Below are positions 1-57,761 of a DNA stretch of 57,761 nucleotides, piece after piece (position 1 is the stretch's first letter; each line of letters starts with the position of its first letter). The notes under the pieces were generated by a model that searched no databases, had not been told where the DNA came from, and worked only from the letters and a program-made list of their open reading frames with translations. Made by a program: the position numbers and the translations under genes. The stretch spans positions 1 to 57,761 of the forward strand of contig JAENZN010000024.1 in assembly GCA_016841245.1 (NCBI GenBank). Reading direction: 5' to 3'. The stretch comes from Syntrophomonas sp. (GTDB taxonomy: Bacteria > Bacillota > Syntrophomonadia > Syntrophomonadales > Syntrophomonadaceae).

Positions 1-244
1 TTGCTGCAGGTCCCCCATAGCCATAAGGGGATTGGATATCAAAAAAATCACTTCCGTCTATCGGAGACAGGTGAAACCCGTGATAGAAGATCTCGCCGCG
101 AGTTGCGAATACAAAAAACCGGGGGGACAGCTTATGGTTTCGGTGAGCATCAGCTGCTATATAAAGTGGATGAAGGCTGGGAGCGGTTATAGTGTTATCA
201 ATCTGTTCAAAAATCTTTACCGCTTCCTCAAGTTTGAGCAGCAT
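1..244 (-). CDS. FemAB/GNAT-like acyltransferase, N-terminal 81 residues (runs off window)
   Basis: This open frame enters from the left edge and is read on the minus strand. It starts at ATG 244, ten bases after an AGGAGG (255-260). It encodes 81 residues beginning MLLKLEEAV and containing FFDIQSPYGYGGP near residues 67-79. The D-I-Q-(S/T)-P-Y-G-Y-G-G-P signature is typical of FemAB/BioF2-type GNAT proteins (peptidoglycan-bridge aminoacyl transferases and related capsule or glycan acyltransferases). The gene is the most distal one visible in the nonulosonate operon, so modification of the sugar or of a glycan is plausible. The substrate cannot be told. The rest of the protein and its stop lie outside the window. 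Confidence 0.8.
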   Translation of the reverse strand, partial: MLLKLEEAVKIFEQIDNTITAPSLHPLYIAADAHRNHKLSPRFFVFATRGEIFYHGFHLSPIDGSDFFDIQSPYGYGGPAA

Positions 245-339
245 ATTATATATACCTCCTTGCAGCAGGGGGGAGGATACCCGTTCTTCTCACGGGCAGT
301 GATTCCAGCCTGGTTTTAGCAAGATTAAGCACATGCATA

Positions 340-1419
340 TTACATTTTAGTATAGAAGCGCAGGATTTGTTCTGCCATATAGGATAGAGCATCCGGCACC
401 AGCCTCTGGTCGATAGGCAGGGTCAGTATAGATTTGCTCAGATTTATATCATTTTCATAGGTGCCTATTTTTGTTGCGGATGGAAGGGGCCAGTGAACCG
501 GACAGAATATATTCTGCTGCATGAGATAGTCTCTGAGCTTATCACGATGCCGCGGTTGGACTCGAACCGGAAATCCCAGGGGCACTTCTTCTGCTGCCAG
601 AGAATCATACAATGGGAAAACTTCTTTACTTGTCAGCTGCATGGATTTTAACAGCTCGGATAAATAAAACCAGTTTAAACGTCGGGTTTCTGCTATCTCC
701 TTGAGATCAGTCCGGTTTAAGATGTATCTGGAAAGATAAGACATGGAGCGAGGTCGAATATAATTATCGAGCCGGTTTTCTGCTGCAGCCAAAAGTTTTA
801 AAAAAAATTTGGAATTCCCATGATTTTCCCGGATGATCTTGCCAATTAATTTTTTTGATATGAAGGTTTCGTCAGCTGGCTGAAGGCTGTATTCTATGGG
901 GATATCACAGGCGAGTACTGCACCATCCGGCTGAGGCAGGAATTTTCTATAGCTGTTTATAATAAAATCGCCATGTCTGCCTAAATGGGTACTTAATAAA
1001 GATTGTACATTGTCTTCGATAATAAACCCTGGAGCATCCGGGGAGAGTTTATCCAGCCAGCTGGTAATTCCGTAATTTTCTTTGCCGAAGTAATTTATAA
1101 ACAGGAATACCTCACCGTCCAGGCTGTCTGGGAGCAGCCCAGGATTTTGAAGATCATCCCCCATGGAATAATAATTGATTTTAAAACCCAGCTGTTTGAA
1201 GGGAGCGATTATGGAAGAACAGCAGTAATAGGGCAGCCAGGCTTCCTTTTTCCCGTCCTGCTGAATAATACCGGTCAGAGCCAGAAGGAGTGCAGACCTC
1301 CCTGTATCCACATAAATATGATGCTTTCTCCCATAGCGTATATGGCTGTGGTATGTTTTGGCCTGCAGAAAGACATCATCTGATATACCGAATTCTCCGC
1401 CGATGATATAAGCTGACAT
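340..1419 (-). CDS. DegT/DnrJ/EryC1-like PLP-dependent aminotransferase
   Basis: A 359-residue protein resembling the DegT/DnrJ/EryC1/StrS sugar aminotransferase superfamily, though divergent. The VDTGRSAL stretch near residue 37 resembles the PLP phosphate-binding region, IIEDNVQS (Asp136) fits the residue contacting the pyridine nitrogen, and NSYRKFLPQPDG places the Schiff-base lysine at Lys159. ATG 1419 follows AAGGGGGATCTCT. It lies 90 bases downstream of the GNAT gene in the nonulosonate operon and probably aminates a keto-sugar or acts on a modified nonulosonate. LegC is encoded separately upstream, so this would be a second aminotransferase. The exact substrate is unknown. Confidence 0.75.
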   Translation of the reverse strand: MSAYIIGGEFGISDDVFLQAKTYHSHIRYGRKHHIYVDTGRSALLLALTGIIQQDGKKEAWLPYYCCSSIIAPFKQLGFKINYYSMGDDLQNPGLLPDSLDGEVFLFINYFGKENYGITSWLDKLSPDAPGFIIEDNVQSLLSTHLGRHGDFIINSYRKFLPQPDGAVLACDIPIEYSLQPADETFISKKLIGKIIRENHGNSKFFLKLLAAAENRLDNYIRPRSMSYLSRYILNRTDLKEIAETRRLNWFYLSELLKSMQLTSKEVFPLYDSLAAEEVPLGFPVRVQPRHRDKLRDYLMQQNIFCPVHWPLPSATKIGTYENDINLSKSILTLPIDQRLVPDALSYMAEQILRFYTKM

Positions 1420-1509
1420 AGAGATCCCCCTTGAAGGAAAACGAACGAATGATTTTGTTTCCTTATACTGCGATTTATAATGGGCCGGGAAACAGGAACA
1501 CCGGGTGAC

Positions 1510-2049
1510 TTATTTCTCCATAAATGCGAAATAATCATCCCGATTGATACCCACGATAATCTGATCCCAGAAGCGGTTTTTTCTCCAGTAGTAATTTTTC
1601 TTACGGCCTTCTTCTTTCCAGCCGCAGCTCTTGGTATACATGCGGTATGAAGGTTCATTATATTCTATTATGGTGGTATCCAGGCGTTCGAAAGCCAGTT
1701 CTTCAAAAGCATAGCGCATCATTGCCAGCACTGAATCTGTACCATAGCCTTTTCCGCGTGCTTCCGAACTCAGCATTATTCCGGTAAAGGCGTTGCGGTC
1801 CTTCCAATTTATATTTACCAGGTTGGTGGTGCCGATCAGTTCATCTTGTCTGCTGACAATCGCGAAGCGCTGGTTTAAATTATCCGACTGCAGATTGTTC
1901 AGCCATTTTTCCATTACCAGGGAGGAGCTGGGAAAGTGCCATCCCCCCAGCATATACTGTATCTCCGGATCATTGCTCCACTGCTGCAGCAGTATCAAGT
2001 CTTCAGGCTCGATAGCCCGCAAGGTAACCAGCTTACCATGTATGTTCAC
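1510..2049 (-). CDS. legH: GNAT N-acetyltransferase, probable LegH-type sugar acetyltransferase
   Basis: A 179-residue RimJ/RimL-type GNAT protein. The acetyl-CoA-binding segment ARGKGYGTDSV (around residues 97-107) matches the R/Q-x-x-G-x-G/A motif, and NEPSYRMYTKSCGW is the usual GNAT C-terminal helix. It begins at GTG 2049, with AGGAG six bases upstream; the start overlaps the LegG stop (GTGA), which argues for translational coupling. In the legionaminic pathway an acetyltransferase acylates the 4-amino group of the UDP/GDP-linked 4-amino-trideoxy sugar before hydrolysis and 2-epimerisation. The LegH/PseH role is inferred from position; the fold assignment is firm. The symbol is tentative. 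Confidence 0.75.
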   Translation of the reverse strand: MNIHGKLVTLRAIEPEDLILLQQWSNDPEIQYMLGGWHFPSSSLVMEKWLNNLQSDNLNQRFAIVSRQDELIGTTNLVNINWKDRNAFTGIMLSSEARGKGYGTDSVLAMMRYAFEELAFERLDTTIIEYNEPSYRMYTKSCGWKEEGRKKNYYWRKNRFWDQIIVGINRDDYFAFMEK

Positions 2050-3233
2050 CGGAGTCTCCTTTCTGTGGACGGGAGAACCGTCCCTATGTCCAGGAAATCT
2101 TTTGGTCTGGATCCTGCAGTTACATCTATTTCATGAAGAAAATTTACTATTAGTTTTTCGGTGTCATCCCTGATAAGCGGACTTTTAAAATCTGCCAGGC
2201 GTTTCCGGTAAGCCGGGTCATAAAGGGCAGTATGTACTGCTTTTTTAATCTGTTTTCGATCATAATCAACATTTATGAGGCAGGCCAGATGCTCTCGGCC
2301 CTGCTGGCGATCACCCACATTTATTACTGGAAGACTTATACTCATGGCTTCAGCTATACCGGAGCTGGAATTTCCAATCATTGCACCGGCGTGGGTCATA
2401 ATGCTGGCAAAAAGCTCCCGGCTGCATACCGGCGGCAGAATACGAAGATGAGGACAGTTGGCTGCGTACTCGTGCATTTTAGCCAGTATTAGATGCCCGC
2501 CGGAGTCATTATTGGGATTTGCCAGCAGTGCCGGGTAGGGCAGAGAAACCAATGCCTCAAGTGTTTGCGTGATTTGCTCACCCGCTTTATCCTGGGAGTG
2601 AGTGACTGCATGCTGGTTTACCAGCAGATAAGGAACATCTTCGGGTAAATCCAGCTCCTGGCAGATAGCTGATCGAGGATAAACAACATCTGGCTTAATA
2701 TTGCCTCCAGGCAGGCCAACGACCTTTATCCGGGATGAGCATTCGCCCATCTGTCTGATCCGGCGGGCATGTTCCTCAGATGCAGGAAGGTGATAATGAG
2801 CAAATTTGGTTATGGCATGTCGTATGGAATCATCAATTGAGCCGGATAGACTGCCGCCGCATAGATGAACCACTACAATATTCTGAAAAGCTGCCGCCAT
2901 AGCCCCGGCCAGCTGTTCGCCCCGATCTCCCAGAACCATTACTATATCCGGCTCTGCTGCAGATATTACCTGGCTCATGGTGTATAGATAAAGGCCTATG
3001 GAACCTGCCATGGCAGCAAGTGAATCACCGCGCAGCTGTCCATGTACAAAAGCCGCTATGGTGAACCCATCCTGGGCAATCTCCTGCCAGGTTTCGCCAT
3101 GAGCCGGGTCCAGATGCATGCCGGTTACCAGGATACTCAGCTCAAGACCTGGCTCAGCCTGAATCATCTGTAGCGTTCTTCTCGCCGGTCCATAGTCGGC
3201 CCGGGAGCCGCTGATGTATAATATGTGTTTCAT
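2046..3233 (-). CDS. legG: NDP-N,N'-diacetylbacillosamine/GlcNAc 2-epimerase (hydrolysing), LegG/NeuC family
   Basis: A 395-residue hydrolysing 2-epimerase of the WecB/NeuC fold. It begins MKHILYISGSRADYG, and the conserved GDRGEQLAGA, SGSIDDSIRHAITKFAHYHL and IGNSSSGIAEA stretches are all visible. The expected reaction releases the nucleotide while epimerising C2, giving the free 6-deoxymannosamine derivative that LegI condenses with PEP. A longer frame reaches 3308, but ATG 3233 is preferred because it overlaps the LegI stop (ATGA) and has GGGAG upstream. The last dozen residues (GTVLPSTERRLR) are encoded by a REP-like repeat, so the C-terminus is probably not native. Cytoplasmic. Confidence 0.88.
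   Translation of the reverse strand: MKHILYISGSRADYGPARRTLQMIQAEPGLELSILVTGMHLDPAHGETWQEIAQDGFTIAAFVHGQLRGDSLAAMAGSIGLYLYTMSQVISAAEPDIVMVLGDRGEQLAGAMAAAFQNIVVVHLCGGSLSGSIDDSIRHAITKFAHYHLPASEEHARRIRQMGECSSRIKVVGLPGGNIKPDVVYPRSAICQELDLPEDVPYLLVNQHAVTHSQDKAGEQITQTLEALVSLPYPALLANPNNDSGGHLILAKMHEYAANCPHLRILPPVCSRELFASIMTHAGAMIGNSSSGIAEAMSISLPVINVGDRQQGREHLACLINVDYDRKQIKKAVHTALYDPAYRKRLADFKSPLIRDDTEKLIVNFLHEIDVTAGSRPKDFLDIGTVLPSTERRLR
2064..2093. repeat. REP-like repeat inside the 3' end of legG
   Basis: On the minus strand this stretch reads TGGACATAGGGACGGTTCTC continuing to CCGTCCACAG. It differs at only a few positions from the perfect palindrome copies at 25589-25668. It is in frame with legG and ends a few bases before the ribosome site of the next gene. 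Confidence 0.7.
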
Positions 3234-4276
3234 AAGAGCATCTCCCATGTTATTGGTATGTCGTGCGCAATGTCCTGTTTTACTGTTCTGCCCTTTACTG
3301 CATCCCATAAGCGAGGATCGATACCGGTGGCAGGACGCTTGAGAGTAACATTAGTACGATCCAGGGTTTCCCCGGCATATATGGCGCGGGCAGATACCAG
3401 GCTGCGGCGGGCCGCTGTTCTTATCGGTATTTCGCTGGGATGTGGATGTTTGATACCATCACCTAGGGCAGATTCTGCCACTCGGATGTTTTCTGCGAAC
3501 TGCTTCAATTCCAGTGGTGACAGCGACATAGCATGATCCGGCCCGGGCAGTTGTTTATCCAGGGTGAAATGTTTTTCAATCATACATGCGCCCAGGGCAA
3601 CAGCGGCTACCGCTACAGTACTGCCTTCAGTATGATCACTGAAGGCGGCTAAGGTTCCCAGGGCGGAAGCCATGGCGGACATGGCTCTCAGATTAATTGA
3701 AGATGGTTCTGCCGGGTAGTTGGAAACACATTGAAACAAAACGATCTTGTTGTCACCGTGCTTTCTAATATGTTCAACCGCTCCAGCCACATCCTGCAGG
3801 GTACTCATGCCAGTGCTCAACAGAACCGGCAGGCCGCTGGAAGCTATACACTTTAATAAAGGATAGTTGGTAATTTCCCCCGACCCAACCTTAATGCAGC
3901 TGCCTTTTAACTCCACGAGCAGTTTGACTGCCAGCGGATCGAAGCAGGAAGCAATATAGGCGATACCTGAGCTGCTGCAGTATTCGGCAATTATGCGGTG
4001 CTTTTCCCAGGGCAGGTCGTAGTCTTTACTCATTTCGAGCATGCTGCTGCTTGGGGTTTGTTTATTCTGATAAACAGCAGTGTGAGCTACATGAGATACC
4101 TGCTCTTCAGATCGATACAACTGAAATTTCACTCCGTCCGCCCCGGCAGACACAGCAGTATCCACCAGGCGCAAGGCCAGCTCCAGACTGCCATTGTGGT
4201 TAACACCGGCTTCTGCAATTATGAAGCAGGGATGATTATTTCCTACTTTACGGTCATTTATTATGATTTCGTACAT
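3230..4276 (-). CDS. legI: N,N'-diacetyllegionaminate synthase (NeuB/LegI family)
   Basis: A 348-residue nonulosonate synthase that condenses PEP with an N-acetylated 6-deoxy-mannosamine or ManNAc derivative. It has a TIM-barrel NeuB domain (EAGVNHNGSLELA near residue 22, KVGSGEITNYPLL, LSTGMSTL, SDHTEGSTVAVAA, EKHFTLDK, PGPDHAMSL) followed by a C-terminal SAF/antifreeze-like domain (about 280-348, RTAARRSLVSARAI). ATG 4276 has AGGAGG four bases upstream. Its stop overlaps the LegG start. Next to LegB and LegC this points to legionaminic-type rather than sialic acid, but the exact product is inferred from context. No CMP-transferase (LegF) is present in the window. Confidence 0.92.
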   Translation of the reverse strand: MYEIIINDRKVGNNHPCFIIAEAGVNHNGSLELALRLVDTAVSAGADGVKFQLYRSEEQVSHVAHTAVYQNKQTPSSSMLEMSKDYDLPWEKHRIIAEYCSSSGIAYIASCFDPLAVKLLVELKGSCIKVGSGEITNYPLLKCIASSGLPVLLSTGMSTLQDVAGAVEHIRKHGDNKIVLFQCVSNYPAEPSSINLRAMSAMASALGTLAAFSDHTEGSTVAVAAVALGACMIEKHFTLDKQLPGPDHAMSLSPLELKQFAENIRVAESALGDGIKHPHPSEIPIRTAARRSLVSARAIYAGETLDRTNVTLKRPATGIDPRLWDAVKGRTVKQDIAHDIPITWEMLL

Positions 4277-4400
4277 AAGACCTCCTGTTTTGATGCTGTC
4301 AGGTCTCGGTAGTAACGGTCAATTTCTATAGGTTAAAGGAATTCATCTCAAGCAGAATACTTTCCCCACATCATTAAGCGGTAACGAACAACAGTTATGA

Positions 4401-5567
4401 TTAAAGAAAGACGCTGCTGGGCAGATTAATAATTCTGCGTTCCAGACTCTCAGCCCCACTCAAATCCATATGGGGACAGCTTTGAAACATGGGCAATTTG
4501 TTCATCAAAGTCCAGGCTGGACGGGTCATGATGCCATTTTTATTAGTTGATTCAAGCAGCCTATCCCGGTGGCATGCATGTTCTTCATCAAGTATAAGAA
4601 CATTGAGCCAGTAGTTGCTGCGAGCAAAATCTGCCTCTTGGAATACTTTGATTCCATCAATCCCGGCCAATGCCTCCTGATAGCGCAGGGCCAGCGATCT
4701 TTTCTTTTTAATGAAATCGGGCAATTGTTCGAGCTGGGCACAACCCAGGGCAGCATTGATATTCGGCATTCTATAGTTATAACCCACCATATCGTGATGG
4801 AATGACCATGCATGGGGCAGTTTGGCTTGTGCAGCCAGATGTTGGGCCAAGCCAAATAATGATCTATCGTTGGTCAATATTGCTCCGCCCCCGCCCGTAG
4901 TAACGATCTTATTGCCATTAAAGCTTAGAATTGCTGCTTTACCTATACAGCCGGTATGTTGTTCCTTATAATAAGACCCTAAAGACTCGGCTGCATCTTC
5001 GATTAATTCCAGATTGAACGTTCTGCACAGGTCTACAAGAGGATCCATATCTACTGGATGGCCGAAGGTATGCATGGGTACCAGTGCCTTTATAGGACGG
5101 CCAGTCTTTCTGTTGATACAGGCACCAGATTTTAATTCGGCTATTTCATGGAGATATTTATCCAGTTTATAGGGGTTTGCCCCGAGAGTTCTTTCCTCAC
5201 TGTCAATGAAATGGGGAATAGCTCCACAATAGCTGACTGCATTGGCGGTGGCCACAAAAGTAAGTGCAGGAATCAAAACTTCATCATTTGCTGACACTCC
5301 TGCAAGCAGAAGACAGATATGCAGGGCAGCGGTACCATTAACAACCGCCAGGGCATAGGAAGCTCCGGTATATTCCTCCAGCTGTTTTTCCAGCCTATCT
5401 ACGTACCGGCCGCTGGAAGATACCCAGCCGCTGTCCAGGCATTCTTTAATATAAGAGTATTCGCTGCCATTAAAATACGGCTCATGCAGGGCAATAACAT
5501 CCCGTTCCCGGGGCAGGATATTCTGCAGGGTTTCTATAACGGCAGCCGGGTTGAATTCATTTTTCAT
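4401..5567 (-). CDS. legC: LegC-type UDP/GDP-4-keto-sugar aminotransferase
   Basis: A 388-residue DegT/DnrJ/EryC1 aminotransferase with the LegC hallmarks ALHEPYFNGSEYSYIKECLDSGWVSSSG at the N-terminus, LIEDAAESLGS (PLP-contact Asp near residue 191) and FNGNKIVTTGGGG (Schiff-base lysine in NGNK). It should aminate C4 of the 4-keto-6-deoxy sugar produced by LegB. ATG 5567 overlaps the LegB stop (ATGA), so the two are translationally coupled. A 120-base gap separates it from legI. Confidence 0.9.
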   Translation of the reverse strand: MKNEFNPAAVIETLQNILPRERDVIALHEPYFNGSEYSYIKECLDSGWVSSSGRYVDRLEKQLEEYTGASYALAVVNGTAALHICLLLAGVSANDEVLIPALTFVATANAVSYCGAIPHFIDSEERTLGANPYKLDKYLHEIAELKSGACINRKTGRPIKALVPMHTFGHPVDMDPLVDLCRTFNLELIEDAAESLGSYYKEQHTGCIGKAAILSFNGNKIVTTGGGGAILTNDRSLFGLAQHLAAQAKLPHAWSFHHDMVGYNYRMPNINAALGCAQLEQLPDFIKKKRSLALRYQEALAGIDGIKVFQEADFARSNYWLNVLILDEEHACHRDRLLESTNKNGIMTRPAWTLMNKLPMFQSCPHMDLSGAESLERRIINLPSSVFL

Positions 5568-6574
5568 AAGTTATACCTGCTGCTGCGGTATTTACTCAAA
5601 TTATCGGGATCACGAAACCACTCGATGGTATGTTCCAGGCCTCGCTGCAGTCCATCCAGACCTGCGAATTCAGGTACCCAACCCATTAACTCCCGGGCCT
5701 TACGGTTGTCGGCCCATAAACGCTGTACTTCACTCTTTTCCGGCCTCAGTCGCTGCTGCTCACTCACTATTTCAACTTTTACCTGCATGATACCCGCTAT
5801 GAGTTCAACCAGCTTGCCTATAGATATCTCACAGCTGCCGCCAATATTTATTACTGAACCTACCGAGGCGTCTGATGCTGCTGCAGTGATGAATCCCCGT
5901 ACCGTATCAGCAATATAATTGAAATCTCTGGTAGGGTGAATAGATCCCAGTTTAATTTGGTGCTGCCCGCTGGCAATCTGGGTGATTATGGTAGGGATGA
6001 CTGCCCGGGCTGACTGCCGGGGGCCATAAGTGTTGAAAGGGCGAATAATCGTCAGCGGTATATCAAATGACTGGTGAAAAGAGTAAGCCAGCTGATCTGC
6101 AGCTATCTTGGTAGCTGAGTAGGGTGACTGTCCCTGCAGGGGATGTTCTTCATCTATGGGAACGTATCTGGCCGTTCCGTATACTTCACTGCTGGAAGTG
6201 TGAACTACTTTTTCCACCCCCAGTTTCCGGGCCGCTTGAAGTATGTTCAGTGTTCCCTTGACATTGGTATCCACATAAGTATCGGGAGAATGGTAAGAGT
6301 AGGGGATGCCTATCAAAGCAGCCAGGTGGATAACCACCCTGCAACCCTGCATGGCTTCACTAACCCCATAAGGATCTCGAATATCTCCAGAAAACACATC
6401 CAGATTATTCTGCACCTCCTGAGGTATATGATCCAACCAACCCCAGGAGTTAAGGGAATTATAAAAAACGAAAGCACGTACATTATGACCTGATTTAACC
6501 AGTTCTTCAGTTAAATGTGAGCCCAGGAAACCATCAGCTCCGGTTACCAGAATTTTATTGCTTTTCAGATACAA
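5564..6574 (-). CDS. legB: NAD-dependent sugar 4,6-dehydratase, LegB-like
   Basis: A 336-residue extended SDR nucleotide-sugar dehydratase/epimerase. The Rossmann motif is GADGFLGSH (residues 13-21), the catalytic triad is SSSEVYG plus YSATK (Tyr and Lys), and RPFNTYGPRQSARAVIPT is the substrate-binding stretch. It is the first gene of the operon and catalyses the committed 4,6-dehydration of UDP- or GDP-GlcNAc. The start is TTG 6574, with GGGAGG seven bases upstream. A promoter for the minus-strand operon should lie in the 200-base AT-rich gap shared with the divergent gene at 6772. Confidence 0.9.
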   Translation of the reverse strand: MYLKSNKILVTGADGFLGSHLTEELVKSGHNVRAFVFYNSLNSWGWLDHIPQEVQNNLDVFSGDIRDPYGVSEAMQGCRVVIHLAALIGIPYSYHSPDTYVDTNVKGTLNILQAARKLGVEKVVHTSSSEVYGTARYVPIDEEHPLQGQSPYSATKIAADQLAYSFHQSFDIPLTIIRPFNTYGPRQSARAVIPTIITQIASGQHQIKLGSIHPTRDFNYIADTVRGFITAAASDASVGSVINIGGSCEISIGKLVELIAGIMQVKVEIVSEQQRLRPEKSEVQRLWADNRKARELMGWVPEFAGLDGLQRGLEHTIEWFRDPDNLSKYRSSRYNL

Positions 6575-6771
6575 TATTATACCTCCCGTAAAACCGCAAA
6601 AAATAACCGCGAATTAATAAAAATATATTCGGAAAGGTTTTAGACTATAACAAAATATGTTCTGTGAGAATAGTATACATAGAAAGCTGCTGTGTACCTT
6701 TTATAATAAAAAGCTGAGACTATATGTAAAGCAGTATTATATTGGCGGCAGCTCAAGAGGTAGGGAAAGAT

Positions 6772-7728
6772 ATGAATCCATTATATTATGAAAATAGTGA
6801 TATACAGTATGATCATAACGATTTAGCATATTGTGAAAAAGCTGAGAACCAGATATTTAATCATGATTTTAGATATGCAAATAGTACAGGAGATTTTCCG
6901 GCTGGCTGGCAGAGGAGCAGAGAAAGTAAAACTGCTGCTTTTTATTGGGAAGAGGAAAATAACCAGTTTAGTATTAAAATCCGCAACAGGTTATTCAATC
7001 GCCTGGCCAGTATCTGTCAACAGCGTTCTTATAGTGTTGCTGTTTGTGAAAAACAGGTATGGGAAGTAGGGGCATTATTTAAGGCTCATCAGCAACTTAC
7101 CGCCACGATTAGAGTCCATTTAACAAGCCGCTCTTCTGGGCGGGTTTTATACAGCTGTCTTGATTTTCTCCTCCAGCCGGGCCAAGATTATTATTGCGGC
7201 CTGCTGACAGTGCCGGCTGATGTGGAATATGCCTATTTAGAAGTGGGAACCAGGGAAATTGGAACCATTTGGATATCAAATGTGGTCTTCAGGCGGGTTT
7301 TCCCGGTAGACAGATACGATTCTGATGCTAGGGGAAGACTGAACATTAATGCGGTAAGCATCGTTAAAAAAATTATGGACCCGGTAAGGGTGACGGGCGA
7401 TTTTGAGTTAAAAAGAATAAGCCGGGATATTGTGGAAGAGGTAGTTGCTGGGCCTCAAGTCAAGGCATCAGGAATACAGGATGTATTAAACCTGACTACC
7501 TATTCCTTTTGTGTATTAAATCAGAGTGATTCAGCCGCCATGGCTCGAATAGACTTAAGTCCCAATGGGATTAACTGGCTGGAATCAGTCAGCAGCAACA
7601 ACCTCGTTGCGGCCGGACAGATGATGATACTGGTTCCTGATTTCTTTTTAAGGTATATTCGGCTTGTTTATTGGACTGAAGGCAATGCTTCCACTTGTCT
7701 TAGTATATATTTTCAGGGGCAGGGATAA
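6772..7728 (+). CDS. DUF6385-like protein with an N-terminal carbohydrate-binding-like region
   Basis: About 318 residues from ATG 6772 (AGGTAGGG six bases upstream); an in-frame TTG at 6742 would add ten residues. The N-terminal half (IFNHDFRYANSTGDFPAGW ... TIWISNVVFRR) resembles the jelly-roll, carbohydrate-binding-like modules that begin with 'N-x-(D/N)-F ... P-x-x-W'. The C-terminal 110 residues (PVRVTGDFEL ... YIRLVYW) resemble DUF6385. There is no signal peptide and no catalytic motif. The gene diverges from the nonulosonate operon, so an envelope or spore-surface role is possible, but the function is unknown. Confidence 0.7.
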   Translation: MNPLYYENSDIQYDHNDLAYCEKAENQIFNHDFRYANSTGDFPAGWQRSRESKTAAFYWEEENNQFSIKIRNRLFNRLASICQQRSYSVAVCEKQVWEVGALFKAHQQLTATIRVHLTSRSSGRVLYSCLDFLLQPGQDYYCGLLTVPADVEYAYLEVGTREIGTIWISNVVFRRVFPVDRYDSDARGRLNINAVSIVKKIMDPVRVTGDFELKRISRDIVEEVVAGPQVKASGIQDVLNLTTYSFCVLNQSDSAAMARIDLSPNGINWLESVSSNNLVAAGQMMILVPDFFLRYIRLVYWTEGNASTCLSIYFQGQG

Positions 7729-7741
7729 CCAATTTCCTGGT

Positions 7742-8860
7742 TTATGAGATTTCCGGAGGCTGCAGGCCGCTGCCCATTTCCTGTTCTGCCCCGGGCTTGA
7801 ACAGCAGCAGTATATACAACAGCACCGGTACCGCAATAAAAAAGAAGCCGAAAACTAAAGGCGCTGAATACTGCAGTATACTAAAAACCACGAAAGTATT
7901 GGGGCTGATTAGAACACTGCCAAAGCCTATTATAACTGCAGATGGTGAGGCCAAAAAGCGATAATCCTTTAAGCGAAAAATCTGTTGAGTACTGTAGCAG
8001 CTCATTATCCAGAACGTGGTAACACCAATGAATATTCCCAGCATGAATATGGATACAAACAGGGGCTCAGTATTTCTGATAAAACCTGCATAAGATGCGG
8101 AGCGGGCAATTTCAAAAAGGGGAAAAGTCGAAACCGAGGAGAGAGCGACTCCCAGGGTTATGGTAGATACTGCCATGGCAGTGGATAAAAATAGTACCAG
8201 GGCTACTATCGATTGTAGGAGGGTCTGGGGGATATTGCGACGGTCATTGGAAAAATAAGCCAGGGTAAGTATGGTCATCAGATTTCCAAAATGCCACATA
8301 CTCATATAAACGGTATAGCTTAAATCCTGGATACTGATAAAGCCCACCGGCATCAGGTTCTTCAGATCTGGCTGCTCAGTTGCTGCTGTCATAAGTAATA
8401 ATATGGCCAGGGGCATGAAAACCACCAGGACGACTTGGCTGATCCGGGCCAACACTTCTATACCGCTGCGGATGGCATATGTACCAGGTATCAGCAGAAG
8501 CAATACGATCAGGCTGGTGGGGGTATCTGTGAGCACAGTATTTTTGAGAAATTCTATAAAAAACCGCAGATATAAAGAAGTTACGATCAGGAAAATCAAA
8601 ATATAAGCCACACCAAGTATTCTGCCTCCTATACAGCCCAGATGCTCTTCCAGCATCAAGGGAAAAGGCTGAGAGCTCTTTTTCAGCAGACTGATATATA
8701 CATAGATCAGCAGCAGCCCCGGGAAAAAGGTGGTCAGTACCGTCAACCAGGCGTTATTAGCAGAAAATTCTGCCAGTATATTAGGTCAAAATACAAAATA
8801 ACAGGGTGCTACGGACAGAAACAGTATACTGAATATCTGCTTATTATTTATCTGCTGCAT
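7742..8860 (-). pseudogene. gerKB: gerKB-type spore germinant receptor permease with in-frame TGA at codon 25
   Basis: GerAB/GerKB permeases are inner-membrane transporter-like subunits (amino acid/polyamine/organocation fold, about 365 residues, 10 TM) of germinant receptors. The frame from 8746 (TTG) downward has most of the family sequence but lacks TM1. Upstream in the same frame is a proper ATG at 8860 with GGAGGATCGATA before it; it reads MQQINNKQIFSILFLSVAP, then a TGA at 8788-8786, then PNILAEFSANNAW continuing into the rest. The whole frame is 372 codons, exactly family length, with no other lesion. Aligned by eye to the family 'flPgl' motif the TGA sits at a leucine position (TTA to TGA is one change). 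This could be a nonsense mutation, phase-like inactivation, readthrough, or a sequencing error. Confidence 0.85.
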
Positions 8861-8929
8861 ATTATCGATCCTCCTCCCTAGGCGTATTTTGATGCTTGTT
8901 AGGATAATATCTTGTTTCCAAAATATCAT

Positions 8930-9130
8930 TTATCTATATTGAAGATGGGTTGCCCATTCCGACATAGCACTATAAAAGGGTACATCATATAACTGCACCA
9001 TAGCCAGATATATACCGGCCATTAAGAAAACTGTGAATACTATTAGTTCACCATAATCATGTTCCTTAATCAGTATTGGCACATCCAACCCGATTATACC
9101 GATGATAAGGATAATAAAAAGCCATATCAT
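8930..9130 (-). CDS. Small two-TM protein in the germinant receptor operon (D-subunit-like)
   Basis: A 66-residue protein, MIWLFIILIIGII followed by a short loop (KEHDYGE) and a second hydrophobic helix (LIVFTVFLMAGIYLAMV). ATG 9130 has AGGAGG upstream (cctcct on the plus strand). Small two-TM 'D subunits' are known from Bacillus germinant-receptor operons, where they modulate receptor function. Size, topology and position between gerKC and gerKB fit, but sequence similarity cannot be checked here. Confidence 0.7.
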   Translation of the reverse strand: MIWLFIILIIGIIGLDVPILIKEHDYGELIVFTVFLMAGIYLAMVQLYDVPFYSAMSEWATHLQYR

Positions 9131-9172
9131 TTAGAAACCTCCTGTTGTCAGATATTGAAGTATAATGATTTA

Positions 9173-10363
9173 TCACTTGAATTTGAATACATCTTTTTCC
9201 AGGTAAGTTCGCCGGAGCTTATAATCAATTTGAATATCATATTTTATCCCTGCAAACATCTCCGGCCAGCTGGATTCGATGTTCTGCCAGGTTTGGGGAT
9301 AGCTGCGGCTGATAATCTGTCCCCAGCCCAATATATCACTATCTAAAGCTTGAGCTTGGTCTATACAGCCTTGCACTTTCATAATTAAATCCTGGCTGGC
9401 TGCTTGTTCTACTTTTCTTAGCGTTTCTGGTGTACCAAGTTCCCTGGTGTTATTATCTTCTATAATATTGCCTTCCGCCTCTATTTCGATTTCCATTATT
9501 ATATTTTCTCCATTTATTATTGGGTTAATCCTGGTTTGATAGGCAGTCAATTCCAGGGCCAGGATATCAGGTGTATTCATCTCTTCATTTTCCTGGCTGC
9601 CCAAGGGGCTGTTTATGTTGAATATAGTTTTCTTTATGGCATCTGTTTTCAATAAAGCCAGCCCCCGGGTCTGCTGTTCATCAAGGGAGCCTATCATTTT
9701 GCGGCCTTTGAATACTGCCATTCCTTGCAGGGTCAGCTGTTTTTGGTCCTTATTTTCTTCGATTACGATCTGAGGGATTACTGGTTCGATACCGGGAGCT
9801 GCTGATCTATTGAGGAAATCCTTCATGGTAATGGGGATATAAATACCTGCCTGGCCGGTCTGATTCTGAATGATTTTTTCCAGTGCAGTACCGGAATAAT
9901 TCTCAGGCGGTACTTCTATATTCAAAACATCTTCTGGTGTGACTCCCTTGGATAGAAACAGCAAGACATTATAGCGAATCCTGGGATTGCGAGTGGCAGT
10001 ATCGGCAAACAGGCTAATGTCCTTCCGAGCCAGTTTTTCGCCAATTATCGCAGTATTCGCCATGGACCAGAGGGGTTTGCGGGGCAGGGTGAGGGATAGT
10101 CTTCTGCCCGCCTGGACAAAGGAAGGAGCACTGGCTGATACCACCAAAAATTTTGGTTCAGTTGCCAGTTGACCCTCCCGGGGAGGGGTTAGTGCTAACT
10201 GAGCAAAGATAAGTTTGTTTGGTCCTTCTATATCCCAACCATGAGCAACAACTGCTACAGTCTGGTTGACCTCGAATTTATCGTAACAGCCGGACAGAAT
10301 CAAACTGCTAATTAATAAAATACTGAATATTATTCTTATTCTCATTCCAAGCCACCGCTTCAT
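9173..10363 (-). CDS. gerKC: Ger(x)C family spore germination lipoprotein
   Basis: A 396-residue GerAC/GerKC-type lipoprotein subunit of the germinant receptor, anchored to the outer face of the inner spore membrane. The signal peptide ends in a lipobox (LILSGC, Cys26) followed by YDKFEVNQ, which is typical of the family; WSMANTAIIGEKLAR and NPRIRYNVLLFLSKG are further family-like stretches, and the C-terminal domain ends in DYKLRRTY. ATG 10363 overlaps the gerKA stop (ATGA). A second ATG at 10345 is possible and would still leave a lipobox. Confidence 0.93.
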   Translation of the reverse strand: MKRWLGMRIRIIFSILLISSLILSGCYDKFEVNQTVAVVAHGWDIEGPNKLIFAQLALTPPREGQLATEPKFLVVSASAPSFVQAGRRLSLTLPRKPLWSMANTAIIGEKLARKDISLFADTATRNPRIRYNVLLFLSKGVTPEDVLNIEVPPENYSGTALEKIIQNQTGQAGIYIPITMKDFLNRSAAPGIEPVIPQIVIEENKDQKQLTLQGMAVFKGRKMIGSLDEQQTRGLALLKTDAIKKTIFNINSPLGSQENEEMNTPDILALELTAYQTRINPIINGENIIMEIEIEAEGNIIEDNNTRELGTPETLRKVEQAASQDLIMKVQGCIDQAQALDSDILGWGQIISRSYPQTWQNIESSWPEMFAGIKYDIQIDYKLRRTYLEKDVFKFK

Positions 10364-11913
10364 GAAGACTTTCTCTGTCTCACCTGGTTATGCATACCTG
10401 GCATATAAGGCCGCCGGGTATTCATAGTCCAGGGACGGCGAACCAGCACATCTGAAATCTGGGCCAGGTTGATAGGGGAGAGGGGTGATAAATACGGTAT
10501 CCCCAGGGATTGAATAGATTCCATTCTAATTAACATTATCAACAGGGCCATTATTATCCCTGGTAAACCAAGCATGCCTGCCGCAATTAGGATACCAAAA
10601 CGGGCAACCCTGGTAATTACGCTGCCATTGTAGGCCGGTATCACAAATGAGGCAATACCCGTGAAAGCTACCACTACCACCATCAGACTGGACACCAGGC
10701 CCGCTTTTACGGCTGCATCACCTATTATCAGGGCACCTACAATGCTTACCGCCGGGCCTATAGCCCGGGGCAGTCTTAAGCCGGCTTCCCTCAGCAGTTC
10801 AAAAGTTAACTCCAGCATCAGGGCTTCAATTACGGCGGGAAAAGGGACACCTTCCCGGGTTGAGGCGATAGTTAAATATAGGGTGGTAGGAATCATGCTA
10901 TGATGAAATGATATGATGGCTACATATATAGAGGGCAGCAAGAGGGCGGCAAAAAAGGCCATGAACCGTAAAAGACGGTATAGAGAACCGAAGATAAAGT
11001 TCTGATAGTAATCTTCAGCTGATATCATGAACTGGGGAAAGGTGATAGGGGCTAATAAAGCCATGGGTGAACCATCCACCAGAATACATATCCCACCTTC
11101 CAGCAGGTGGCCACAGACCCGATCCGGACGTTCCGTATATGCCACCTGAGAAAAAATCGTCCATTTAATATCGGCTAAAAATTCTTCCAGATAGCCGCTA
11201 TCCAGCACTGCATCAATATCAATAGCCGATAGACGATCTTTCACCTCTTTGATCAGGCTCTCCGGGGCGATGTTTTCTATATAGCTGAGCATAACATCGG
11301 TTTTGCTTATCCTGCCCAAGATTATTATTTCGGTTTTAAGCTGGGTGGATTTGAGCCGGTGTCTTATCAGGGCGGTATTAAAACGCAGGGTTTCGCCGAA
11401 CCCGTCTTTGGGACCCTGGATAGTCAGTTCATTTTCGGGAGTCTGAATAGGCCGGCTCTGCCAGAAACGCGTTCCGGCCGCTAGTCCTTGATTACAGCCG
11501 TCCAAGAGCAGCACAGCGTCCCCCGAACTGATATGATGGCACACTTCCTCCAGGGTGGTCAGGAACATCAATTGGGACAGAGACATGACCCGTTCCTTTA
11601 TGGACTGCAGACGATCAGCCTGATCAAGAGAAGGGGGGACTTCTTCCAGCATACCTAATTCTAAAAGCAGGGACTTAAGCAGATGGTCTTCGATTTCAGC
11701 TTTATCTGATAATCCATCGAAGTACAACAGCACACATCTGGTACTGTGCTCCCGGCCAAAAGTAAATTCCCTTAACACCGCATCAGAACATTTGTTAAGC
11801 AGAACGTTCATACGGTCGATGTTTTCCTGGATGTCCGATGATATAGCCTGAGAAATCAGCGTTTCTGCTTTGAGGTCGGCATTCTGCTTAAGTTTATTAT
11901 TAATATAGCGCAT
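10360..11913 (-). CDS. gerKA: GerA/GerKA family spore germination protein, A subunit
   Basis: A 517-residue GerAA-family subunit: a hydrophilic N-terminal domain (about 1-290) followed by a membrane region with the conserved stretches RPDRVCGHLLEGGICILVDGSP, IASTREGVPFPAVIEALMLEL and GPAVSIVGALIIGDAAVKAGLVS. It forms the germinant-sensing complex with the B and C subunits. ATG 11913 follows AAGGAGTCTTT. It is the first gene of the operon, and a sigma-G-like promoter lies 46 bases upstream, consistent with forespore expression. The proline-rich region ends in RRPWTMNTRRPY, as usual. Confidence 0.95.
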   Translation of the reverse strand: MRYINNKLKQNADLKAETLISQAISSDIQENIDRMNVLLNKCSDAVLREFTFGREHSTRCVLLYFDGLSDKAEIEDHLLKSLLLELGMLEEVPPSLDQADRLQSIKERVMSLSQLMFLTTLEEVCHHISSGDAVLLLDGCNQGLAAGTRFWQSRPIQTPENELTIQGPKDGFGETLRFNTALIRHRLKSTQLKTEIIILGRISKTDVMLSYIENIAPESLIKEVKDRLSAIDIDAVLDSGYLEEFLADIKWTIFSQVAYTERPDRVCGHLLEGGICILVDGSPMALLAPITFPQFMISAEDYYQNFIFGSLYRLLRFMAFFAALLLPSIYVAIISFHHSMIPTTLYLTIASTREGVPFPAVIEALMLELTFELLREAGLRLPRAIGPAVSIVGALIIGDAAVKAGLVSSLMVVVVAFTGIASFVIPAYNGSVITRVARFGILIAAGMLGLPGIIMALLIMLIRMESIQSLGIPYLSPLSPINLAQISDVLVRRPWTMNTRRPYMPGMHNQVRQRKSS

Positions 11914-11958
11914 AAAGACTCCTTCAGAAAAAAGTTACCTGATATGGGACATATGTAT

Positions 11959-11988
11959 TAGTTTGCCAAGCATTGGGAGCTTTATGCA
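11959..11988 (-). promoter_or_regulatory. Putative sigma-G (forespore) promoter of the gerK operon
   Basis: Read on the minus strand there is TGCATA (11988-11983), a 17-base spacer, and CAAACTA (11965-11959). The sigma-G consensus is roughly TGAATA-N17/18-CATACTA, so each box has one or two mismatches. It sits 46-75 bases upstream of the gerKA start, as expected for a germinant receptor operon. Confidence 0.55.
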
Positions 11989-11990
11989 TA

Positions 11991-12022
11991 GAAAAAGCAA
12001 ACAGGAGAACTGTCTCCTGTTT
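11991..12022 (-). terminator. Rho-independent terminator downstream of the Trp-repeat gene
   Basis: A perfect 10-bp stem (AAACAGGAGA / TCTCCTGTTT) with a 4-base loop, followed on the minus strand by GCTTTTTC. It separates the 12193-12777 gene from the gerK operon promoter. The stem sequence resembles the arms of the REP-like repeats elsewhere in the window. Confidence 0.7.
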
Positions 12023-12192
12023 GGGATAAGGAAATTATTTTGCTATCAAACCCGTCCATTAAAATTGCGAAATGCTTCTATTCGTTATTTAGGCCAATAA
12101 ATCCGCAAAAATGGTTCTTTAGAAGGTATTGACCACGTGTCCATCGGCCCAAAGACTTCACTCAGGACATGATGGCCGTCCAATTTGGGTGT

Positions 12193-12777
12193 TCATTTCA
12201 CTATTTCATGGGTTATTTCCTTGGCTATATTCCAGACTTCATCACCCGATGTTAGTAATTTATGAAGTTCTGCTTGCAGATCTGACTGCTTAACCTTTAA
12301 GGAATTAAGTTCTTTATCAACCTGCTTGATTTCTATTGCTGCCTTGTTATCCAATTCTTCAACCACAGCCCAGACTTGGCTCCAGACCTCATTCCAGATT
12401 TCAATCCAGACTTCATTACCCGACCGGGGGAATTCGTGAATCTGTATTTGCAGTGCTGACTGCTTGGCCTGCAGAGCGGGTTCCAGTTCCTTATAATCCT
12501 GCTTGATCTCTGCTGTTGCTTTACTATTAAATTCTTTTAACGCATTCCAGACACTATCCCAGACCAAATTCCAGACTTCATCCCCTGACATTGATGATTC
12601 AGCAAGTTTTGCTTCAGTTGCTGACTGCCTGGCTAGTAAAGCAGTTTCAATCTCATCAAAACCCTGCTTGGTCTCTACTGCCACTTTGTCATTCCTGGCT
12701 ATCAATTTCCCAATCTCGCTGCCCACCTCATCGAGTTGCTTCCTCAACCTTTGAATATAATCCGCTTTGCTTTCCAT
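12193..12777 (-). CDS. Three-fold tryptophan-rich coiled-coil repeat protein, function unknown
   Basis: A 194-residue soluble protein from ATG 12777, preceded by AGGAGGAACTAT. After a helical N-terminus (1-29), three related units of about 55-59 residues follow (about 30-83, 84-142, 143-194). Each carries a K-x-A-x-E-x-K-Q helix (KQ at 37, 92, 151), a K/R-Q-S-A/D helix, and SG(D/N)EVW (Trp69, Trp124, Trp182). In units 1 and 2 the EVW motif extends into W-x3-W-x3-W runs (69/73/77 and 124/128/132/136), which place tryptophans on one helical face. There is no signal peptide, membrane segment or Cys. I do not recognise a family. The gene is monocistronic, with its own terminator. Confidence 0.75.
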   Translation of the reverse strand: MESKADYIQRLRKQLDEVGSEIGKLIARNDKVAVETKQGFDEIETALLARQSATEAKLAESSMSGDEVWNLVWDSVWNALKEFNSKATAEIKQDYKELEPALQAKQSALQIQIHEFPRSGNEVWIEIWNEVWSQVWAVVEELDNKAAIEIKQVDKELNSLKVKQSDLQAELHKLLTSGDEVWNIAKEITHEIVK

Positions 12778-13018
12778 ATAGTTCCTCCTCTCGTTAAAAC
12801 CTTGATCAATTTTAAAATTTCTTATTTTATGGCTTTTTATTCGTTTGTTAACCTCGATTGCAGCAATTTAATACTTCTTTAAAGCCTCTATGATTTTTAT
12901 ACCCTCACCAAGTCTTATCAATCCGAAGGGGTAAAATGATGAGGATAGTTCTGAAATAAACCTCTTGTTCCCGCTGCTTGGATGTAAAAATGGAAGGAGA
13001 ATAAAAAGGATGGATTAA
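12778..13018. other. AT-rich intergenic region, no gene seen
   Basis: This gap should hold the promoter of the 12193-12777 gene. I see no convincing promoter boxes, RNA structure or repeat in it. Confidence 0.4.
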
Positions 13019-13798
13019 TTATTTGCCGGAACATTCCGCCTTAAAATCATAGTAAACTTCGGTCCATGTGTTTGGCTGCCCCGGCTTATAACTTCGCTCC
13101 CGGAACTGGACATAATTACTGTGGTCTACCAGTATTACTGTTGTTGACCTGGTACCATAACCCTGCATCTCAACAAAAGCCGGAGCCAACAGCCTTTCTA
13201 GTTCCAAACTGACACCGGTTTGGGGCAGTTCATGGTCTGGAGGCTGATTTCTATCTGCCATTAGTTCAAACAGGCATTCTGCGTTAACTTCACGACTCTG
13301 CAGACAGGTCTCCAGAGCCTTTATCCCCCTGGTGACTTTAGGCCAGGGCACATCAATCAGACTATTACTCAGACCATGAAATCCCTTTTCTATTTTACGG
13401 ACCAATTTTTCTCGATTGGAAAAATAGAATAAATTATCACAAGTTCCGGCTAGCAAATTAAATCCATTATATTCTTTTGTTCCATTTAATAGATTTTTCA
13501 GGTAGCTTTCTGGAGAAAGGTCATTTTCCAGGTATCTTTGTACCAGATGCCCACGGGATAGAGCATCCGGATTGTAGTTGGAAGGATCACGGTAATTAGT
13601 TAAAGTGGCAAAACGTCCGGTAGTGGTAATGCCCATCCAGGTACCACCATGTTTCATATCCTTTCCAGCCAATATTCTCGGATGGTCGGGCCAATAATCT
13701 GCCGCCAAGGTGGGACGGTTGTAGTATTCATCCCTATTAGCAGCTAGCACCAGTTTGTATTGAGGATGACAATCACTGGCCCAAAGAACCATACACAT
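13019..13798 (-). CDS. NRDE-family protein (TANGO2-like)
   Basis: A 259-residue NRDE/TANGO2 protein. The mature start is MCMVLW, with Cys2 as the presumed N-terminal nucleophile of the Ntn-type fold, followed by LVLAANRDEYYNRPT, which contains the family-naming NRDE motif. GGTWMGITTTGRFATLTNYRDP and GTRSTTVILVD are also characteristic. ATG 13798 is preferred over an upstream TTG because GGAGG lies eight bases before it and it exposes the conserved Cys2. The molecular role is poorly known; TANGO2 homologues have been linked to heme trafficking and Golgi organisation in eukaryotes. Confidence 0.92.
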   Translation of the reverse strand: MCMVLWASDCHPQYKLVLAANRDEYYNRPTLAADYWPDHPRILAGKDMKHGGTWMGITTTGRFATLTNYRDPSNYNPDALSRGHLVQRYLENDLSPESYLKNLLNGTKEYNGFNLLAGTCDNLFYFSNREKLVRKIEKGFHGLSNSLIDVPWPKVTRGIKALETCLQSREVNAECLFELMADRNQPPDHELPQTGVSLELERLLAPAFVEMQGYGTRSTTVILVDHSNYVQFRERSYKPGQPNTWTEVYYDFKAECSGK

Positions 13799-13997
13799 AA
13801 ACTCAACCTCCAACTTTATTGGCAATGCCAAATTCTAGCATTGTTTTATATTCTCAATTCCTACTATAACCAAGTTAAATAGTAAAAGTAAAGTGGTCTA
13901 TGGCACATTACGCTAAAGGGTCCTAAACGATAAAGCAACTAAATCTTTATAGCACTAACCTTTACCAGGCCAACTCATGCAGATCGACAAGGCAAGC

Positions 13998-14678
13998 CTA
14001 CAGCCTAACTTTTACAAAATCCCTGGCGGATATAGAGTCGGCTTTAACCTCACAATCAAGTGCCACAATCTTGACCCCATGCTTTTGGGCTTTTATCAGA
14101 GCATCACCAAACGCTGGATGAGTTTTAAAGTTAGGTGTAAAGAAGAAGACGCCTTTCATTTGGATAATGAAAAACAGATAAGCCTCATAACCCTCGGCTG
14201 TGGCCTGGCAAAGGTCGGTTATGTGCTTTATACCACGTTCAGTTGGTGCATCAGGGAATAACGCCGTATCGTTTTCTTCTAATGTAACGCCTTTAACCTC
14301 TACTAATATTCTGCTGCTGCTGGTTTCGATGTAAAAATCTAACCGAGAGCTTTGGTAGGTGTACTCAGGTCTTATCAAGTTAATGTTTTTAAAGAAATTA
14401 CTGGTTCTAACCCATTCATAAAAAACTTTATTTGGAACCTGGCTGTCAATATTAATAAGCCGGCTACCTTTATAAACCCCAATCAAGTCATATTTTGTCT
14501 TGCGCTTATCACCTTTAACCTGCTGAACAAAGATTGAGGCATTCGGGACCAACAGTTCCCTGCACCGACCGGTGTTTTTTACATGGCAGATTTCCTCTTT
14601 ACCGTCCAATTCTATATGGGCTATAAATCTATTAGGGCGGGAGAGGAATTTTGCCTTTTTAATGTTATTATACTTCAT
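13998..14678 (-). CDS. sfsA: SfsA family protein (DNA/RNA nuclease-like)
   Basis: A 226-residue SfsA homologue. [22 protein letters not shown] matches an N-terminal OB-like domain, [12 protein letters not shown](L) is the signature, and the C-terminal half ([30 protein letters not shown]) has the PD-(D/E)XK nuclease-like D/E-x-K arrangement. Named in E. coli for stimulating maltose metabolism; the biochemical role is unsettled. ATG 14678 is chosen because family members begin MKY and because it overlaps the stop of the SDR remnant. Longer starts at 14693 and 14705 are possible. Confidence 0.92.
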
Positions 14679-14934
14679 GGTTATCCGTTTCATATTTCCA
14701 GCCAAAATCGTTATGATAAATCATAAGCCTGCTCATCCCTCCATCAATGGTGATATTTTCTCCGGTGATGAAGCTGTCCTCACTGCACAAAAAAATAGAC
14801 ATTTTGGCAATATCCCTGGGATTCCCCACCCTTTTAACCGGATGTTGCCCCTTGTCTTCAATGCTCCAATTGTTTGTGGTGTCTATCAGCCAGGGGAAAT
14901 GGAGTTAACTCGCACCCTTCCTGGCGAATTTTAA
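14668..14934 (-). pseudogene. 3' remnant of a short-chain dehydrogenase/reductase gene
   Basis: The minus strand between the nfo stop and sfsA encodes an SDR C-terminus. A frame reads [21 protein letters not shown] then [19 protein letters not shown] and runs to a TAA at 14670-14668, overlapping the sfsA start. Upstream, VNSISPG and IDTTNN are in different frames, as if one G were missing from GGCTG(G)ATAGAC, and a further shift separates LKFARK from VRVNS. The N-terminal two thirds, including the NAD-binding motif and the Tyr-x3-Lys pair, are absent. The intact ancestor was probably co-transcribed with sfsA. Confidence 0.8.
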
Positions 14935-14936
14935 GT

Positions 14937-15767
14937 TTATTGAAATGCTGCTCTTAACATCCTAATTTCCCGTTCGTAGCCCGGCAAATCATTGGGAGTT
15001 TCAAGATAAAAAGGCAGGTGGCGGAGTTTAGAGTGATTGATAATGCGTACTATGGCCTCCAACCCAATGAAGCCTTCACCAATCTGCTCATGACGGTCCT
15101 TGTGGCTGCCAATAGGGTTGATGCTGTCATTCAGATGGATCGCGTAGAGCCTGTCAAGTCCGATCACTCGGTTGAACTCATCCAATACTTCGTTAAGTTT
15201 ATTTACAATATCATAGCCTGCATCATAAACATGGCAAGTATCCAGGCAAACCCCAATTTTATCCTTTAGCGTTACACCATCTATGATCTGCTTTAATTCC
15301 TCAAAACACCTACCGACCTCCGTTCCTTTACCGGCCATTGTTTCCAGCAGCACGGTTGTAGTCTGATCTGGCCTTAAAATGGTGTTAAGCATGGAAGCAA
15401 TTTGCTTTATACCCATCTCTGGGCCTTGTCCACCATGGCTGCCGGGGTGGAAATTGTAGAGATTACCAGGCAGATATTCCATGCGTTTCAAATCGTCAAC
15501 CATGGTTTCTGCTGCAAACTTTCTAATATTTCTGTCTGCGGAACAGGCATTAAGCGTATAAGGAGCATGAGCGAGAAGAATTGCAAAATTATTTTCAGCC
15601 CTAAGCTGAAGCAAAGCTTCAACATCTCTGGGATCGATCTCTTTTGCTTTGCTTCCTCTCGGGTTACGGGTAAAAAACTGAAAGGTGTTGGCACCTATTT
15701 GTAAAGCGTCTTTTCCCATTGCCTGGAAGCCTTTGGCAGCAGACAAATGACAGCCGATATTTAACAT
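14937..15767 (-). CDS. nfo: Endonuclease IV (AP endonuclease)
   Basis: A 276-residue class II apurinic/apyrimidinic endonuclease of the xylose-isomerase-like TIM-barrel fold, with zinc ligands in [46 protein letters not shown] and IHLNDS([20 protein letters not shown]). It cleaves 5' to abasic sites in base excision repair. ATG 15767 follows AAGGAGAGACCGCC. Length and motifs are normal. Confidence 0.96.
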
Positions 15768-15785
15768 GGCGGTCTCTCCTTCAAA

Positions 15786-15893
15786 TTATTTGCGATAAGC
15801 ATCAGATACCCTTACTCCATCTATGAGATAGTCCATTAAAAATTCAATGTCTTTGGCAGAATTTTATATTTCAGGTTGTTTTACAAATTGCAT
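15786..15893 (-). pseudogene. Possible remnant of a regulator C-terminus (TetR-like?)
   Basis: A minus-strand frame reads MQFVKQPEI, an in-frame TAA (15866-15864), then NSAKDIEFLMDYLIDG and VRVSDAYRK to a TAA at 15788-15786. The second part looks like a genuine protein C-terminus, reminiscent of TetR-family regulators, and it lies beside an exporter gene that such a regulator would control. No DNA-binding domain remains. Assignment is weak. Confidence 0.3.
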
Positions 15894-15963
15894 TATACAT
15901 ACATTTATAATTCTAATTAATTTCTTGCTTAACTACAACTACAGAACAGTAACAGATGGAAAG

Positions 15964-16128
15964 ATGGTAAAGAGTATGGAGTCATTCCCAAGAATAGGAT
16001 GCAAACAAGAGTTGAATAATGTATTATCATTGCAGGGTAAGTTTCAATGGGAGTTAAATAAATCAATCGCTCAAGGGTCAGAATTATTGCGAGATACCTT
16101 GGAAACACTGGCTACAAGTATACGATAG
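15964..16128 (+). CDS. Small hypothetical protein upstream of the MFS gene
   Basis: A 54-residue frame (MVKSMESFPRIGCKQ ... LETLATSIR) ending ten bases before the exporter start; a longer frame from 15847 (TTG) would add 39 residues with a hydrophobic stretch. The C-terminal half is amphipathic and helical (ELNKSIAQGSELLRDTLETL). The ribosome site is poor (GGAAAG directly abutting ATG). It may be a small protein co-transcribed with the exporter, or the tail of a lost gene. I do not recognise it. Confidence 0.35.
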   Translation: MVKSMESFPRIGCKQELNNVLSLQGKFQWELNKSIAQGSELLRDTLETLATSIR

Positions 16129-16137
16129 GTGGTTATT

Positions 16138-17358
16138 ATGAATATTGATTGGAAAAAAAACATAGTGCTCTTTTTACTCAGCCAGACCATATCACTTTTT
16201 GGTTCTTCTTTGGTTCAGTATGCCATTTTCTGGTATGTTACCCTGACCACCCAATCAGGGGTAATGATGACCATTGCGATAATATGCGGTTTCCTGCCTA
16301 CTTTTTTTCTCTCGCCCTTTGCTGGGGTATGGGCTGACCGTTATGAGCGTAAAATGCTCATTATCATTTCTGATTCAATAATTGCATTATCAACCCTGGT
16401 TCTGGCGATATTGTTTTTTATGGGATATGACATGCTGTGGATGGTCTTCCTGATATCCGGTATCAGGGCACTTGGTACGGCCGTTCAGATGCCGGCCGTA
16501 GGGGCGTATATCCCGCAGCTGGTGCCCCAGGAGGAGCTGACCAGGATAAATGCTGCCAACGGGACTATACAATCATTCGTCATGCTGCTTGCCCCCATGC
16601 TCAGCGGTGCACTTCTAACTGTTGCCAGTATAGAAATAATATTCTTTATTGATGTTTTAACCGCGTTGCTGGCGGTTTCGATACTCTTTATATTTTTGCA
16701 GGTGCCTGCTCATGCTAAAGCTATGGAAAACAATACGATTGGTTATTTTTCCGATCTGCGGGAAGGGTTCAGGTATATTAACCAGCATGACTACATCAAG
16801 AAATTATTTCTGTTTTGTATGGTTTACTTTATTTTGGTGGCTCCGGTGGCATTTTTGACGGCCCTGCAGGTTACTCGAACTTTTGGCGGGGAGGTTTGGC
16901 GTTTGACCTTAACCGAAGTTGCTTATTCCATCGGGATGATGCTGGGCGGGATCATAATGGCATACTGGGGCGGATTTAAAAACCGGGTTCACTCAATGGC
17001 ATTTTCAACCCTGATTGTGGGAGGGAGTACACTTGCATTGGGGATTGTACCGGTTTTCTCCATTTATTTAGTATTTATGGCTTTAGCCGGTATAGTAATG
17101 CCCGTATTTAACACGCCATTTACCGTATTGTTACAGGAAAGGGTGAAGTCTGATTTTTTGGGGAGGGTATTCGGGGTGCTGGGGATGATTTTCAGTACTA
17201 TGATGCCTCTGGGGATGTTAATCTTTGGTCCCCTGGCAGATATTATAACCATAGAGTGGTTGCTGATTGGAACCGGTATATTGATGTTTGTGGAGGGATT
17301 TTTCCTGCTGGGCAACAAAGTGCTTATTGAAGCCGGCAAGCCGTTTGTGAATAATTGA
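16138..17358 (+). CDS. MFS exporter (MFS_3 / macrolide-efflux-like)
   Basis: A 406-residue major facilitator superfamily transporter with about 12 predicted TM helices. The loop 2/3 signature is FAGVWADRYERKMLI, with the conserved D-R-x-x-R/K pattern, and the second-half equivalent is GFKNRVHS. It resembles the MFS_3/enterobactin- or macrolide-exporter group (NIVLFLLSQTISLFGSSLVQYAIFWYV). ATG 16138 with AGGTGG five bases upstream is preferred over GTG 16129. Likely role: proton-driven drug or metabolite efflux; the substrate is unknown. Confidence 0.9.
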   Translation: MNIDWKKNIVLFLLSQTISLFGSSLVQYAIFWYVTLTTQSGVMMTIAIICGFLPTFFLSPFAGVWADRYERKMLIIISDSIIALSTLVLAILFFMGYDMLWMVFLISGIRALGTAVQMPAVGAYIPQLVPQEELTRINAANGTIQSFVMLLAPMLSGALLTVASIEIIFFIDVLTALLAVSILFIFLQVPAHAKAMENNTIGYFSDLREGFRYINQHDYIKKLFLFCMVYFILVAPVAFLTALQVTRTFGGEVWRLTLTEVAYSIGMMLGGIIMAYWGGFKNRVHSMAFSTLIVGGSTLALGIVPVFSIYLVFMALAGIVMPVFNTPFTVLLQERVKSDFLGRVFGVLGMIFSTMMPLGMLIFGPLADIITIEWLLIGTGILMFVEGFFLLGNKVLIEAGKPFVNN

Positions 17359-17414
17359 ATAAATAGCTTGGAGATGAAGTCTTACTGCTGCGTAACCCTC
17401 ATGATATAGGCTTT

Positions 17415-17490
17415 TGGTGGAGACGAGGGGATTCGAACCCCTGACCCCCTCGTTGCGAACGAGGTGCTCTCCCAGCTGAGCCACGCCCCC
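17415..17490 (-). tRNA. tRNA-Ala, anticodon CGC
   Basis: Reading the minus strand: a GGGGGCG acceptor arm, a D-arm GCTCAGCTGGGAGAGC, an anticodon arm CCTCG-TTCGCAA-CGAGG giving anticodon CGC (codon GCG, alanine), a variable region, a T-arm with GGTTCGAATCC, and an encoded CCA end. All four arms pair, with two G-U pairs in the acceptor stem. Total 76 bases including CCA. Confidence 0.95.
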
Positions 17491-17603
17491 ATTTTGTATT
17501 ACCGCCAGTTTTTAACCGGCAAGTTATATATTTGAGTCCATTAATAATTATAATTCCCCTGGACACAAGAAACAAGTTGATTTATACTATACCGATTCTT
17601 CTT

Positions 17604-17798
17604 CTATAGCTCCCCGCATTTCAGTCGGTATGTATCGGTTGAGACAGGAGGCCGGTTCGGCTTTTTAACCCTGGATATCGGCATGAGATAGAGTTTATCA
17701 GCAACATCCCCATGATAATGTGAATGCCCTTTAAGATGATACCAAGTTCTATCGCCACAAGAAACCAACGCTATGTTTTTGTGAAATACCTGCCCCCT
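17604..17798 (-). pseudogene. Possible remnant of an FMN-binding split-barrel gene
   Basis: In the gap between the tRNA and the thioesterase gene the minus strand has a 65-codon open frame with protein-like sequence (VFHKNIALVSCGDRTWYHLKG, then HSHYHGDVADKLYL). The pattern 'V-x-x-x-P/N-x-x-L-V ... L-K-G' recalls pyridoxamine-phosphate-oxidase-like proteins. It has no start codon of its own and directly follows the thioesterase stop in the same frame. It could be a decayed gene or chance. Confidence 0.3.
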
Positions 17799-17801
17799 GG
17801 C

Positions 17802-18224
17802 TTAGCTTATGTTCTCTCCCGTGTGGAGTTTATCCAGTATTGATGTGGTACAGCGGGAGATGCAGACTAGATCTTCCTGTTCATCGTAAATGCGAATTTC
17901 CCATACCAGGGTTCTTCTGCCCACATGTACGGGGTTACCCACTGCTTTCACCATACCTTTCGCAACACTTTTTATGTGATTAGCGTTAATTTCCACACCT
18001 ACCGCGGACTGTGTATTAGGGTCGATGAATAAATAACTCCCGGCTGAAGCTACGGTTTCAGCCATTACTACGGATACTCCCCCATGTAAAATTCCGAATG
18101 GATTGTGGCTTTTCCAGGTAACCGGCATGGTAGCCACCACCTGTTCCGGTGTGAATTCTATTATTTCTATATCCAGCGCCCCCATGGCAGTTTTACTGTT
18201 ATCATACTCAGGAAATTCATACAT
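17802..18224 (-). CDS. PaaI-type hotdog-fold thioesterase
   Basis: A 140-residue hotdog-fold protein of the PaaI/YdiI acyl-CoA thioesterase group. HNPFGILHGGVSVVMAETVASAGS has the HGG motif and the following catalytic acidic residue (Glu in MAET), and VGVEINANHIKSV is the second conserved strand. It probably hydrolyses small or aromatic acyl-CoAs in the cytoplasm. ATG 18224 (AGGAGG eight bases upstream) is chosen over an upstream in-frame start at 18266. Confidence 0.9.
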   Translation of the reverse strand: MYEFPEYDNSKTAMGALDIEIIEFTPEQVVATMPVTWKSHNPFGILHGGVSVVMAETVASAGSYLFIDPNTQSAVGVEINANHIKSVAKGMVKAVGNPVHVGRRTLVWEIRIYDEQEDLVCISRCTTSILDKLHTGENIS

Positions 18225-18438
18225 ATAACCTTCCTCCTGTACTTGCTTTATATAATATTTTATCAATTATAGCACTTTTCTTATTCCAGTTTAGGGATGG
18301 TAATAAGCAATATTGATATGTCAGCAATTTACTTAATGTGGCAAAATCAAATTTGATGTAAACTGTAAGATGTAATGAAAGCATACCGTAATATGTGTAA
18401 ATAAGATATCGGTTGGCAGGGGAGGTTTGATTAAATAC

Positions 18439-19317
18439 ATGAGTAGAAGATTTACCGCTATTTTACTGACCGTAGCTTTTATATTCATAGGTGTTGGTAC
18501 CGGGGCAGCCGTGGTTGATGAACAAACGAACTGGGGTCAGACTTATGTGGATCAGTTGGACTGCAGGTATCCAGTAAGTGAAGCCATCGGGGATTATAAT
18601 TTCAACGACTATATCAGCGTATCGGACATGAAAAGTTTGCTAAAATGTGTCATGGACGCTGATATAGAGCTTGCCTCAACCACTCGGCAGGAAGTGGTGA
18701 GCAAATTGGTCGATATTTATGCTGAAAAAACGGGCATTAATCTGGATGAGGTACTGTTTGTAGCGCTGGTACCATTTGAAGATTTTAATAAGATCAGTCC
18801 GGAGTATACTCGTAATATTATGTATGCATACAGCAGCGGGCTTCTAAAGGGCAGAGGAAATAGTCTTATGGAACCTAGTGATAGATTAAGTTACGCGGAA
18901 GCTTTTGTGCTTTTAGGCCGGCTGGAAGGTATGGCGGCTGAAGATTCTTTTCATGTGGAGGGTGAAGTTGTAAAGCAGGAATCCGGTATCAAATTCAATT
19001 TTAAGCTGGTGAATAGATCAGGTCAGAAGCAGGATTTGACCTTTGCTTCGACCCAGCTTTATGAAGTTGTGGTCAGCGATAGAACCGGAAAAGAAGTTTA
19101 CCGTTATTCAGAGAATATGATGTTTGCACAGGTGATCAGTCCACGCACTATAGAGGCCGGAGAATTCATTGCGGGACAGGCAGCATGGGATATGAAGGAT
19201 CAAGCTGGTGTTCTGCTGCCCCCGGGGCGTTACAATGTTCAATTAACCTTTATACCCCTGGAAAGCCGAGATCCTTATAATAGCACCCTGTCGACGGTAT
19301 TGAGCTTTAATATTTAG
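18439..19317 (+). CDS. Exported protein with SLH-like region and BsuPI-like domain
   Basis: A 292-residue protein with a signal peptide (MSRRFTAILLTVAFIFIGVG ... GAA). Residues about 40-165 contain S-layer-homology-like segments (FNDYISVSDM and AYSSGLLKGRGNSLMEPSDRLSYAEAFVLLGRL). Residues about 175-292 resemble the BsuPI (intracellular proteinase inhibitor) immunoglobulin-like domain: KFNFKLVNRSGQKQDLTF, SPRTIEAGE, LPPGRYNVQLTF. The start is ATG 18439, 13 bases after GGGGAGG; a TTG at 18427 is closer. Probably cell-wall associated; the ligand is unknown. Confidence 0.8.
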   Translation: MSRRFTAILLTVAFIFIGVGTGAAVVDEQTNWGQTYVDQLDCRYPVSEAIGDYNFNDYISVSDMKSLLKCVMDADIELASTTRQEVVSKLVDIYAEKTGINLDEVLFVALVPFEDFNKISPEYTRNIMYAYSSGLLKGRGNSLMEPSDRLSYAEAFVLLGRLEGMAAEDSFHVEGEVVKQESGIKFNFKLVNRSGQKQDLTFASTQLYEVVVSDRTGKEVYRYSENMMFAQVISPRTIEAGEFIAGQAAWDMKDQAGVLLPPGRYNVQLTFIPLESRDPYNSTLSTVLSFNI

Positions 19318-19327
19318 GCTGCCCCAG

Positions 19328-19362
19328 ACCAACCCGGCCCCGAAGTGACCGGGTTGGTTTAA
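19328..19362 (+). terminator. Terminator-like hairpin between convergent genes
   Basis: A 10-bp stem ACCAACCCGG / CCGGGTTGGT with an 11-base loop, followed by TTAAAAT on the plus strand. It lies between the SLH/BsuPI gene and the convergent pflA gene. The U-tract is short, so efficiency is uncertain. Confidence 0.6.
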
Positions 19363-19369
19363 AATATGT

Positions 19370-20113
19370 TTATTCATGTATCACCACCTGCTTGCGGGTG
19401 AGCTCTTCAATTATTGATTTCAACTTTATCATTTGGCCCGGTGGGGGTGGATGTATGTCATCCAATTTATATTCTAACCCCAGCATAGCCCACTTATGTT
19501 TACCCAGGGAATGATAGGGCAAGAGGTCAACTCTCTCTACATAGTCCAGGGGAGTAATAAACCTGGACATAGCTTCCACGTCTTTCACATCATCGGTCCA
19601 TCCCGGTACCACTACATAACGTATCCATATTGGTATTTGATAATTGTTGATCAGTTCTATATTGCTGAGGTTTGATTCATTGGATGCTCCCACCAGATTA
19701 AGACTTTTTATTGGATCTATATGTTTTATGTCTGCCAGTACCAGATCGGTGCAGTCCAGGAGGCTTTCAACCATATTCTGCGATACATATAATGATGAAT
19801 CAAAGGCGGTAGAGATACCTGTTTGCTGGCAGCGAACAAATATCTCCTTGATAAAATCATGCTGCAAAAGCGGTTCACCACCGCTAAAGGTAATGCCTCC
19901 GCCGCTGGCATCGAAATAGGGTTTGCCGCGCATGATAATATGCATTAAAGCTTCCGGGGAATATTCTTTGGAATCACCACTTTTTGCCTTCCAGGTGTCG
20001 GGGTTATGACAGTATTTGCACTGCAGACAGCACCCCTGCATAAAAATAGCAGTTCTGATTCCTGGGCCATCCAGAGTAGTAAAGGTATCAATGGAGTGAA
20101 TCCTGCCCAGCAT
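19370..20113 (-). CDS. pflA: Pyruvate formate-lyase activating enzyme (radical SAM)
   Basis: A 247-residue radical SAM glycyl-radical activase. The CX3CX2C cluster motif is in MQGCCLQCKYCHNPDTW, and GGGITFSGGEPLLQ is the SAM-binding GGE motif; DLLPYHSLGKHKW is the family C-terminal stretch. It installs the glycyl radical on PflB using SAM and a [4Fe-4S] cluster. It starts four bases after the pflB stop, so the two are co-transcribed. Confidence 0.96.
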   Translation of the reverse strand: MLGRIHSIDTFTTLDGPGIRTAIFMQGCCLQCKYCHNPDTWKAKSGDSKEYSPEALMHIIMRGKPYFDASGGGITFSGGEPLLQHDFIKEIFVRCQQTGISTAFDSSLYVSQNMVESLLDCTDLVLADIKHIDPIKSLNLVGASNESNLSNIELINNYQIPIWIRYVVVPGWTDDVKDVEAMSRFITPLDYVERVDLLPYHSLGKHKWAMLGLEYKLDDIHPPPPGQMIKLKSIIEELTRKQVVIHE

Positions 20114-20117
20114 CGTA

Positions 20118-22343
20118 CTACATCCTCTTAAAAAAGGTGCGCATAATGACTTCTTCCTGCTGCTCCCGGGTGAGCTTAATGAAATGAACCGCGTAGCCAG
20201 ATATTCTTATTGTCAGGTCCGGGTATTTTTCCGGATGCGACATAGCTTCCTCTAGGGTTTCCAGATTAAGTACATTAACATTCATATGATGGGCATCCTG
20301 CTTGAAATATCCGCTCAAGAGACCGGTGAGATTTGCAATCTGTTCCTCTTTCACTACCCCCAGGGCAGAAGGTATGGTGGAGAAGGTAAAAGATATACCA
20401 TCCCGGGCATAACGGTAGTCCAACTGGGCCACAGAATTACAAGCAGCCAGAGCTCCATGTTCTTCCCGTCCATGTAGGGGATTGGCCCCTGGAGCCAGAG
20501 GCTGACCTATTTGCCTGCCATCAGGAGTGGTACCGGTATGCTTACCGTACATTACGTTGGAAGTTATGGTTAATATAGAAAGTGTATGCTCTGCATTCTT
20601 ATAGGCGGGATGTTTTTGCAGGCTGCTGATAAAATCTTTAACCAGATCGGCCGCTATGCGGTCCACCCTGGCATCATCATTGCCAAACTTTGGGAAATCT
20701 CCATCGATAACAAAATTGTTAATTATTCCCCGCTCATCTTTGATCGCTTTCACCCGGGCATATTTGATGGCGCTGAGGGAATCTGCTGCCACTGACAGAC
20801 CGGCAATACCGAAAGCCATGTAGTAATGGATGGTGGTATCGTGCAGAGCAAATTGTAACGCTTCATAGGCATATTTATCATGCATGTAGTGAATGACATT
20901 CATGGTATTAACGTACAGTTCGCTCAACCATTCCATTTGGATTTTGAATCGGCGCAGTACCTTGTCGTATTCCAGAATACTTCCTTCATAAACGGAGGCT
21001 TCAACCCCCACCTGTTCCCCGGTCATCTCATCCCGACCCCCATTAAGAGCATACAAAAGGAGCTTGGCCAGGTTGCAGCGTGCTCCGAAGAACTGGGTTT
21101 CCTGACCGATCTTCATGGCTGAAACGCAGCAGGCTATGGCATAATCGTCACCATAATACCTGCGCATCAAATCATCGTTTTCGTACTGCAGAGTACTGGT
21201 GTTTATAGACAATTCACTGCAAAAATGTTTGAAATCATCAGGCAGATTTTCTGACCATAATACAGTCATATTAGGTTCAGGAGCTGGACCTAAATTATAA
21301 AGGGTATTAAGTATTCGATAGGAAGTGCGGGTAACCAGGTGACGTCCATCAACCCCCATACCGCCAATGGATTCGGTCACCCAGTTCGGGTCCCCGGCAA
21401 AGAGTTCATTGTATTCCGGAGATCGCAAATGCCTTACAAAACGCAGCTTTATTACCAGCTGGTCGATTAATTCCTGGGCTTCTATTTCAGTAATAAAACC
21501 CTGTTTCATATCTCTTTCAATATAGATGTCCAGAAAGTTGGCAATCCTGCCCAGGCTCATCGCTGCTCCATTTTGTTCTTTAACGGCGGCCAGGTAAGTA
21601 AAATATAACCACTGAACAGCTTCCAGGGCATTATTAGCCGGATTAGAAATATCAAATCCATAACCGGCAGCCATCTTCTTTATATCCTGCAGAGCCTTTA
21701 TCTGTTTGAAGACTTCTTCCCGCAGTTGAATGGAATGACTGCCCATTTTCTTGTTCATTAACTCCAGGTCCCTTTCTTTAGCAGCTGCCAGGTGATCTAT
21801 GCCATAAAGAGGGACCCGCCGGTAGTCACCGATTATCCTGCCTCGGCCGTAAGAATCAGGCAAGCCGGTTATTATACCTACCCGGCGGGCCAGCTTCATT
21901 TCTGGTGTATATACTGCAAATACTCCATCGTTGTGAGTAGGGCGGTATTTTTTAAAAAAATCTACCACCTGTTCATCAGGTTCGTAACCATAAGCATGGC
22001 AGGCTTTGATGCTGCTCCTCAATCCTCCCCAAACATTTATGGCCCTTTTCAAGGGTTGATCAGTCTGTACTCCAACTATAGTTTCCAGCTCTTGATCAAT
22101 ATAAGCAGGGGGATGACTGGTTATGGTAATAGGAGTACGGGCATCCACTGCTAATACTCCACCGTTTCTATATTCAGCTCTTAAAAGCTCCTGGCATTTC
22201 TTCCACAGCTGGGAGGTCTTATCGGAGGTACTGGACAAAAAGCTGCTGTCTCCATCATAAGGATGGTAATTCTTCTGTATAAAGTCTCGCACATCGATAT
22301 TATCGACCCATCGGCCCGGTTTAAATCCTTCCCAGGCTTGCAT
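20118..22343 (-). CDS. pflB: Formate C-acetyltransferase (pyruvate formate-lyase)
   Basis: A 741-residue glycyl radical enzyme that converts pyruvate and CoA to acetyl-CoA and formate (in anabolic organisms it can supply formate for C1 units). The adjacent catalytic cysteines are visible in [12 protein letters not shown] (about residue 405), and the glycyl radical loop is [10 protein letters not shown] (Gly716). The length is normal. It is the promoter-proximal gene of a pflBA operon. Some anabolic pflBA systems supply C1 units in strict anaerobes; either role fits. Confidence 0.97.
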
Positions 22344-22390
22344 ACTTCATCACTTCCTTAAAGGTATTGATAACCTAGTCATATTATTAT

Positions 22391-22431
22391 CCCGGACAGT
22401 TCTTTTTAACCTTATTTTCTAGGTCCGGGTA
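22391..22431. repeat. Inverted repeat in the pflB/ABC-F divergent region
   Basis: CCCGGAC and GTCCGGG form a 7-bp inverted repeat flanking about 25 AT-rich bases. It lies between the pflB start and the mini-ORFs ahead of the ABC-F gene. It could be part of a leader RNA or an operator; there is no T-tract after it. Confidence 0.4.
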
Positions 22432-22470
22432 GAAATACTGCTCGTTCAGGAGTGACCGGAGGAGCTGAAA

Positions 22471-22482
22471 ATGTTATATTAA
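22471..22482 (+). CDS. Mini-ORF (three residues) in the ABC-F leader
   Basis: ATG TTA TAT TAA preceded at six bases by GGAGGAG (22458-22464). This is an unusually good ribosome site for a frame of three codons. It may position a ribosome on the leader RNA ahead of the second mini-ORF. Confidence 0.35.
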   Translation: MLY

Positions 22483-22496
22483 AACGAGGTGAGAAG

Positions 22497-22547
22497 ATGC
22501 CCCCCGCTTCTTTAAGCGATCGGGTTCCTATTAACAAAACAGGATAG
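22497..22547 (+). CDS. Putative leader peptide MPPASLSDRVPINKTG upstream of ABC-F gene
   Basis: A 16-codon frame with GAGGTGAGAAG before its ATG. It ends 13 bases before the ABC-F start. It begins Met-Pro-Pro-Ala, a stretch prone to slow translation, and its coding region can form a CGCTT/AAGCG hairpin with additional CCC/GGG pairs. ABC-F genes for antibiotic resistance are commonly controlled by short leader ORFs. Whether this one is translated is inference. Confidence 0.4.
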   Translation: MPPASLSDRVPINKTG

Positions 22548-22560
22548 GGCTGGTGATTAT

Positions 22561-24486
22561 TTGATAGCGCTTCAGGCAAAGAATCTCAACAAGTATTATG
22601 GCAATAATCATATTTTAAAGTCTGCCACCCTGCTTATTAATGAGAAAGAAAGGGTAGGTTTGGTTGGTGCCAATGGTACCGGTAAAACTACGCTCTTAAA
22701 TTGTATAAGTGGACAGCTGGAGTATGATAGCGGGGAGATTACCAAAGCTGCCTCACTATCTCTGGCCTATTTGGAACAGTTGCCATCTCCACGTCAAGAG
22801 CTAACCGCCTGGGATATTGTGATGAGTAGTTTTTCTGATCTATTAGAATTGAGAAGCACAATCAGTGATCTTGAACAGCGAATCAGCCAGGCGGGACCTG
22901 ATCTTCCCCGGCTGATGGACAGGTACGCAGTGTTGATGGAAGAATATGAGAGAAATAATGGTTATGCCTGTGAAAACATGGCCCGTAGAATACTGGTGGG
23001 GTTGGGTTTTGATAATGATGATTTTGATCGTCTCCTGGGAGAATTCAGCGGGGGGCAGAAAACCAGAATAAACCTGGGACGGCTTTTAGCCTTGGCGCCG
23101 GACCTGCTATTGTTAGATGAACCGACTAACCATCTGGATATGGAGTCAGTGGAGTGGTTAGAGGATTTCCTGAAGGATTACCCAGGCACCATATTGATCG
23201 TATCGCATGACCGCTGGTTTTTGGATCGAGTGGCTACCAGAATGATTGAGCTGAAAAACGGCCGACTTAAATCTTACCCGGGTAATTATAGCAGCTATTT
23301 GAAGTTGAAAGCGGTAGAAGAGGAAGCCGAAAAGAAAGCTTTTGAAAGGCAGCAGGAGTATATAAAAGATACGGAAGAATACATCAGAAGGTTTAAAGCC
23401 GGGATAAAATCTAAACAAGCCCGGGGCCGGGAGACCCGTCTGGAGAGGATGGAAGTGCTGGCAAGACCGCAGGATACTGCCACCATTGGCGGCTGGAACC
23501 TGCCGATAGACTATGAGAGTGGTCAGGATGTTCTCGGTTTGAAGGAAATCTCCAAAGCTTATGGGAATTTGCAGCTTTTTACCCGGGTGAATTTTGATAT
23601 ATACAAGGGCGAAAAAGTAGCTTTGATCGGACCTAATGGCTGTGGCAAAACCACTCTATTGAAAATTATTAACGGCTCCCTGAATACAGATGAGGGATCA
23701 GTAAGAATTGGGAGCCGGGTGAAAGTTGCTTATTTCGCACAGCAGTACGAGGGCCTGGAGCCTGACAATACCGTACTGGAAGAAATAGTATTGAATTCAG
23801 ATATTCTGGCTGCCCGGGCTCGCAGCCTGCTGGGACGGATGTTGTTTAGAGGCGATGAGGTATTTAAAAAGGTGGGAGATTTAAGTGGCGGCGAAAAGGG
23901 ACGGCTGGCCATACTTAAAGTTCTTCTAAGTGGAGCTAACTTCTTGATCCTGGACGAACCGACCAATCACCTTGATATTGAAAGCCGTCAGGCAGTTGAG
24001 GAAATGCTGCAGGAATATTCCGGAACGGTGCTTCTGGTTTCTCACGACCGCTATTTAATCGACCGGGTAGCCAACCGGGTAGCAGCAGTATATAATCATG
24101 GACTGCAGAATTACCCGGGCAATTACAGCTATTATGCTGAGAAAAGGCAGCAGTTTGAAACAGATGCTGCCCATCAGCAAAATAAGAGTAATGAAAAAAT
24201 AAGCCGGCAGCAGGAATTCAGGCTTAAACAGAAGGAAACTGAGAGGAATAAAAAAATGCTCGATAATCGTTTAAATAAACTGGAAGAAAAGATACACTAT
24301 CTGGAAATCAAAAGAGACGAAACAGAGGAACTGCTGGTAAGCCCCGGCGTATACAGCGATCAGGAAAAATCTAAATACTGCCTGGATGAATACGAAATGA
24401 TTAAACGGGAACTAACTGCGGCCTATCAAGAATGGGAAAAAGTATTAGAGGATATCGAGGGTTCTGGACCCCAAACAGGAGGTTAA
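22561..24486 (+). CDS. ABC-F family ribosome-associated ATPase (YfmR/Uup-like)
   Basis: A 641-residue soluble tandem ABC ATPase without TM domains. First domain: Walker A GANGTGKTT, signature EFSGGQKTR, Walker B LLLLDEPTNHLD. The inter-domain linker is charged and helical (about 240-290, P-site tRNA interaction motif). Second domain: GPNGCGKTT, LSGGEKGR, FLILDEPTNHLD. The C-terminal 80 residues form a coiled coil as in Uup/YfmR-type members. It binds the ribosomal E site and relieves stalled translation. The start is TTG 22561 after a GGTGAT-type ribosome site, behind two mini-ORFs. The 3' end contains the ribosome site for hflX. Confidence 0.92.
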   Translation: MIALQAKNLNKYYGNNHILKSATLLINEKERVGLVGANGTGKTTLLNCISGQLEYDSGEITKAASLSLAYLEQLPSPRQELTAWDIVMSSFSDLLELRSTISDLEQRISQAGPDLPRLMDRYAVLMEEYERNNGYACENMARRILVGLGFDNDDFDRLLGEFSGGQKTRINLGRLLALAPDLLLLDEPTNHLDMESVEWLEDFLKDYPGTILIVSHDRWFLDRVATRMIELKNGRLKSYPGNYSSYLKLKAVEEEAEKKAFERQQEYIKDTEEYIRRFKAGIKSKQARGRETRLERMEVLARPQDTATIGGWNLPIDYESGQDVLGLKEISKAYGNLQLFTRVNFDIYKGEKVALIGPNGCGKTTLLKIINGSLNTDEGSVRIGSRVKVAYFAQQYEGLEPDNTVLEEIVLNSDILAARARSLLGRMLFRGDEVFKKVGDLSGGEKGRLAILKVLLSGANFLILDEPTNHLDIESRQAVEEMLQEYSGTVLLVSHDRYLIDRVANRVAAVYNHGLQNYPGNYSYYAEKRQQFETDAAHQQNKSNEKISRQQEFRLKQKETERNKKMLDNRLNKLEEKIHYLEIKRDETEELLVSPGVYSDQEKSKYCLDEYEMIKRELTAAYQEWEKVLEDIEGSGPQTGG

Positions 24487-24487
24487 T

Positions 24488-25585
24488 ATTATAAATAGAG
24501 ATGATACTGAAAAAGTCATACTGGTAGGTGTAAAACTAGAGAACAGAAACATTTCAGGGTTTGAAGATTATATGGAAGAACTGAAAGGCCTGGCCGAGGC
24601 GGCCGGGGGTGAAGTGGTAGCGGCCCTGATACAAGCCCGGAAAAAACTCGAATCTGCCAGTTACATAGGTAAAGGCAAAGTTGAGGAATTAAAGCATCTG
24701 ATTGAAGAACTGGAACCGGATACGGTGATATTTGACCGAGAACTATCACCCGTACAGCTGCGCAACCTGGAGCAAGGCCTGGAAATCAAGGTTATAGATA
24801 GAACTATGTTGATTCTGGATATATTCGTCCAGAGGGCCAGATCCAGGGAAGGGAAACTGCAGGTTGAACTAGCCATGCTCCAATATCGCTTGCCCCGCTT
24901 GAGAGGTATCGGCAACCAGTTGAGTCGTCTGGGTGCCGGAATTGGTACCCGGGGAGCGGGTGAACAGAAGCTGGAACTAGATCGCCGCTACATCAGGAGG
25001 CGGATTCAAGAGATAAAAAAGCAAATAGAAAAATTGGAAACAACCCGGGAACTGCATCGTAAACAAAGACAGCGTTCAGGTATTAAAACTGTATCCCTGA
25101 TAGGATATACCAACGCTGGAAAATCAACTCTGTTTAACTCCCTGTGCAGTATTGCCCATAAAAGCGCCTCAGAACAGGTCGAAGCTGATCAGCGTCTCTT
25201 TCAAACCCTGGATACTACCACTCGGCGCCTGGATTTGTCGAGGGATCAACAGGTATTGATAACTGATACCGTAGGCTTTATTCAGGAACTCCCTCCTGCG
25301 CTGGTCGCCGCTTTTCATTCCACACTAGAAGAAGCAGTTAATGCTGACCTCCTGCTGCATGTAGTTGATATTTCTGATGAACAGTACCTGGATAAGATTC
25401 GGGTAGTAGAAGAAGTATTAGAAGAGCTGGGGGCAGAGAAGGCAAATATACTGACGGTATTCAATAAGGTAGATTTGCTGGAGCAGATAATGTACTCAAA
25501 CGAGAATGGTGCGGTATACCTGTCAGCCAAAAAGGGCCAGGGTATAGATAATCTTTTACAAGTAATACAACACAGACTGAACTAG
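24488..25585 (+). CDS. hflX: HflX-type ribosome-associated GTPase, probable ATT (or ATA) start
   Basis: HflX binds 50S subunits and splits stalled or heat-damaged ribosomes. The conserved HflX N-terminal domain (about 1-175) is followed by a G domain: GYTNAGKSTLFN (G1), DTTTRRLDL (G2), DTVGFIQELP (G3), NKVD (G4). The first ATG (24572) would delete the family's conserved opening strand. In frame upstream, EKVILVGVKLENRNISGFEDY matches that strand. AGGAGG (24477-24482) stands 5 bases before ATT 24488 and 8 bases before ATA 24491; no ATG/GTG/TTG is available there. Total 365 residues. It is coupled to the ABC-F stop. I am confident of the gene and moderately confident of the start. Confidence 0.9.
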   Translation: MINRDDTEKVILVGVKLENRNISGFEDYMEELKGLAEAAGGEVVAALIQARKKLESASYIGKGKVEELKHLIEELEPDTVIFDRELSPVQLRNLEQGLEIKVIDRTMLILDIFVQRARSREGKLQVELAMLQYRLPRLRGIGNQLSRLGAGIGTRGAGEQKLELDRRYIRRRIQEIKKQIEKLETTRELHRKQRQRSGIKTVSLIGYTNAGKSTLFNSLCSIAHKSASEQVEADQRLFQTLDTTTRRLDLSRDQQVLITDTVGFIQELPPALVAAFHSTLEEAVNADLLLHVVDISDEQYLDKIRVVEEVLEELGAEKANILTVFNKVDLLEQIMYSNENGAVYLSAKKGQGIDNLLQVIQHRLN

Positions 25586-25588
25586 CGA

Positions 25589-25668
25589 CAGTGGACAAGG
25601 GGACGGTTCTCCTGTCCACTGTCTTGGAATTAAATAAGTGGACAGGAGAACCGTCCCCTTGTCCACTG
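25589..25668. repeat. Perfect 32-bp inverted repeat (REP/BIME-like)
   Basis: Two copies of a unit beginning AGTGGACAAGGGGACGGTTC and ending TCCTGTCCACT are arranged as exact reverse complements (25589-25620 and 25637-25668) around a 16-base AT-rich spacer. Each unit is itself palindromic at its ends (AGTGGACA / TGTCCACT). It lies in the convergent gap between hflX and the flavin reductase gene and could also act as a bidirectional terminator. A degenerate copy sits inside legG. Confidence 0.9.
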
Positions 25669-25684
25669 GCAACTAACCAACTAA

Positions 25685-26191
25685 CTAATTATTGATATAG
25701 GTAGATACTATTTCACCATAGTACATGACATGATAATCTTCCTGGGCATAGAATTTCTGCCGCAGTTCCTCATCTAACCGGTCGGGTTCCATGCTCTGTT
25801 TAAAGATCAGTTTACATTCATAAACCAGACCGCAGTTGCCAATCACCGGACTCTCGATTTCTTTCCCGGTTTCTGCTTTGAGGCTGAATACCTGAAATTT
25901 ATCAATATCCCGACCTGATTTGCTGCCGGTTCCTGCCAGCGACTTTTTAAAATCGGAGCTTAAGGGAATAGTTACCGAAAAATCACGGGCTTCTTCAATA
26001 AGGTTGTAGGTATAACGTGAATACCTGACCCCTACGATAATAACCGGTTTGTTCCAAAAATAACCTATTGCTCCCCAACCGATGGTCATAGTATTAATCT
26101 TGTCATCAGCTCGGACCGTGAGAAAAGCGCCGCGCGGCAGCTGATCCAGCATTTCCCGGGTCATGGTGCTGTATATTAACTCTTCAGACAT
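25685..26191 (-). CDS. Flavin reductase-like FMN-binding protein
   Basis: A 168-residue split-barrel FMN-binding protein of the flavin reductase/flavoredoxin-like family: MTIGWGAIGYFWNKPVIIVGVRYSRYTYNLIEEARDFSV carries the conserved flavin-binding pattern, and SGRDIDKF the following loop. It is soluble. Likely an NAD(P)H-flavin oxidoreductase or flavoredoxin; the partner is unknown. ATG 26191 follows GGAAGGAG. Confidence 0.88.
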   Translation of the reverse strand: MSEELIYSTMTREMLDQLPRGAFLTVRADDKINTMTIGWGAIGYFWNKPVIIVGVRYSRYTYNLIEEARDFSVTIPLSSDFKKSLAGTGSKSGRDIDKFQVFSLKAETGKEIESPVIGNCGLVYECKLIFKQSMEPDRLDEELRQKFYAQEDYHVMYYGEIVSTYINN

Positions 26192-26282
26192 GTGCTGGTT
26201 CTCCTTCCATTATTTATTATGTTACTATTGTACTTTAGATAGAATGTACTTATACATGAAAACTCATTTATTATAAGTTCAG

Positions 26283-26873
26283 TTAAGAGCTGTCATTCTT
26301 ACCATTTTCGGAAGCTACCATACCGGCGGAGATGATTATTTCCATACCCTGATCCACGCTGATGTCCAGAATGGTAACGTCTTCCCGGGGCAGAACGACA
26401 AACCAACCCGAAGTAGGATTAGGTGTCGTCGGAATAAATATAGAGTAAGTATCCCTCTTAATATATGGAAATTCGTCATTGGTAACAAAACCAAGTGAGT
26501 AAATCCCGGGGCGGGGAAATTCTATTAAGGCCACCTGTTTGAAAGCGCCTTTATTAGAAGAAAAAATAGAATCGGTAATTCTCTTCACCGCGCCGTATAC
26601 CTTACCCAGCAGGGGGATTTTATGCATAACATTCTCCCACCAGCCCAGAATTTTATTACCTAAGATGTTGGTGGAAATAAAACCTAGCAGGATGATGACA
26701 GAAATAATAATTATAAATCCTAGTCCGGGTACCGCGAATCCAAAAATGGGTGTTAATAGTGGCTTTAAAATATTATCGACCATATTGAACAACCAGATTA
26801 TTAGCCAAATTGAGATGTATATCGGTAAAAGAGTGGCCAATCCTGCCAAAAACATAGAAAGTATGCGTCTCAT
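26283..26873 (-). CDS. DUF502 family membrane protein
   Basis: A 196-residue DUF502 protein with two TM helices near the N-terminus (FLAGLATLLPIYISIWLIIWLF and LGFIIIISVIILLGFIS), a P-x-x-G-K-V-Y-G motif (IPLLGKVYGAVKRI) and a C-terminal soluble domain (PTTPNPTSGWFVVLP). The function is unknown across bacteria and plants (LCV-like homologues). ATG 26873, nine bases after GGAGG, is preferred to TTG 26876. Confidence 0.9.
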   Translation of the reverse strand: MRRILSMFLAGLATLLPIYISIWLIIWLFNMVDNILKPLLTPIFGFAVPGLGFIIIISVIILLGFISTNILGNKILGWWENVMHKIPLLGKVYGAVKRITDSIFSSNKGAFKQVALIEFPRPGIYSLGFVTNDEFPYIKRDTYSIFIPTTPNPTSGWFVVLPREDVTILDISVDQGMEIIISAGMVASENGKNDSS

Positions 26874-27038
26874 CAATTATCACCTCCGCTATAAGGGATT
26901 TTTCAGCTAGTGCAACCTTACATAGAGATTATATACTAATATCTATGGCTTTTATCCAAAACATTCTGAGAAATCACAATTTAGTTAATAAAAGATATTT
27001 ATGCCAGGACACAAGGAGAGGTTTTCGTTGAGTCATTG

Positions 27039-27080
27039 ATGCAAGTGGGAACGGTTCTTGCCTTGGTTGCCCACTTGCAT
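27039..27080. repeat. REP-like hairpin between DUF502 and LysM genes
   Basis: An 11-bp perfect stem ATGCAAGTGGG / CCCACTTGCAT with a 20-base loop that includes AACGGTTCTTG, recalling the GGACGGTTCTCC core of the 25589 repeat. It abuts the stop of the 27083 gene, so it may also end its transcript. Confidence 0.6.
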
Positions 27081-27082
27081 GT

Positions 27083-28987
27083 CTATATCCACACCGGGGA
27101 AAAAGGCTTTTCATCTGAAGTAAGCTGCAGCAGAACAGATGAGTTCAGTTTTTTTATATATAGATTTCGCTCAGAGTTTGGCAGGGGATAGAATGTATCT
27201 GGATTATGCATTATAAACACAAAGGAGGTATTATCGAGATTAAAGCAATCTTGATTTATTTCTGCCGAGCGGGTGAGTATTTCTTCGCTCAAACGATAAC
27301 CCCGGGAGGAAAAAAGCTGGATCTTATTATAAAACCAGGGATAATAAGCCCCGAAACACTCCCGTGAAATCAGCAGAAGCTGCTGACTGTCCAGACTGAA
27401 TACTCCATCGGTATCGTTTTCACCAATCTTAATCACTTGCCGGTTCTTCCAATTCCATAGATAAGCTGTGCTTTCACGGTCTGGGGGGGAAGATGCAAAG
27501 ATTAGCATATGTGAACTATCCGGGCTTTGCAGATAACGGAATATGTGTTTATCACGGAATTGCCGCATTATCTTTTCTTTATTAGCAAACGTGGTTAAGC
27601 TGCAGCTATCAAAGCAGAGTGAAGTGCCTGCTGTTGCCGGTACTTCACTAAAGTTTGATTCATGATAAGCTTTTTTATTTTTGACAAAGTAATCTCCTTT
27701 TTTAGAACTGCTGGATAATGGCAGAGCCTCTAATATATCCTTATGCAGATCATAGGCACCCTGCCAGCCATCAAGCGATGATATGGTAATTTTTTTTCTT
27801 GCAGGGGATATATTAATACGATTTATATCGCGATTATTGAATACATGCAGAATTCTGCTGCTCATATCTTTCAGGTTAAGAGATTTAAGTTCACTTAGGC
27901 GTTCTCGGCGATTTAAATAAATGATACAGCCGTTTAATGCTGCCTGGTATCCAGGCAGAACCAGAGTTTCTCCTGGGAGAAGCCCCTGGCTGAGCTGCAA
28001 ACGGTTAGCTTTAATAAGATTTCCCAGATTAATTCCGTATATATCTGCAATCTTTTCTATATTATCGTCTTTTTGCAGCAAGTGGAATGCCAGTGGCATT
28101 GGTATCCTTAAGAGCCGCCCGGGTTTTATACGTTTATTTGCGTGTTTTAAATTGCTGAGCTTAAGTAGTTTTTCCTCGACTTGATTAAACAAACTTGCTA
28201 TGCTGCTCCCAGAATCGCCTGTTTCGCTGCGATAGTAAAATTTGTTTTGGGGAAAAGAGAGTGAATTTCCGAGAGCTAAAAAGGTCTGGGGACCTACGAT
28301 ACCATCAACCCGGATATCAGCAGCACTTTGAAAGCTCTTTAAAGCATTAAAGGTTGCGGTTGTGAAAAAGCCATCTGGGTCTAGATTATAATGTCCCAGT
28401 TGATGGAGATAAAGCTGCAAGAAATAGGTATCCAGGCCATGGCGGCCCTTCTTTAATATTCTTCCGCCCAGTGGAGCTTGCAGCAGGATAAGATCACAAG
28501 TCTGTGGACCCGCCACCCCAGCTTCCCCTGGGATAGAGAAATCATCCTGCATACGGGTTACAGCCTGGGCGGTATAAAGATCATATTTCCCGCTGCCCGG
28601 ACGATTTAGAAAAGTTTTTTTATAAGCAGCCAGACGGTTTTGCAGAATCTGAACATCTCCACCCCGACTGTTTGTGCAAATGATTCTGGAGGAGAAAACC
28701 GGTTCTTTTCTAGAATATTTATTACTGTGGTGTCCTAAATAAGAAAAAGTCTCATCAGCAACTATACCATTGGCGACCAGATTAAAATATTTTTGGAATT
28801 CTCTAACCGCAATCCGAGTATCTACTCCAAAGATGCCGTCATTCTTAGGGCGGTTGCGAATGATATTATCAGGCAGCAGATTTAAAAGCGACTGCAATAT
28901 TTTCACATCTCTTCCCTCCTGGTAGGGAGCCTGCAGGCGAAGAATGCGGCTGGAAAAATATTGACCGGGATCACCAACGACTGTCAA
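27083..28987 (-). CDS. Peptidoglycan-binding/LysM protein with C-terminal propeller-like domain
   Basis: A 634-residue protein with three PG_binding_1 domains (about 15-85, 95-170 and 180-245; for example DGIFGVDTRIAVREFQKYF and DGIVGPQTFLALG) and a LysM-like module (about 305-345, HLLQKDDNIEKIADIYGINLGNLIKAN). The C-terminal 280 residues have repeated 'S-x-D-S/G ... L-x-I/F' strands suggestive of a beta-propeller (YLQSPDSSHMLIFASSPP; FSLDSQQLLLISREC). There is no evident signal peptide. The start is TTG 28987, ten bases after AAAGGTGG. Likely a spore-coat, cortex or cell-wall protein; no hydrolase motif seen. Confidence 0.8.
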   Translation of the reverse strand: MTVVGDPGQYFSSRILRLQAPYQEGRDVKILQSLLNLLPDNIIRNRPKNDGIFGVDTRIAVREFQKYFNLVANGIVADETFSYLGHHSNKYSRKEPVFSSRIICTNSRGGDVQILQNRLAAYKKTFLNRPGSGKYDLYTAQAVTRMQDDFSIPGEAGVAGPQTCDLILLQAPLGGRILKKGRHGLDTYFLQLYLHQLGHYNLDPDGFFTTATFNALKSFQSAADIRVDGIVGPQTFLALGNSLSFPQNKFYYRSETGDSGSSIASLFNQVEEKLLKLSNLKHANKRIKPGRLLRIPMPLAFHLLQKDDNIEKIADIYGINLGNLIKANRLQLSQGLLPGETLVLPGYQAALNGCIIYLNRRERLSELKSLNLKDMSSRILHVFNNRDINRINISPARKKITISSLDGWQGAYDLHKDILEALPLSSSSKKGDYFVKNKKAYHESNFSEVPATAGTSLCFDSCSLTTFANKEKIMRQFRDKHIFRYLQSPDSSHMLIFASSPPDRESTAYLWNWKNRQVIKIGENDTDGVFSLDSQQLLLISRECFGAYYPWFYNKIQLFSSRGYRLSEEILTRSAEINQDCFNLDNTSFVFIMHNPDTFYPLPNSERNLYIKKLNSSVLLQLTSDEKPFSPVWI

Positions 28988-29060
28988 ATGCAGCGACCAC
29001 CTTTGTATGGTGTTTCCTCAGTTATCCTATGAGAATATAATAGAAATGTTACTAAGGTCA

Positions 29061-29104
29061 GGGGACACACCTTCTTTGAGTACCTTGTTTGAAGGAATGT
29101 CCCC
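29061..29104. repeat. REP-like hairpin, second type (GGGGACA..TGTCCCC)
   Basis: GGGGACACACCTTC and GAAGGAATGTCCCC pair over 7 + 4 bases around an internal mismatch and a 16-base loop. It abuts the fetB stop. Similar half-sites (GGGGACACACCT, GGGGACATTCCT) occur near 46690 and 45376. Confidence 0.6.
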
Positions 29105-29105
29105 A

Positions 29106-29906
29106 TTATGAGTGGGTGTGGTACATGGAATTGACTAAGGCCTGGTCCTGGTTGAACATTTTCTTGTAAGCCAGAGCGATTATGGCCAGACATCCGATGG
29201 CTACTGAAGCTGCGATCATAACCATCACTACGAACTGGTAACGTACTGCTGAAACGGGGTTCATCCCAGCCAATATCTGACCGGTCATCATGCCCGGGAG
29301 ACTGACCAGACCTACTACCGAGAGAGAATTGATAGTTGGCATCATACCTGCCGTAATTGCCTTCCGTGCATAATCGCGCACTGCTTCCCAGGGAGTGGCG
29401 CCAAAAGCCAACAGCTGCTCCACTTGAGCTATATTAGAATGAATTTCACTGTATACTCTTTCCAGTGACAGAGCTATGGCGTTCATGGAATTGCCGATCA
29501 GCATACCGAATATCGGTATCATTACCTGGGCTGAGTACCAGGGTTCAGGGGAGATTATTAAAGCTACCACTATGACTCCGACTATGAAACTGCTGGCGGT
29601 AAGAGAAAGGAAAGTTTCCAACTGAGCATTGAAGGGTGTTCCTTTAATACGCCGACTGGCTTCCCGGCTGGCGATGAAACACATAATAAACAGTATCCCT
29701 ATAATAACCAGCAGGTTATTAAGTGCAAAAATATAAGTCAGGATGTACCCAATCAGGGTCAGCTGCACGAAAGCCCTTACAGTAGCCCAGGCCAGGGATT
29801 TAAACAGACCCAGCTTAAGTAAAGCCGAGATTAAGCCGGTGATTAATACCAGGGAAACACTTAGAGCCAGCTGCAGGTTAGAAATCTGAATGTATGCATT
29901 ATTCAT
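29106..29906 (-). CDS. fetB: FetB/YbbM-type ABC transporter permease
   Basis: A 266-residue integral membrane protein of the UPF0014/FetB family with about seven TM segments; IPIFGMLIGNSMNAIALSLERVY and SLPGMMTGQILAGMNPVSAVRYQ are the family hallmarks. With FetA it forms an ABC transporter implicated in iron export and resistance to oxidative stress in E. coli. ATG 29906 follows GGAGGAG and overlaps the fetA end by eight bases. Confidence 0.92.
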   Translation of the reverse strand: MNNAYIQISNLQLALSVSLVLITGLISALLKLGLFKSLAWATVRAFVQLTLIGYILTYIFALNNLLVIIGILFIMCFIASREASRRIKGTPFNAQLETFLSLTASSFIVGVIVVALIISPEPWYSAQVMIPIFGMLIGNSMNAIALSLERVYSEIHSNIAQVEQLLAFGATPWEAVRDYARKAITAGMMPTINSLSVVGLVSLPGMMTGQILAGMNPVSAVRYQFVVMVMIAASVAIGCLAIIALAYKKMFNQDQALVNSMYHTHS

Positions 29907-30567
29907 GTTTATTCTCCTCCATCCTGCTGCCTAAATGCAGCCAGGTAATATATTTAAATCCATTTAAGTCTTCGGCATTATGAGTTACCATTATTACTGA
30001 TCTTTCTGGCTCAGACATAACCCAGTGCTTTAATAAGCTTAACACCCGCCTGGAACTTTCCTTATCCAGATGAGCAGTAGGTTCATCCAGCAGCAGGATA
30101 GTGGGTTGAATCACTAATGATCTTATTAAAGCTAAGCGTGCCGCTTCCCCTCCTGAAAGAGTCCGGGCTTCCTGATCCAGTATATTTCTAGAGAGGCCAA
30201 GCTCATCCAGTGAAATCAAGGCATCCTCTAGATTGAAAGCATTCGACTGCACCTGTCTGAGAGTAAAGGGCATTTGAAGGTTTTCTGCCACACTTCCAGC
30301 AAATAGAACCGGGTATTGTGGATAATAATGTATTTTTACTCTCCATTCCTGGGGCGTATATTCAGTCCAGCTTTGACCTGCCAAAAAGACCTCGCCGCTC
30401 TCGGAAGGCAGCAGCCTGGCCAGCATCTTGAGCAGGGTGGATTTGCCTGACCCGGATGGACCCTGAATGGCTAGTATTTGTCCGGCCCTTACTGCAGCTG
30501 ATTCCTTAATAATACGTTCATTATCTAAAGTATGGCAGAGATTCTTGAAGCTAAACAAATCAGGCAT
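29899..30567 (-). CDS. fetA: FetA/YbbL-type ABC transporter ATPase
   Basis: A 222-residue ABC ATPase: Walker A GPSGSGKSTL, signature LSGGEAARLALIRSLV, Walker B TILLLDEPTAHLD, H-loop MVTHNAED. It is the partner of the overlapping FetB permease. ATG 30567 follows GGGAGG. The pair forms a two-gene operon transcribed away from the TAXI transporter genes. Confidence 0.93.
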   Translation of the reverse strand: MPDLFSFKNLCHTLDNERIIKESAAVRAGQILAIQGPSGSGKSTLLKMLARLLPSESGEVFLAGQSWTEYTPQEWRVKIHYYPQYPVLFAGSVAENLQMPFTLRQVQSNAFNLEDALISLDELGLSRNILDQEARTLSGGEAARLALIRSLVIQPTILLLDEPTAHLDKESSRRVLSLLKHWVMSEPERSVIMVTHNAEDLNGFKYITWLHLGSRMEENKHE

Positions 30568-30743
30568 TCCACCAATCCTCCCTCAGAGTAACTACTTGAG
30601 ACCAAGCGTAAAACTTATATCACCATTATATTACTTATCCGCATTTCTCAACAGGACTGTTCAATTGCGCTATAAGAAATTGGGCTGGTAGCCAATAAAA
30701 ATAAATTGGGAGCATTAGATTTTATTGGAAGCCAAAAATCAAG

Positions 30744-30780
30744 TATAATTATTATTAATGTTGTATAAGTGCTTATACAA
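30744..30780 (+). promoter_or_regulatory. TATAAT box and 20-bp palindrome upstream of the TRAP operon
   Basis: A TATAAT at 30744-30749 is followed at 30761-30780 by TTGTATAAGTGCTTATACAA, two perfect 9-base arms around TG. Position and half-site resemble operators of GntR-family repressors; here it would overlap the start of transcription. No regulator gene is adjacent. The -35 region is weak (TTATTG). Confidence 0.6.
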
Positions 30781-30844
30781 ACGGTGAGTAGAGAAAGGGA
30801 GTAATGGATTGCTTAGATGTAAGGATTAAAAGGGAGGTTATTGT

Positions 30845-31837
30845 ATGTACAGATTTGCTAAACGAGGTTTGGTACTTCTACTAGTGTTGTCCTTGATGGC
30901 AACTTTGATTATCGGTTGTGAAAAAGAATCTGCTGAACCCGAACAAAGTCAAGAAAAGGTGGAGACCGTATTTATCAATATAGGTACGGGTGGGACTGCC
31001 GGGACGTATTATCCGCTGGGAGGAGCTATAGCCGAGATTCTTAAGACCGATATCCCTGGAGCTAATGCCACCGCGGAATCTACCGGAGCATCAGCTGCTA
31101 ACATCAATATGCTGAGTACGGGTGAGCTCGATCTGGCTTTTGTTCAGAACGATGTTTCCTATTACGCTGATCAGGGTATAGAACTTTTTCAGGAGAAGGG
31201 CAAGATCGAGGGATTAAAAGCCCTGGCAACGCTTTATCCTGAAATATGCCAGATCATCACTACCCAGAATACCGGCATAACCAGTATTAATGACTTTGCT
31301 GGCAAGAAAATTGCTGTAGGTGCGGCTGGCAGCGGAGTTGAAGCAAATGCTCGCCAGATTCTCGCTGGTTATGGTTTTACCTATGAAGATATTAATCCCC
31401 AGTATTTATCTTTTGCTGGGGCTGCAGCCGGGCTAAAGGATGGCAATATCGATGCTGCATTCATTACTGCTGGAACTCCAACATCCGCAGTTCTTGATCT
31501 TTCCGCCCAGAACGAAGTAGTTCTGCTGTCTATAGATACAGCTGTTGCTGACCAGCTGGTTGCCGATTATCCTTTTTATACCAAGGTTACCATACCTGCC
31601 GATGTATATGGTACGGCAGCAGATATAGATACTCTGGCTGTAAAAGCTATGCTGGTTGCTACTGATAAAATGAGTGAGGAAATGGCTTATAATATCACCA
31701 AGGCTATATATGAAAATCTGGATAAGCTGGCAGCAGCTCATGCGGCAGGTAAACAGATAACTCTGGAGACTGCTCAGGAAGGTATTTCCATACCACTCCA
31801 TCCAGGTGCAGAAAAGTATTTTAACGAAAAATCATAA
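30845..31837 (+). CDS. TAXI family TRAP transporter solute-binding lipoprotein
   Basis: A 330-residue periplasmic-type binding protein anchored as a lipoprotein (lipobox LIIGC, Cys25). The TAXI family motif appears as GTGGTAGTYYPLGGAIAEIL near residue 50, with TESTGASAANINML and VGAAGSGVEANARQIL. It captures a carboxylate such as glutamate or a dicarboxylate and delivers it to the fused permease; the ligand is unknown. ATG 30845 follows GGGAGGTTATTGT. Confidence 0.95.
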   Translation: MYRFAKRGLVLLLVLSLMATLIIGCEKESAEPEQSQEKVETVFINIGTGGTAGTYYPLGGAIAEILKTDIPGANATAESTGASAANINMLSTGELDLAFVQNDVSYYADQGIELFQEKGKIEGLKALATLYPEICQIITTQNTGITSINDFAGKKIAVGAAGSGVEANARQILAGYGFTYEDINPQYLSFAGAAAGLKDGNIDAAFITAGTPTSAVLDLSAQNEVVLLSIDTAVADQLVADYPFYTKVTIPADVYGTAADIDTLAVKAMLVATDKMSEEMAYNITKAIYENLDKLAAAHAAGKQITLETAQEGISIPLHPGAEKYFNEKS

Positions 31838-31854
31838 AGGAATCAGATGATTTA

Positions 31855-32376
31855 ATGACTCTAAAGCGAAAGTGGCTGGTAATTGCGGCCACAGGTATGA
31901 GTATACTTATATTTATTCTTCTTACTGCTTCAATAATTCAGATAACAGCGTTGGTTATCAGTGAGCAGCGGGGAGACGAAGTATTGATTATACCCATGCT
32001 TAATGGCAGGGAATTTGATTACCAGTATATTCACTCGGTGCAAAAAACTCCGGTGCAGGAGCATTTTGCTGCTGCACCGAACAATCAATTACTCCTGACT
32101 TCTACTACATATCAATCTTTCGGTGTGGGTCTGCCTTTTTTGCCGGAAGAGGGAGATCTGGAACACATAGATGGTAAATACGTACTTACCGGGATAAATC
32201 GAGAATTCGATCGGGTTAACATTGGATTTATAACTCTTGCTCATCAAGAGTTATTCTATAATGGGAAAAGCTATAATTTTCGGGACTATTTCAAATCTGG
32301 AGCTTTACTGGTAGTGGAAGTGAAGCGTTATTCTGCTCTGGGAATTATGGGGGAATTTATCAGGGGGTTTTTATAG
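31855..32376 (+). CDS. DUF1850 protein of the TAXI-TRAP operon
   Basis: A 173-residue protein with one N-terminal TM helix and the DUF1850 pattern EFDYQYIHSVQKTPVQEHF. It is commonly encoded between a TAXI binding protein and the fused TRAP permease, and is presumed to be an accessory subunit. Its stop overlaps the next start by one base (TAGTG). Confidence 0.88.
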   Translation: MTLKRKWLVIAATGMSILIFILLTASIIQITALVISEQRGDEVLIIPMLNGREFDYQYIHSVQKTPVQEHFAAAPNNQLLLTSTTYQSFGVGLPFLPEEGDLEHIDGKYVLTGINREFDRVNIGFITLAHQELFYNGKSYNFRDYFKSGALLVVEVKRYSALGIMGEFIRGFL

Positions 32377-34358
32377 TGACTGACCAAGAACACATCGCAG
32401 CACTGGATGAAATACCTGCCCAGGAAAATATTTTAGCCGGTGAAGAGTCGGTTGATTTGGATAAGTTTATGGCCCAGTATGACCTGGAGTCCAACTATCG
32501 TCGTTATGACGGTCTTTGGAAATGGATAGTATCTATAATAGCCATAAGTTTCTCCTTATTTCAGGTGTATACCGGGATGTTTGGGGTATTCGATGATCAT
32601 ATTCAAAGAGCCATACACCTATCTTTTGCCATGGCGCTAGTTTTTATACTTTATCCCAGCCGCAAATCCTGGCCCCGGGATAGTATGCATCCGGTAGATG
32701 CTGTACTGGCGGTTATTGCTGCAGCGATGCCTCTTTATGTAGTACTTTTCTACCAGCAGCTCGTTTACCGCTCTGGACTTCCCACCACTATGGATATGGT
32801 TATAGGTATTCTGGGAGTTCTTCTGGTACTGGAAGCTGCCAGGCGGGTGGTAGGATGGCCTATTGTAATTGTAGCCAGTGTATTCCTGGCTTATGCTTTC
32901 GCCGGGTCCAGCATACCAGGGGCCTTTGCCCACCGAGGAGTTAGTCTATCCAGTCTGGCCGGGCATCTTTATTTCACCACAGAAGGGGTATTCGGTATAC
33001 CCTTAGGAGTATCAGCAACATTTATATTTCTATTTATTCTTTTTGGGGCCTATCTGGAAAAAACTGGACTAGGCAAGTTTTTTATTGACCTGGCCAACAG
33101 CATTGCTGGATGGGCCAGAGGAGGACCAGCCAAAGTAGCAGTAATATCCAGTGGATTGATGGGAACTATCTCCGGCAGTTCAGTTGCCAATGTAGCCGGC
33201 ACGGGAAGCTTGACTATACCGATGATGAAAAAACTTGGTTACAAACCGGAGTTTGCAGGTGCCGTTGAAGCAGCAGCATCAACCGGAGGCCAGCTAATGC
33301 CTCCCATAATGGGTGCGGCAGCCTTTTTAATGGCTGAATTTGTAGGGATTCCTTATGTTCAAGTAGTAAAAGCAGCAATTATCCCGGCACTCCTGTACTT
33401 CACCGGGGTTATGCTCTGTGTTCATTTTGAAGCCAGGAAGGAAGGATTAAGAGGTATGGCCAGGGACCAACTTCCCAGGATTAGCAAGGTTCTAAGAGAA
33501 AAAGGACACCTGGCCATACCCCTTATTGCCATCATCTGGCTGCTGGTAAGTGGTAAGACTCCCATGCGGGCAGCATTATGGGCTATAGGGCTTACTATCG
33601 CAGCCTCCATGCTCCGTTCATCAACCAGAATATCCTGGCGGGATATTGTTCAAGGTCTGGAAGACGGAGCCAGAGCAGCTTTAGGAGTCATCATCGCCTG
33701 TGCTACAGCAGGAATAATAATAGGTGTGGTTACCAAAACCGGACTGGGCCTTAAACTGGGATCAGTATTAATTGATATGGCTCATGGCCAACTGATGCCG
33801 ACTCTGTTCTTTACCATGATTACATCCATAGTGTTGGGTATGGGTGTGCCTACTACAGCTAATTATGTTATTACGTCTACCATTGCTGCCCCGACCATTA
33901 TACAAATGGGTGTACCAGTAATTGCCGCCCATATGTTCACATTTTATTTTGGGATAATTGCCGATGTTACGCCCCCGGTTGCCCTGGCCGCCTTTGCAGC
34001 GTCCGGTATAGCGGGGAGTAATCCCATGAAAACAGGCTTGAATGCATCCAAGCTGGCCATCGCTGCTTTCCTGATACCCTATATATTTGTAGTATCTCCG
34101 GCTTTATTAATGGTAAATACTACCCTGCCTGAGATTATGTTGATTATAACAACCTCAGTTACTGGTATGCTGGGTGTTGCTGCAGCCGTATCGAGCTATT
34201 TTATCACCCGGGCTGGCTGGTTAGAAAAGATTATGTTCTTTGCCGGTGGGCTGCTCATGATAGACCCGAATATCAGGACTGATTTAATAGGTCTGATTCT
34301 GCTGGGAACTGCTTTTCTCCTGCAAATATACAAACGGAGAAGATCAGCCGAAGCCTAA
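32376..34358 (+). CDS. TRAP transporter permease, fused DctQM (TAXI-type)
   Basis: A 660-residue membrane protein with about 17 TM segments: a short DctQ-like part (about 45-170) fused to DctM (about 180-640). SSGLMGTISGSSVANVAGTGSLTIPMMKKLGY and EAAASTGGQLMPPIMGAAAFLMAEFVGIPY are the TAXI-TRAP permease signatures, repeated in the second half as GMGVPTTANYVITSTIAAPTI. It drives Na+- or H+-coupled uptake with the binding protein at 30845. The start is GTG 32376. Confidence 0.95.
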   Translation: MTDQEHIAALDEIPAQENILAGEESVDLDKFMAQYDLESNYRRYDGLWKWIVSIIAISFSLFQVYTGMFGVFDDHIQRAIHLSFAMALVFILYPSRKSWPRDSMHPVDAVLAVIAAAMPLYVVLFYQQLVYRSGLPTTMDMVIGILGVLLVLEAARRVVGWPIVIVASVFLAYAFAGSSIPGAFAHRGVSLSSLAGHLYFTTEGVFGIPLGVSATFIFLFILFGAYLEKTGLGKFFIDLANSIAGWARGGPAKVAVISSGLMGTISGSSVANVAGTGSLTIPMMKKLGYKPEFAGAVEAAASTGGQLMPPIMGAAAFLMAEFVGIPYVQVVKAAIIPALLYFTGVMLCVHFEARKEGLRGMARDQLPRISKVLREKGHLAIPLIAIIWLLVSGKTPMRAALWAIGLTIAASMLRSSTRISWRDIVQGLEDGARAALGVIIACATAGIIIGVVTKTGLGLKLGSVLIDMAHGQLMPTLFFTMITSIVLGMGVPTTANYVITSTIAAPTIIQMGVPVIAAHMFTFYFGIIADVTPPVALAAFAASGIAGSNPMKTGLNASKLAIAAFLIPYIFVVSPALLMVNTTLPEIMLIITTSVTGMLGVAAAVSSYFITRAGWLEKIMFFAGGLLMIDPNIRTDLIGLILLGTAFLLQIYKRRRSAEA

Positions 34359-34384
34359 ATTCGTTCGGTACCTGCCGAATTTAA
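34356..34384 (+). terminator. Hairpin after the TRAP permease gene
   Basis: AAATTCG and CGAATTT can pair around a TTCGGTACCTGC loop, or TTCGG/CCGAA can pair within it. There is no strong U-tract, so termination is uncertain. Confidence 0.35.
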
Positions 34385-34510
34385 TGCAATCGTCAGTATT
34401 AAACAGGCAAAATCCAATCTTATCTTTCATACCTAAAAAGGTATAATAGTTTAATTCCCGGAAAAAATATAGTGTTAATCCTAACTTTTATATATTTAAG
34501 GAGGTATAGC

Positions 34511-36307
34511 GTGAGCGGTAAAGCAAAGAAAAGAGAAGAAATTGAAGCCAGATACAAGTGGAAGCTGGAAGACATATACAGCAATGAAGAGGACTGGGAG
34601 AAGGACTTTAGCCAGCTCCAAAACCAGGTGCAGGAAATAGAAAAGCATATGGGTACCCTGGGGGAATCGGCGGAAAAACTGCTCTCGACCCTCAGGTTAT
34701 TAGAACAGGTTAATCGCAGGATGGAGGCTTTGTTTGTATATGCCAAGATGCGCAAAGATGAGGACAATACCAATCCCCATTATCAGACCCTCTTTGACCG
34801 GGCTCAGGGAATTATGGTGCAGGCGGGTAGTGCTACATCTTATGTAGTTCCTGAAATAATTGCTATCCCTGAGGAAAAAATTCAGGATTTTACAGCCCGA
34901 AATCCTGATCTAGAGCTGTATCGCAAATTTTTCGATGAACTGCTGCGGCAGAAAGAACACATATTATCTTCGGCGGAAGAAAAGATACTGGCTATGTCAG
35001 CAGACCTTTCAATCGCTCCTAAAAATATCTTTAGCATGTTCAATAACGCCGATATTAAATTCCCGGTAATAAAAGATGAAGATGGAGAAGATCTTGAGCT
35101 GACCAAGGGTCGTTATGGAAGGTTGATGGAAAGCAGTGACCGTCAGGTAAGGAAGGAAGCCTTTGCAGGTCTTTATGGTTCCTATACCAAGATGCGCAAC
35201 ACTCTGGCCAGTACCCTGAGTTCGAGTGTGAAAACAGATATATTTTATGCCCGGGCCAGAAAATATAATTCTGCTCTGCAGGCTTCCCTGGATCAGGATA
35301 ACATTTCTCCGGAAGTATATGATAACCTGATTAAATCGGTACACAATAATATGGATCATATGTACCGGTACATGAAACTGCGTAAAAAAATGCTGGGACT
35401 GGATGAACTTCACATGTATGATATATATACCCCGCTAGTCAAAGAATTTAAGTTGGAAGTAGATTATGAAGAAGCCAAGAATAATGTGCTTCAGGGCCTT
35501 TCTCCCCTGGGCAGTGAATACCTGTCCGCACTTAAAGAAGGACTTGAATCTGGATGGATAGATGTCTATGAAAACGAAGGAAAAACCAGCGGAGCGTATT
35601 CCTGGGGTTCTTATGACAGCCACCCCTATGTGCTATTAAATTATGATAATAAACTGGATGATGTCTTTACCCTGGCTCATGAAATGGGTCACTCCATGCA
35701 TACCTATTATTCTAATCAGGCTCAGCCCTATATTTACAGCCAGTATTCCATATTCGTAGCAGAAGTTGCTTCAACGGTGAATGAATCTCTGCTCATAAAC
35801 TACCTGCTTAAAAAAAGCTCCGATCCCAGAGAAAAAATGTTTTTAATAAATCACTATCTGGAGCAGTTCCGGGGTACTGTATACCGGCAGACTATGTTTG
35901 CAGAATTTGAAAAAATAGTACATGAAGAGGTGGAAGCTGGACAGGCCTTGACTCCAGATGCCCTGTGCCGTATCTACCGGGATCTCAATGTCCTCTATTA
36001 CGGGCCGGAGGTGGTCCTGGATAAGGAGATCGATATGGAATGGGCCAGGATACCTCATTTTTATTCAGCTTTTTATGTGTATAAATATGCTACCGGTTTT
36101 TCGGCCGCCACTGCCATTAAGGAAATGATAATGGAAGAAGGCCAACCAGCGGTGGATCGTTATTTGGAGTTCCTGAGCTCCGGTTCTTATGATTATCCGG
36201 TTAACCTGCTGCAGAAAGCCGGGGTAGATCTGACTGCGCCAGAGCCGGTTGATAAAGCCCTGCAGTATTTTGGGAGGCTGGTATCAGAGCTGGAGGAAAT
36301 GCTCTAG
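34511..36307 (+). CDS. pepF: Oligoendopeptidase F (M3 family zinc peptidase)
   Basis: A 598-residue M3B metallopeptidase, cytoplasmic, which hydrolyses oligopeptides of about 7-17 residues. The zinc motif HEMGHSMH (HExxH) and the third ligand in AEVASTVNESLL are present, as are GAYSWGSYDSHPYVLLNY and YKYATGFSAATAI. GTG 34511 is chosen, six bases after AGGAGG; a longer frame from 34472 reads through this ribosome site. Length is normal for PepF. Confidence 0.95.
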   Translation: MSGKAKKREEIEARYKWKLEDIYSNEEDWEKDFSQLQNQVQEIEKHMGTLGESAEKLLSTLRLLEQVNRRMEALFVYAKMRKDEDNTNPHYQTLFDRAQGIMVQAGSATSYVVPEIIAIPEEKIQDFTARNPDLELYRKFFDELLRQKEHILSSAEEKILAMSADLSIAPKNIFSMFNNADIKFPVIKDEDGEDLELTKGRYGRLMESSDRQVRKEAFAGLYGSYTKMRNTLASTLSSSVKTDIFYARARKYNSALQASLDQDNISPEVYDNLIKSVHNNMDHMYRYMKLRKKMLGLDELHMYDIYTPLVKEFKLEVDYEEAKNNVLQGLSPLGSEYLSALKEGLESGWIDVYENEGKTSGAYSWGSYDSHPYVLLNYDNKLDDVFTLAHEMGHSMHTYYSNQAQPYIYSQYSIFVAEVASTVNESLLINYLLKKSSDPREKMFLINHYLEQFRGTVYRQTMFAEFEKIVHEEVEAGQALTPDALCRIYRDLNVLYYGPEVVLDKEIDMEWARIPHFYSAFYVYKYATGFSAATAIKEMIMEEGQPAVDRYLEFLSSGSYDYPVNLLQKAGVDLTAPEPVDKALQYFGRLVSELEEML

Positions 36308-36321
36308 GATTAAGTTATATC

Positions 36322-36374
36322 AAGGGGAAGGTCCTTCTGAACCAAATTTGGTGGGTCAGAAGGATCTTCCCCTT
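36322..36374 (+). terminator. Strong terminator after pepF
   Basis: A 19-bp stem AAGGGGAAGGTCCTTCTGA / TCAGAAGGATCTTCCCCTT with one G-U pair and a 15-base loop, followed by ATATTTTGT. It separates pepF from the mannoside module. Confidence 0.8.
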
Positions 36375-36509
36375 ATATTTTGTCGCTGCGTCAAAATAAC
36401 TGTGTCCATGGCATATCTTATATTAAATATTGAGTTTGCTTAAATATTAAAACCCGAAAATGCGCATATTATTTAAAGATTATTGAAGTCCAACAAGGGG
36501 GAAATTCTA

Positions 36510-39500
36510 TTGACCCATTTAAATAGTGAAGAAATATTTGATAAAACTATGGAGGGGATATATCCCCAGCTTAAACAACTGGCCAGTTATGACCTGGTAA
36601 TAGGAATACCTTTCAGCGAAGAAAGCCACAAACTGCTGGCAGTGCTGGAATCCATCGATGAAGTTTTGGACTCCTGGATTGGCAGAAGACAGCTGATCGT
36701 GTGTGCAGGGGATTATGCCGGTCGAGAAACTCTGGACTTGATACAAGGGCTTTATTTAAAACATCCGCATCTGGAGTTTGTCATGCCGGCCGAGATAAGC
36801 GGGCGTGGTTCGAGTATCCGGGCCTTGCTGGAAATCAGCAAGCGCCTGGAAGCAGATCTCTTGATATTCAGCGCCAAGATGGCCACCTTAGAGGGACCCG
36901 GCATCGACAGTACCTGGCTGGAAAGCCTGATTACTCCGATTCAGGGTAATTATGATATGGTTCTGGGCAGTCTGCGCCGCTATCTGGGTACAGATAGTGT
37001 AGCGCATATGCTGGGAGCGCCCATACTGGAAACTTTTTATGGTTTTCGTATGTCCGAACCTATGGGAGGAATATATGCTATTTCCCATGAACTGGTGGAA
37101 GAACTGGCTCATGAGGCAATCTTTTGGGGAAACCGGATACAGGGTCATGGTATTGATTTTTGGATACTTACCCGGGCCTTGTGCTGGAACAAGTGTACCT
37201 GTGAAATAAATATCGGCAGCCAACAGGTGCCACACAGCCTGGAAAAAAGGAATCAGGTATTCTGCGAAACCATATTAACAATATTTGAAGCCGTCAAGCG
37301 GGACAGTGCTATCTGGATGCAGGATAAATTGGTTCTGAAGGTAGCTGACCGGCTGATTCGCAGCACCCGAAAAAAATCGGATGTTATTACTCATCCTCTG
37401 CCGCTCTTAATCAGTAATTTTCAGGCCGGGTACCAGGCCTATAAAACACTTTTTGACCAATATGATGAGGAGAAAAAGCTTCAAGAGCTGGCCAACCTGC
37501 CTGAACAAAGGTTTATTTTTGATGATGGGCTGTGGGTTTCTGTATTGTTTGACTTTATGCTCGCTTATACCTTCGAAGCAGAAGAAGCGCAGATGAATCT
37601 GTGTTCAGCACTGACCTCTTTGTACAATGGCCGGGTGGCCAGCTATGCTGTGGAGATACAGCAATTCAATGATAAATTAAATGACTTCGGTTTCGAAGAA
37701 AAAGAAGAATTTCTAGCTCGCAAGATGGATTCTATTCGCCAGCGCCTTATAAATGTGGTATGGAGTATGAAAAGCGATTTTATAAAAGAATGGATAGGCA
37801 GGACAGAACAGTGTAAACCACCGCTGGTACCGCTGGGCTATATGGAATATGTTCCGGGTAAACCGATTGTTATTCCCAAGAAAATTATGGGTAAAGATAA
37901 GCGCCTGGTAGAGACCGATCACATTTTTAAAGCCCTGCGTAAGCAGTACCAGGATTCTTTTAATGCTTTTATGAATGAAGGCCTGGGGCTGGCTTCCGAC
38001 GCCTCGAACCAGGAGATGACGGCAGCGGTTGAACAGTTCATGGAAAACTTGGAAGGTATGTTGGGTGAACTGCTGCCGGGGGATCTGCACAAACGGGATG
38101 GCGTGCAGCAGTTCGTAGAGGCCCTGTTTAATCTGCTGCCCCGGCACAAAATGTTTACGGTCCATTCTGATATCTTGCGGGAAATGCTGGTAAGGTTCCC
38201 TCCGGTAAACTTGATGATACCGCTGGGATATTACAAGCCGGCAGATCTTATAGATGAAATGGGCACCCGGGATGCCGTAACCTTCTCTAATCTTATCGAA
38301 ACCCGGGCTTACAGCGACCGGGATCTGGAATGGATCGCTAACACCCTCAAACCGGAAAGCTTTGAATGGGTAGATATCAAACCTATCATATTAAACGAAG
38401 ACCTGCATATGGGGATATTATCCAGAGGGAAAATATCCTATTCCAATCATATTACTGCCCGGATACCTATCAAACCGCTGGAATATGATAGCGGTGGTAA
38501 ATACCCCAGAATAAGGTATTTCACAAGTGTTGTACGGCGTATGGTAATAGCTGAGCACTATTCCCAGCTATTTCGCCGTATTGTATCAGAACGAAAAAAT
38601 ATTGGCCGCCGACTGTATAATTCCGTTATGGGGCTGACCAAAGGGGACGATTTTTCCGCCCACAATATTTTTGAAAATTATCATCACCGGGGTCTGGTAG
38701 AAAAAATACGTTATCTGGCAGATAAACTAGCCGGAGAAGGTCAGGATAATAAAGCCCGGCTGCTCCGTTTAGCTGCTGACAGCTACAGTCTGTCCCAGGT
38801 AATGGAAGACAACAGCTTTCTAACCTGCTCCGCCTGGAGCTGGGCCAGTTTCAGTTTTAAGGGCGGTAAAACTAATCCTGGTCCCTGGACCACTTCAGTA
38901 GAAAACAGATGGTTTAATCACGATTTTCTGGAAATATTATATCAACAGCTCGGCTATGATGTAGATAATATTATGCAAATAATATACCGCCTGGTTCAGT
39001 CCGGGGAAAGCAGTCAGAACCTGCTGGATACCTTACTCCCGGCCCGACCTAAAGATGTTACGGTGGTTGTACAGGAGACTACCGATAAACCCAGCAAACA
39101 TCTGATAAGGTATGAACGCAACCCCATCCTGGAGCCCGTCAAAGAACATTACTGGGAATCCAAATACGTATTAAATCCCGGTTCACTGCGTATAAGGGAC
39201 AAAGTCTATTTATTCTACCGCGCAGTAGGTGATGACGATGTTTCTCATGTAGGCCTGGCCGTAACCGATGGCTACAAAGTTTTGAAAAGGCTTCCTGAAC
39301 CTATATTTTCACCGGCCATTCCCGAAGAAAAAATGGGTTGTGAAGACCCCCGCTTGATACAGGTAGGAGATCGGATAGTCATGCTGTATACCGCCTATGA
39401 TGGCAACATCGCCCAGATCGCTGCTGCCTCCATTCTGGTAGATGACCTGGTTAATGAAAGGTATTGGTCATGGAGGCGAGACGGTCTAGCTTTTAAGAAT

Positions 39501-40037
39501 ATCTGGGATAAAGATGCTATTCTGTTCCCGGAAAAGATTAACGGCAAGTATGTTATCTACCACCGGATTGAACCGAGTATCTGGGTTACCTATATGAATG
39601 AAATCAAATTTCCCATAAAAGAAAAACATGCCATTATCGTAGGCCCCCGGCCAGGACGCATGTGGGATTCACTTAAAATAGGAGCCGGTGCTCAGCCCAT
39701 CAAAACCAGGTACGGTTGGCTCTTGATATACCACGGTGTGGACTATAACTATGTTTACAGCCTGGGCGTGCTGCTGGTAGATCTGCAAAATCCACAGAAG
39801 GTTATATACCGATCACCAAACCCGATTTTGGAACCCGAAGAGGACTATGAAGTAGGCCTGAGCGGAGCCTGGGTTCCCAATGTAGTCTTTACCTGCGGGG
39901 CAGTAGGGGCTGAAGACAAAGAAGTCCTGGGTGATAATGATGAAGTCCTGGTGTATTACGGTGCCGCCGACACCAGCATAGGAGTCGCCACCGCCACCGT
40001 GGGGGAATTGATCCCGGAGGAGTTTAGGGTTAATTAG
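36510..40037 (+). CDS. Giant glycosyltransferase-GH130 (beta-mannoside phosphorylase-like) fusion
   Basis: About 1175 residues. Residues about 20-270 look like a GT-A glycosyltransferase of the mannosylglycerate-synthase/GT2 type (DLVIGIPFSEES, AEISGRGSSIRALLEIS, EPMGGIYAIS, HGIDFWILT). About 270-860 is a helical region I do not recognise. About 864-1175 is a GH130 five-bladed propeller: YVLNPGSLRIRDKVYLFYRAVG, MGCEDPRLI (catalytic Asp near 946), DKDAILFPEKINGKYVIYHRI, IGAGAQPIKTRYGWLLIYHG, VLVYYGAADTSIGVA. GH130 enzymes phosphorolyse or hydrolyse beta-mannosides. The start is TTG 36510, with AAGGGGG eight bases upstream. The fusion suggests coupled synthesis and turnover of a mannoside. Confidence 0.85.
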   Translation: MTHLNSEEIFDKTMEGIYPQLKQLASYDLVIGIPFSEESHKLLAVLESIDEVLDSWIGRRQLIVCAGDYAGRETLDLIQGLYLKHPHLEFVMPAEISGRGSSIRALLEISKRLEADLLIFSAKMATLEGPGIDSTWLESLITPIQGNYDMVLGSLRRYLGTDSVAHMLGAPILETFYGFRMSEPMGGIYAISHELVEELAHEAIFWGNRIQGHGIDFWILTRALCWNKCTCEINIGSQQVPHSLEKRNQVFCETILTIFEAVKRDSAIWMQDKLVLKVADRLIRSTRKKSDVITHPLPLLISNFQAGYQAYKTLFDQYDEEKKLQELANLPEQRFIFDDGLWVSVLFDFMLAYTFEAEEAQMNLCSALTSLYNGRVASYAVEIQQFNDKLNDFGFEEKEEFLARKMDSIRQRLINVVWSMKSDFIKEWIGRTEQCKPPLVPLGYMEYVPGKPIVIPKKIMGKDKRLVETDHIFKALRKQYQDSFNAFMNEGLGLASDASNQEMTAAVEQFMENLEGMLGELLPGDLHKRDGVQQFVEALFNLLPRHKMFTVHSDILREMLVRFPPVNLMIPLGYYKPADLIDEMGTRDAVTFSNLIETRAYSDRDLEWIANTLKPESFEWVDIKPIILNEDLHMGILSRGKISYSNHITARIPIKPLEYDSGGKYPRIRYFTSVVRRMVIAEHYSQLFRRIVSERKNIGRRLYNSVMGLTKGDDFSAHNIFENYHHRGLVEKIRYLADKLAGEGQDNKARLLRLAADSYSLSQVMEDNSFLTCSAWSWASFSFKGGKTNPGPWTTSVENRWFNHDFLEILYQQLGYDVDNIMQIIYRLVQSGESSQNLLDTLLPARPKDVTVVVQETTDKPSKHLIRYERNPILEPVKEHYWESKYVLNPGSLRIRDKVYLFYRAVGDDDVSHVGLAVTDGYKVLKRLPEPIFSPAIPEEKMGCEDPRLIQVGDRIVMLYTAYDGNIAQIAAASILVDDLVNERYWSWRRDGLAFKNIWDKDAILFPEKINGKYVIYHRIEPSIWVTYMNEIKFPIKEKHAIIVGPRPGRMWDSLKIGAGAQPIKTRYGWLLIYHGVDYNYVYSLGVLLVDLQNPQKVIYRSPNPILEPEEDYEVGLSGAWVPNVVFTCGAVGAEDKEVLGDNDEVLVYYGAADTSIGVATATVGELIPEEFRVN

Positions 40038-40088
40038 GTCCATTTTTTCTGAGGAAAAGCATAACAAATATAATGTTAATGAAAATAT

Positions 40089-40154
40089 GGGCTCCTGTGA
40101 TTAAATAACCTAAAGTTTATATATGCGTTGTTATGTCCAGCATTAATGGAGCCC
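40089..40154. repeat. Inverted repeat in convergent gap
   Basis: GGGCTCC and GGAGCCC flank 52 AT-rich bases between the convergent ends of the GH130 fusion and the 40195 gene. Could pair as a long-looped hairpin; no T-tract. Confidence 0.35.
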
Positions 40155-40194
40155 TAAGGTCTAAATGACTTTTAATATCCCTGCTCCGGCGAGA

Positions 40195-41205
40195 TCATGA
40201 AAATTTGCCGCCTGCACTCTTGGAAGAGGCACTCGAACTCATCATCAACTGCTCGGTCATCAACAGGGAAAGGACTGCTTCTGCTCCCTGGTTCAGGTTT
40301 ATCCCTGTTTTCGTAAGGGCATCATAACAGCCACCGCTTTTTTGGTCGTATAAAGAAAGCTTATTGATATTAGCTCCGAAATACCAGGCATGAGCTTTGT
40401 GCGCTAGATCGAGGTATTCAGATTTAGCCGTGATAGTATAGGCCTCGTGACAGGCAAATGCAATGGAGGCCGCGTCTACCGGCTGCTGATCAAATAGGGG
40501 TATGGCGTTTCCTCTCTGGTACCAACCCTGGTTGCCAACGATATTCAAAAAACCATCTCGAAACAGGATATCATTGAGAAAATTCAAAGTTTCCAGACCG
40601 GCCTTAAGAAATCGTTTATCTCCAGTTATTTCATATACTGAGATCATAGCCTGGGGGAGTACCCCGTTGCAGTATGTCATATAATCTTCGAACCAATACC
40701 AATCTGAAGATTTTTTGCTTTGATATAAGTTCAGCAAATATTCGGCCATAGTATTCATGGTGTGAACTTTTTTAATGCTATCTCCTTTGGCCATTGCGAT
40801 GAGGGTGTAGGCAATAGCCCGGGGGGAGCTGAAATTAACTACCTGAGGTAAATTATTTTGAAAGATTTCCCGGCAACGGGTACTTATGTCTTCCCATTTA
40901 CACATAGAGCCCAGACTGCAGGCCAGGAGGGCTCGGCCTATAGAGTCTTCCGAATTGATTAATGAAGTATAGCGGCCTTTGAGCAGCAAATTAGACCAGC
41001 TGCCGTCTTCCTGCTGACAGCGGTCCATAAACGAAAGGTACTTCATGGCCAGATCGTGGCCATCCTCCATAAAAATAGCCACCATTAAGGCCCGGGCATT
41101 ATCGTCCAGGGTATGACCGCTGTTTAGATCAGGTCTATCCAGCCGAGAAAACTGCAAGATGCCAGTTTCATCGGTCAGGTTAAGGAAATGTTGGTAAGTT
41201 AGCAT
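40195..41205 (-). CDS. Helical-toroid-like (six-hairpin) protein of the mannoside cluster
   Basis: A 336-residue protein made of repeated helical pairs with QQEDGSWSN, SLGSMCKW, WYWFEDYMTYCNGVLPQAMI and CYDALTKTGINLNQGAEAVLS, a pattern of (alpha/alpha)-toroid glycosidase or lyase-like proteins. HTLDDNARALMVA near residue 32 is a likely functional motif. It overlaps the GT4 gene by 26 bases (ATG 41205) and so belongs to the same transcript. Homologues of this type usually stand next to GT4 glycosyltransferases and GH130 genes. The activity is unknown. Confidence 0.75.
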   Translation of the reverse strand: MLTYQHFLNLTDETGILQFSRLDRPDLNSGHTLDDNARALMVAIFMEDGHDLAMKYLSFMDRCQQEDGSWSNLLLKGRYTSLINSEDSIGRALLACSLGSMCKWEDISTRCREIFQNNLPQVVNFSSPRAIAYTLIAMAKGDSIKKVHTMNTMAEYLLNLYQSKKSSDWYWFEDYMTYCNGVLPQAMISVYEITGDKRFLKAGLETLNFLNDILFRDGFLNIVGNQGWYQRGNAIPLFDQQPVDAASIAFACHEAYTITAKSEYLDLAHKAHAWYFGANINKLSLYDQKSGGCYDALTKTGINLNQGAEAVLSLLMTEQLMMSSSASSKSAGGKFS

Positions 41206-42373
41206 AATTTAGGTTTTTATCCTCCCATAACAATTCGTTATCAGTTTCCAGCATCGATTTAAACATATCGGTATATTGCCTGCCCACACTGGGCCAGGTC
41301 CAATTTTTACCTAATTTCCAGGCTTTGTTCTGCAGATCCAGCTTGAGTGCCGGGTTCAGCAAAATATTTTCTAAAAGTCCGGCCAGTTCCACCGGATTAG
41401 CCTCTCTGGCAATCAGGCCTCTGCCTTCGGCCAGAGTCTCTACTGCATATGAGTAGGGAGTAGAGACTATGGCTCGGCCGCATCCTAACGCAAAGGCCAT
41501 AGTTCCGCTTACCGCCTGGTCTTTGTTAGGGTAGGGGCTGAGATAAATATCGGTCATGTAAAGGTATTCACCCAATTCTTCATTGCTGAGATATTTATTT
41601 ACGAAGGTAACATTATCTTTGATACCCAGACTGATTACCATATTTTCCAGCATGTGGCGATACTTCTCTCCTTCATATTCTACCAGCATTGGATGAGTTC
41701 GTCCAAGAATCATATACAGTATCTCCGGATATTTCCTGGTAAGGATGGCTATGGCCTTGATACCTAGCTCCAGGCCTTTACCAGGTCCAATAAGTCCAAA
41801 AGTGCTTATGATCTCCCGCTTTTGCAGACCATATTTATCCTTTAAAAATGCAGCTTCCTGGACTTTAAATTCCGGTACTCCATGGGCAATTAGATAAATC
41901 AACTCCGATGGCGCTTCATAAAGATCCGACATCAGATTAAGCGAATTTTTAGTCATGGAGACAATGGCCGCGGCTCTGCCGGCCAGATAATTGAGAATAT
42001 TTTTACAATTTTTGGTCGGACCGGGCAGTACGGTGTGGGTAATCAGTACATAAGGTTTGAGCAATAAACCGACCAGATCCATAATATATTCGCCGTCAAT
42101 CCCGCCGAAAATACCATATTCATGCTGGATGATAACCAGATCAATATCTGGAGCTGAGTTGATGAAAGCAGCCGCTTTAATATAATCAGGCCGATGCTGC
42201 TGATCTATTTCAAATATTACTTCCTGGGGATAATCATATTTATTCTTTTCTTCAGATACGGCCATTACTTTAACATCATTTCCATGGATCATTAAGCTGT
42301 TTCTTAAATCCATAGAAAATGTAGCGATGCCGCACTGTTTGGGAGGATATGTTCCCAGATTGAGTACAGCCAT
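41180..42373 (-). CDS. GT4 family glycosyltransferase (GT-B fold)
   Basis: A 397-residue GT-B glycosyltransferase: N-terminal NLGTYPPKQCGIATFSMDL (acceptor side), then IISTFGLIGPGKGLELGIKAI and the C-terminal donor-binding E-x7-E region around SPYPNKDQAVSGTMAFALGCGRAIVSTPYSYA. It is probably a retaining mannosyltransferase using GDP-mannose made by the adjacent genes; the acceptor is unknown. ATG 42373 has AAGGAG upstream. Confidence 0.88.
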   Translation of the reverse strand: MAVLNLGTYPPKQCGIATFSMDLRNSLMIHGNDVKVMAVSEEKNKYDYPQEVIFEIDQQHRPDYIKAAAFINSAPDIDLVIIQHEYGIFGGIDGEYIMDLVGLLLKPYVLITHTVLPGPTKNCKNILNYLAGRAAAIVSMTKNSLNLMSDLYEAPSELIYLIAHGVPEFKVQEAAFLKDKYGLQKREIISTFGLIGPGKGLELGIKAIAILTRKYPEILYMILGRTHPMLVEYEGEKYRHMLENMVISLGIKDNVTFVNKYLSNEELGEYLYMTDIYLSPYPNKDQAVSGTMAFALGCGRAIVSTPYSYAVETLAEGRGLIAREANPVELAGLLENILLNPALKLDLQNKAWKLGKNWTWPSVGRQYTDMFKSMLETDNELLWEDKNLNYANLPTFP

Positions 42374-42452
42374 TATCTCACTCCTTTATCAAAGGTTTAT
42401 AGACTAATAAAAGAAATTCTTCCACATCTTATCTGCCTTTATACTCCAGGGT

Positions 42453-43829
42453 TCATATAGCATGGGCGGATATTTTTGCTTCAACTCCTGCTATTTGTAA
42501 AAAGGCAAACAATTCATCTTTGATCTTCTCCAGGGCTTCAGGGGTATTGCCTTCACAGCGTACGATCAACTCCGGACCGGTATTGGAAGCCCGAACCAGG
42601 GCCCATCCATCCGGAAACACTATGCGGGCTCCGTCAATATCTATGATCTGATACTTATTCTTAAAATGCTGCAGAACTCGATCTACCACAATAAATTTTT
42701 CCTGATCAGTGCTGGGCAGGCGGATTTCCGGTGTAGCGTAGTACTTATTGATGTCAGCCAACATCTCCCCAATGGTCTGTTGACTCATGGAGAGCAGGGA
42801 TAAAAGCCGAGCTCCGGCATAGAGCGCATCATCGAAGCCATAATAGTCATCGGCAAAAAACATATGACCGGACATCTCTCCGGTAAAAACAGCTCCAATC
42901 TCCTTCATTTTAGCTTTTATTAGAGAATGGCCGGTTTTGTATATAATAGGCTCTCCTCCCAGTTTTTCGATTTCATCGATAAGACTTTGGGAGCATTTTA
43001 CTTCTACTATACACTGGGTACCGGGATGCCGGGTCATAATATCCCGCCAGAAGAGGATCATTAACATATCCCCCCAGATCATATTGCCCTGAGCGTCTAC
43101 TACTCCTAGTCGATCACCATCTCCGTCAATTCCAATACCTATCGCTGATTTGGTGCGCTTCACTTCGGTGATTAAATCCACCATGTTTTCCGGATTTACC
43201 GGGTCTGGATGATGATGGGGAAAAGTTGGAGTAGAATCGCAGTATAATTCAAATACTTCACACCCCAGGCTTCTAAAGACCTGGGGAGCGAAAAGAGAAG
43301 CGGTCCCATTACCGCAGTCCACTACGATTTTGGGGATATTAGGTCCCATCGTTATTTTGCTTTTTATCATTTCGGTATATTCAGCGCTGATGTCATAATC
43401 ATAAACCACCCCAACCGGACCTTCGATAAAATTCTGATTTTTTACCATCTCATAGATCTCCTGAATCTGCTCCCCATAAATAGTAGATTCCCCCAGGAGC
43501 ATTTTACAGCCATTATATTCCCCGGGATTGTGGCTGGCGGTTATCATAATACCGGCCGGGACATTGAGGTGCCGGGCTGCGTAGTAAAACATAGGTGTTA
43601 CCACTACCCCCAGATCCATCACACTGCACCCTGAATCCAGAAGGGCTTCAACTACTACATCTCTCATCAGAGGAGAGGAAATCCGATTATCTCTGCCTAC
43701 CAGGATGGTATGATGATTCTGCCTGGCTGCCATAGCAGCGAAGGCCCGGGCGATATCGCCCATAAGTTCTTGGCTCAATTCTTCTCCTACAATACCCCGG
43801 ATATCGTACTGGCGAAATATATGCTTGAT
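42453..43829 (-). CDS. manB: Phosphomannomutase/phosphoglucomutase, probable ATC start
   Basis: About 458 residues of the alpha-D-phosphohexomutase family: KHIFRQYDIRGI (N-terminus), TASHNPGEYNG with the phosphoserine (SHNP), GIDGDGDRLGVVD (Mg2+ loop), GEMSGHMFF (sugar-binding) and RASNTGPELIVRCEG (phosphate-binding). It interconverts Man-6-P and Man-1-P. An in-frame ATG at 43862 lacks a ribosome site and adds 11 unusual residues, three of which (EEE) are encoded by GAGGAGGAG, a perfect ribosome site. That site points to ATC 43829, 8 bases after its AGGAGG core, which gives the family-typical start I/M-K-H-I-F-R. Gene certain; start probable. Confidence 0.9.
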   Translation of the reverse strand: MKHIFRQYDIRGIVGEELSQELMGDIARAFAAMAARQNHHTILVGRDNRISSPLMRDVVVEALLDSGCSVMDLGVVVTPMFYYAARHLNVPAGIMITASHNPGEYNGCKMLLGESTIYGEQIQEIYEMVKNQNFIEGPVGVVYDYDISAEYTEMIKSKITMGPNIPKIVVDCGNGTASLFAPQVFRSLGCEVFELYCDSTPTFPHHHPDPVNPENMVDLITEVKRTKSAIGIGIDGDGDRLGVVDAQGNMIWGDMLMILFWRDIMTRHPGTQCIVEVKCSQSLIDEIEKLGGEPIIYKTGHSLIKAKMKEIGAVFTGEMSGHMFFADDYYGFDDALYAGARLLSLLSMSQQTIGEMLADINKYYATPEIRLPSTDQEKFIVVDRVLQHFKNKYQIIDIDGARIVFPDGWALVRASNTGPELIVRCEGNTPEALEKIKDELFAFLQIAGVEAKISAHAI

Positions 43830-43933
43830 AAATATCTCCTCCTCAAGCCGAATTATGCACATGGATAAGTATATTTTAAATATTTAAATTTTATGCCTAG
43901 AAACGATTCCCAATAATCTGCCACCCGGCTCTA

Positions 43934-44980
43934 TCAAAGCAGGTCCAGGCGCTCTTTTTCTTTCAATATCTCGGTTATTTTCCGGATGTCCTGAGATCGG
44001 TGGCGATTGGACACCAGGATAATATCATCGGTTTCAACTACCAGAGTATCCTGCACCCCATACAGAACTATGGTTTTGCCAGTCTGTTTAACCACACAGT
44101 TATGGCTGTCCAGGACTACGATGTCAGAGCCTGTACACACATTGCTCATATCGTCCTGGTCATGAATATCTGCCAGGGCATTCCAACTGCCCAGGTCACA
44201 CCAGCCAAAATCAGCTGGGACTACAGCCATCCGATTTGATTTTTCTGCGATGCCATAATCCAGGCTGATTGAAGGCAGATCAGCGTAAGACGAGAGATAG
44301 GCATCATAACCATCATTTATTTTTTCATATATTTCAGGTAGATGAGTTTTGAACTCCTGGGTGAGTACCTCCGTTGAACCGATATAAATGCCGGCGTTCC
44401 ATACATATTCTCCGGAACTGAGGTAGGTCTTGGCAGTTGATAAATCAGGTTTCTCGCGAAAAGAATTTACCTGAAACACATCCCCGATTTCGCCAATCTC
44501 CCACTTGGTTTTCTCTATATACCCGTACCCGGTTTCAGGACGATCAGGAGCTATACCGATGGTAGCAATATGTCCCTGTTGGGCGGCCAAAATGGCCCGG
44601 CGCATACTTTCCGAAAAAGCCTGAGAGTCGCTTATATGGTGATCTGCCGGGAAGAACCCCAGGATTTCATCTGGATCTTCCTGTTGCTGACGAGCCAGTA
44701 CCAAACCTACTGCCGGGGCCGTATTTTTACCTTCCGGTTCGGTTAGAATTTCAATCAAATAGGCATCAGGACGGATCTCAATTACCTGCTCTATACCAGA
44801 CAGTAGATCATCGCTGGTAATGATAATTACTTTTCTGGCTCCAGAAGTTACCAGACGATCTATAGTATTATCCAGCATAGATTTGTTGTTAACAAATTTG
44901 CAGAGCTGTTTGGGGCGCTGCTGACGGCTTTCCGGCCATAATCTGAGTCCCCTGCCTCCTGCTAAAATTACTGCAATCAT
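43934..44980 (-). CDS. manC: Mannose-1-phosphate guanylyltransferase
   Basis: A 348-residue nucleotidyltransferase: MIAVILAGGRGLRLWPESRQQRPKQL is the G-x-G-x-R-L-x-P-x-S/T...P-K-Q signature, FFPADHHI the metal-binding segment, FREKPD the next, and SLDYGIAEKS and DFGWCDLGSWNAL are the GMP-family motifs. It makes GDP-mannose from Man-1-P and GTP. ATG 44980 (GGAGG five bases upstream) is used; a 35-residue upstream extension in the same frame lacks a ribosome site. There is no fused isomerase domain. It is first in the manC-manB-GT4-toroid transcript. Confidence 0.95.
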   Translation of the reverse strand: MIAVILAGGRGLRLWPESRQQRPKQLCKFVNNKSMLDNTIDRLVTSGARKVIIITSDDLLSGIEQVIEIRPDAYLIEILTEPEGKNTAPAVGLVLARQQQEDPDEILGFFPADHHISDSQAFSESMRRAILAAQQGHIATIGIAPDRPETGYGYIEKTKWEIGEIGDVFQVNSFREKPDLSTAKTYLSSGEYVWNAGIYIGSTEVLTQEFKTHLPEIYEKINDGYDAYLSSYADLPSISLDYGIAEKSNRMAVVPADFGWCDLGSWNALADIHDQDDMSNVCTGSDIVVLDSHNCVVKQTGKTIVLYGVQDTLVVETDDIILVSNRHRSQDIRKITEILKEKERLDLL

Positions 44981-45085
44981 ATTTACCTCCGTCATATATC
45001 TATATATATGATAAAAGCCGCACTGCTTATGCCAGGCAGAAACATTATCTATGTGCCAGCTGCCAGTACAGAGTAATTCGACCAT

Positions 45086-45483
45086 TGATGGCCGATAATT
45101 CCGAGTTGGATTAAGACCAGGTCTACATTACCATCAGGGTCGAAGCCCTTTAATAAGCTCAGCCCAATTTCATCTAGTCACAGACCTGACTTAAATTAAG
45201 CTTCACTTTATTTATTATGGCTAATTAATAAAAATTCTATAAGTTGGGGGGGTGGAAGAAAATGGAACATGAAATTCAGCGGAAATAGTAATAGTTCCAG
45301 TTTTTCAGAGATGAATTTCAGGAATTATTGCTATTGAGGTTATTTTAGCGGCGCAGATGAAAAGGAGAACATATATGGGGACATTCCTGACACCACGGTG
45401 TATCCTTGCTAATTGATCTGGACTATGCGCAAGGAGCAAACAAGAAAACCGCCATAGAGATAGAGGGGTATCATCTTGTTTAC
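45086..45483. other. Gene-free region upstream of manC, with a REP-like half-site
   Basis: About 400 bases without a convincing gene. It should contain the manC promoter (minus). On the plus strand, AAGGAG precedes a 13-codon frame (from 45375) that overlaps GGGGACATTCC, a half-site similar to the 29061 repeat. A frame of about 66 codons from 45406 runs into the methyltransferase gene on the opposite strand and looks like a shadow. Confidence 0.4.
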
Positions 45484-46644
45484 TTATTCCAGACGGGCGA
45501 AGGGGCCCTGCAGATTATCAGGACGAGGACCGAAAAACTGATAATAGGTACATTGTATCCGACCGTTGTATACTTTGCGGCGTTTACTGCTTTTACGGTT
45601 AATTAATCTTTCCAGGGCTGGGTGGGAGGTCAGAATATAAAATGACCAGGTGTCCAACAGCTGGAACGCTTCGGCCATATCACGATACAGGTTTTCTACC
45701 TCTTCCTTTTCTGACATTCGTTCCCCGTAGGGGGGATTGGTAATAAGGTAGCCATACTTGTAGCGGGAATTAAAATTCCGGGCATCTCCCTGCTGAAAAG
45801 ATATAAGATTTGTCAGACCAGCTTCTTTAGCGTGATAATTAGCCAGCTTTACCGCAGCAGTATCAATATCAATACCCCGAATGCCAAGGGGCTGATCATG
45901 CAGAATAAGGCCTCGGGCCTCATCCCGGTATCTATCCCAAATATTCCTGGGAATCTGGGGCCAATTTTCCGATACAAAATTTCTGCCCAGGCCGGGAGCT
46001 ATATTGCGCCCTATTAAGGCAGCTTCAATGGGAATAGTGCCGGTGCCGCAAAATGGGTCAATCAGTGCCCGGTCCGGTTTCCACCTGCTAATGCTGATTA
46101 AGGCAGCCGCTAGGGTTTCTTTTAGAGGAGCATCTCCCGACATCTTTCGGTATCCTCGTTTGTGCAGTCCGGCCCCGCTGGTATCTATAGTTAGAGTAGC
46201 GGTATCTGAAAGCAGGGCTACCTCCACCCGATAGCGGGGGCCGGTTTCCTTGAACCAGTTGGTTTTATGCTTCTCTTTCATCTTTTCCACGATGGCTTTT
46301 TTCACAATCGCTTGACAATCCGGCACACTAAACAGCTGTGACTTGATAGACTTTCCCTCTACCGGAAACTGTGCATCCCCGGGAATCCAGTCAGTCCATG
46401 GAAGAGCTTTAGTCTTTTCAAACAGATCGTTAAAGGACTTGGTGTCAAACTCTCCTATTTTCAATAATAGTCTGTCAGCTGTGCGCAGCCATAAATTGCA
46501 GCGGGGGATGGCGGAAATGTCAGCCTTGAAGATGACCTTACCGTTTTCCACCTTCAGTTCCTCATAACCCAGTTGTCTTAATTCATGGGCTACAATCGCC
46601 TCCAGCCCAAAAGCCGCCGTAGCTATCAATTCCACTTTTCGCAT
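45484..46644 (-). CDS. THUMP-domain class I SAM-dependent rRNA methyltransferase (RlmL N-terminal type)
   Basis: A 386-residue protein with an N-terminal THUMP/ferredoxin-like region (about 1-160, FGLEAIVAHELRQLGYEE) and a C-terminal N6/N2-methyltransferase: LIDPFCGTGTIPIEAALIGRNIAPG (SAM motif I), GIDIDTAAVKLANYHAKEAG, and the catalytic LITNPPYGERMS (NPPY). It resembles B. subtilis YpsC and the m2G2445 half of RlmL, so it probably modifies 23S rRNA. ATG 46644 follows AAAGGAGATTTTT. Confidence 0.93.
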   Translation of the reverse strand: MRKVELIATAAFGLEAIVAHELRQLGYEELKVENGKVIFKADISAIPRCNLWLRTADRLLLKIGEFDTKSFNDLFEKTKALPWTDWIPGDAQFPVEGKSIKSQLFSVPDCQAIVKKAIVEKMKEKHKTNWFKETGPRYRVEVALLSDTATLTIDTSGAGLHKRGYRKMSGDAPLKETLAAALISISRWKPDRALIDPFCGTGTIPIEAALIGRNIAPGLGRNFVSENWPQIPRNIWDRYRDEARGLILHDQPLGIRGIDIDTAAVKLANYHAKEAGLTNLISFQQGDARNFNSRYKYGYLITNPPYGERMSEKEEVENLYRDMAEAFQLLDTWSFYILTSHPALERLINRKSSKRRKVYNGRIQCTYYQFFGPRPDNLQGPFARLE

Positions 46645-46689
46645 AAAAATCTCCTTTATAATAGGATATTCCTGCCACCAGGCTCCCCA

Positions 46690-46725
46690 GAGGCAGGTGT
46701 GTCCCCGTTCCTTAGCCTGAGATAC
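46690..46725. repeat. REP-like half-site upstream of the methyltransferase gene
   Basis: On the minus strand: AACGGGGACACACCTGCCTC, sharing GGGGACACACCT with the 29061 hairpin. A partial or decayed copy without a clear second arm. Confidence 0.4.
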
Positions 46726-46832
46726 GGTAGCTATGTCTCCTTACCTTAACTATGATACAATATATACGTATTTTTTTCTTCAACTAGCTAAATATACAGT
46801 AAACGCAAATAGATTATATTGCAGGTGACAAA

Positions 46833-47069
46833 ATGGACAGGGAAAATTTTCGGGCAGCAGCCTTGCAGGAAACCCGCAAGAAAATAAGAGACTTAAAAGA
46901 ATTTAACATCCCGGTGATTCTTAAGACTATTGAACAGTATGAACAGGCCGGGGTAGAAGAGTCTTTTGTTAAGCAGCAGAAAGCCCTTTTGGACAAAGTG
47001 AATATCCGCCTCCGGGAACTAGAGGAAAAAGAGCAGCGGCTTCTGGGGCACTTTAGATTACCAGGCTGA
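46833..47069 (+). CDS. Small helical (coiled-coil) protein, function unknown
   Basis: A 78-residue, highly charged, all-helical protein (ETRKKIRDLKEFNIPVIL; LLDKVNIRLRELEEKEQRLL), with AGGTG before ATG 46833. There is no signal peptide, TM segment or Cys. It diverges from the methyltransferase gene. Not recognised; coding character looks genuine because the codon usage and heptad pattern are regular. Confidence 0.6.
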   Translation: MDRENFRAAALQETRKKIRDLKEFNIPVILKTIEQYEQAGVEESFVKQQKALLDKVNIRLRELEEKEQRLLGHFRLPG

Positions 47070-47220
47070 TGCCAGATGAAGGCAGGGCTTGAAGGGCAGA
47101 ATCATCATCGATTATGTTAATATTGTTGCCGGTAATAGTTATGCTACTTCCATTGCCTTTGAATTCATCATTGGTGTGGGAAGAGTCTAGGTATTGCCAT
47201 TGATCTGCAAACATACCGAA
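47053..47220 (-). pseudogene. Possible remnant of a surface-protein C-terminus
   Basis: A minus-strand frame with no ribosome site encodes a protein-like stretch (MFADQWQYLDSSHTNDEF, GNGSSITITGNNINII) ending in TAA 47055-47053, overlapping the tail of the small plus-strand gene. A TAG lies just upstream in frame. The composition resembles extracellular beta-rich proteins. Probably decayed, possibly spurious. Confidence 0.3.
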
Positions 47221-47313
47221 GTTCTGCTATTGAGGTCTATTTATCGAACTATTAACTGCTAAGCAATCAAAAGGATACTGTTCTCCAAAGGAGAGTCAAA
47301 TCTCACTCTTCCT

Positions 47314-48585
47314 TTATGGAATACCGTTTTCTTGGGAGTAGATGTTGGTTATACTTACAGTACTGGTCTGACCTGATTTAATAGTAATGTTGCCTTCAGG
47401 AGTTTTTCTCACCTGGGTTGCTCCAACTGCATTACTTTCTATTACTTCATAAGTTCCCGGAGCTAGGCTGACGGATATGGTCTGGTCCGCTTTAATACTT
47501 CGTTTTATAGTTCCTTCCGGTCCAGATATGCTTACTTCATAGGTAGAACCGATTGGAGCAGGACCTTCTACACTTTTGCTAATATTCAAAGTGCCCTTGG
47601 GAGGAACCGGGAAACGGTTGGTCACCGTGAGGTAAACCGTCTGACCGGGAGATACCTGGATATTTCCCGGTATCGATTTGCTGTAAGATAGAGCGCCCCC
47701 GGTTTTGGACTCCACCACATGGTAGGTCCCGGGAGGCAGCGATGCGGTAAAGCTCGCTCCCGCCTTGATGCTGTTACGGCTGACTTCTCTATTATCGCTT
47801 CCAATCTCACTTACCACAAATTCATAATTGGCTCCTGCAGGGGCATTGCCGATGGTTTTCTTACTGATTACCAGTTTGCCGGGATTAGAGATTAGGTTTA
47901 CTGTGACTTCAGTAGGCTTAATGGGCCCCATGCAGTAGATAGCTCCACTCCAGCATTCTTTTTTGCCGGTGTTGCTGCTTGGATCGAGCAGTCTGAACAT
48001 GTAGTTGCCGACCTTGTGGTTGGGATTTTCTTCTGGATTATAGCGGATGGTATATAATTCACCCGGCTTTAGCGAGGGGACTTCACCTTCTGCCAGAGGC
48101 TCTCCCCCGGCTGGGCTGCCTACTTCTGTATAATATACTTCCCAGGCTACCGGCTGGGAAGTTTTGGTGCTGTTTTTAGAGTTGACTACCATAGCGTATA
48201 TCTCACCGATGCCGTCTTCCAGTTCGACTTCTTCACCGGGCAGATAGACAAAGGAATAGTTATCCGGGTTCTGCACTTTTACTTTATAAGTCCCGGGTTC
48301 CAGATCTATCTGGAAATCATCTTCGCTCTTAATAGTTAAGTTTTCTATACAGGAAACCTGATCATAAATGCCTATCTCAAAGGCTTTATCCGCCAGGTAG
48401 TTCGGTTCGGAGGTGTAAGTGAGGTCGATCCTGCTCATATGCAGGGTTCCCAGTTCTGCGAAGGAGAGGGCATAGCCCTCGATAACCTGAACCTCAGTTG
48501 GGGAAGATTTTAGGCATCCACCGACCAGGAATAAGATCGCAAGAAATAAAGCAAATAATAAATATTTAATATTAACATTATCCAT
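47314..48585 (-). CDS. Lipoprotein with prealbumin-like (SpaA/Cna-B-like) repeats
   Basis: A 423-residue exported lipoprotein (lipobox LVGGC). An N-terminal region of about 200 residues is followed by two clearly related modules of about 85 residues: LVISKKTIGNAPAGANYEF ... LPPGTYHVVESKTGG ... VSPGQTVYLTVTN and LNISKSVEGPAPIGSTYEV ... LAPGTYEVIESNAVG ... IKSGQTSTVSITN. This is the prealbumin-like fold seen in SpaA-type pilins and adhesins. ATG 48585 (GGGAGG ten bases upstream) is preferred over TTG 48591. Its location next to the Tad operon suggests a surface or adhesion role. Confidence 0.82.
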   Translation of the reverse strand: MDNVNIKYLLFALFLAILFLVGGCLKSSPTEVQVIEGYALSFAELGTLHMSRIDLTYTSEPNYLADKAFEIGIYDQVSCIENLTIKSEDDFQIDLEPGTYKVKVQNPDNYSFVYLPGEEVELEDGIGEIYAMVVNSKNSTKTSQPVAWEVYYTEVGSPAGGEPLAEGEVPSLKPGELYTIRYNPEENPNHKVGNYMFRLLDPSSNTGKKECWSGAIYCMGPIKPTEVTVNLISNPGKLVISKKTIGNAPAGANYEFVVSEIGSDNREVSRNSIKAGASFTASLPPGTYHVVESKTGGALSYSKSIPGNIQVSPGQTVYLTVTNRFPVPPKGTLNISKSVEGPAPIGSTYEVSISGPEGTIKRSIKADQTISVSLAPGTYEVIESNAVGATQVRKTPEGNITIKSGQTSTVSITNIYSQENGIP

Positions 48586-49034
48586 ATCCAATAAACCTCC
48601 CTTGGAACAGGAACGTTATCCCAGTTTGAGCATTTTCTATGCTTACATAATAACTTTAAACCTTTATGCCTGCAATAGCGATAATTGTGAAAAGGCGGGA
48701 AGTATTAATACTTTAGTACTAGAAATAAGCTGAAATAATAGTCTGAAAATTCTGCATTAAAATGATTTTTATGTCCTATATTATTTATAATTATTTTATT
48801 GGATAATAAAAATATGGCAATTAGTCTCGTTATATTTTGAATTGTCAGAATTAAGGAGAGTACGGAAGCAAATTCTCGGCCATACGGGAGGCGTAGAATT
48901 GTCACCCTAAAGATGCCTGACCAAAGGTACTAAATAATCTACACTTTAGTACAAAAAAGTTCTTGATGGTATGAAAGAATGAGGCTAAGATAGAAGAGTA
49001 TACACTATATGGATTGAACAGGAGGTGAGAGAGA
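48586..49034. promoter_or_regulatory. Long regulatory region with repeated TTTAGTAC motif ahead of the Tad operon
   Basis: This 450-base gap has no gene. The octamer TTTAGTAC occurs at 48712-48719 (as TTTAGTACTAGAAA, near-palindromic) and 48945-48952, with its reverse complement GTACTAAA at 48927-48934. The last two form an inverted repeat with a 10-base spacer followed by AAAAAA. They lie about 80-110 bases before the flp start. They may be operator sites or a small hairpin in the leader. Confidence 0.45.
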
Positions 49035-49214
49035 ATGATTAACACCATTAAAAGATTAGTTCTGGAAGAAGAAGGACAGGGCATGGCTGAATATGCTTTG
49101 ATATTAGTAGCCGTGGCTATAGCATGCATAGTTGCGTATAATCTGTTGGGAGATCAAGTGAAGGCTAAAGTTGAGGATGCTACTTCAGGTTTGGAAGAAC
49201 GCCCTGTTGAATAA
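49035..49214 (+). CDS. flp: Flp/Fap-type pilin subunit
   Basis: A 59-residue class IVb pilin precursor, MINTIKRLVLEEEGQGMAEY and on. The prepilin cleavage site follows Gly in EGQG, giving a mature start MAEYALILVAVAIACIV with the conserved Glu+... pattern and hydrophobic helix of Flp pilins. ATG 49035 has GGAGGTGAG upstream. The gene is the first in the Tad cluster and is followed by a hairpin terminator, so it is probably expressed more than the assembly genes. Confidence 0.95.
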   Translation: MINTIKRLVLEEEGQGMAEYALILVAVAIACIVAYNLLGDQVKAKVEDATSGLEERPVE

Positions 49215-49244
49215 TAGAGATTATAGTAGTTTGAACCCCTTAAT

Positions 49245-49292
49245 AGTTATGCTCTGCTCGAACTGCAGGGCATAACTGAATATTTTACTCTT
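49245..49292 (+). terminator. Intra-operon terminator/attenuator after flp
   Basis: A 13-bp stem AGTTATGCTCTGC / GCAGGGCATAACT (one G-U) with a 7-base loop, followed by GAATATTTTACTCTT. It would terminate most transcripts after the pilin gene and let a fraction continue into the Tad machinery. Confidence 0.75.
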
Positions 49293-49313
49293 ATATATTA
49301 AGGAGACCGATAA

Positions 49314-49847
49314 ATCATTTATACTACCATCAACTTTGTCATTAGCGATACCCTGTTGTGCTTGCTCCTTATTCTGGCTGTCGTATTCGACCAGCGGGAG
49401 AGACGCATTCCCAATATATTAATACTGACTGGGCTGATAATTGGCTTGGGCTTCAACATATACAATGAAGGCTTTACCGGACTGGTGTTTTCCTTGAAAG
49501 GCCTGGCGGCTGGGATAGCCCTGCTTTTTATCCCCTTTGCCATGGGCGGTATGGGTGCCGGAGATGTTAAACTGCTGGGGATGGCAGGGGCTTTCAAGGG
49601 GGCTCTTTTTGTCTTCCATACTTTTATTTGCATGGCTCTGTGGGGTGGGCTGATAGCAGTAATCTTGTTAATAATAACAGGCCAGCTTTGGAAGACCCTG
49701 CGCCGACTGTGGGCGGGTGCTCTCCTGGCCCTGTTTAAAATCCAGAGACTGCAGAAAACGGTCCAAGCCAGTAATTCCGGAGTTTGTTTCCCCTATGCTT
49801 TAGCTATAGCTCTAGGAGCTGTGAGTGCTTATTTTGTACTATATTAA
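49314..49847 (+). CDS. Prepilin peptidase TadV/CpaA (A24 family), probable ATC/ATT start
   Basis: About 177 residues of an A24A aspartic prepilin peptidase with six TM helices. The catalytic aspartates are in VVFDQRERRIPN (first Asp) and GMGAGDVKLLGM (GxGD). It cleaves the Flp pilin and TadE-type pseudopilins at the inner membrane. The only in-frame standard starts are TTG codons (49356 and nearby) that cut into TM1 and have no ribosome site. AAGGAG (49300-49305) stands 8 bases before ATC 49314 and 11 before ATT 49317, in frame. Gene certain; start inferred. Confidence 0.88.
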   Translation: MIYTTINFVISDTLLCLLLILAVVFDQRERRIPNILILTGLIIGLGFNIYNEGFTGLVFSLKGLAAGIALLFIPFAMGGMGAGDVKLLGMAGAFKGALFVFHTFICMALWGGLIAVILLIITGQLWKTLRRLWAGALLALFKIQRLQKTVQASNSGVCFPYALAIALGAVSAYFVLY

Positions 49848-49944
49848 ATATAAAATTTTAAATGTGTAGTATAAGCGCAACCACGATTTCGCCGTTGCTA
49901 AAGCTCGGTGCAAGTCGGGTTTATTTTATAAAGTGGTGAAAAAC

Positions 49945-50358
49945 ATGAGGATAATAAAAAAAATATTTAAATCAAAGAAAGCCCAGAGCATGGTGGAGAT
50001 GGCGATAGTCCTGCCCCTGCTCTTGCTTATGCTGTTTGGCATTATTGAGTTCGGGAGAATATTGGGAGCATATATGATTATCCATGAGCTGACCCGGGAT
50101 GGGGTGCGTGCAGGAGTGGTTGGGAGTACTGAGGATGAGATTAAAAACTATATAAAGGATAACGAATCAATTATTATGCTTGATAAAGACAATGATATTA
50201 GTGTTGACCCCGCAGATAGCAGCAGAGTAGTTGGTGACCAATTGAAGGTTGCGATAGATTATGATATCGACATTATTACTCCTATTATCAGCAGTATCGT
50301 TCCCAACCCAATGGAGCTGTCAGCTGAATACGTGATGCGGATTGAGAAGCTGCCTTGA
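49945..50358 (+). CDS. TadE-like pilus assembly protein
   Basis: A 137-residue pseudopilin of the TadE family: short basic N-terminus, SKKAQSMVEMAIVLPLLLLMLFGIIEFGRIL with the conserved Glu and TM helix, then a soluble domain. ATG 49945 is used (GTG 49933 is an alternative). Processed by the prepilin peptidase and required for Flp pilus biogenesis. The 86 bases upstream contain CG-rich short hairpins but no gene. Confidence 0.9.
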   Translation: MRIIKKIFKSKKAQSMVEMAIVLPLLLLMLFGIIEFGRILGAYMIIHELTRDGVRAGVVGSTEDEIKNYIKDNESIIMLDKDNDISVDPADSSRVVGDQLKVAIDYDIDIITPIISSIVPNPMELSAEYVMRIEKLP

Positions 50359-50379
50359 GTGGAGAGGGGAGAAGGTACA

Positions 50380-51387
50380 ATGGGAAAAACATTAAAGAGA
50401 TTTATCAGGGATGATTCCGGGGCAATAATGGTATTGGTAGCCATAGGTTTGGTGGTCTTGATCGGTTCCATGGCGCTGGTAATAGATGCCGGAACAGTTT
50501 ATGCGGAGAGGATGAAGGCCTCCAATGCGGTGGATGCCGCAGTACTGGCCGGGGTACGTGAACTGCCGGGTAATCCCGATGCCGCCAGGGCGGTAGCTCA
50601 GCAATATGCTCAGGCTAATGGTCTGGAATCAGGCCAGGTGAGCTTTAAAATCGAGGATGGAGGCAAGGCCATCAAGGGTACGGTGGACAAGGAGCAGAAT
50701 ATGTTTTTTGCCCGCGTCTTTGGCATCGACAGTGCCGAGGTAAAACCTTCCGCCAAAGCAAAGGTAGGGATTGCGGGAAGTCTTTCGGCAGATTCCGGAG
50801 TGGTCCCGATTGGGGTAAAAGAAGGCACATTTACGGTTGGAGAAGAAACGACATTAAAATGGAAGGGCGGCGCTGGAGACAAAGGCTGGTACGGGTGTTT
50901 GGATCTGGATACTAATGCGCAAACGGGTGACCACAGCGGCGGGGGTGCGAACACTTATAAAGAATATCTAATGAATGGTTATGATAAAAAATTATCTACC
51001 AAAGATGTTAAGTTTGTTGAAACGGGAGCAATGGTCGGCCCCACGGATACTGCTATTCAGGATCGTGTTACGAGATGTCATGATGATTGCGGGACCACCC
51101 CTTGCTGTACCGCAGACAGTTTTAAACCGGATTGCCCTCGAATCATTATTACGCCCGTTGGCGAAGTGTCAGATGACCCGGGTGGAAATAGAACATTTAA
51201 AATTACTGGATTTGCAGCTTTTTTTGTAGAATCGTATGAAGAAAAAAAAGAGTATAACCTTGAAACGGGTAAAAATGAAAAGAGTATCCATTTGACCGGT
51301 ACTTTCATTGAAAGGGTTGAATCTTCTGCTGATATTGATGACGATGCAGAGGATTATGGAGTTTATGCCGCGCAATTGGTTGAATAA
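50380..51387 (+). CDS. TadG-like Flp pilus protein
   Basis: A 335-residue protein with a TadG/TadE-like N-terminus: FIRDDSGAIMVLVAIGLVVLIGSMALVIDAGTVYAERMKASNAVDAAVLAGVREL. The remainder is extracellular and contains a Cys cluster (RCHDDCGTTPCCTADSFKPDC, about 237-257). There is no von Willebrand A domain. ATG 50380 follows GGGGAGAAGGTACA; a GTG at 50359 gives a longer frame. Likely a minor pilin or pilus-tip component. Confidence 0.85.
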   Translation: MGKTLKRFIRDDSGAIMVLVAIGLVVLIGSMALVIDAGTVYAERMKASNAVDAAVLAGVRELPGNPDAARAVAQQYAQANGLESGQVSFKIEDGGKAIKGTVDKEQNMFFARVFGIDSAEVKPSAKAKVGIAGSLSADSGVVPIGVKEGTFTVGEETTLKWKGGAGDKGWYGCLDLDTNAQTGDHSGGGANTYKEYLMNGYDKKLSTKDVKFVETGAMVGPTDTAIQDRVTRCHDDCGTTPCCTADSFKPDCPRIIITPVGEVSDDPGGNRTFKITGFAAFFVESYEEKKEYNLETGKNEKSIHLTGTFIERVESSADIDDDAEDYGVYAAQLVE

Positions 51388-51419
51388 ATATAATTAACGA
51401 GGGAAGGGAGCCGGAAGGG

Positions 51420-52139
51420 TTGCTTAAAGGAGTTAAAAAATACTGGATTATTTCCATAGTTTGCGGTTTGATTGCAGCTGCTTTGTTTTATGTCTTTCTG
51501 GGACAGGTAGAGGAGAAGTACCGGCCTGATGATCTGGTTATGGTGGTGAAGGCGGCTCGGCCCATAGCTGCCGACCAAGTCATTAAGTCGGAACAGCTAA
51601 TGACCGTGGAAGTTCCAGCCCGATATGCTCATCCCAATGGAATAAGAGACGTTTCTGAGGCGATGGGGAAGATATCCATCGTTGATATAGCCGCTGGGGA
51701 GGAAATCATTAAGGAGAAGCTGGTGGGAGAAAAAGAAAAGGTGTCCCGGCTGGCCTACAGTGTGCCCCTGAACAAGCGGGCGGTATCCATAGGTGTAAAT
51801 GAAACTACTGCTGTGTCATTTAACATACAGGTAGGTGATCATGTAGATGTCATAGCCACCATTGACGTAGAGACTTCCGATTCAACAGGCGGTCCAACCA
51901 GCACAGTGATCATCCTGCAGGATATAGAAGTATTGTCGGTAGGAGTAATGGGAGCTGCAGCGGAAAAAGAGAATCCAGGTGCAGTGAAAACCCTTACTCT
52001 TGCGGTGACTCCGGAACAAGCCCGGCCCCTGGTCCTGGCCACTGAAAGAGGTTCCATCCGGCTTATGCTGAGATCACCGGTGGACGATTCCAAATACAGT
52101 CTGCCTGCATATAAGATGAACAATTTGATTCAGCCTTAA
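51420..52139 (+). CDS. cpaB: Flp pilus assembly protein CpaB (RcpC)
   Basis: A 239-residue protein with an N-terminal TM helix, an SAF domain (ARPIAADQVIKSEQLMTVEVP ... GEEIIKEKL, about 43-105) and an RcpC/CpaB domain (GVNETTAVSFNIQVGDHVDVIATI, TLAVTPEQARPLVLATERGSIRLMLRSP). It is exported and stabilises the pilus machine. The TTG 51420 start follows GGAAGGG closely. Confidence 0.9.
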   Translation: MLKGVKKYWIISIVCGLIAAALFYVFLGQVEEKYRPDDLVMVVKAARPIAADQVIKSEQLMTVEVPARYAHPNGIRDVSEAMGKISIVDIAAGEEIIKEKLVGEKEKVSRLAYSVPLNKRAVSIGVNETTAVSFNIQVGDHVDVIATIDVETSDSTGGPTSTVIILQDIEVLSVGVMGAAAEKENPGAVKTLTLAVTPEQARPLVLATERGSIRLMLRSPVDDSKYSLPAYKMNNLIQP

Positions 52140-52186
52140 ATATACTTTGATTTTGGGAGAGTATGTAAAGCGAGAGGTGATAGGAT

Positions 52187-53368
52187 ATGAAAACAATTAG
52201 AGTGCTGCTGGCAGATGCCGATCAGGAGAACCGGGAATATCTGATTAATATCCTGGAAGGGGACCCCGACATTGATGTGATCGGGGAAGCAGGACGAGCA
52301 GGGGAAGTCCTGGAAATGATAGCTGAATCTAAACCGGAAGTCCTGATCATGGACGTTAACCTGGCCGACCGGGACAGCCTGGAAGTGGCCTTGGATATAA
52401 ATCTTAATTATCCTTCCACCCAGGTAATTCTGATAACAGACGAGGAAGACATCCGCCTGCTAAAAAGAGCCATGCAGGTGGGGGTACGGGAAATAATGCT
52501 AAGGCCTCTTGAGGTTCATGAATTATTAAGCGGAGTCAAGCAGATTGCTGAATCTTACCGCCGTACCATGGAAAGCAAAAAAGGTATAGCTGAAACAAAA
52601 GAAAAGATTAGCTTAAGTAAACAGCAGCAGGTCTTAAAAGCTTCCCAGATCATCACTGTTTTCGGCAACAAAGGGGGTGTCGGCAAGAGCATCATAGCGG
52701 CCAACCTGGCGGTAGCCGCAGCTGCTCGACATAAGAACGAAGTGGCTCTGGTGGATCTTGATTTGCAATTCGGGGATATAAGCCTGATGATGAATATCAA
52801 TCCCCGTAAAACTATTGCCGAGCTGATGCAGGAATCGGGTGACTTGACTGCTGATCTGGTGGATGAATATTTCTATGAACGCAGTGGGGTAAAGGTACTC
52901 TCTGCTCCCCACAAGCCAGAACTGGGTGAACTGGTGACTTCCTTCGGAGTAGAGACCGTACTCAAGATCTGCCGACAGATGTACAGCTATACTATTATAG
53001 ATACTCCCACATTTCTGGATGACACTACCCTGACGGCCCTGGAAATGTCAGATGTAGTCCTGTTACTAATATCACTGGATATTCCTACCATAAAAAACAT
53101 TAAAAAGGGAATCGACATCCTGGAATCATTAAAGATGCTGCCTCGGACCCGGCTCATATTAAACCGGTCTTCTTCCTTGTCGGTGGGGCTGGAACCCGGA
53201 GATGTGGAGAAGGTATTGGGTATGAAAATAGCTGGCACCATCCCGAGTGATTTTAAGATAACTGTATCATCGGTTAACCGGGGCACTCCGTTTCTTAACA
53301 TGAGCCCCAAAGCTCCTATATCAAGAAGTATTATGGAATTGTTCAATACCCTCGACCAGAACAAATAA
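52187..53368 (+). CDS. cpaE: CpaE/TadZ-type pilus localisation ATPase with receiver domain
   Basis: A 393-residue fusion: residues 1-120 form a response-regulator receiver (phospho-acceptor Asp56 in LIMDVNLAD; the usual KP at the end is RP in MLRPLE), and about 155-390 form a ParA/MinD ATPase with deviant Walker A GNKGGVGKS, LVDLDLQFGD and DTPTFLDDTT. TadZ/CpaE marks the site of pilus assembly at the pole and recruits TadA. ATG 52187 follows GAGAGGTGATAGGAT. Confidence 0.92.
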   Translation: MKTIRVLLADADQENREYLINILEGDPDIDVIGEAGRAGEVLEMIAESKPEVLIMDVNLADRDSLEVALDINLNYPSTQVILITDEEDIRLLKRAMQVGVREIMLRPLEVHELLSGVKQIAESYRRTMESKKGIAETKEKISLSKQQQVLKASQIITVFGNKGGVGKSIIAANLAVAAAARHKNEVALVDLDLQFGDISLMMNINPRKTIAELMQESGDLTADLVDEYFYERSGVKVLSAPHKPELGELVTSFGVETVLKICRQMYSYTIIDTPTFLDDTTLTALEMSDVVLLLISLDIPTIKNIKKGIDILESLKMLPRTRLILNRSSSLSVGLEPGDVEKVLGMKIAGTIPSDFKITVSSVNRGTPFLNMSPKAPISRSIMELFNTLDQNK

Positions 53369-53390
53369 GTGATTAAGGTGGGATGCTTGA

Positions 53391-54713
53391 ATGTCTCTTT
53401 TGGCCAGATTACAAAATGATCAGGTGATAACTCCTAATACTGTTAAAGAAACTGCTTCCTCGCGATATCTGGAAATTGTTTATCAAATCCACCGGGAGAT
53501 AATTCGTGAGATAGGACAGGAAACTTTTAACAGCAAGGGACGGGAGGAAACCGAGAACCGGATACGGAATATTACGGATTTGATTATTGAAAATGACTAC
53601 GATAACCTGCCCCGCAGTGAACGGGAAGTTATTATCAAGCAGGTCACTGATGAGGTTCTGGAATTCGGACCTTTAAGTCCGCTGTTACGCGATGAGACCG
53701 TATCCGAAATCATGGTCAATGGACCTAAACAGGTCTATGTGGAGCGCCGGGGCAAAATCGAGCGGGTCAATGTAGTGTTCCGGGATAACCTGCATTTGCA
53801 CACTGTTATAGAAAGGATTATTTCCCCTCTGGGACGTCGGCTGGATGAGAGTATGCCCATGGTAGATGCCCGCCTGCCGGATGGTTCCCGTGTGAATGCG
53901 ATAATACCACCCCTGGCTCTGAATGGCTGTGTTTTGACCATCCGTAAGTTTTCCAAGAATCTTTTGAAAACTGCCGATTTGATAAGGAACAATTCTATGA
54001 CTTCCCATATGTCTAAGTTTTTAGAAGCTTGTGTCAAGGGGCGTATGTCCATTATAGTATCTGGTGGTACCGGGGCTGGTAAGACCAGCACTTTGAATAT
54101 AATATCTGGTTTCATACCCCATGATGAACGGATTATCACCATAGAGGATTCTGCCGAGCTGGTCTTGAATCAGGATCATGTTGTGACACTGGAAACCCGT
54201 CCCTCTAATGTAGACGGCAAGGGAGAAATTGCTATCCGCGATTTGGTTCGCAATTCCCTGCGCATGCGTCCTGATCGTATCGTAGTAGGTGAGGTGCGTG
54301 GCGGGGAAGCACTGGACATGCTGCAGGCTATGAATACCGGCCATGACGGGTCTCTTTCAACCGCCCATGCCAATTCACCTAGGGATGCATTGGCCAGGTT
54401 GGAGACCATGGTATTGATGGCGGGCATGGAGATGCCCATGAAGGCTATAAGAGAGCAGATTGCTTCGGCAATAGACTTCATAGTGCATCAGAGCCGATTA
54501 TCTGATGGCACCCGTAAAATAACCCATATTACCGAAGTGGTAGGCATGGAGACCGATATCATCACCCTGCAGGATATTTTTATCTTTGACCAGACCGGAG
54601 TCGATGAGCGGGGTCGGGTTCAGGGCAGGCATAGGGCTACGGGCATTAAACCAAAATGTCTGGATAAACTTAGAACAGCTGGGATAGTAATACCAGACGA
54701 GTTTTTTGCCTAA
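53391..54713 (+). CDS. tadA: Tad secretion ATPase TadA/CpaF
   Basis: A 440-residue type II/IV secretion NTPase (VirB11-like): VNGPKQVYVERRGKIERV, Walker A SGGTGAGKTSTLN, Asp box TIEDSAELVL, Walker B VVGEVRGGEALDMLQAMNTGHDG, His box HANSPRDALARLE. It powers Flp pilus extension. ATG 53391 follows AAGGTGGGATGCTTGA. Confidence 0.96.
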   Translation: MSLLARLQNDQVITPNTVKETASSRYLEIVYQIHREIIREIGQETFNSKGREETENRIRNITDLIIENDYDNLPRSEREVIIKQVTDEVLEFGPLSPLLRDETVSEIMVNGPKQVYVERRGKIERVNVVFRDNLHLHTVIERIISPLGRRLDESMPMVDARLPDGSRVNAIIPPLALNGCVLTIRKFSKNLLKTADLIRNNSMTSHMSKFLEACVKGRMSIIVSGGTGAGKTSTLNIISGFIPHDERIITIEDSAELVLNQDHVVTLETRPSNVDGKGEIAIRDLVRNSLRMRPDRIVVGEVRGGEALDMLQAMNTGHDGSLSTAHANSPRDALARLETMVLMAGMEMPMKAIREQIASAIDFIVHQSRLSDGTRKITHITEVVGMETDIITLQDIFIFDQTGVDERGRVQGRHRATGIKPKCLDKLRTAGIVIPDEFFA

Positions 54714-54748
54714 AAACAGCTGTTGATGCCTGAATTAGGAGGTTTTAA

Positions 54749-55705
54749 GTGCAGTATTTAATAGTCTTATTTATATTTCTGTCGGTTGCCTTTGCTCTCA
54801 GCGGGGTGAAAAAGATTTTCTCCACCCGGGATGTCTATAAAGAACGTCTGCAAACCGTGATAGGTCAGGCTGAGCAGGCCAGCACCAGTGAAAAAGTTTC
54901 TGTTAAGACGACCTTGGACTCTCTGGTAAAGGCGGTATCGTTCCTGTTTGCTGCCCGGTCTTTCACTAGAAAACTGCAGGATCGACTGGTGACAGCCGGC
55001 ATACCATTGAAAGGTGAGGAATATATCACCATAAGCTTGGCAGCCATCATTCTAGTACCTTTTCTTATTTATATATTAAGTGCTAATTTTTGGTTGGCAG
55101 TTATAGTATTCATATTGGCATTGATACTACCCTTGATATATATAAGCATAAAAAAGGATAAGCGGCTCCAATCATTTGAAATGCAGCTGGCCGATTCTCT
55201 GGTCATCATGGCTAATGCCCTGCGGGCGGGCTTCGGGTTTCAGCAGGCCATGGAGACCGTAGTAAAAGAGATGCCCCCACCCATAGCTGATGAATTTCAA
55301 TGGTGCCTGAGAGAGATGAACCTGGGTTTTAACCAGGAGGAGGCATTGATGCACCTGGGTGCCCGGGTCAATAGTGAAGAACTGGACATGGTCATCAGTG
55401 GTATCATTATCCAGAAACAGGTTGGAGGCAATCTGGCTCATATCCTGGATAATATAGGCGATACTATGCGGGACCGGGCCCGGATCAAAAAGCAGGTGCG
55501 GGTCTTAACTGCTCAGGGTAAGATGTCCGGGTTAATAGTTGGACTCTTACCGGTAGCCTTGCTGGGATTTTTGCTGGTATCGAATCCAGAAAATGTATAT
55601 TTCTTTGTCCGGGACAGCCGGGGCTTGGCCATGCTGGGTACCGCGATAATCATGGAGATACTGGGTGCATTTATCATCAGCCGGATTGTGAATATAGAAT
55701 TCTAA
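54749..55705 (+). CDS. tadB: Tad inner-membrane platform protein TadB
   Basis: A 318-residue GspF-domain membrane protein: an N-terminal TM, a pair in the middle (YITISLAAIILVPFLIYIL; WLAVIVFILALILPLIYI), the cytoplasmic GspF domain (ADSLVIMANALRAGFGFQQAMETVVKEMP, about 150-280) and a C-terminal TM pair. GTG 54749 with AGGAGG six bases upstream. Partner of TadA and TadC. Confidence 0.94.
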   Translation: MQYLIVLFIFLSVAFALSGVKKIFSTRDVYKERLQTVIGQAEQASTSEKVSVKTTLDSLVKAVSFLFAARSFTRKLQDRLVTAGIPLKGEEYITISLAAIILVPFLIYILSANFWLAVIVFILALILPLIYISIKKDKRLQSFEMQLADSLVIMANALRAGFGFQQAMETVVKEMPPPIADEFQWCLREMNLGFNQEEALMHLGARVNSEELDMVISGIIIQKQVGGNLAHILDNIGDTMRDRARIKKQVRVLTAQGKMSGLIVGLLPVALLGFLLVSNPENVYFFVRDSRGLAMLGTAIIMEILGAFIISRIVNIEF

Positions 55706-55726
55706 TAGTGATTACGGGAGGAAGAA

Positions 55727-56614
55727 ATGGAACTAATTATTATTAGCTTACTGGCAGTAATGGTAACTTCTTTTGTTTTAGGATATCTTTATAATATAAA
55801 CCGGGAAAAGATAATCACCCGGGAACGGTTAGTGGCTTATACCGTGAAAGAGGAAAAGGCTTACCTGCCTCCCGAACTGCAGCTTGGTTTTAAAACCAGG
55901 GTGGTCGGCCGGGTTATGGGGACTCTATCCGGGGTTTTTAAAACACTTATTTCTAAAAACGAAAAAGACGTCTACAATGCTAAATTAAGAACTGCTGGCA
56001 ACCCTTATGGGTTGAATGGCGACAGCTATTTGGTCTTAAAATATGTTATTATTACCATTAGCATTATAATAGGTATTTTTACCAAAAATATTCTATACCT
56101 GCTGCTGTTTGCCGCTGCCGGATTCCTGATACCCGACCTGTGGCTGAAGTCCATCGTGAATCGAAGAGAAGATGAGGTTCTTAAGGGGTTGCCCAACTTT
56201 CTGGACCTGCTCAGTATCAGCGTACAGGCTGGACTAGGTTTTGATGCTGCGCTGCAGAAGGTGGTAGAAAAAAATCCGGGGCCATTGAGCAGCGAATTCG
56301 GCAAAGCTCTGCAGGAGATGGGTATGGGCAAACCCCGTCGGGAAGCCCTCAAAGACATGGCAGAACGGCTGAATATAAGTGGAGTTACTGTTTTCACCAC
56401 CGCTATCATCCAGGCGGAACTCCTAGGGGTAAGCATCGGTAATGTACTGCAGATCCAATCCCAGCAAGCCCGGGAATCCCGCCGTATGCAAGCTGAGGAA
56501 AAGGCCATGAAGGCCCCCATCAAGATGCTGATACCCTTGGTGGTTTTCATATTTCCGGTCATATTCATTATCCTTCTGGGACCTGCCTTCGTAAACCTCA
56601 TGGAAACCCTCTAG
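55727..56614 (+). CDS. tadC: Tad inner-membrane platform protein TadC
   Basis: A 295-residue second GspF-type platform protein: LPNFLDLLSISVQAGLGFDAALQKVVEKNPGPLSSEF and AIIQAELLGVSIGNVLQIQSQQARESRRMQAEEKAMKAPIKMLIPLVVFIFPVIFIILLGP are typical TadC. It starts 21 bases after tadB with GGGAGGAAGAA before ATG 55727. Confidence 0.94.
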   Translation: MELIIISLLAVMVTSFVLGYLYNINREKIITRERLVAYTVKEEKAYLPPELQLGFKTRVVGRVMGTLSGVFKTLISKNEKDVYNAKLRTAGNPYGLNGDSYLVLKYVIITISIIIGIFTKNILYLLLFAAAGFLIPDLWLKSIVNRREDEVLKGLPNFLDLLSISVQAGLGFDAALQKVVEKNPGPLSSEFGKALQEMGMGKPRREALKDMAERLNISGVTVFTTAIIQAELLGVSIGNVLQIQSQQARESRRMQAEEKAMKAPIKMLIPLVVFIFPVIFIILLGPAFVNLMETL

Positions 56615-56756
56615 GTGACACTTGGGTACGGTACAACTGCCGTCTGTATAGTCATGGTTAGATTATCAAACTCCTGGTGACAGGAATCGCCGGCCAACAT
56701 AGATTAATCACTTTCTTATATTTTATCCTGTTTTTAAAATTATGGAGGAAACAGCA

Positions 56757-57107
56757 GTGCAAGTGCTACAAATAATAAATGAAGGCAGCGGTGAAATAAT
56801 AGCCAGCCACTGTTACCTGGCTGACAGTTTCTTCACCAGGTTCAAGGGGCTGTTGGGCAGAAAGCAGATGTCAGAAGGGGAGGGGTTACTGATCAAACCC
56901 TGCTCCTCAGTTCATACTCTGGGAATGAAAATGATCATAGATGTTGTATTCATCTCCTCAGATAACCAGGTGCTGCATATAATAGAAGAGATGGAGCCGG
57001 GAAAGCTAAGCCCGATTATAAAAAACTCTTCCTTAGTACTTGAACTGCCTCCCGGGCAGGTTAGGAGAAGCGGGCTGAAAGTCGGGCACCGTTTGAAAAG
57101 CAAATAG
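56757..57107 (+). CDS. DUF192 family protein at the end of the Tad cluster
   Basis: A 116-residue DUF192 protein: FFTRFKGLLGRKQM, CSSVHTLGMKMIIDVVFISSDNQVLHI and LELPPGQVRRSGLKVGHRL are its signature. GTG 56757 has GGAGG eight bases upstream; an ATG at 56742 is in the same frame but contains that ribosome site. DUF192 genes often follow tad genes. Function unknown. Confidence 0.85.
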   Translation: MQVLQIINEGSGEIIASHCYLADSFFTRFKGLLGRKQMSEGEGLLIKPCSSVHTLGMKMIIDVVFISSDNQVLHIIEEMEPGKLSPIIKNSSLVLELPPGQVRRSGLKVGHRLKSK

Positions 57108-57660
57108 TAACTTGATAACTAAACGGTCGGCAAGCTAAAGGGCGATGACAGAACCCCTCCGGAGACCACAATATGCTCTCGACACGCTCGAATAATATGG
57201 AAACCCACAGGACCAAAGTTTGCTCTAATTAATATAGAAGTTAAGATCAAGGCATGAGAGAAGTCCACGATAGGCGTACCTTAATACGTTGATTGCTTAT
57301 TGAATCAAATATTGGCTTATGTCATCGGTCTGAAGCCAGCCCAAGGGGCCGATATTTTTTTGTTCCAGAAAAATAAACAACTGCGCTAAAATATTTCCTG
57401 AATCATATAGTCTGAAGTTACTAAGATTAAACTTAGATAAATATAAACTATCGAAGTGAAACAAGGGGATACGTATTTTATTTTGGATACCCCGTGGTTT
57501 TCTGAACAGGAAGCAGGTATTTATCTGCGTAACAGTTGATGTTTTATTAATGGCGTTTTACAGGTTTTCTGGACTTTATGATAATTTATTCTGCGATTTA
57601 TAATTTTCTGTTTTGTAAAGATAAAGTCGATATTAATAGAATATTAAATTAGTGTTAATT
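57108..57660. other. Gene-free 550-base region
   Basis: No coding frame is credible here. The first 200 bases are GC-moderate with short potential hairpins (CCCCTCCGGAG) and end at the terminator; the last 300 bases are very AT-rich, as is common upstream of rRNA operons. Confidence 0.5.
57309..57362 (+). terminator. Terminator with alternative pairing in a gene-free leader
   Basis: ATCGGTC (57324-57330) pairs with GGCCGAT (57347-57353), followed by ATTTTTTT. The alternative arm ATATTGGC (57309-57316) can also pair with GCCGATAT. Probably terminates the Tad/DUF192 transcript or a separate small RNA. Confidence 0.6.
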
Positions 57661-57666
57661 TATTTG

Positions 57667-57695
57667 TTGACAATTATCCTTAGGGATGATAATAT
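57667..57695 (+). promoter_or_regulatory. Strong vegetative promoter, probably of an rRNA operon
   Basis: TTGACA (57667-57672), a 17-base spacer and TAATAT (57690-57695), in a long AT-rich tract. Downstream is AAAACTGAACAGCAAGAC, which resembles the 16S rRNA leader common in Firmicutes (AAAACTGAACAG). The rRNA itself lies outside the window, so its identity is inferred. Confidence 0.75.
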
Positions 57696-57761
57696 AACTC
57701 TTGCGCGGCGGGAAGCCAAAGCGCACAGGATCTGATAAAACTGAACAGCAAGACTAAAGTG

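Follow-up and report, generated by a model that had tools for sequence, protein, structure and literature searches.

In this study we show that a window of 57,761 nucleotides from Syntrophomonas sp., by which we mean the whole stretch of DNA analysed, encodes a single protein in which a GT78-like glycosyltransferase domain, a conserved middle domain and a GH130 phosphorylase domain are joined, and that its gene is inherited together with an operon for GDP-mannose synthesis (Table 1). The enzyme families, the catalytic residues and this co-inheritance are seen in sequence and fold. Whether the cluster serves an intracellular mannoside cycle, with an internal oligo- or polymannoside as its product that would serve as a reserve or solute, is in our judgement evenly balanced.

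The reading frame of the fusion gene (36483-40037) is open for 1184 codons. Because a GGGGG ribosome-binding site lies 8 nt before TTG 36510, we take this codon as the start and 1175 residues as the length of the protein. Residue numbers are counted from 36483 throughout; subtracting 9 gives the numbering of the 1175-residue protein. An AlphaFold2 model of the fusion, built from 31 homologues, has three parts (mean pLDDT 80, pTM 0.47). A first-pass annotation of the window had described a glycosyltransferase and a GH130 domain in one chain of this length, and the open frame, the start backed by a ribosome-binding site and the match to PF04041 given below establish that this chain is real. The same annotation had the fusion facing manC, a phosphomannomutase, a GT4 transferase and a toroid-like protein: all four are found on the opposite strand as a convergent operon, in which the toroid and GT4 genes overlap by 26 nt, and the region it had singled out ends exactly at the manC start codon. 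A long inverted repeat with a run rich in T after it (36316-36379), likely a terminator, separates pepF from the fusion gene. The position of pepF beside the fusion is conserved among relatives; in the window a TRAP transporter of the TAXI type (binding protein, DUF1850 protein and DctM; 30845-34358, plus strand) precedes it. On the other side, at 47314-48591 on the minus strand, a gene codes for a lipoprotein-like protein that contains repeats of a prealbumin domain of the SpaA/DUF5979 type. An Rfam scan of 30-48 kb gave no match, and promoter and terminator scans were barely above shuffled sequence.

Table 1. Features of the fusion gene and the facing operon (positions in the window; residue numbers counted from 36483)
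Feature	Position	Strand	Basis or remark
Fusion protein, 1175 aa: GT78-like, uncharacterised and GH130 domains	36510..40037	+	
GT78-like (mannosylglycerate synthase fold) domain, residues 38-433	36594..37781	+	AlphaFold2 model, VIA-align
Counterpart of the DxD metal motif, Ser130-Ala131-Lys132	36870..36878	+	
Conserved middle domain, residues 434-867	37782..39083	+	AlphaFold2 model; no solved fold matched with confidence
GH130 domain, predicted beta-1,2-mannoside phosphorylase, residues 871-1182	39093..40028	+	Profile, model, invariant residues
GH130 key residues: Asp955, Lys1010, His1027-Arg1028, Lys1065, His1084			
(alpha/alpha)6 toroid-like protein	40195-41205	-	Distantly like GH88/GH127/GH76
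GT4-family protein, related to GDP-mannose-dependent PimB'/PimA	41180-42373	-	Profile
Phosphomannomutase/phosphoglucomutase (pmm)	42453-43862	-	Family assignment
Mannose-1-phosphate guanylyltransferase (manC)	43934-44980	-	GGAGG before ATG 44980

Residues 890-1177 match PF04041 (Glyco_hydro_130) with an E-value of 1.7e-52 and 178.8 bits against a cut-off of 26. In fold comparison of the AlphaFold2 model, residues 871-1178 align to Teth514_1788 with Z 35 at 40% identity, and the five-bladed propeller typical of GH130 is recovered (282 residues aligned to 9gph, Z 35), which bears out the kinship with the beta-1,2-mannoside enzymes of Thermoanaerobacter proposed earlier. The first-pass annotation had made its reading depend on the GH130 catalytic residues; these are present, and all 53 full-length homologues share Asp955 (the catalytic Asp of the EDPR motif), Lys1010, Arg1028, Lys1065 and His1084 without exception. 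Previous work identified Lys199 of BT3780 as the determinant of beta-1,2 specificity and found hydrolases to be marked by a pair of Glu residues, 227 and 268 (PMC4599007). We located these positions in the sequence of 5a7v and compared them with the window, a paralogue in the same genome and the Thermoanaerobacter-type enzymes. Where the hydrolases have WG-E, LTEC and YNG, the other three have HR, KIG and YHG, so that in this comparison, which is one of sequences and not of ligand-bound structures, the basic residues Arg1028, Lys1065 and His1084 replace the Glu pair. Lys1010 aligns with the KDA motif of the Teth-type enzymes, its equivalence to Lys199 of BT3780 following from the statement in PMC4599007 and the position of the motif. 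On account of these phosphorylase-type segments and of the Lys in the KDA motif, a phosphorylase acting on beta-1,2-mannosides is the best prediction from sequence; the enzyme type is well supported and the beta-1,2 linkage probable. The best NCBIfam model is that of beta-1,2-mannobiose phosphorylase (NF052550), with a score of 247.4 that lies under its cut-off of 450, and for this reason any assignment of the exact substrate is tentative.

At the other end of the chain, residues 38-433 of the model match the whole fold of mannosylglycerate synthase from Rhodothermus marinus (GT78; 2y4k, VIA-align Z 30.6, rmsd 2.9, 353 of 380 residues aligned), although at 12% identity. A profile search found no mannosylglycerate synthase at E-values up to 1, and hhalign of the transferase profile against one single sequence of that enzyme gave a probability of 1.7; fold comparison was used instead. 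In mannosylglycerate synthase the metal is held by Asp102 and His217; Asp100, together with Lys76 and Asp192, belongs to a network of ion pairs (PMC2581804). The family profile aligns the E-A-D of distant homologues to the D-A-D of the glycosyltransferase sll0501; in the window the site reads S-A-K, without a GT78 DxD motif and with Lys132 in place of the metal Asp102. Outside the window clade 19 of 21 homologues keep the metal Asp, compared with 2 of 32 within it, where N, H, K, G, Q or E are found instead, and in the tree the window clade sits on a long branch (0.81, SH-aLRT 100) nested inside the Asp-bearing homologues. The pocket residues Arg108, Gly195, Gly196, Asp225 and Trp227 are nevertheless invariant across the window clade, and hence more than simple decay of the domain must be involved. 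Sugar-nucleotide binding or a metal-free activity may be its role, and in the window protein we take it to be, in all likelihood, not a normal transferase but a remnant that binds sugar or nucleotide or acts independently of metal. A further fusion copy, outside the window clade (L067:8335-11985), has a degenerate transferase part on a long branch, with S-Y-L at the metal site and Asn for Glu47. The earlier suggestion that the chain is a working synthase is weakened by the absence of the metal Asp from 30 of 32 members of the clade and of the EX7E motif from the adjacent GT4. Nor does a synthase and a phosphorylase of the same bond, as had been envisaged, follow from the anatomy, because GT78, the nearest fold, is retaining and would form alpha-linked products, the opposite anomer to the beta-mannosides on which GH130 acts.

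Between the two ends, the first-pass annotation had noted a helical region of 600 residues. A helical stretch does exist, but it is not one linker: the GT78 match extends over the helical C-terminal part of that enzyme, so the region begins inside the transferase fold, which takes up about 130 of its residues, and about 430 more form a separate conserved domain. Mean identity within the clade is 80% for the GH130 domain, the most conserved part, versus 63% for the GT-A core and 60% for the middle domain; the last value, together with many invariant residues, rules out a linker, and the region probably contains a functional domain. Its motifs are REMLVRFPPxN, NIFENxHHR, WSWASYSFKGG and E(N/R)RWFNHDFLE. 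Remodelled with AlphaFold2 as residues 295-872 from 15 diverse sequences, the domain reached pLDDT 86 and pTM 0.70. Foldseek of this model against the PDB gave a best E-value of 0.06 and VIA-align a best Z of 7.9, without a confident match to a solved fold; sequence searches, also of plasmids and viral contigs, found no known relative. The lack of a structural match does not prove the fold to be new. We rejected a likeness to M3/M32 peptidases (weak matches to 3o0y, 3u24, thimet oligopeptidase and M32 carboxypeptidase), since Z was at most 7.9 at rmsd 16-20 Å, as is common for models that have no relatives.

The order of transferase, helical domain and phosphorylase mirrors the GT84-cyclase-GH94 chain of cyclic glucan synthase (Cgs), and cyclic beta-1,2-glucan synthase is a precedent for combining a transferase with a phosphorylase, which has been proposed to control chain length (PMC10901819). 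It might be possible that the fusion works in a similar way, with a transferase active on GDP-mannose: its fold is nearest to a GDP-mannose enzyme, the pocket residues are kept and the paralogue in the same genome retains the metal Asp. We regard this as unlikely, given the metal-site loss on the long stem branch of the window clade, the alpha-retaining chemistry of GT78 set against beta cleavage by GH130, and a middle domain that showed no match to the cyclase fold. The domain families of the two chains are unrelated (GT78-like and GH130, not GT84 and GH94), and Cgs is a membrane protein that uses glucose and not mannose, whereas no protein of the cluster has a transmembrane-like stretch (maximum KD19 1.57).

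The fusion was found at strong E-values in 48 of 398 sampled Bacillota genomes (31 genera), nearly always at about 1200 residues, and the loci nearest to that of the window belong to genomes of Syntrophomonas and Syntrophomonadaceae. In 21 Syntrophomonadaceae loci all four partners are convergent to the fusion, and nearly every locus of this family with room has the same order: the fusion, then toroid, GT4, pmm and manC reading towards it. Because these partners recur across loci, the five-gene arrangement, whose absence elsewhere would have spoken against the first-pass annotation, is not due to chance. Of the 26 loci that extend 6 kb or more downstream, 24 have toroid and GT4; one of the others reaches the contig end at the toroid, and in L035 the toroid lies about 14 kb away. 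Among the sampled genomes, 43 of the 48 with the fusion have the toroid (it is missing in 5) versus 49 of 350 others, with a Fisher p of 3e-26 that is a guide only, as the genomes are related. Some relatives have other genes separating the toroid from the fusion (GT2/PMT-like, PAS kinases, a cation ATPase, a CoA transferase); these vary, and we regard them as insertions, not as parts. The genome itself carries a second fusion (L051:6735-14497, contig C37), 46% identical and with AAD at the metal site, which has its own GT4 and pmm, a different manC (37%) and no toroid beside it, and also a single-domain GH130 protein (L052:6359-7552, contig C18), 29% identical to the window domain.

Outside the fusion clade (L118, L122, L126), GT4 and toroid, often as one protein of 770-820 residues, stand beside a standalone GH130, a nucleotidyltransferase and pmm. 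On plasmids GH130 lies less than 3 kb from a toroid or GT4-toroid gene in 24 of 27 records, many of them close relatives, and several of the operons contain manC, manA and pmm. GT4, toroid, GH130 and GDP-mannose genes recur together in Sphingomonads, Rhizobia, Ilyobacter and Deinococcus. The module is thus broad, and the three-part fusion found in the window is its elaboration in Bacillota. The operons of Sphingomonads, Ilyobacter and Deinococcus have the same partner families and gene company, but their GH130 is without the GT78-like and middle domains, and we found no description of their function in the open-licence papers searched. On plasmid pBAR3 of Sphingomonas bisphenolicum (L148:689-9942) groESL is followed by manC, manA, GT4::toroid, GH130, pmm and a response regulator gene, which hints at a stress role for that module. 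The toroid has 46 invariant columns among 23 homologues. The GT4 of the window lacks the EX7E motif, with Gln286...Tyr294 where Alr3699 has E...E; Gln286 is invariant in 16 homologues, one of them from Parcubacteria. A Parcubacteria contig (L047:335-4629) carries two GH130 genes and, after them, two GT4 genes, of which the second belongs to the same type as that of the window.

No exporter, flippase or polymerase gene is present in the 36510-44980 stretch, as the first-pass annotation had stated, which together with the hydropathy values supports its view of a cytoplasmic module for mannose and GDP-mannose. For Thermoanaerobacter X-514 it has been proposed that GH130 enzymes salvage mannosides, mannose-1-phosphate being turned into GDP-mannose (PMC4264767), and the GH130 enzymes Teth514_1788/1789 share with the window 40-41% identity, the catalytic and beta-1,2 residues and the company of manC and GT4. 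Pure salvage of imported beta-mannosides in the window appears more doubtful still: Teth514_1788/1789 are single-domain proteins in a cluster with ABC importers, which also adjoin standalone GH130 genes elsewhere in Bacillota, whereas in the window GH130 makes up the C-terminal quarter of a long chain, no sugar importer or secreted glycosidase was found in the cluster or conserved beside it, and the two N-terminal domains and the toroid would be left unexplained. Least probable is a small compatible solute of the mannosylglycerate type, to which the GT78 fold, the cytosolic enzymes and a weak profile similarity of some family members to glucosyl-3-phosphoglycerate synthase (3.7e-6) would point, since the window copy is without the metal Asp, mannosylglycerate is an alpha-mannoside while GH130 acts on beta-mannosides, and many relatives are mesophiles.

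We favour the intracellular mannoside cycle, in which linkage, direction, product and the role of the middle domain are inferred. Going by family assignment, phosphomannomutase would supply alpha-mannose-1-phosphate and ManC would convert it to GDP-mannose. GT4, joined by the GT78-like domain in homologues with an intact DxD, would then place mannose on an acceptor. GH130 would reversibly phosphorolyse terminal beta-mannosides, probably beta-1,2-linked, to alpha-mannose-1-phosphate without ATP, and this could re-enter the GDP-mannose pool; in reverse it might add beta-mannose from alpha-mannose-1-phosphate. The toroid might hydrolyse or trim the same glycan, and the middle domain probably handles the acceptor or has an undescribed activity. 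However, both candidate makers of the glycan are doubtful, because the GT4 is without EX7E and the GT78-like domain without its metal Asp.

An intracellular beta-1,2-mannan turned over by propeller enzymes is known as Leishmania mannogen (PMC8950772). The GT108 enzymes concerned share the propeller fold with our GH130 domain (6q50, Z 21.6; 6q4y, Z 21.3), but are single-domain, eukaryotic and 14% identical to it. As a tentative and rather improbable extension, the module might be a bacterial counterpart of mannogen, in which a single fusion both builds and mobilises a store of cytoplasmic beta-1,2-mannan in syntrophic and related Bacillota, with the middle domain as a new catalytic or glycan-handling fold and a leaner GT4-toroid-GH130 form in other phyla. 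We found no report of a mannose polymer in Syntrophomonadaceae in the literature searched, and no description of the fusion, its middle domain or the GT4-toroid-GH130 operon in open-licence papers. In conclusion, the beta-1,2-mannoside phosphorylases of Thermoanaerobacter were reported without a known source of substrate (PMC4264767), and a conserved module that has no importer and links a phosphorylase of this kind with the synthesis of GDP-mannose points to where an endogenous bacterial beta-mannoside might be sought. The middle domain of about 430 residues is conserved, undescribed and found in 31 of the sampled genera, and the clade-wide loss of the transferase metal site beside an intact phosphorylase offers a testable case of the repurposing of a transferase domain.
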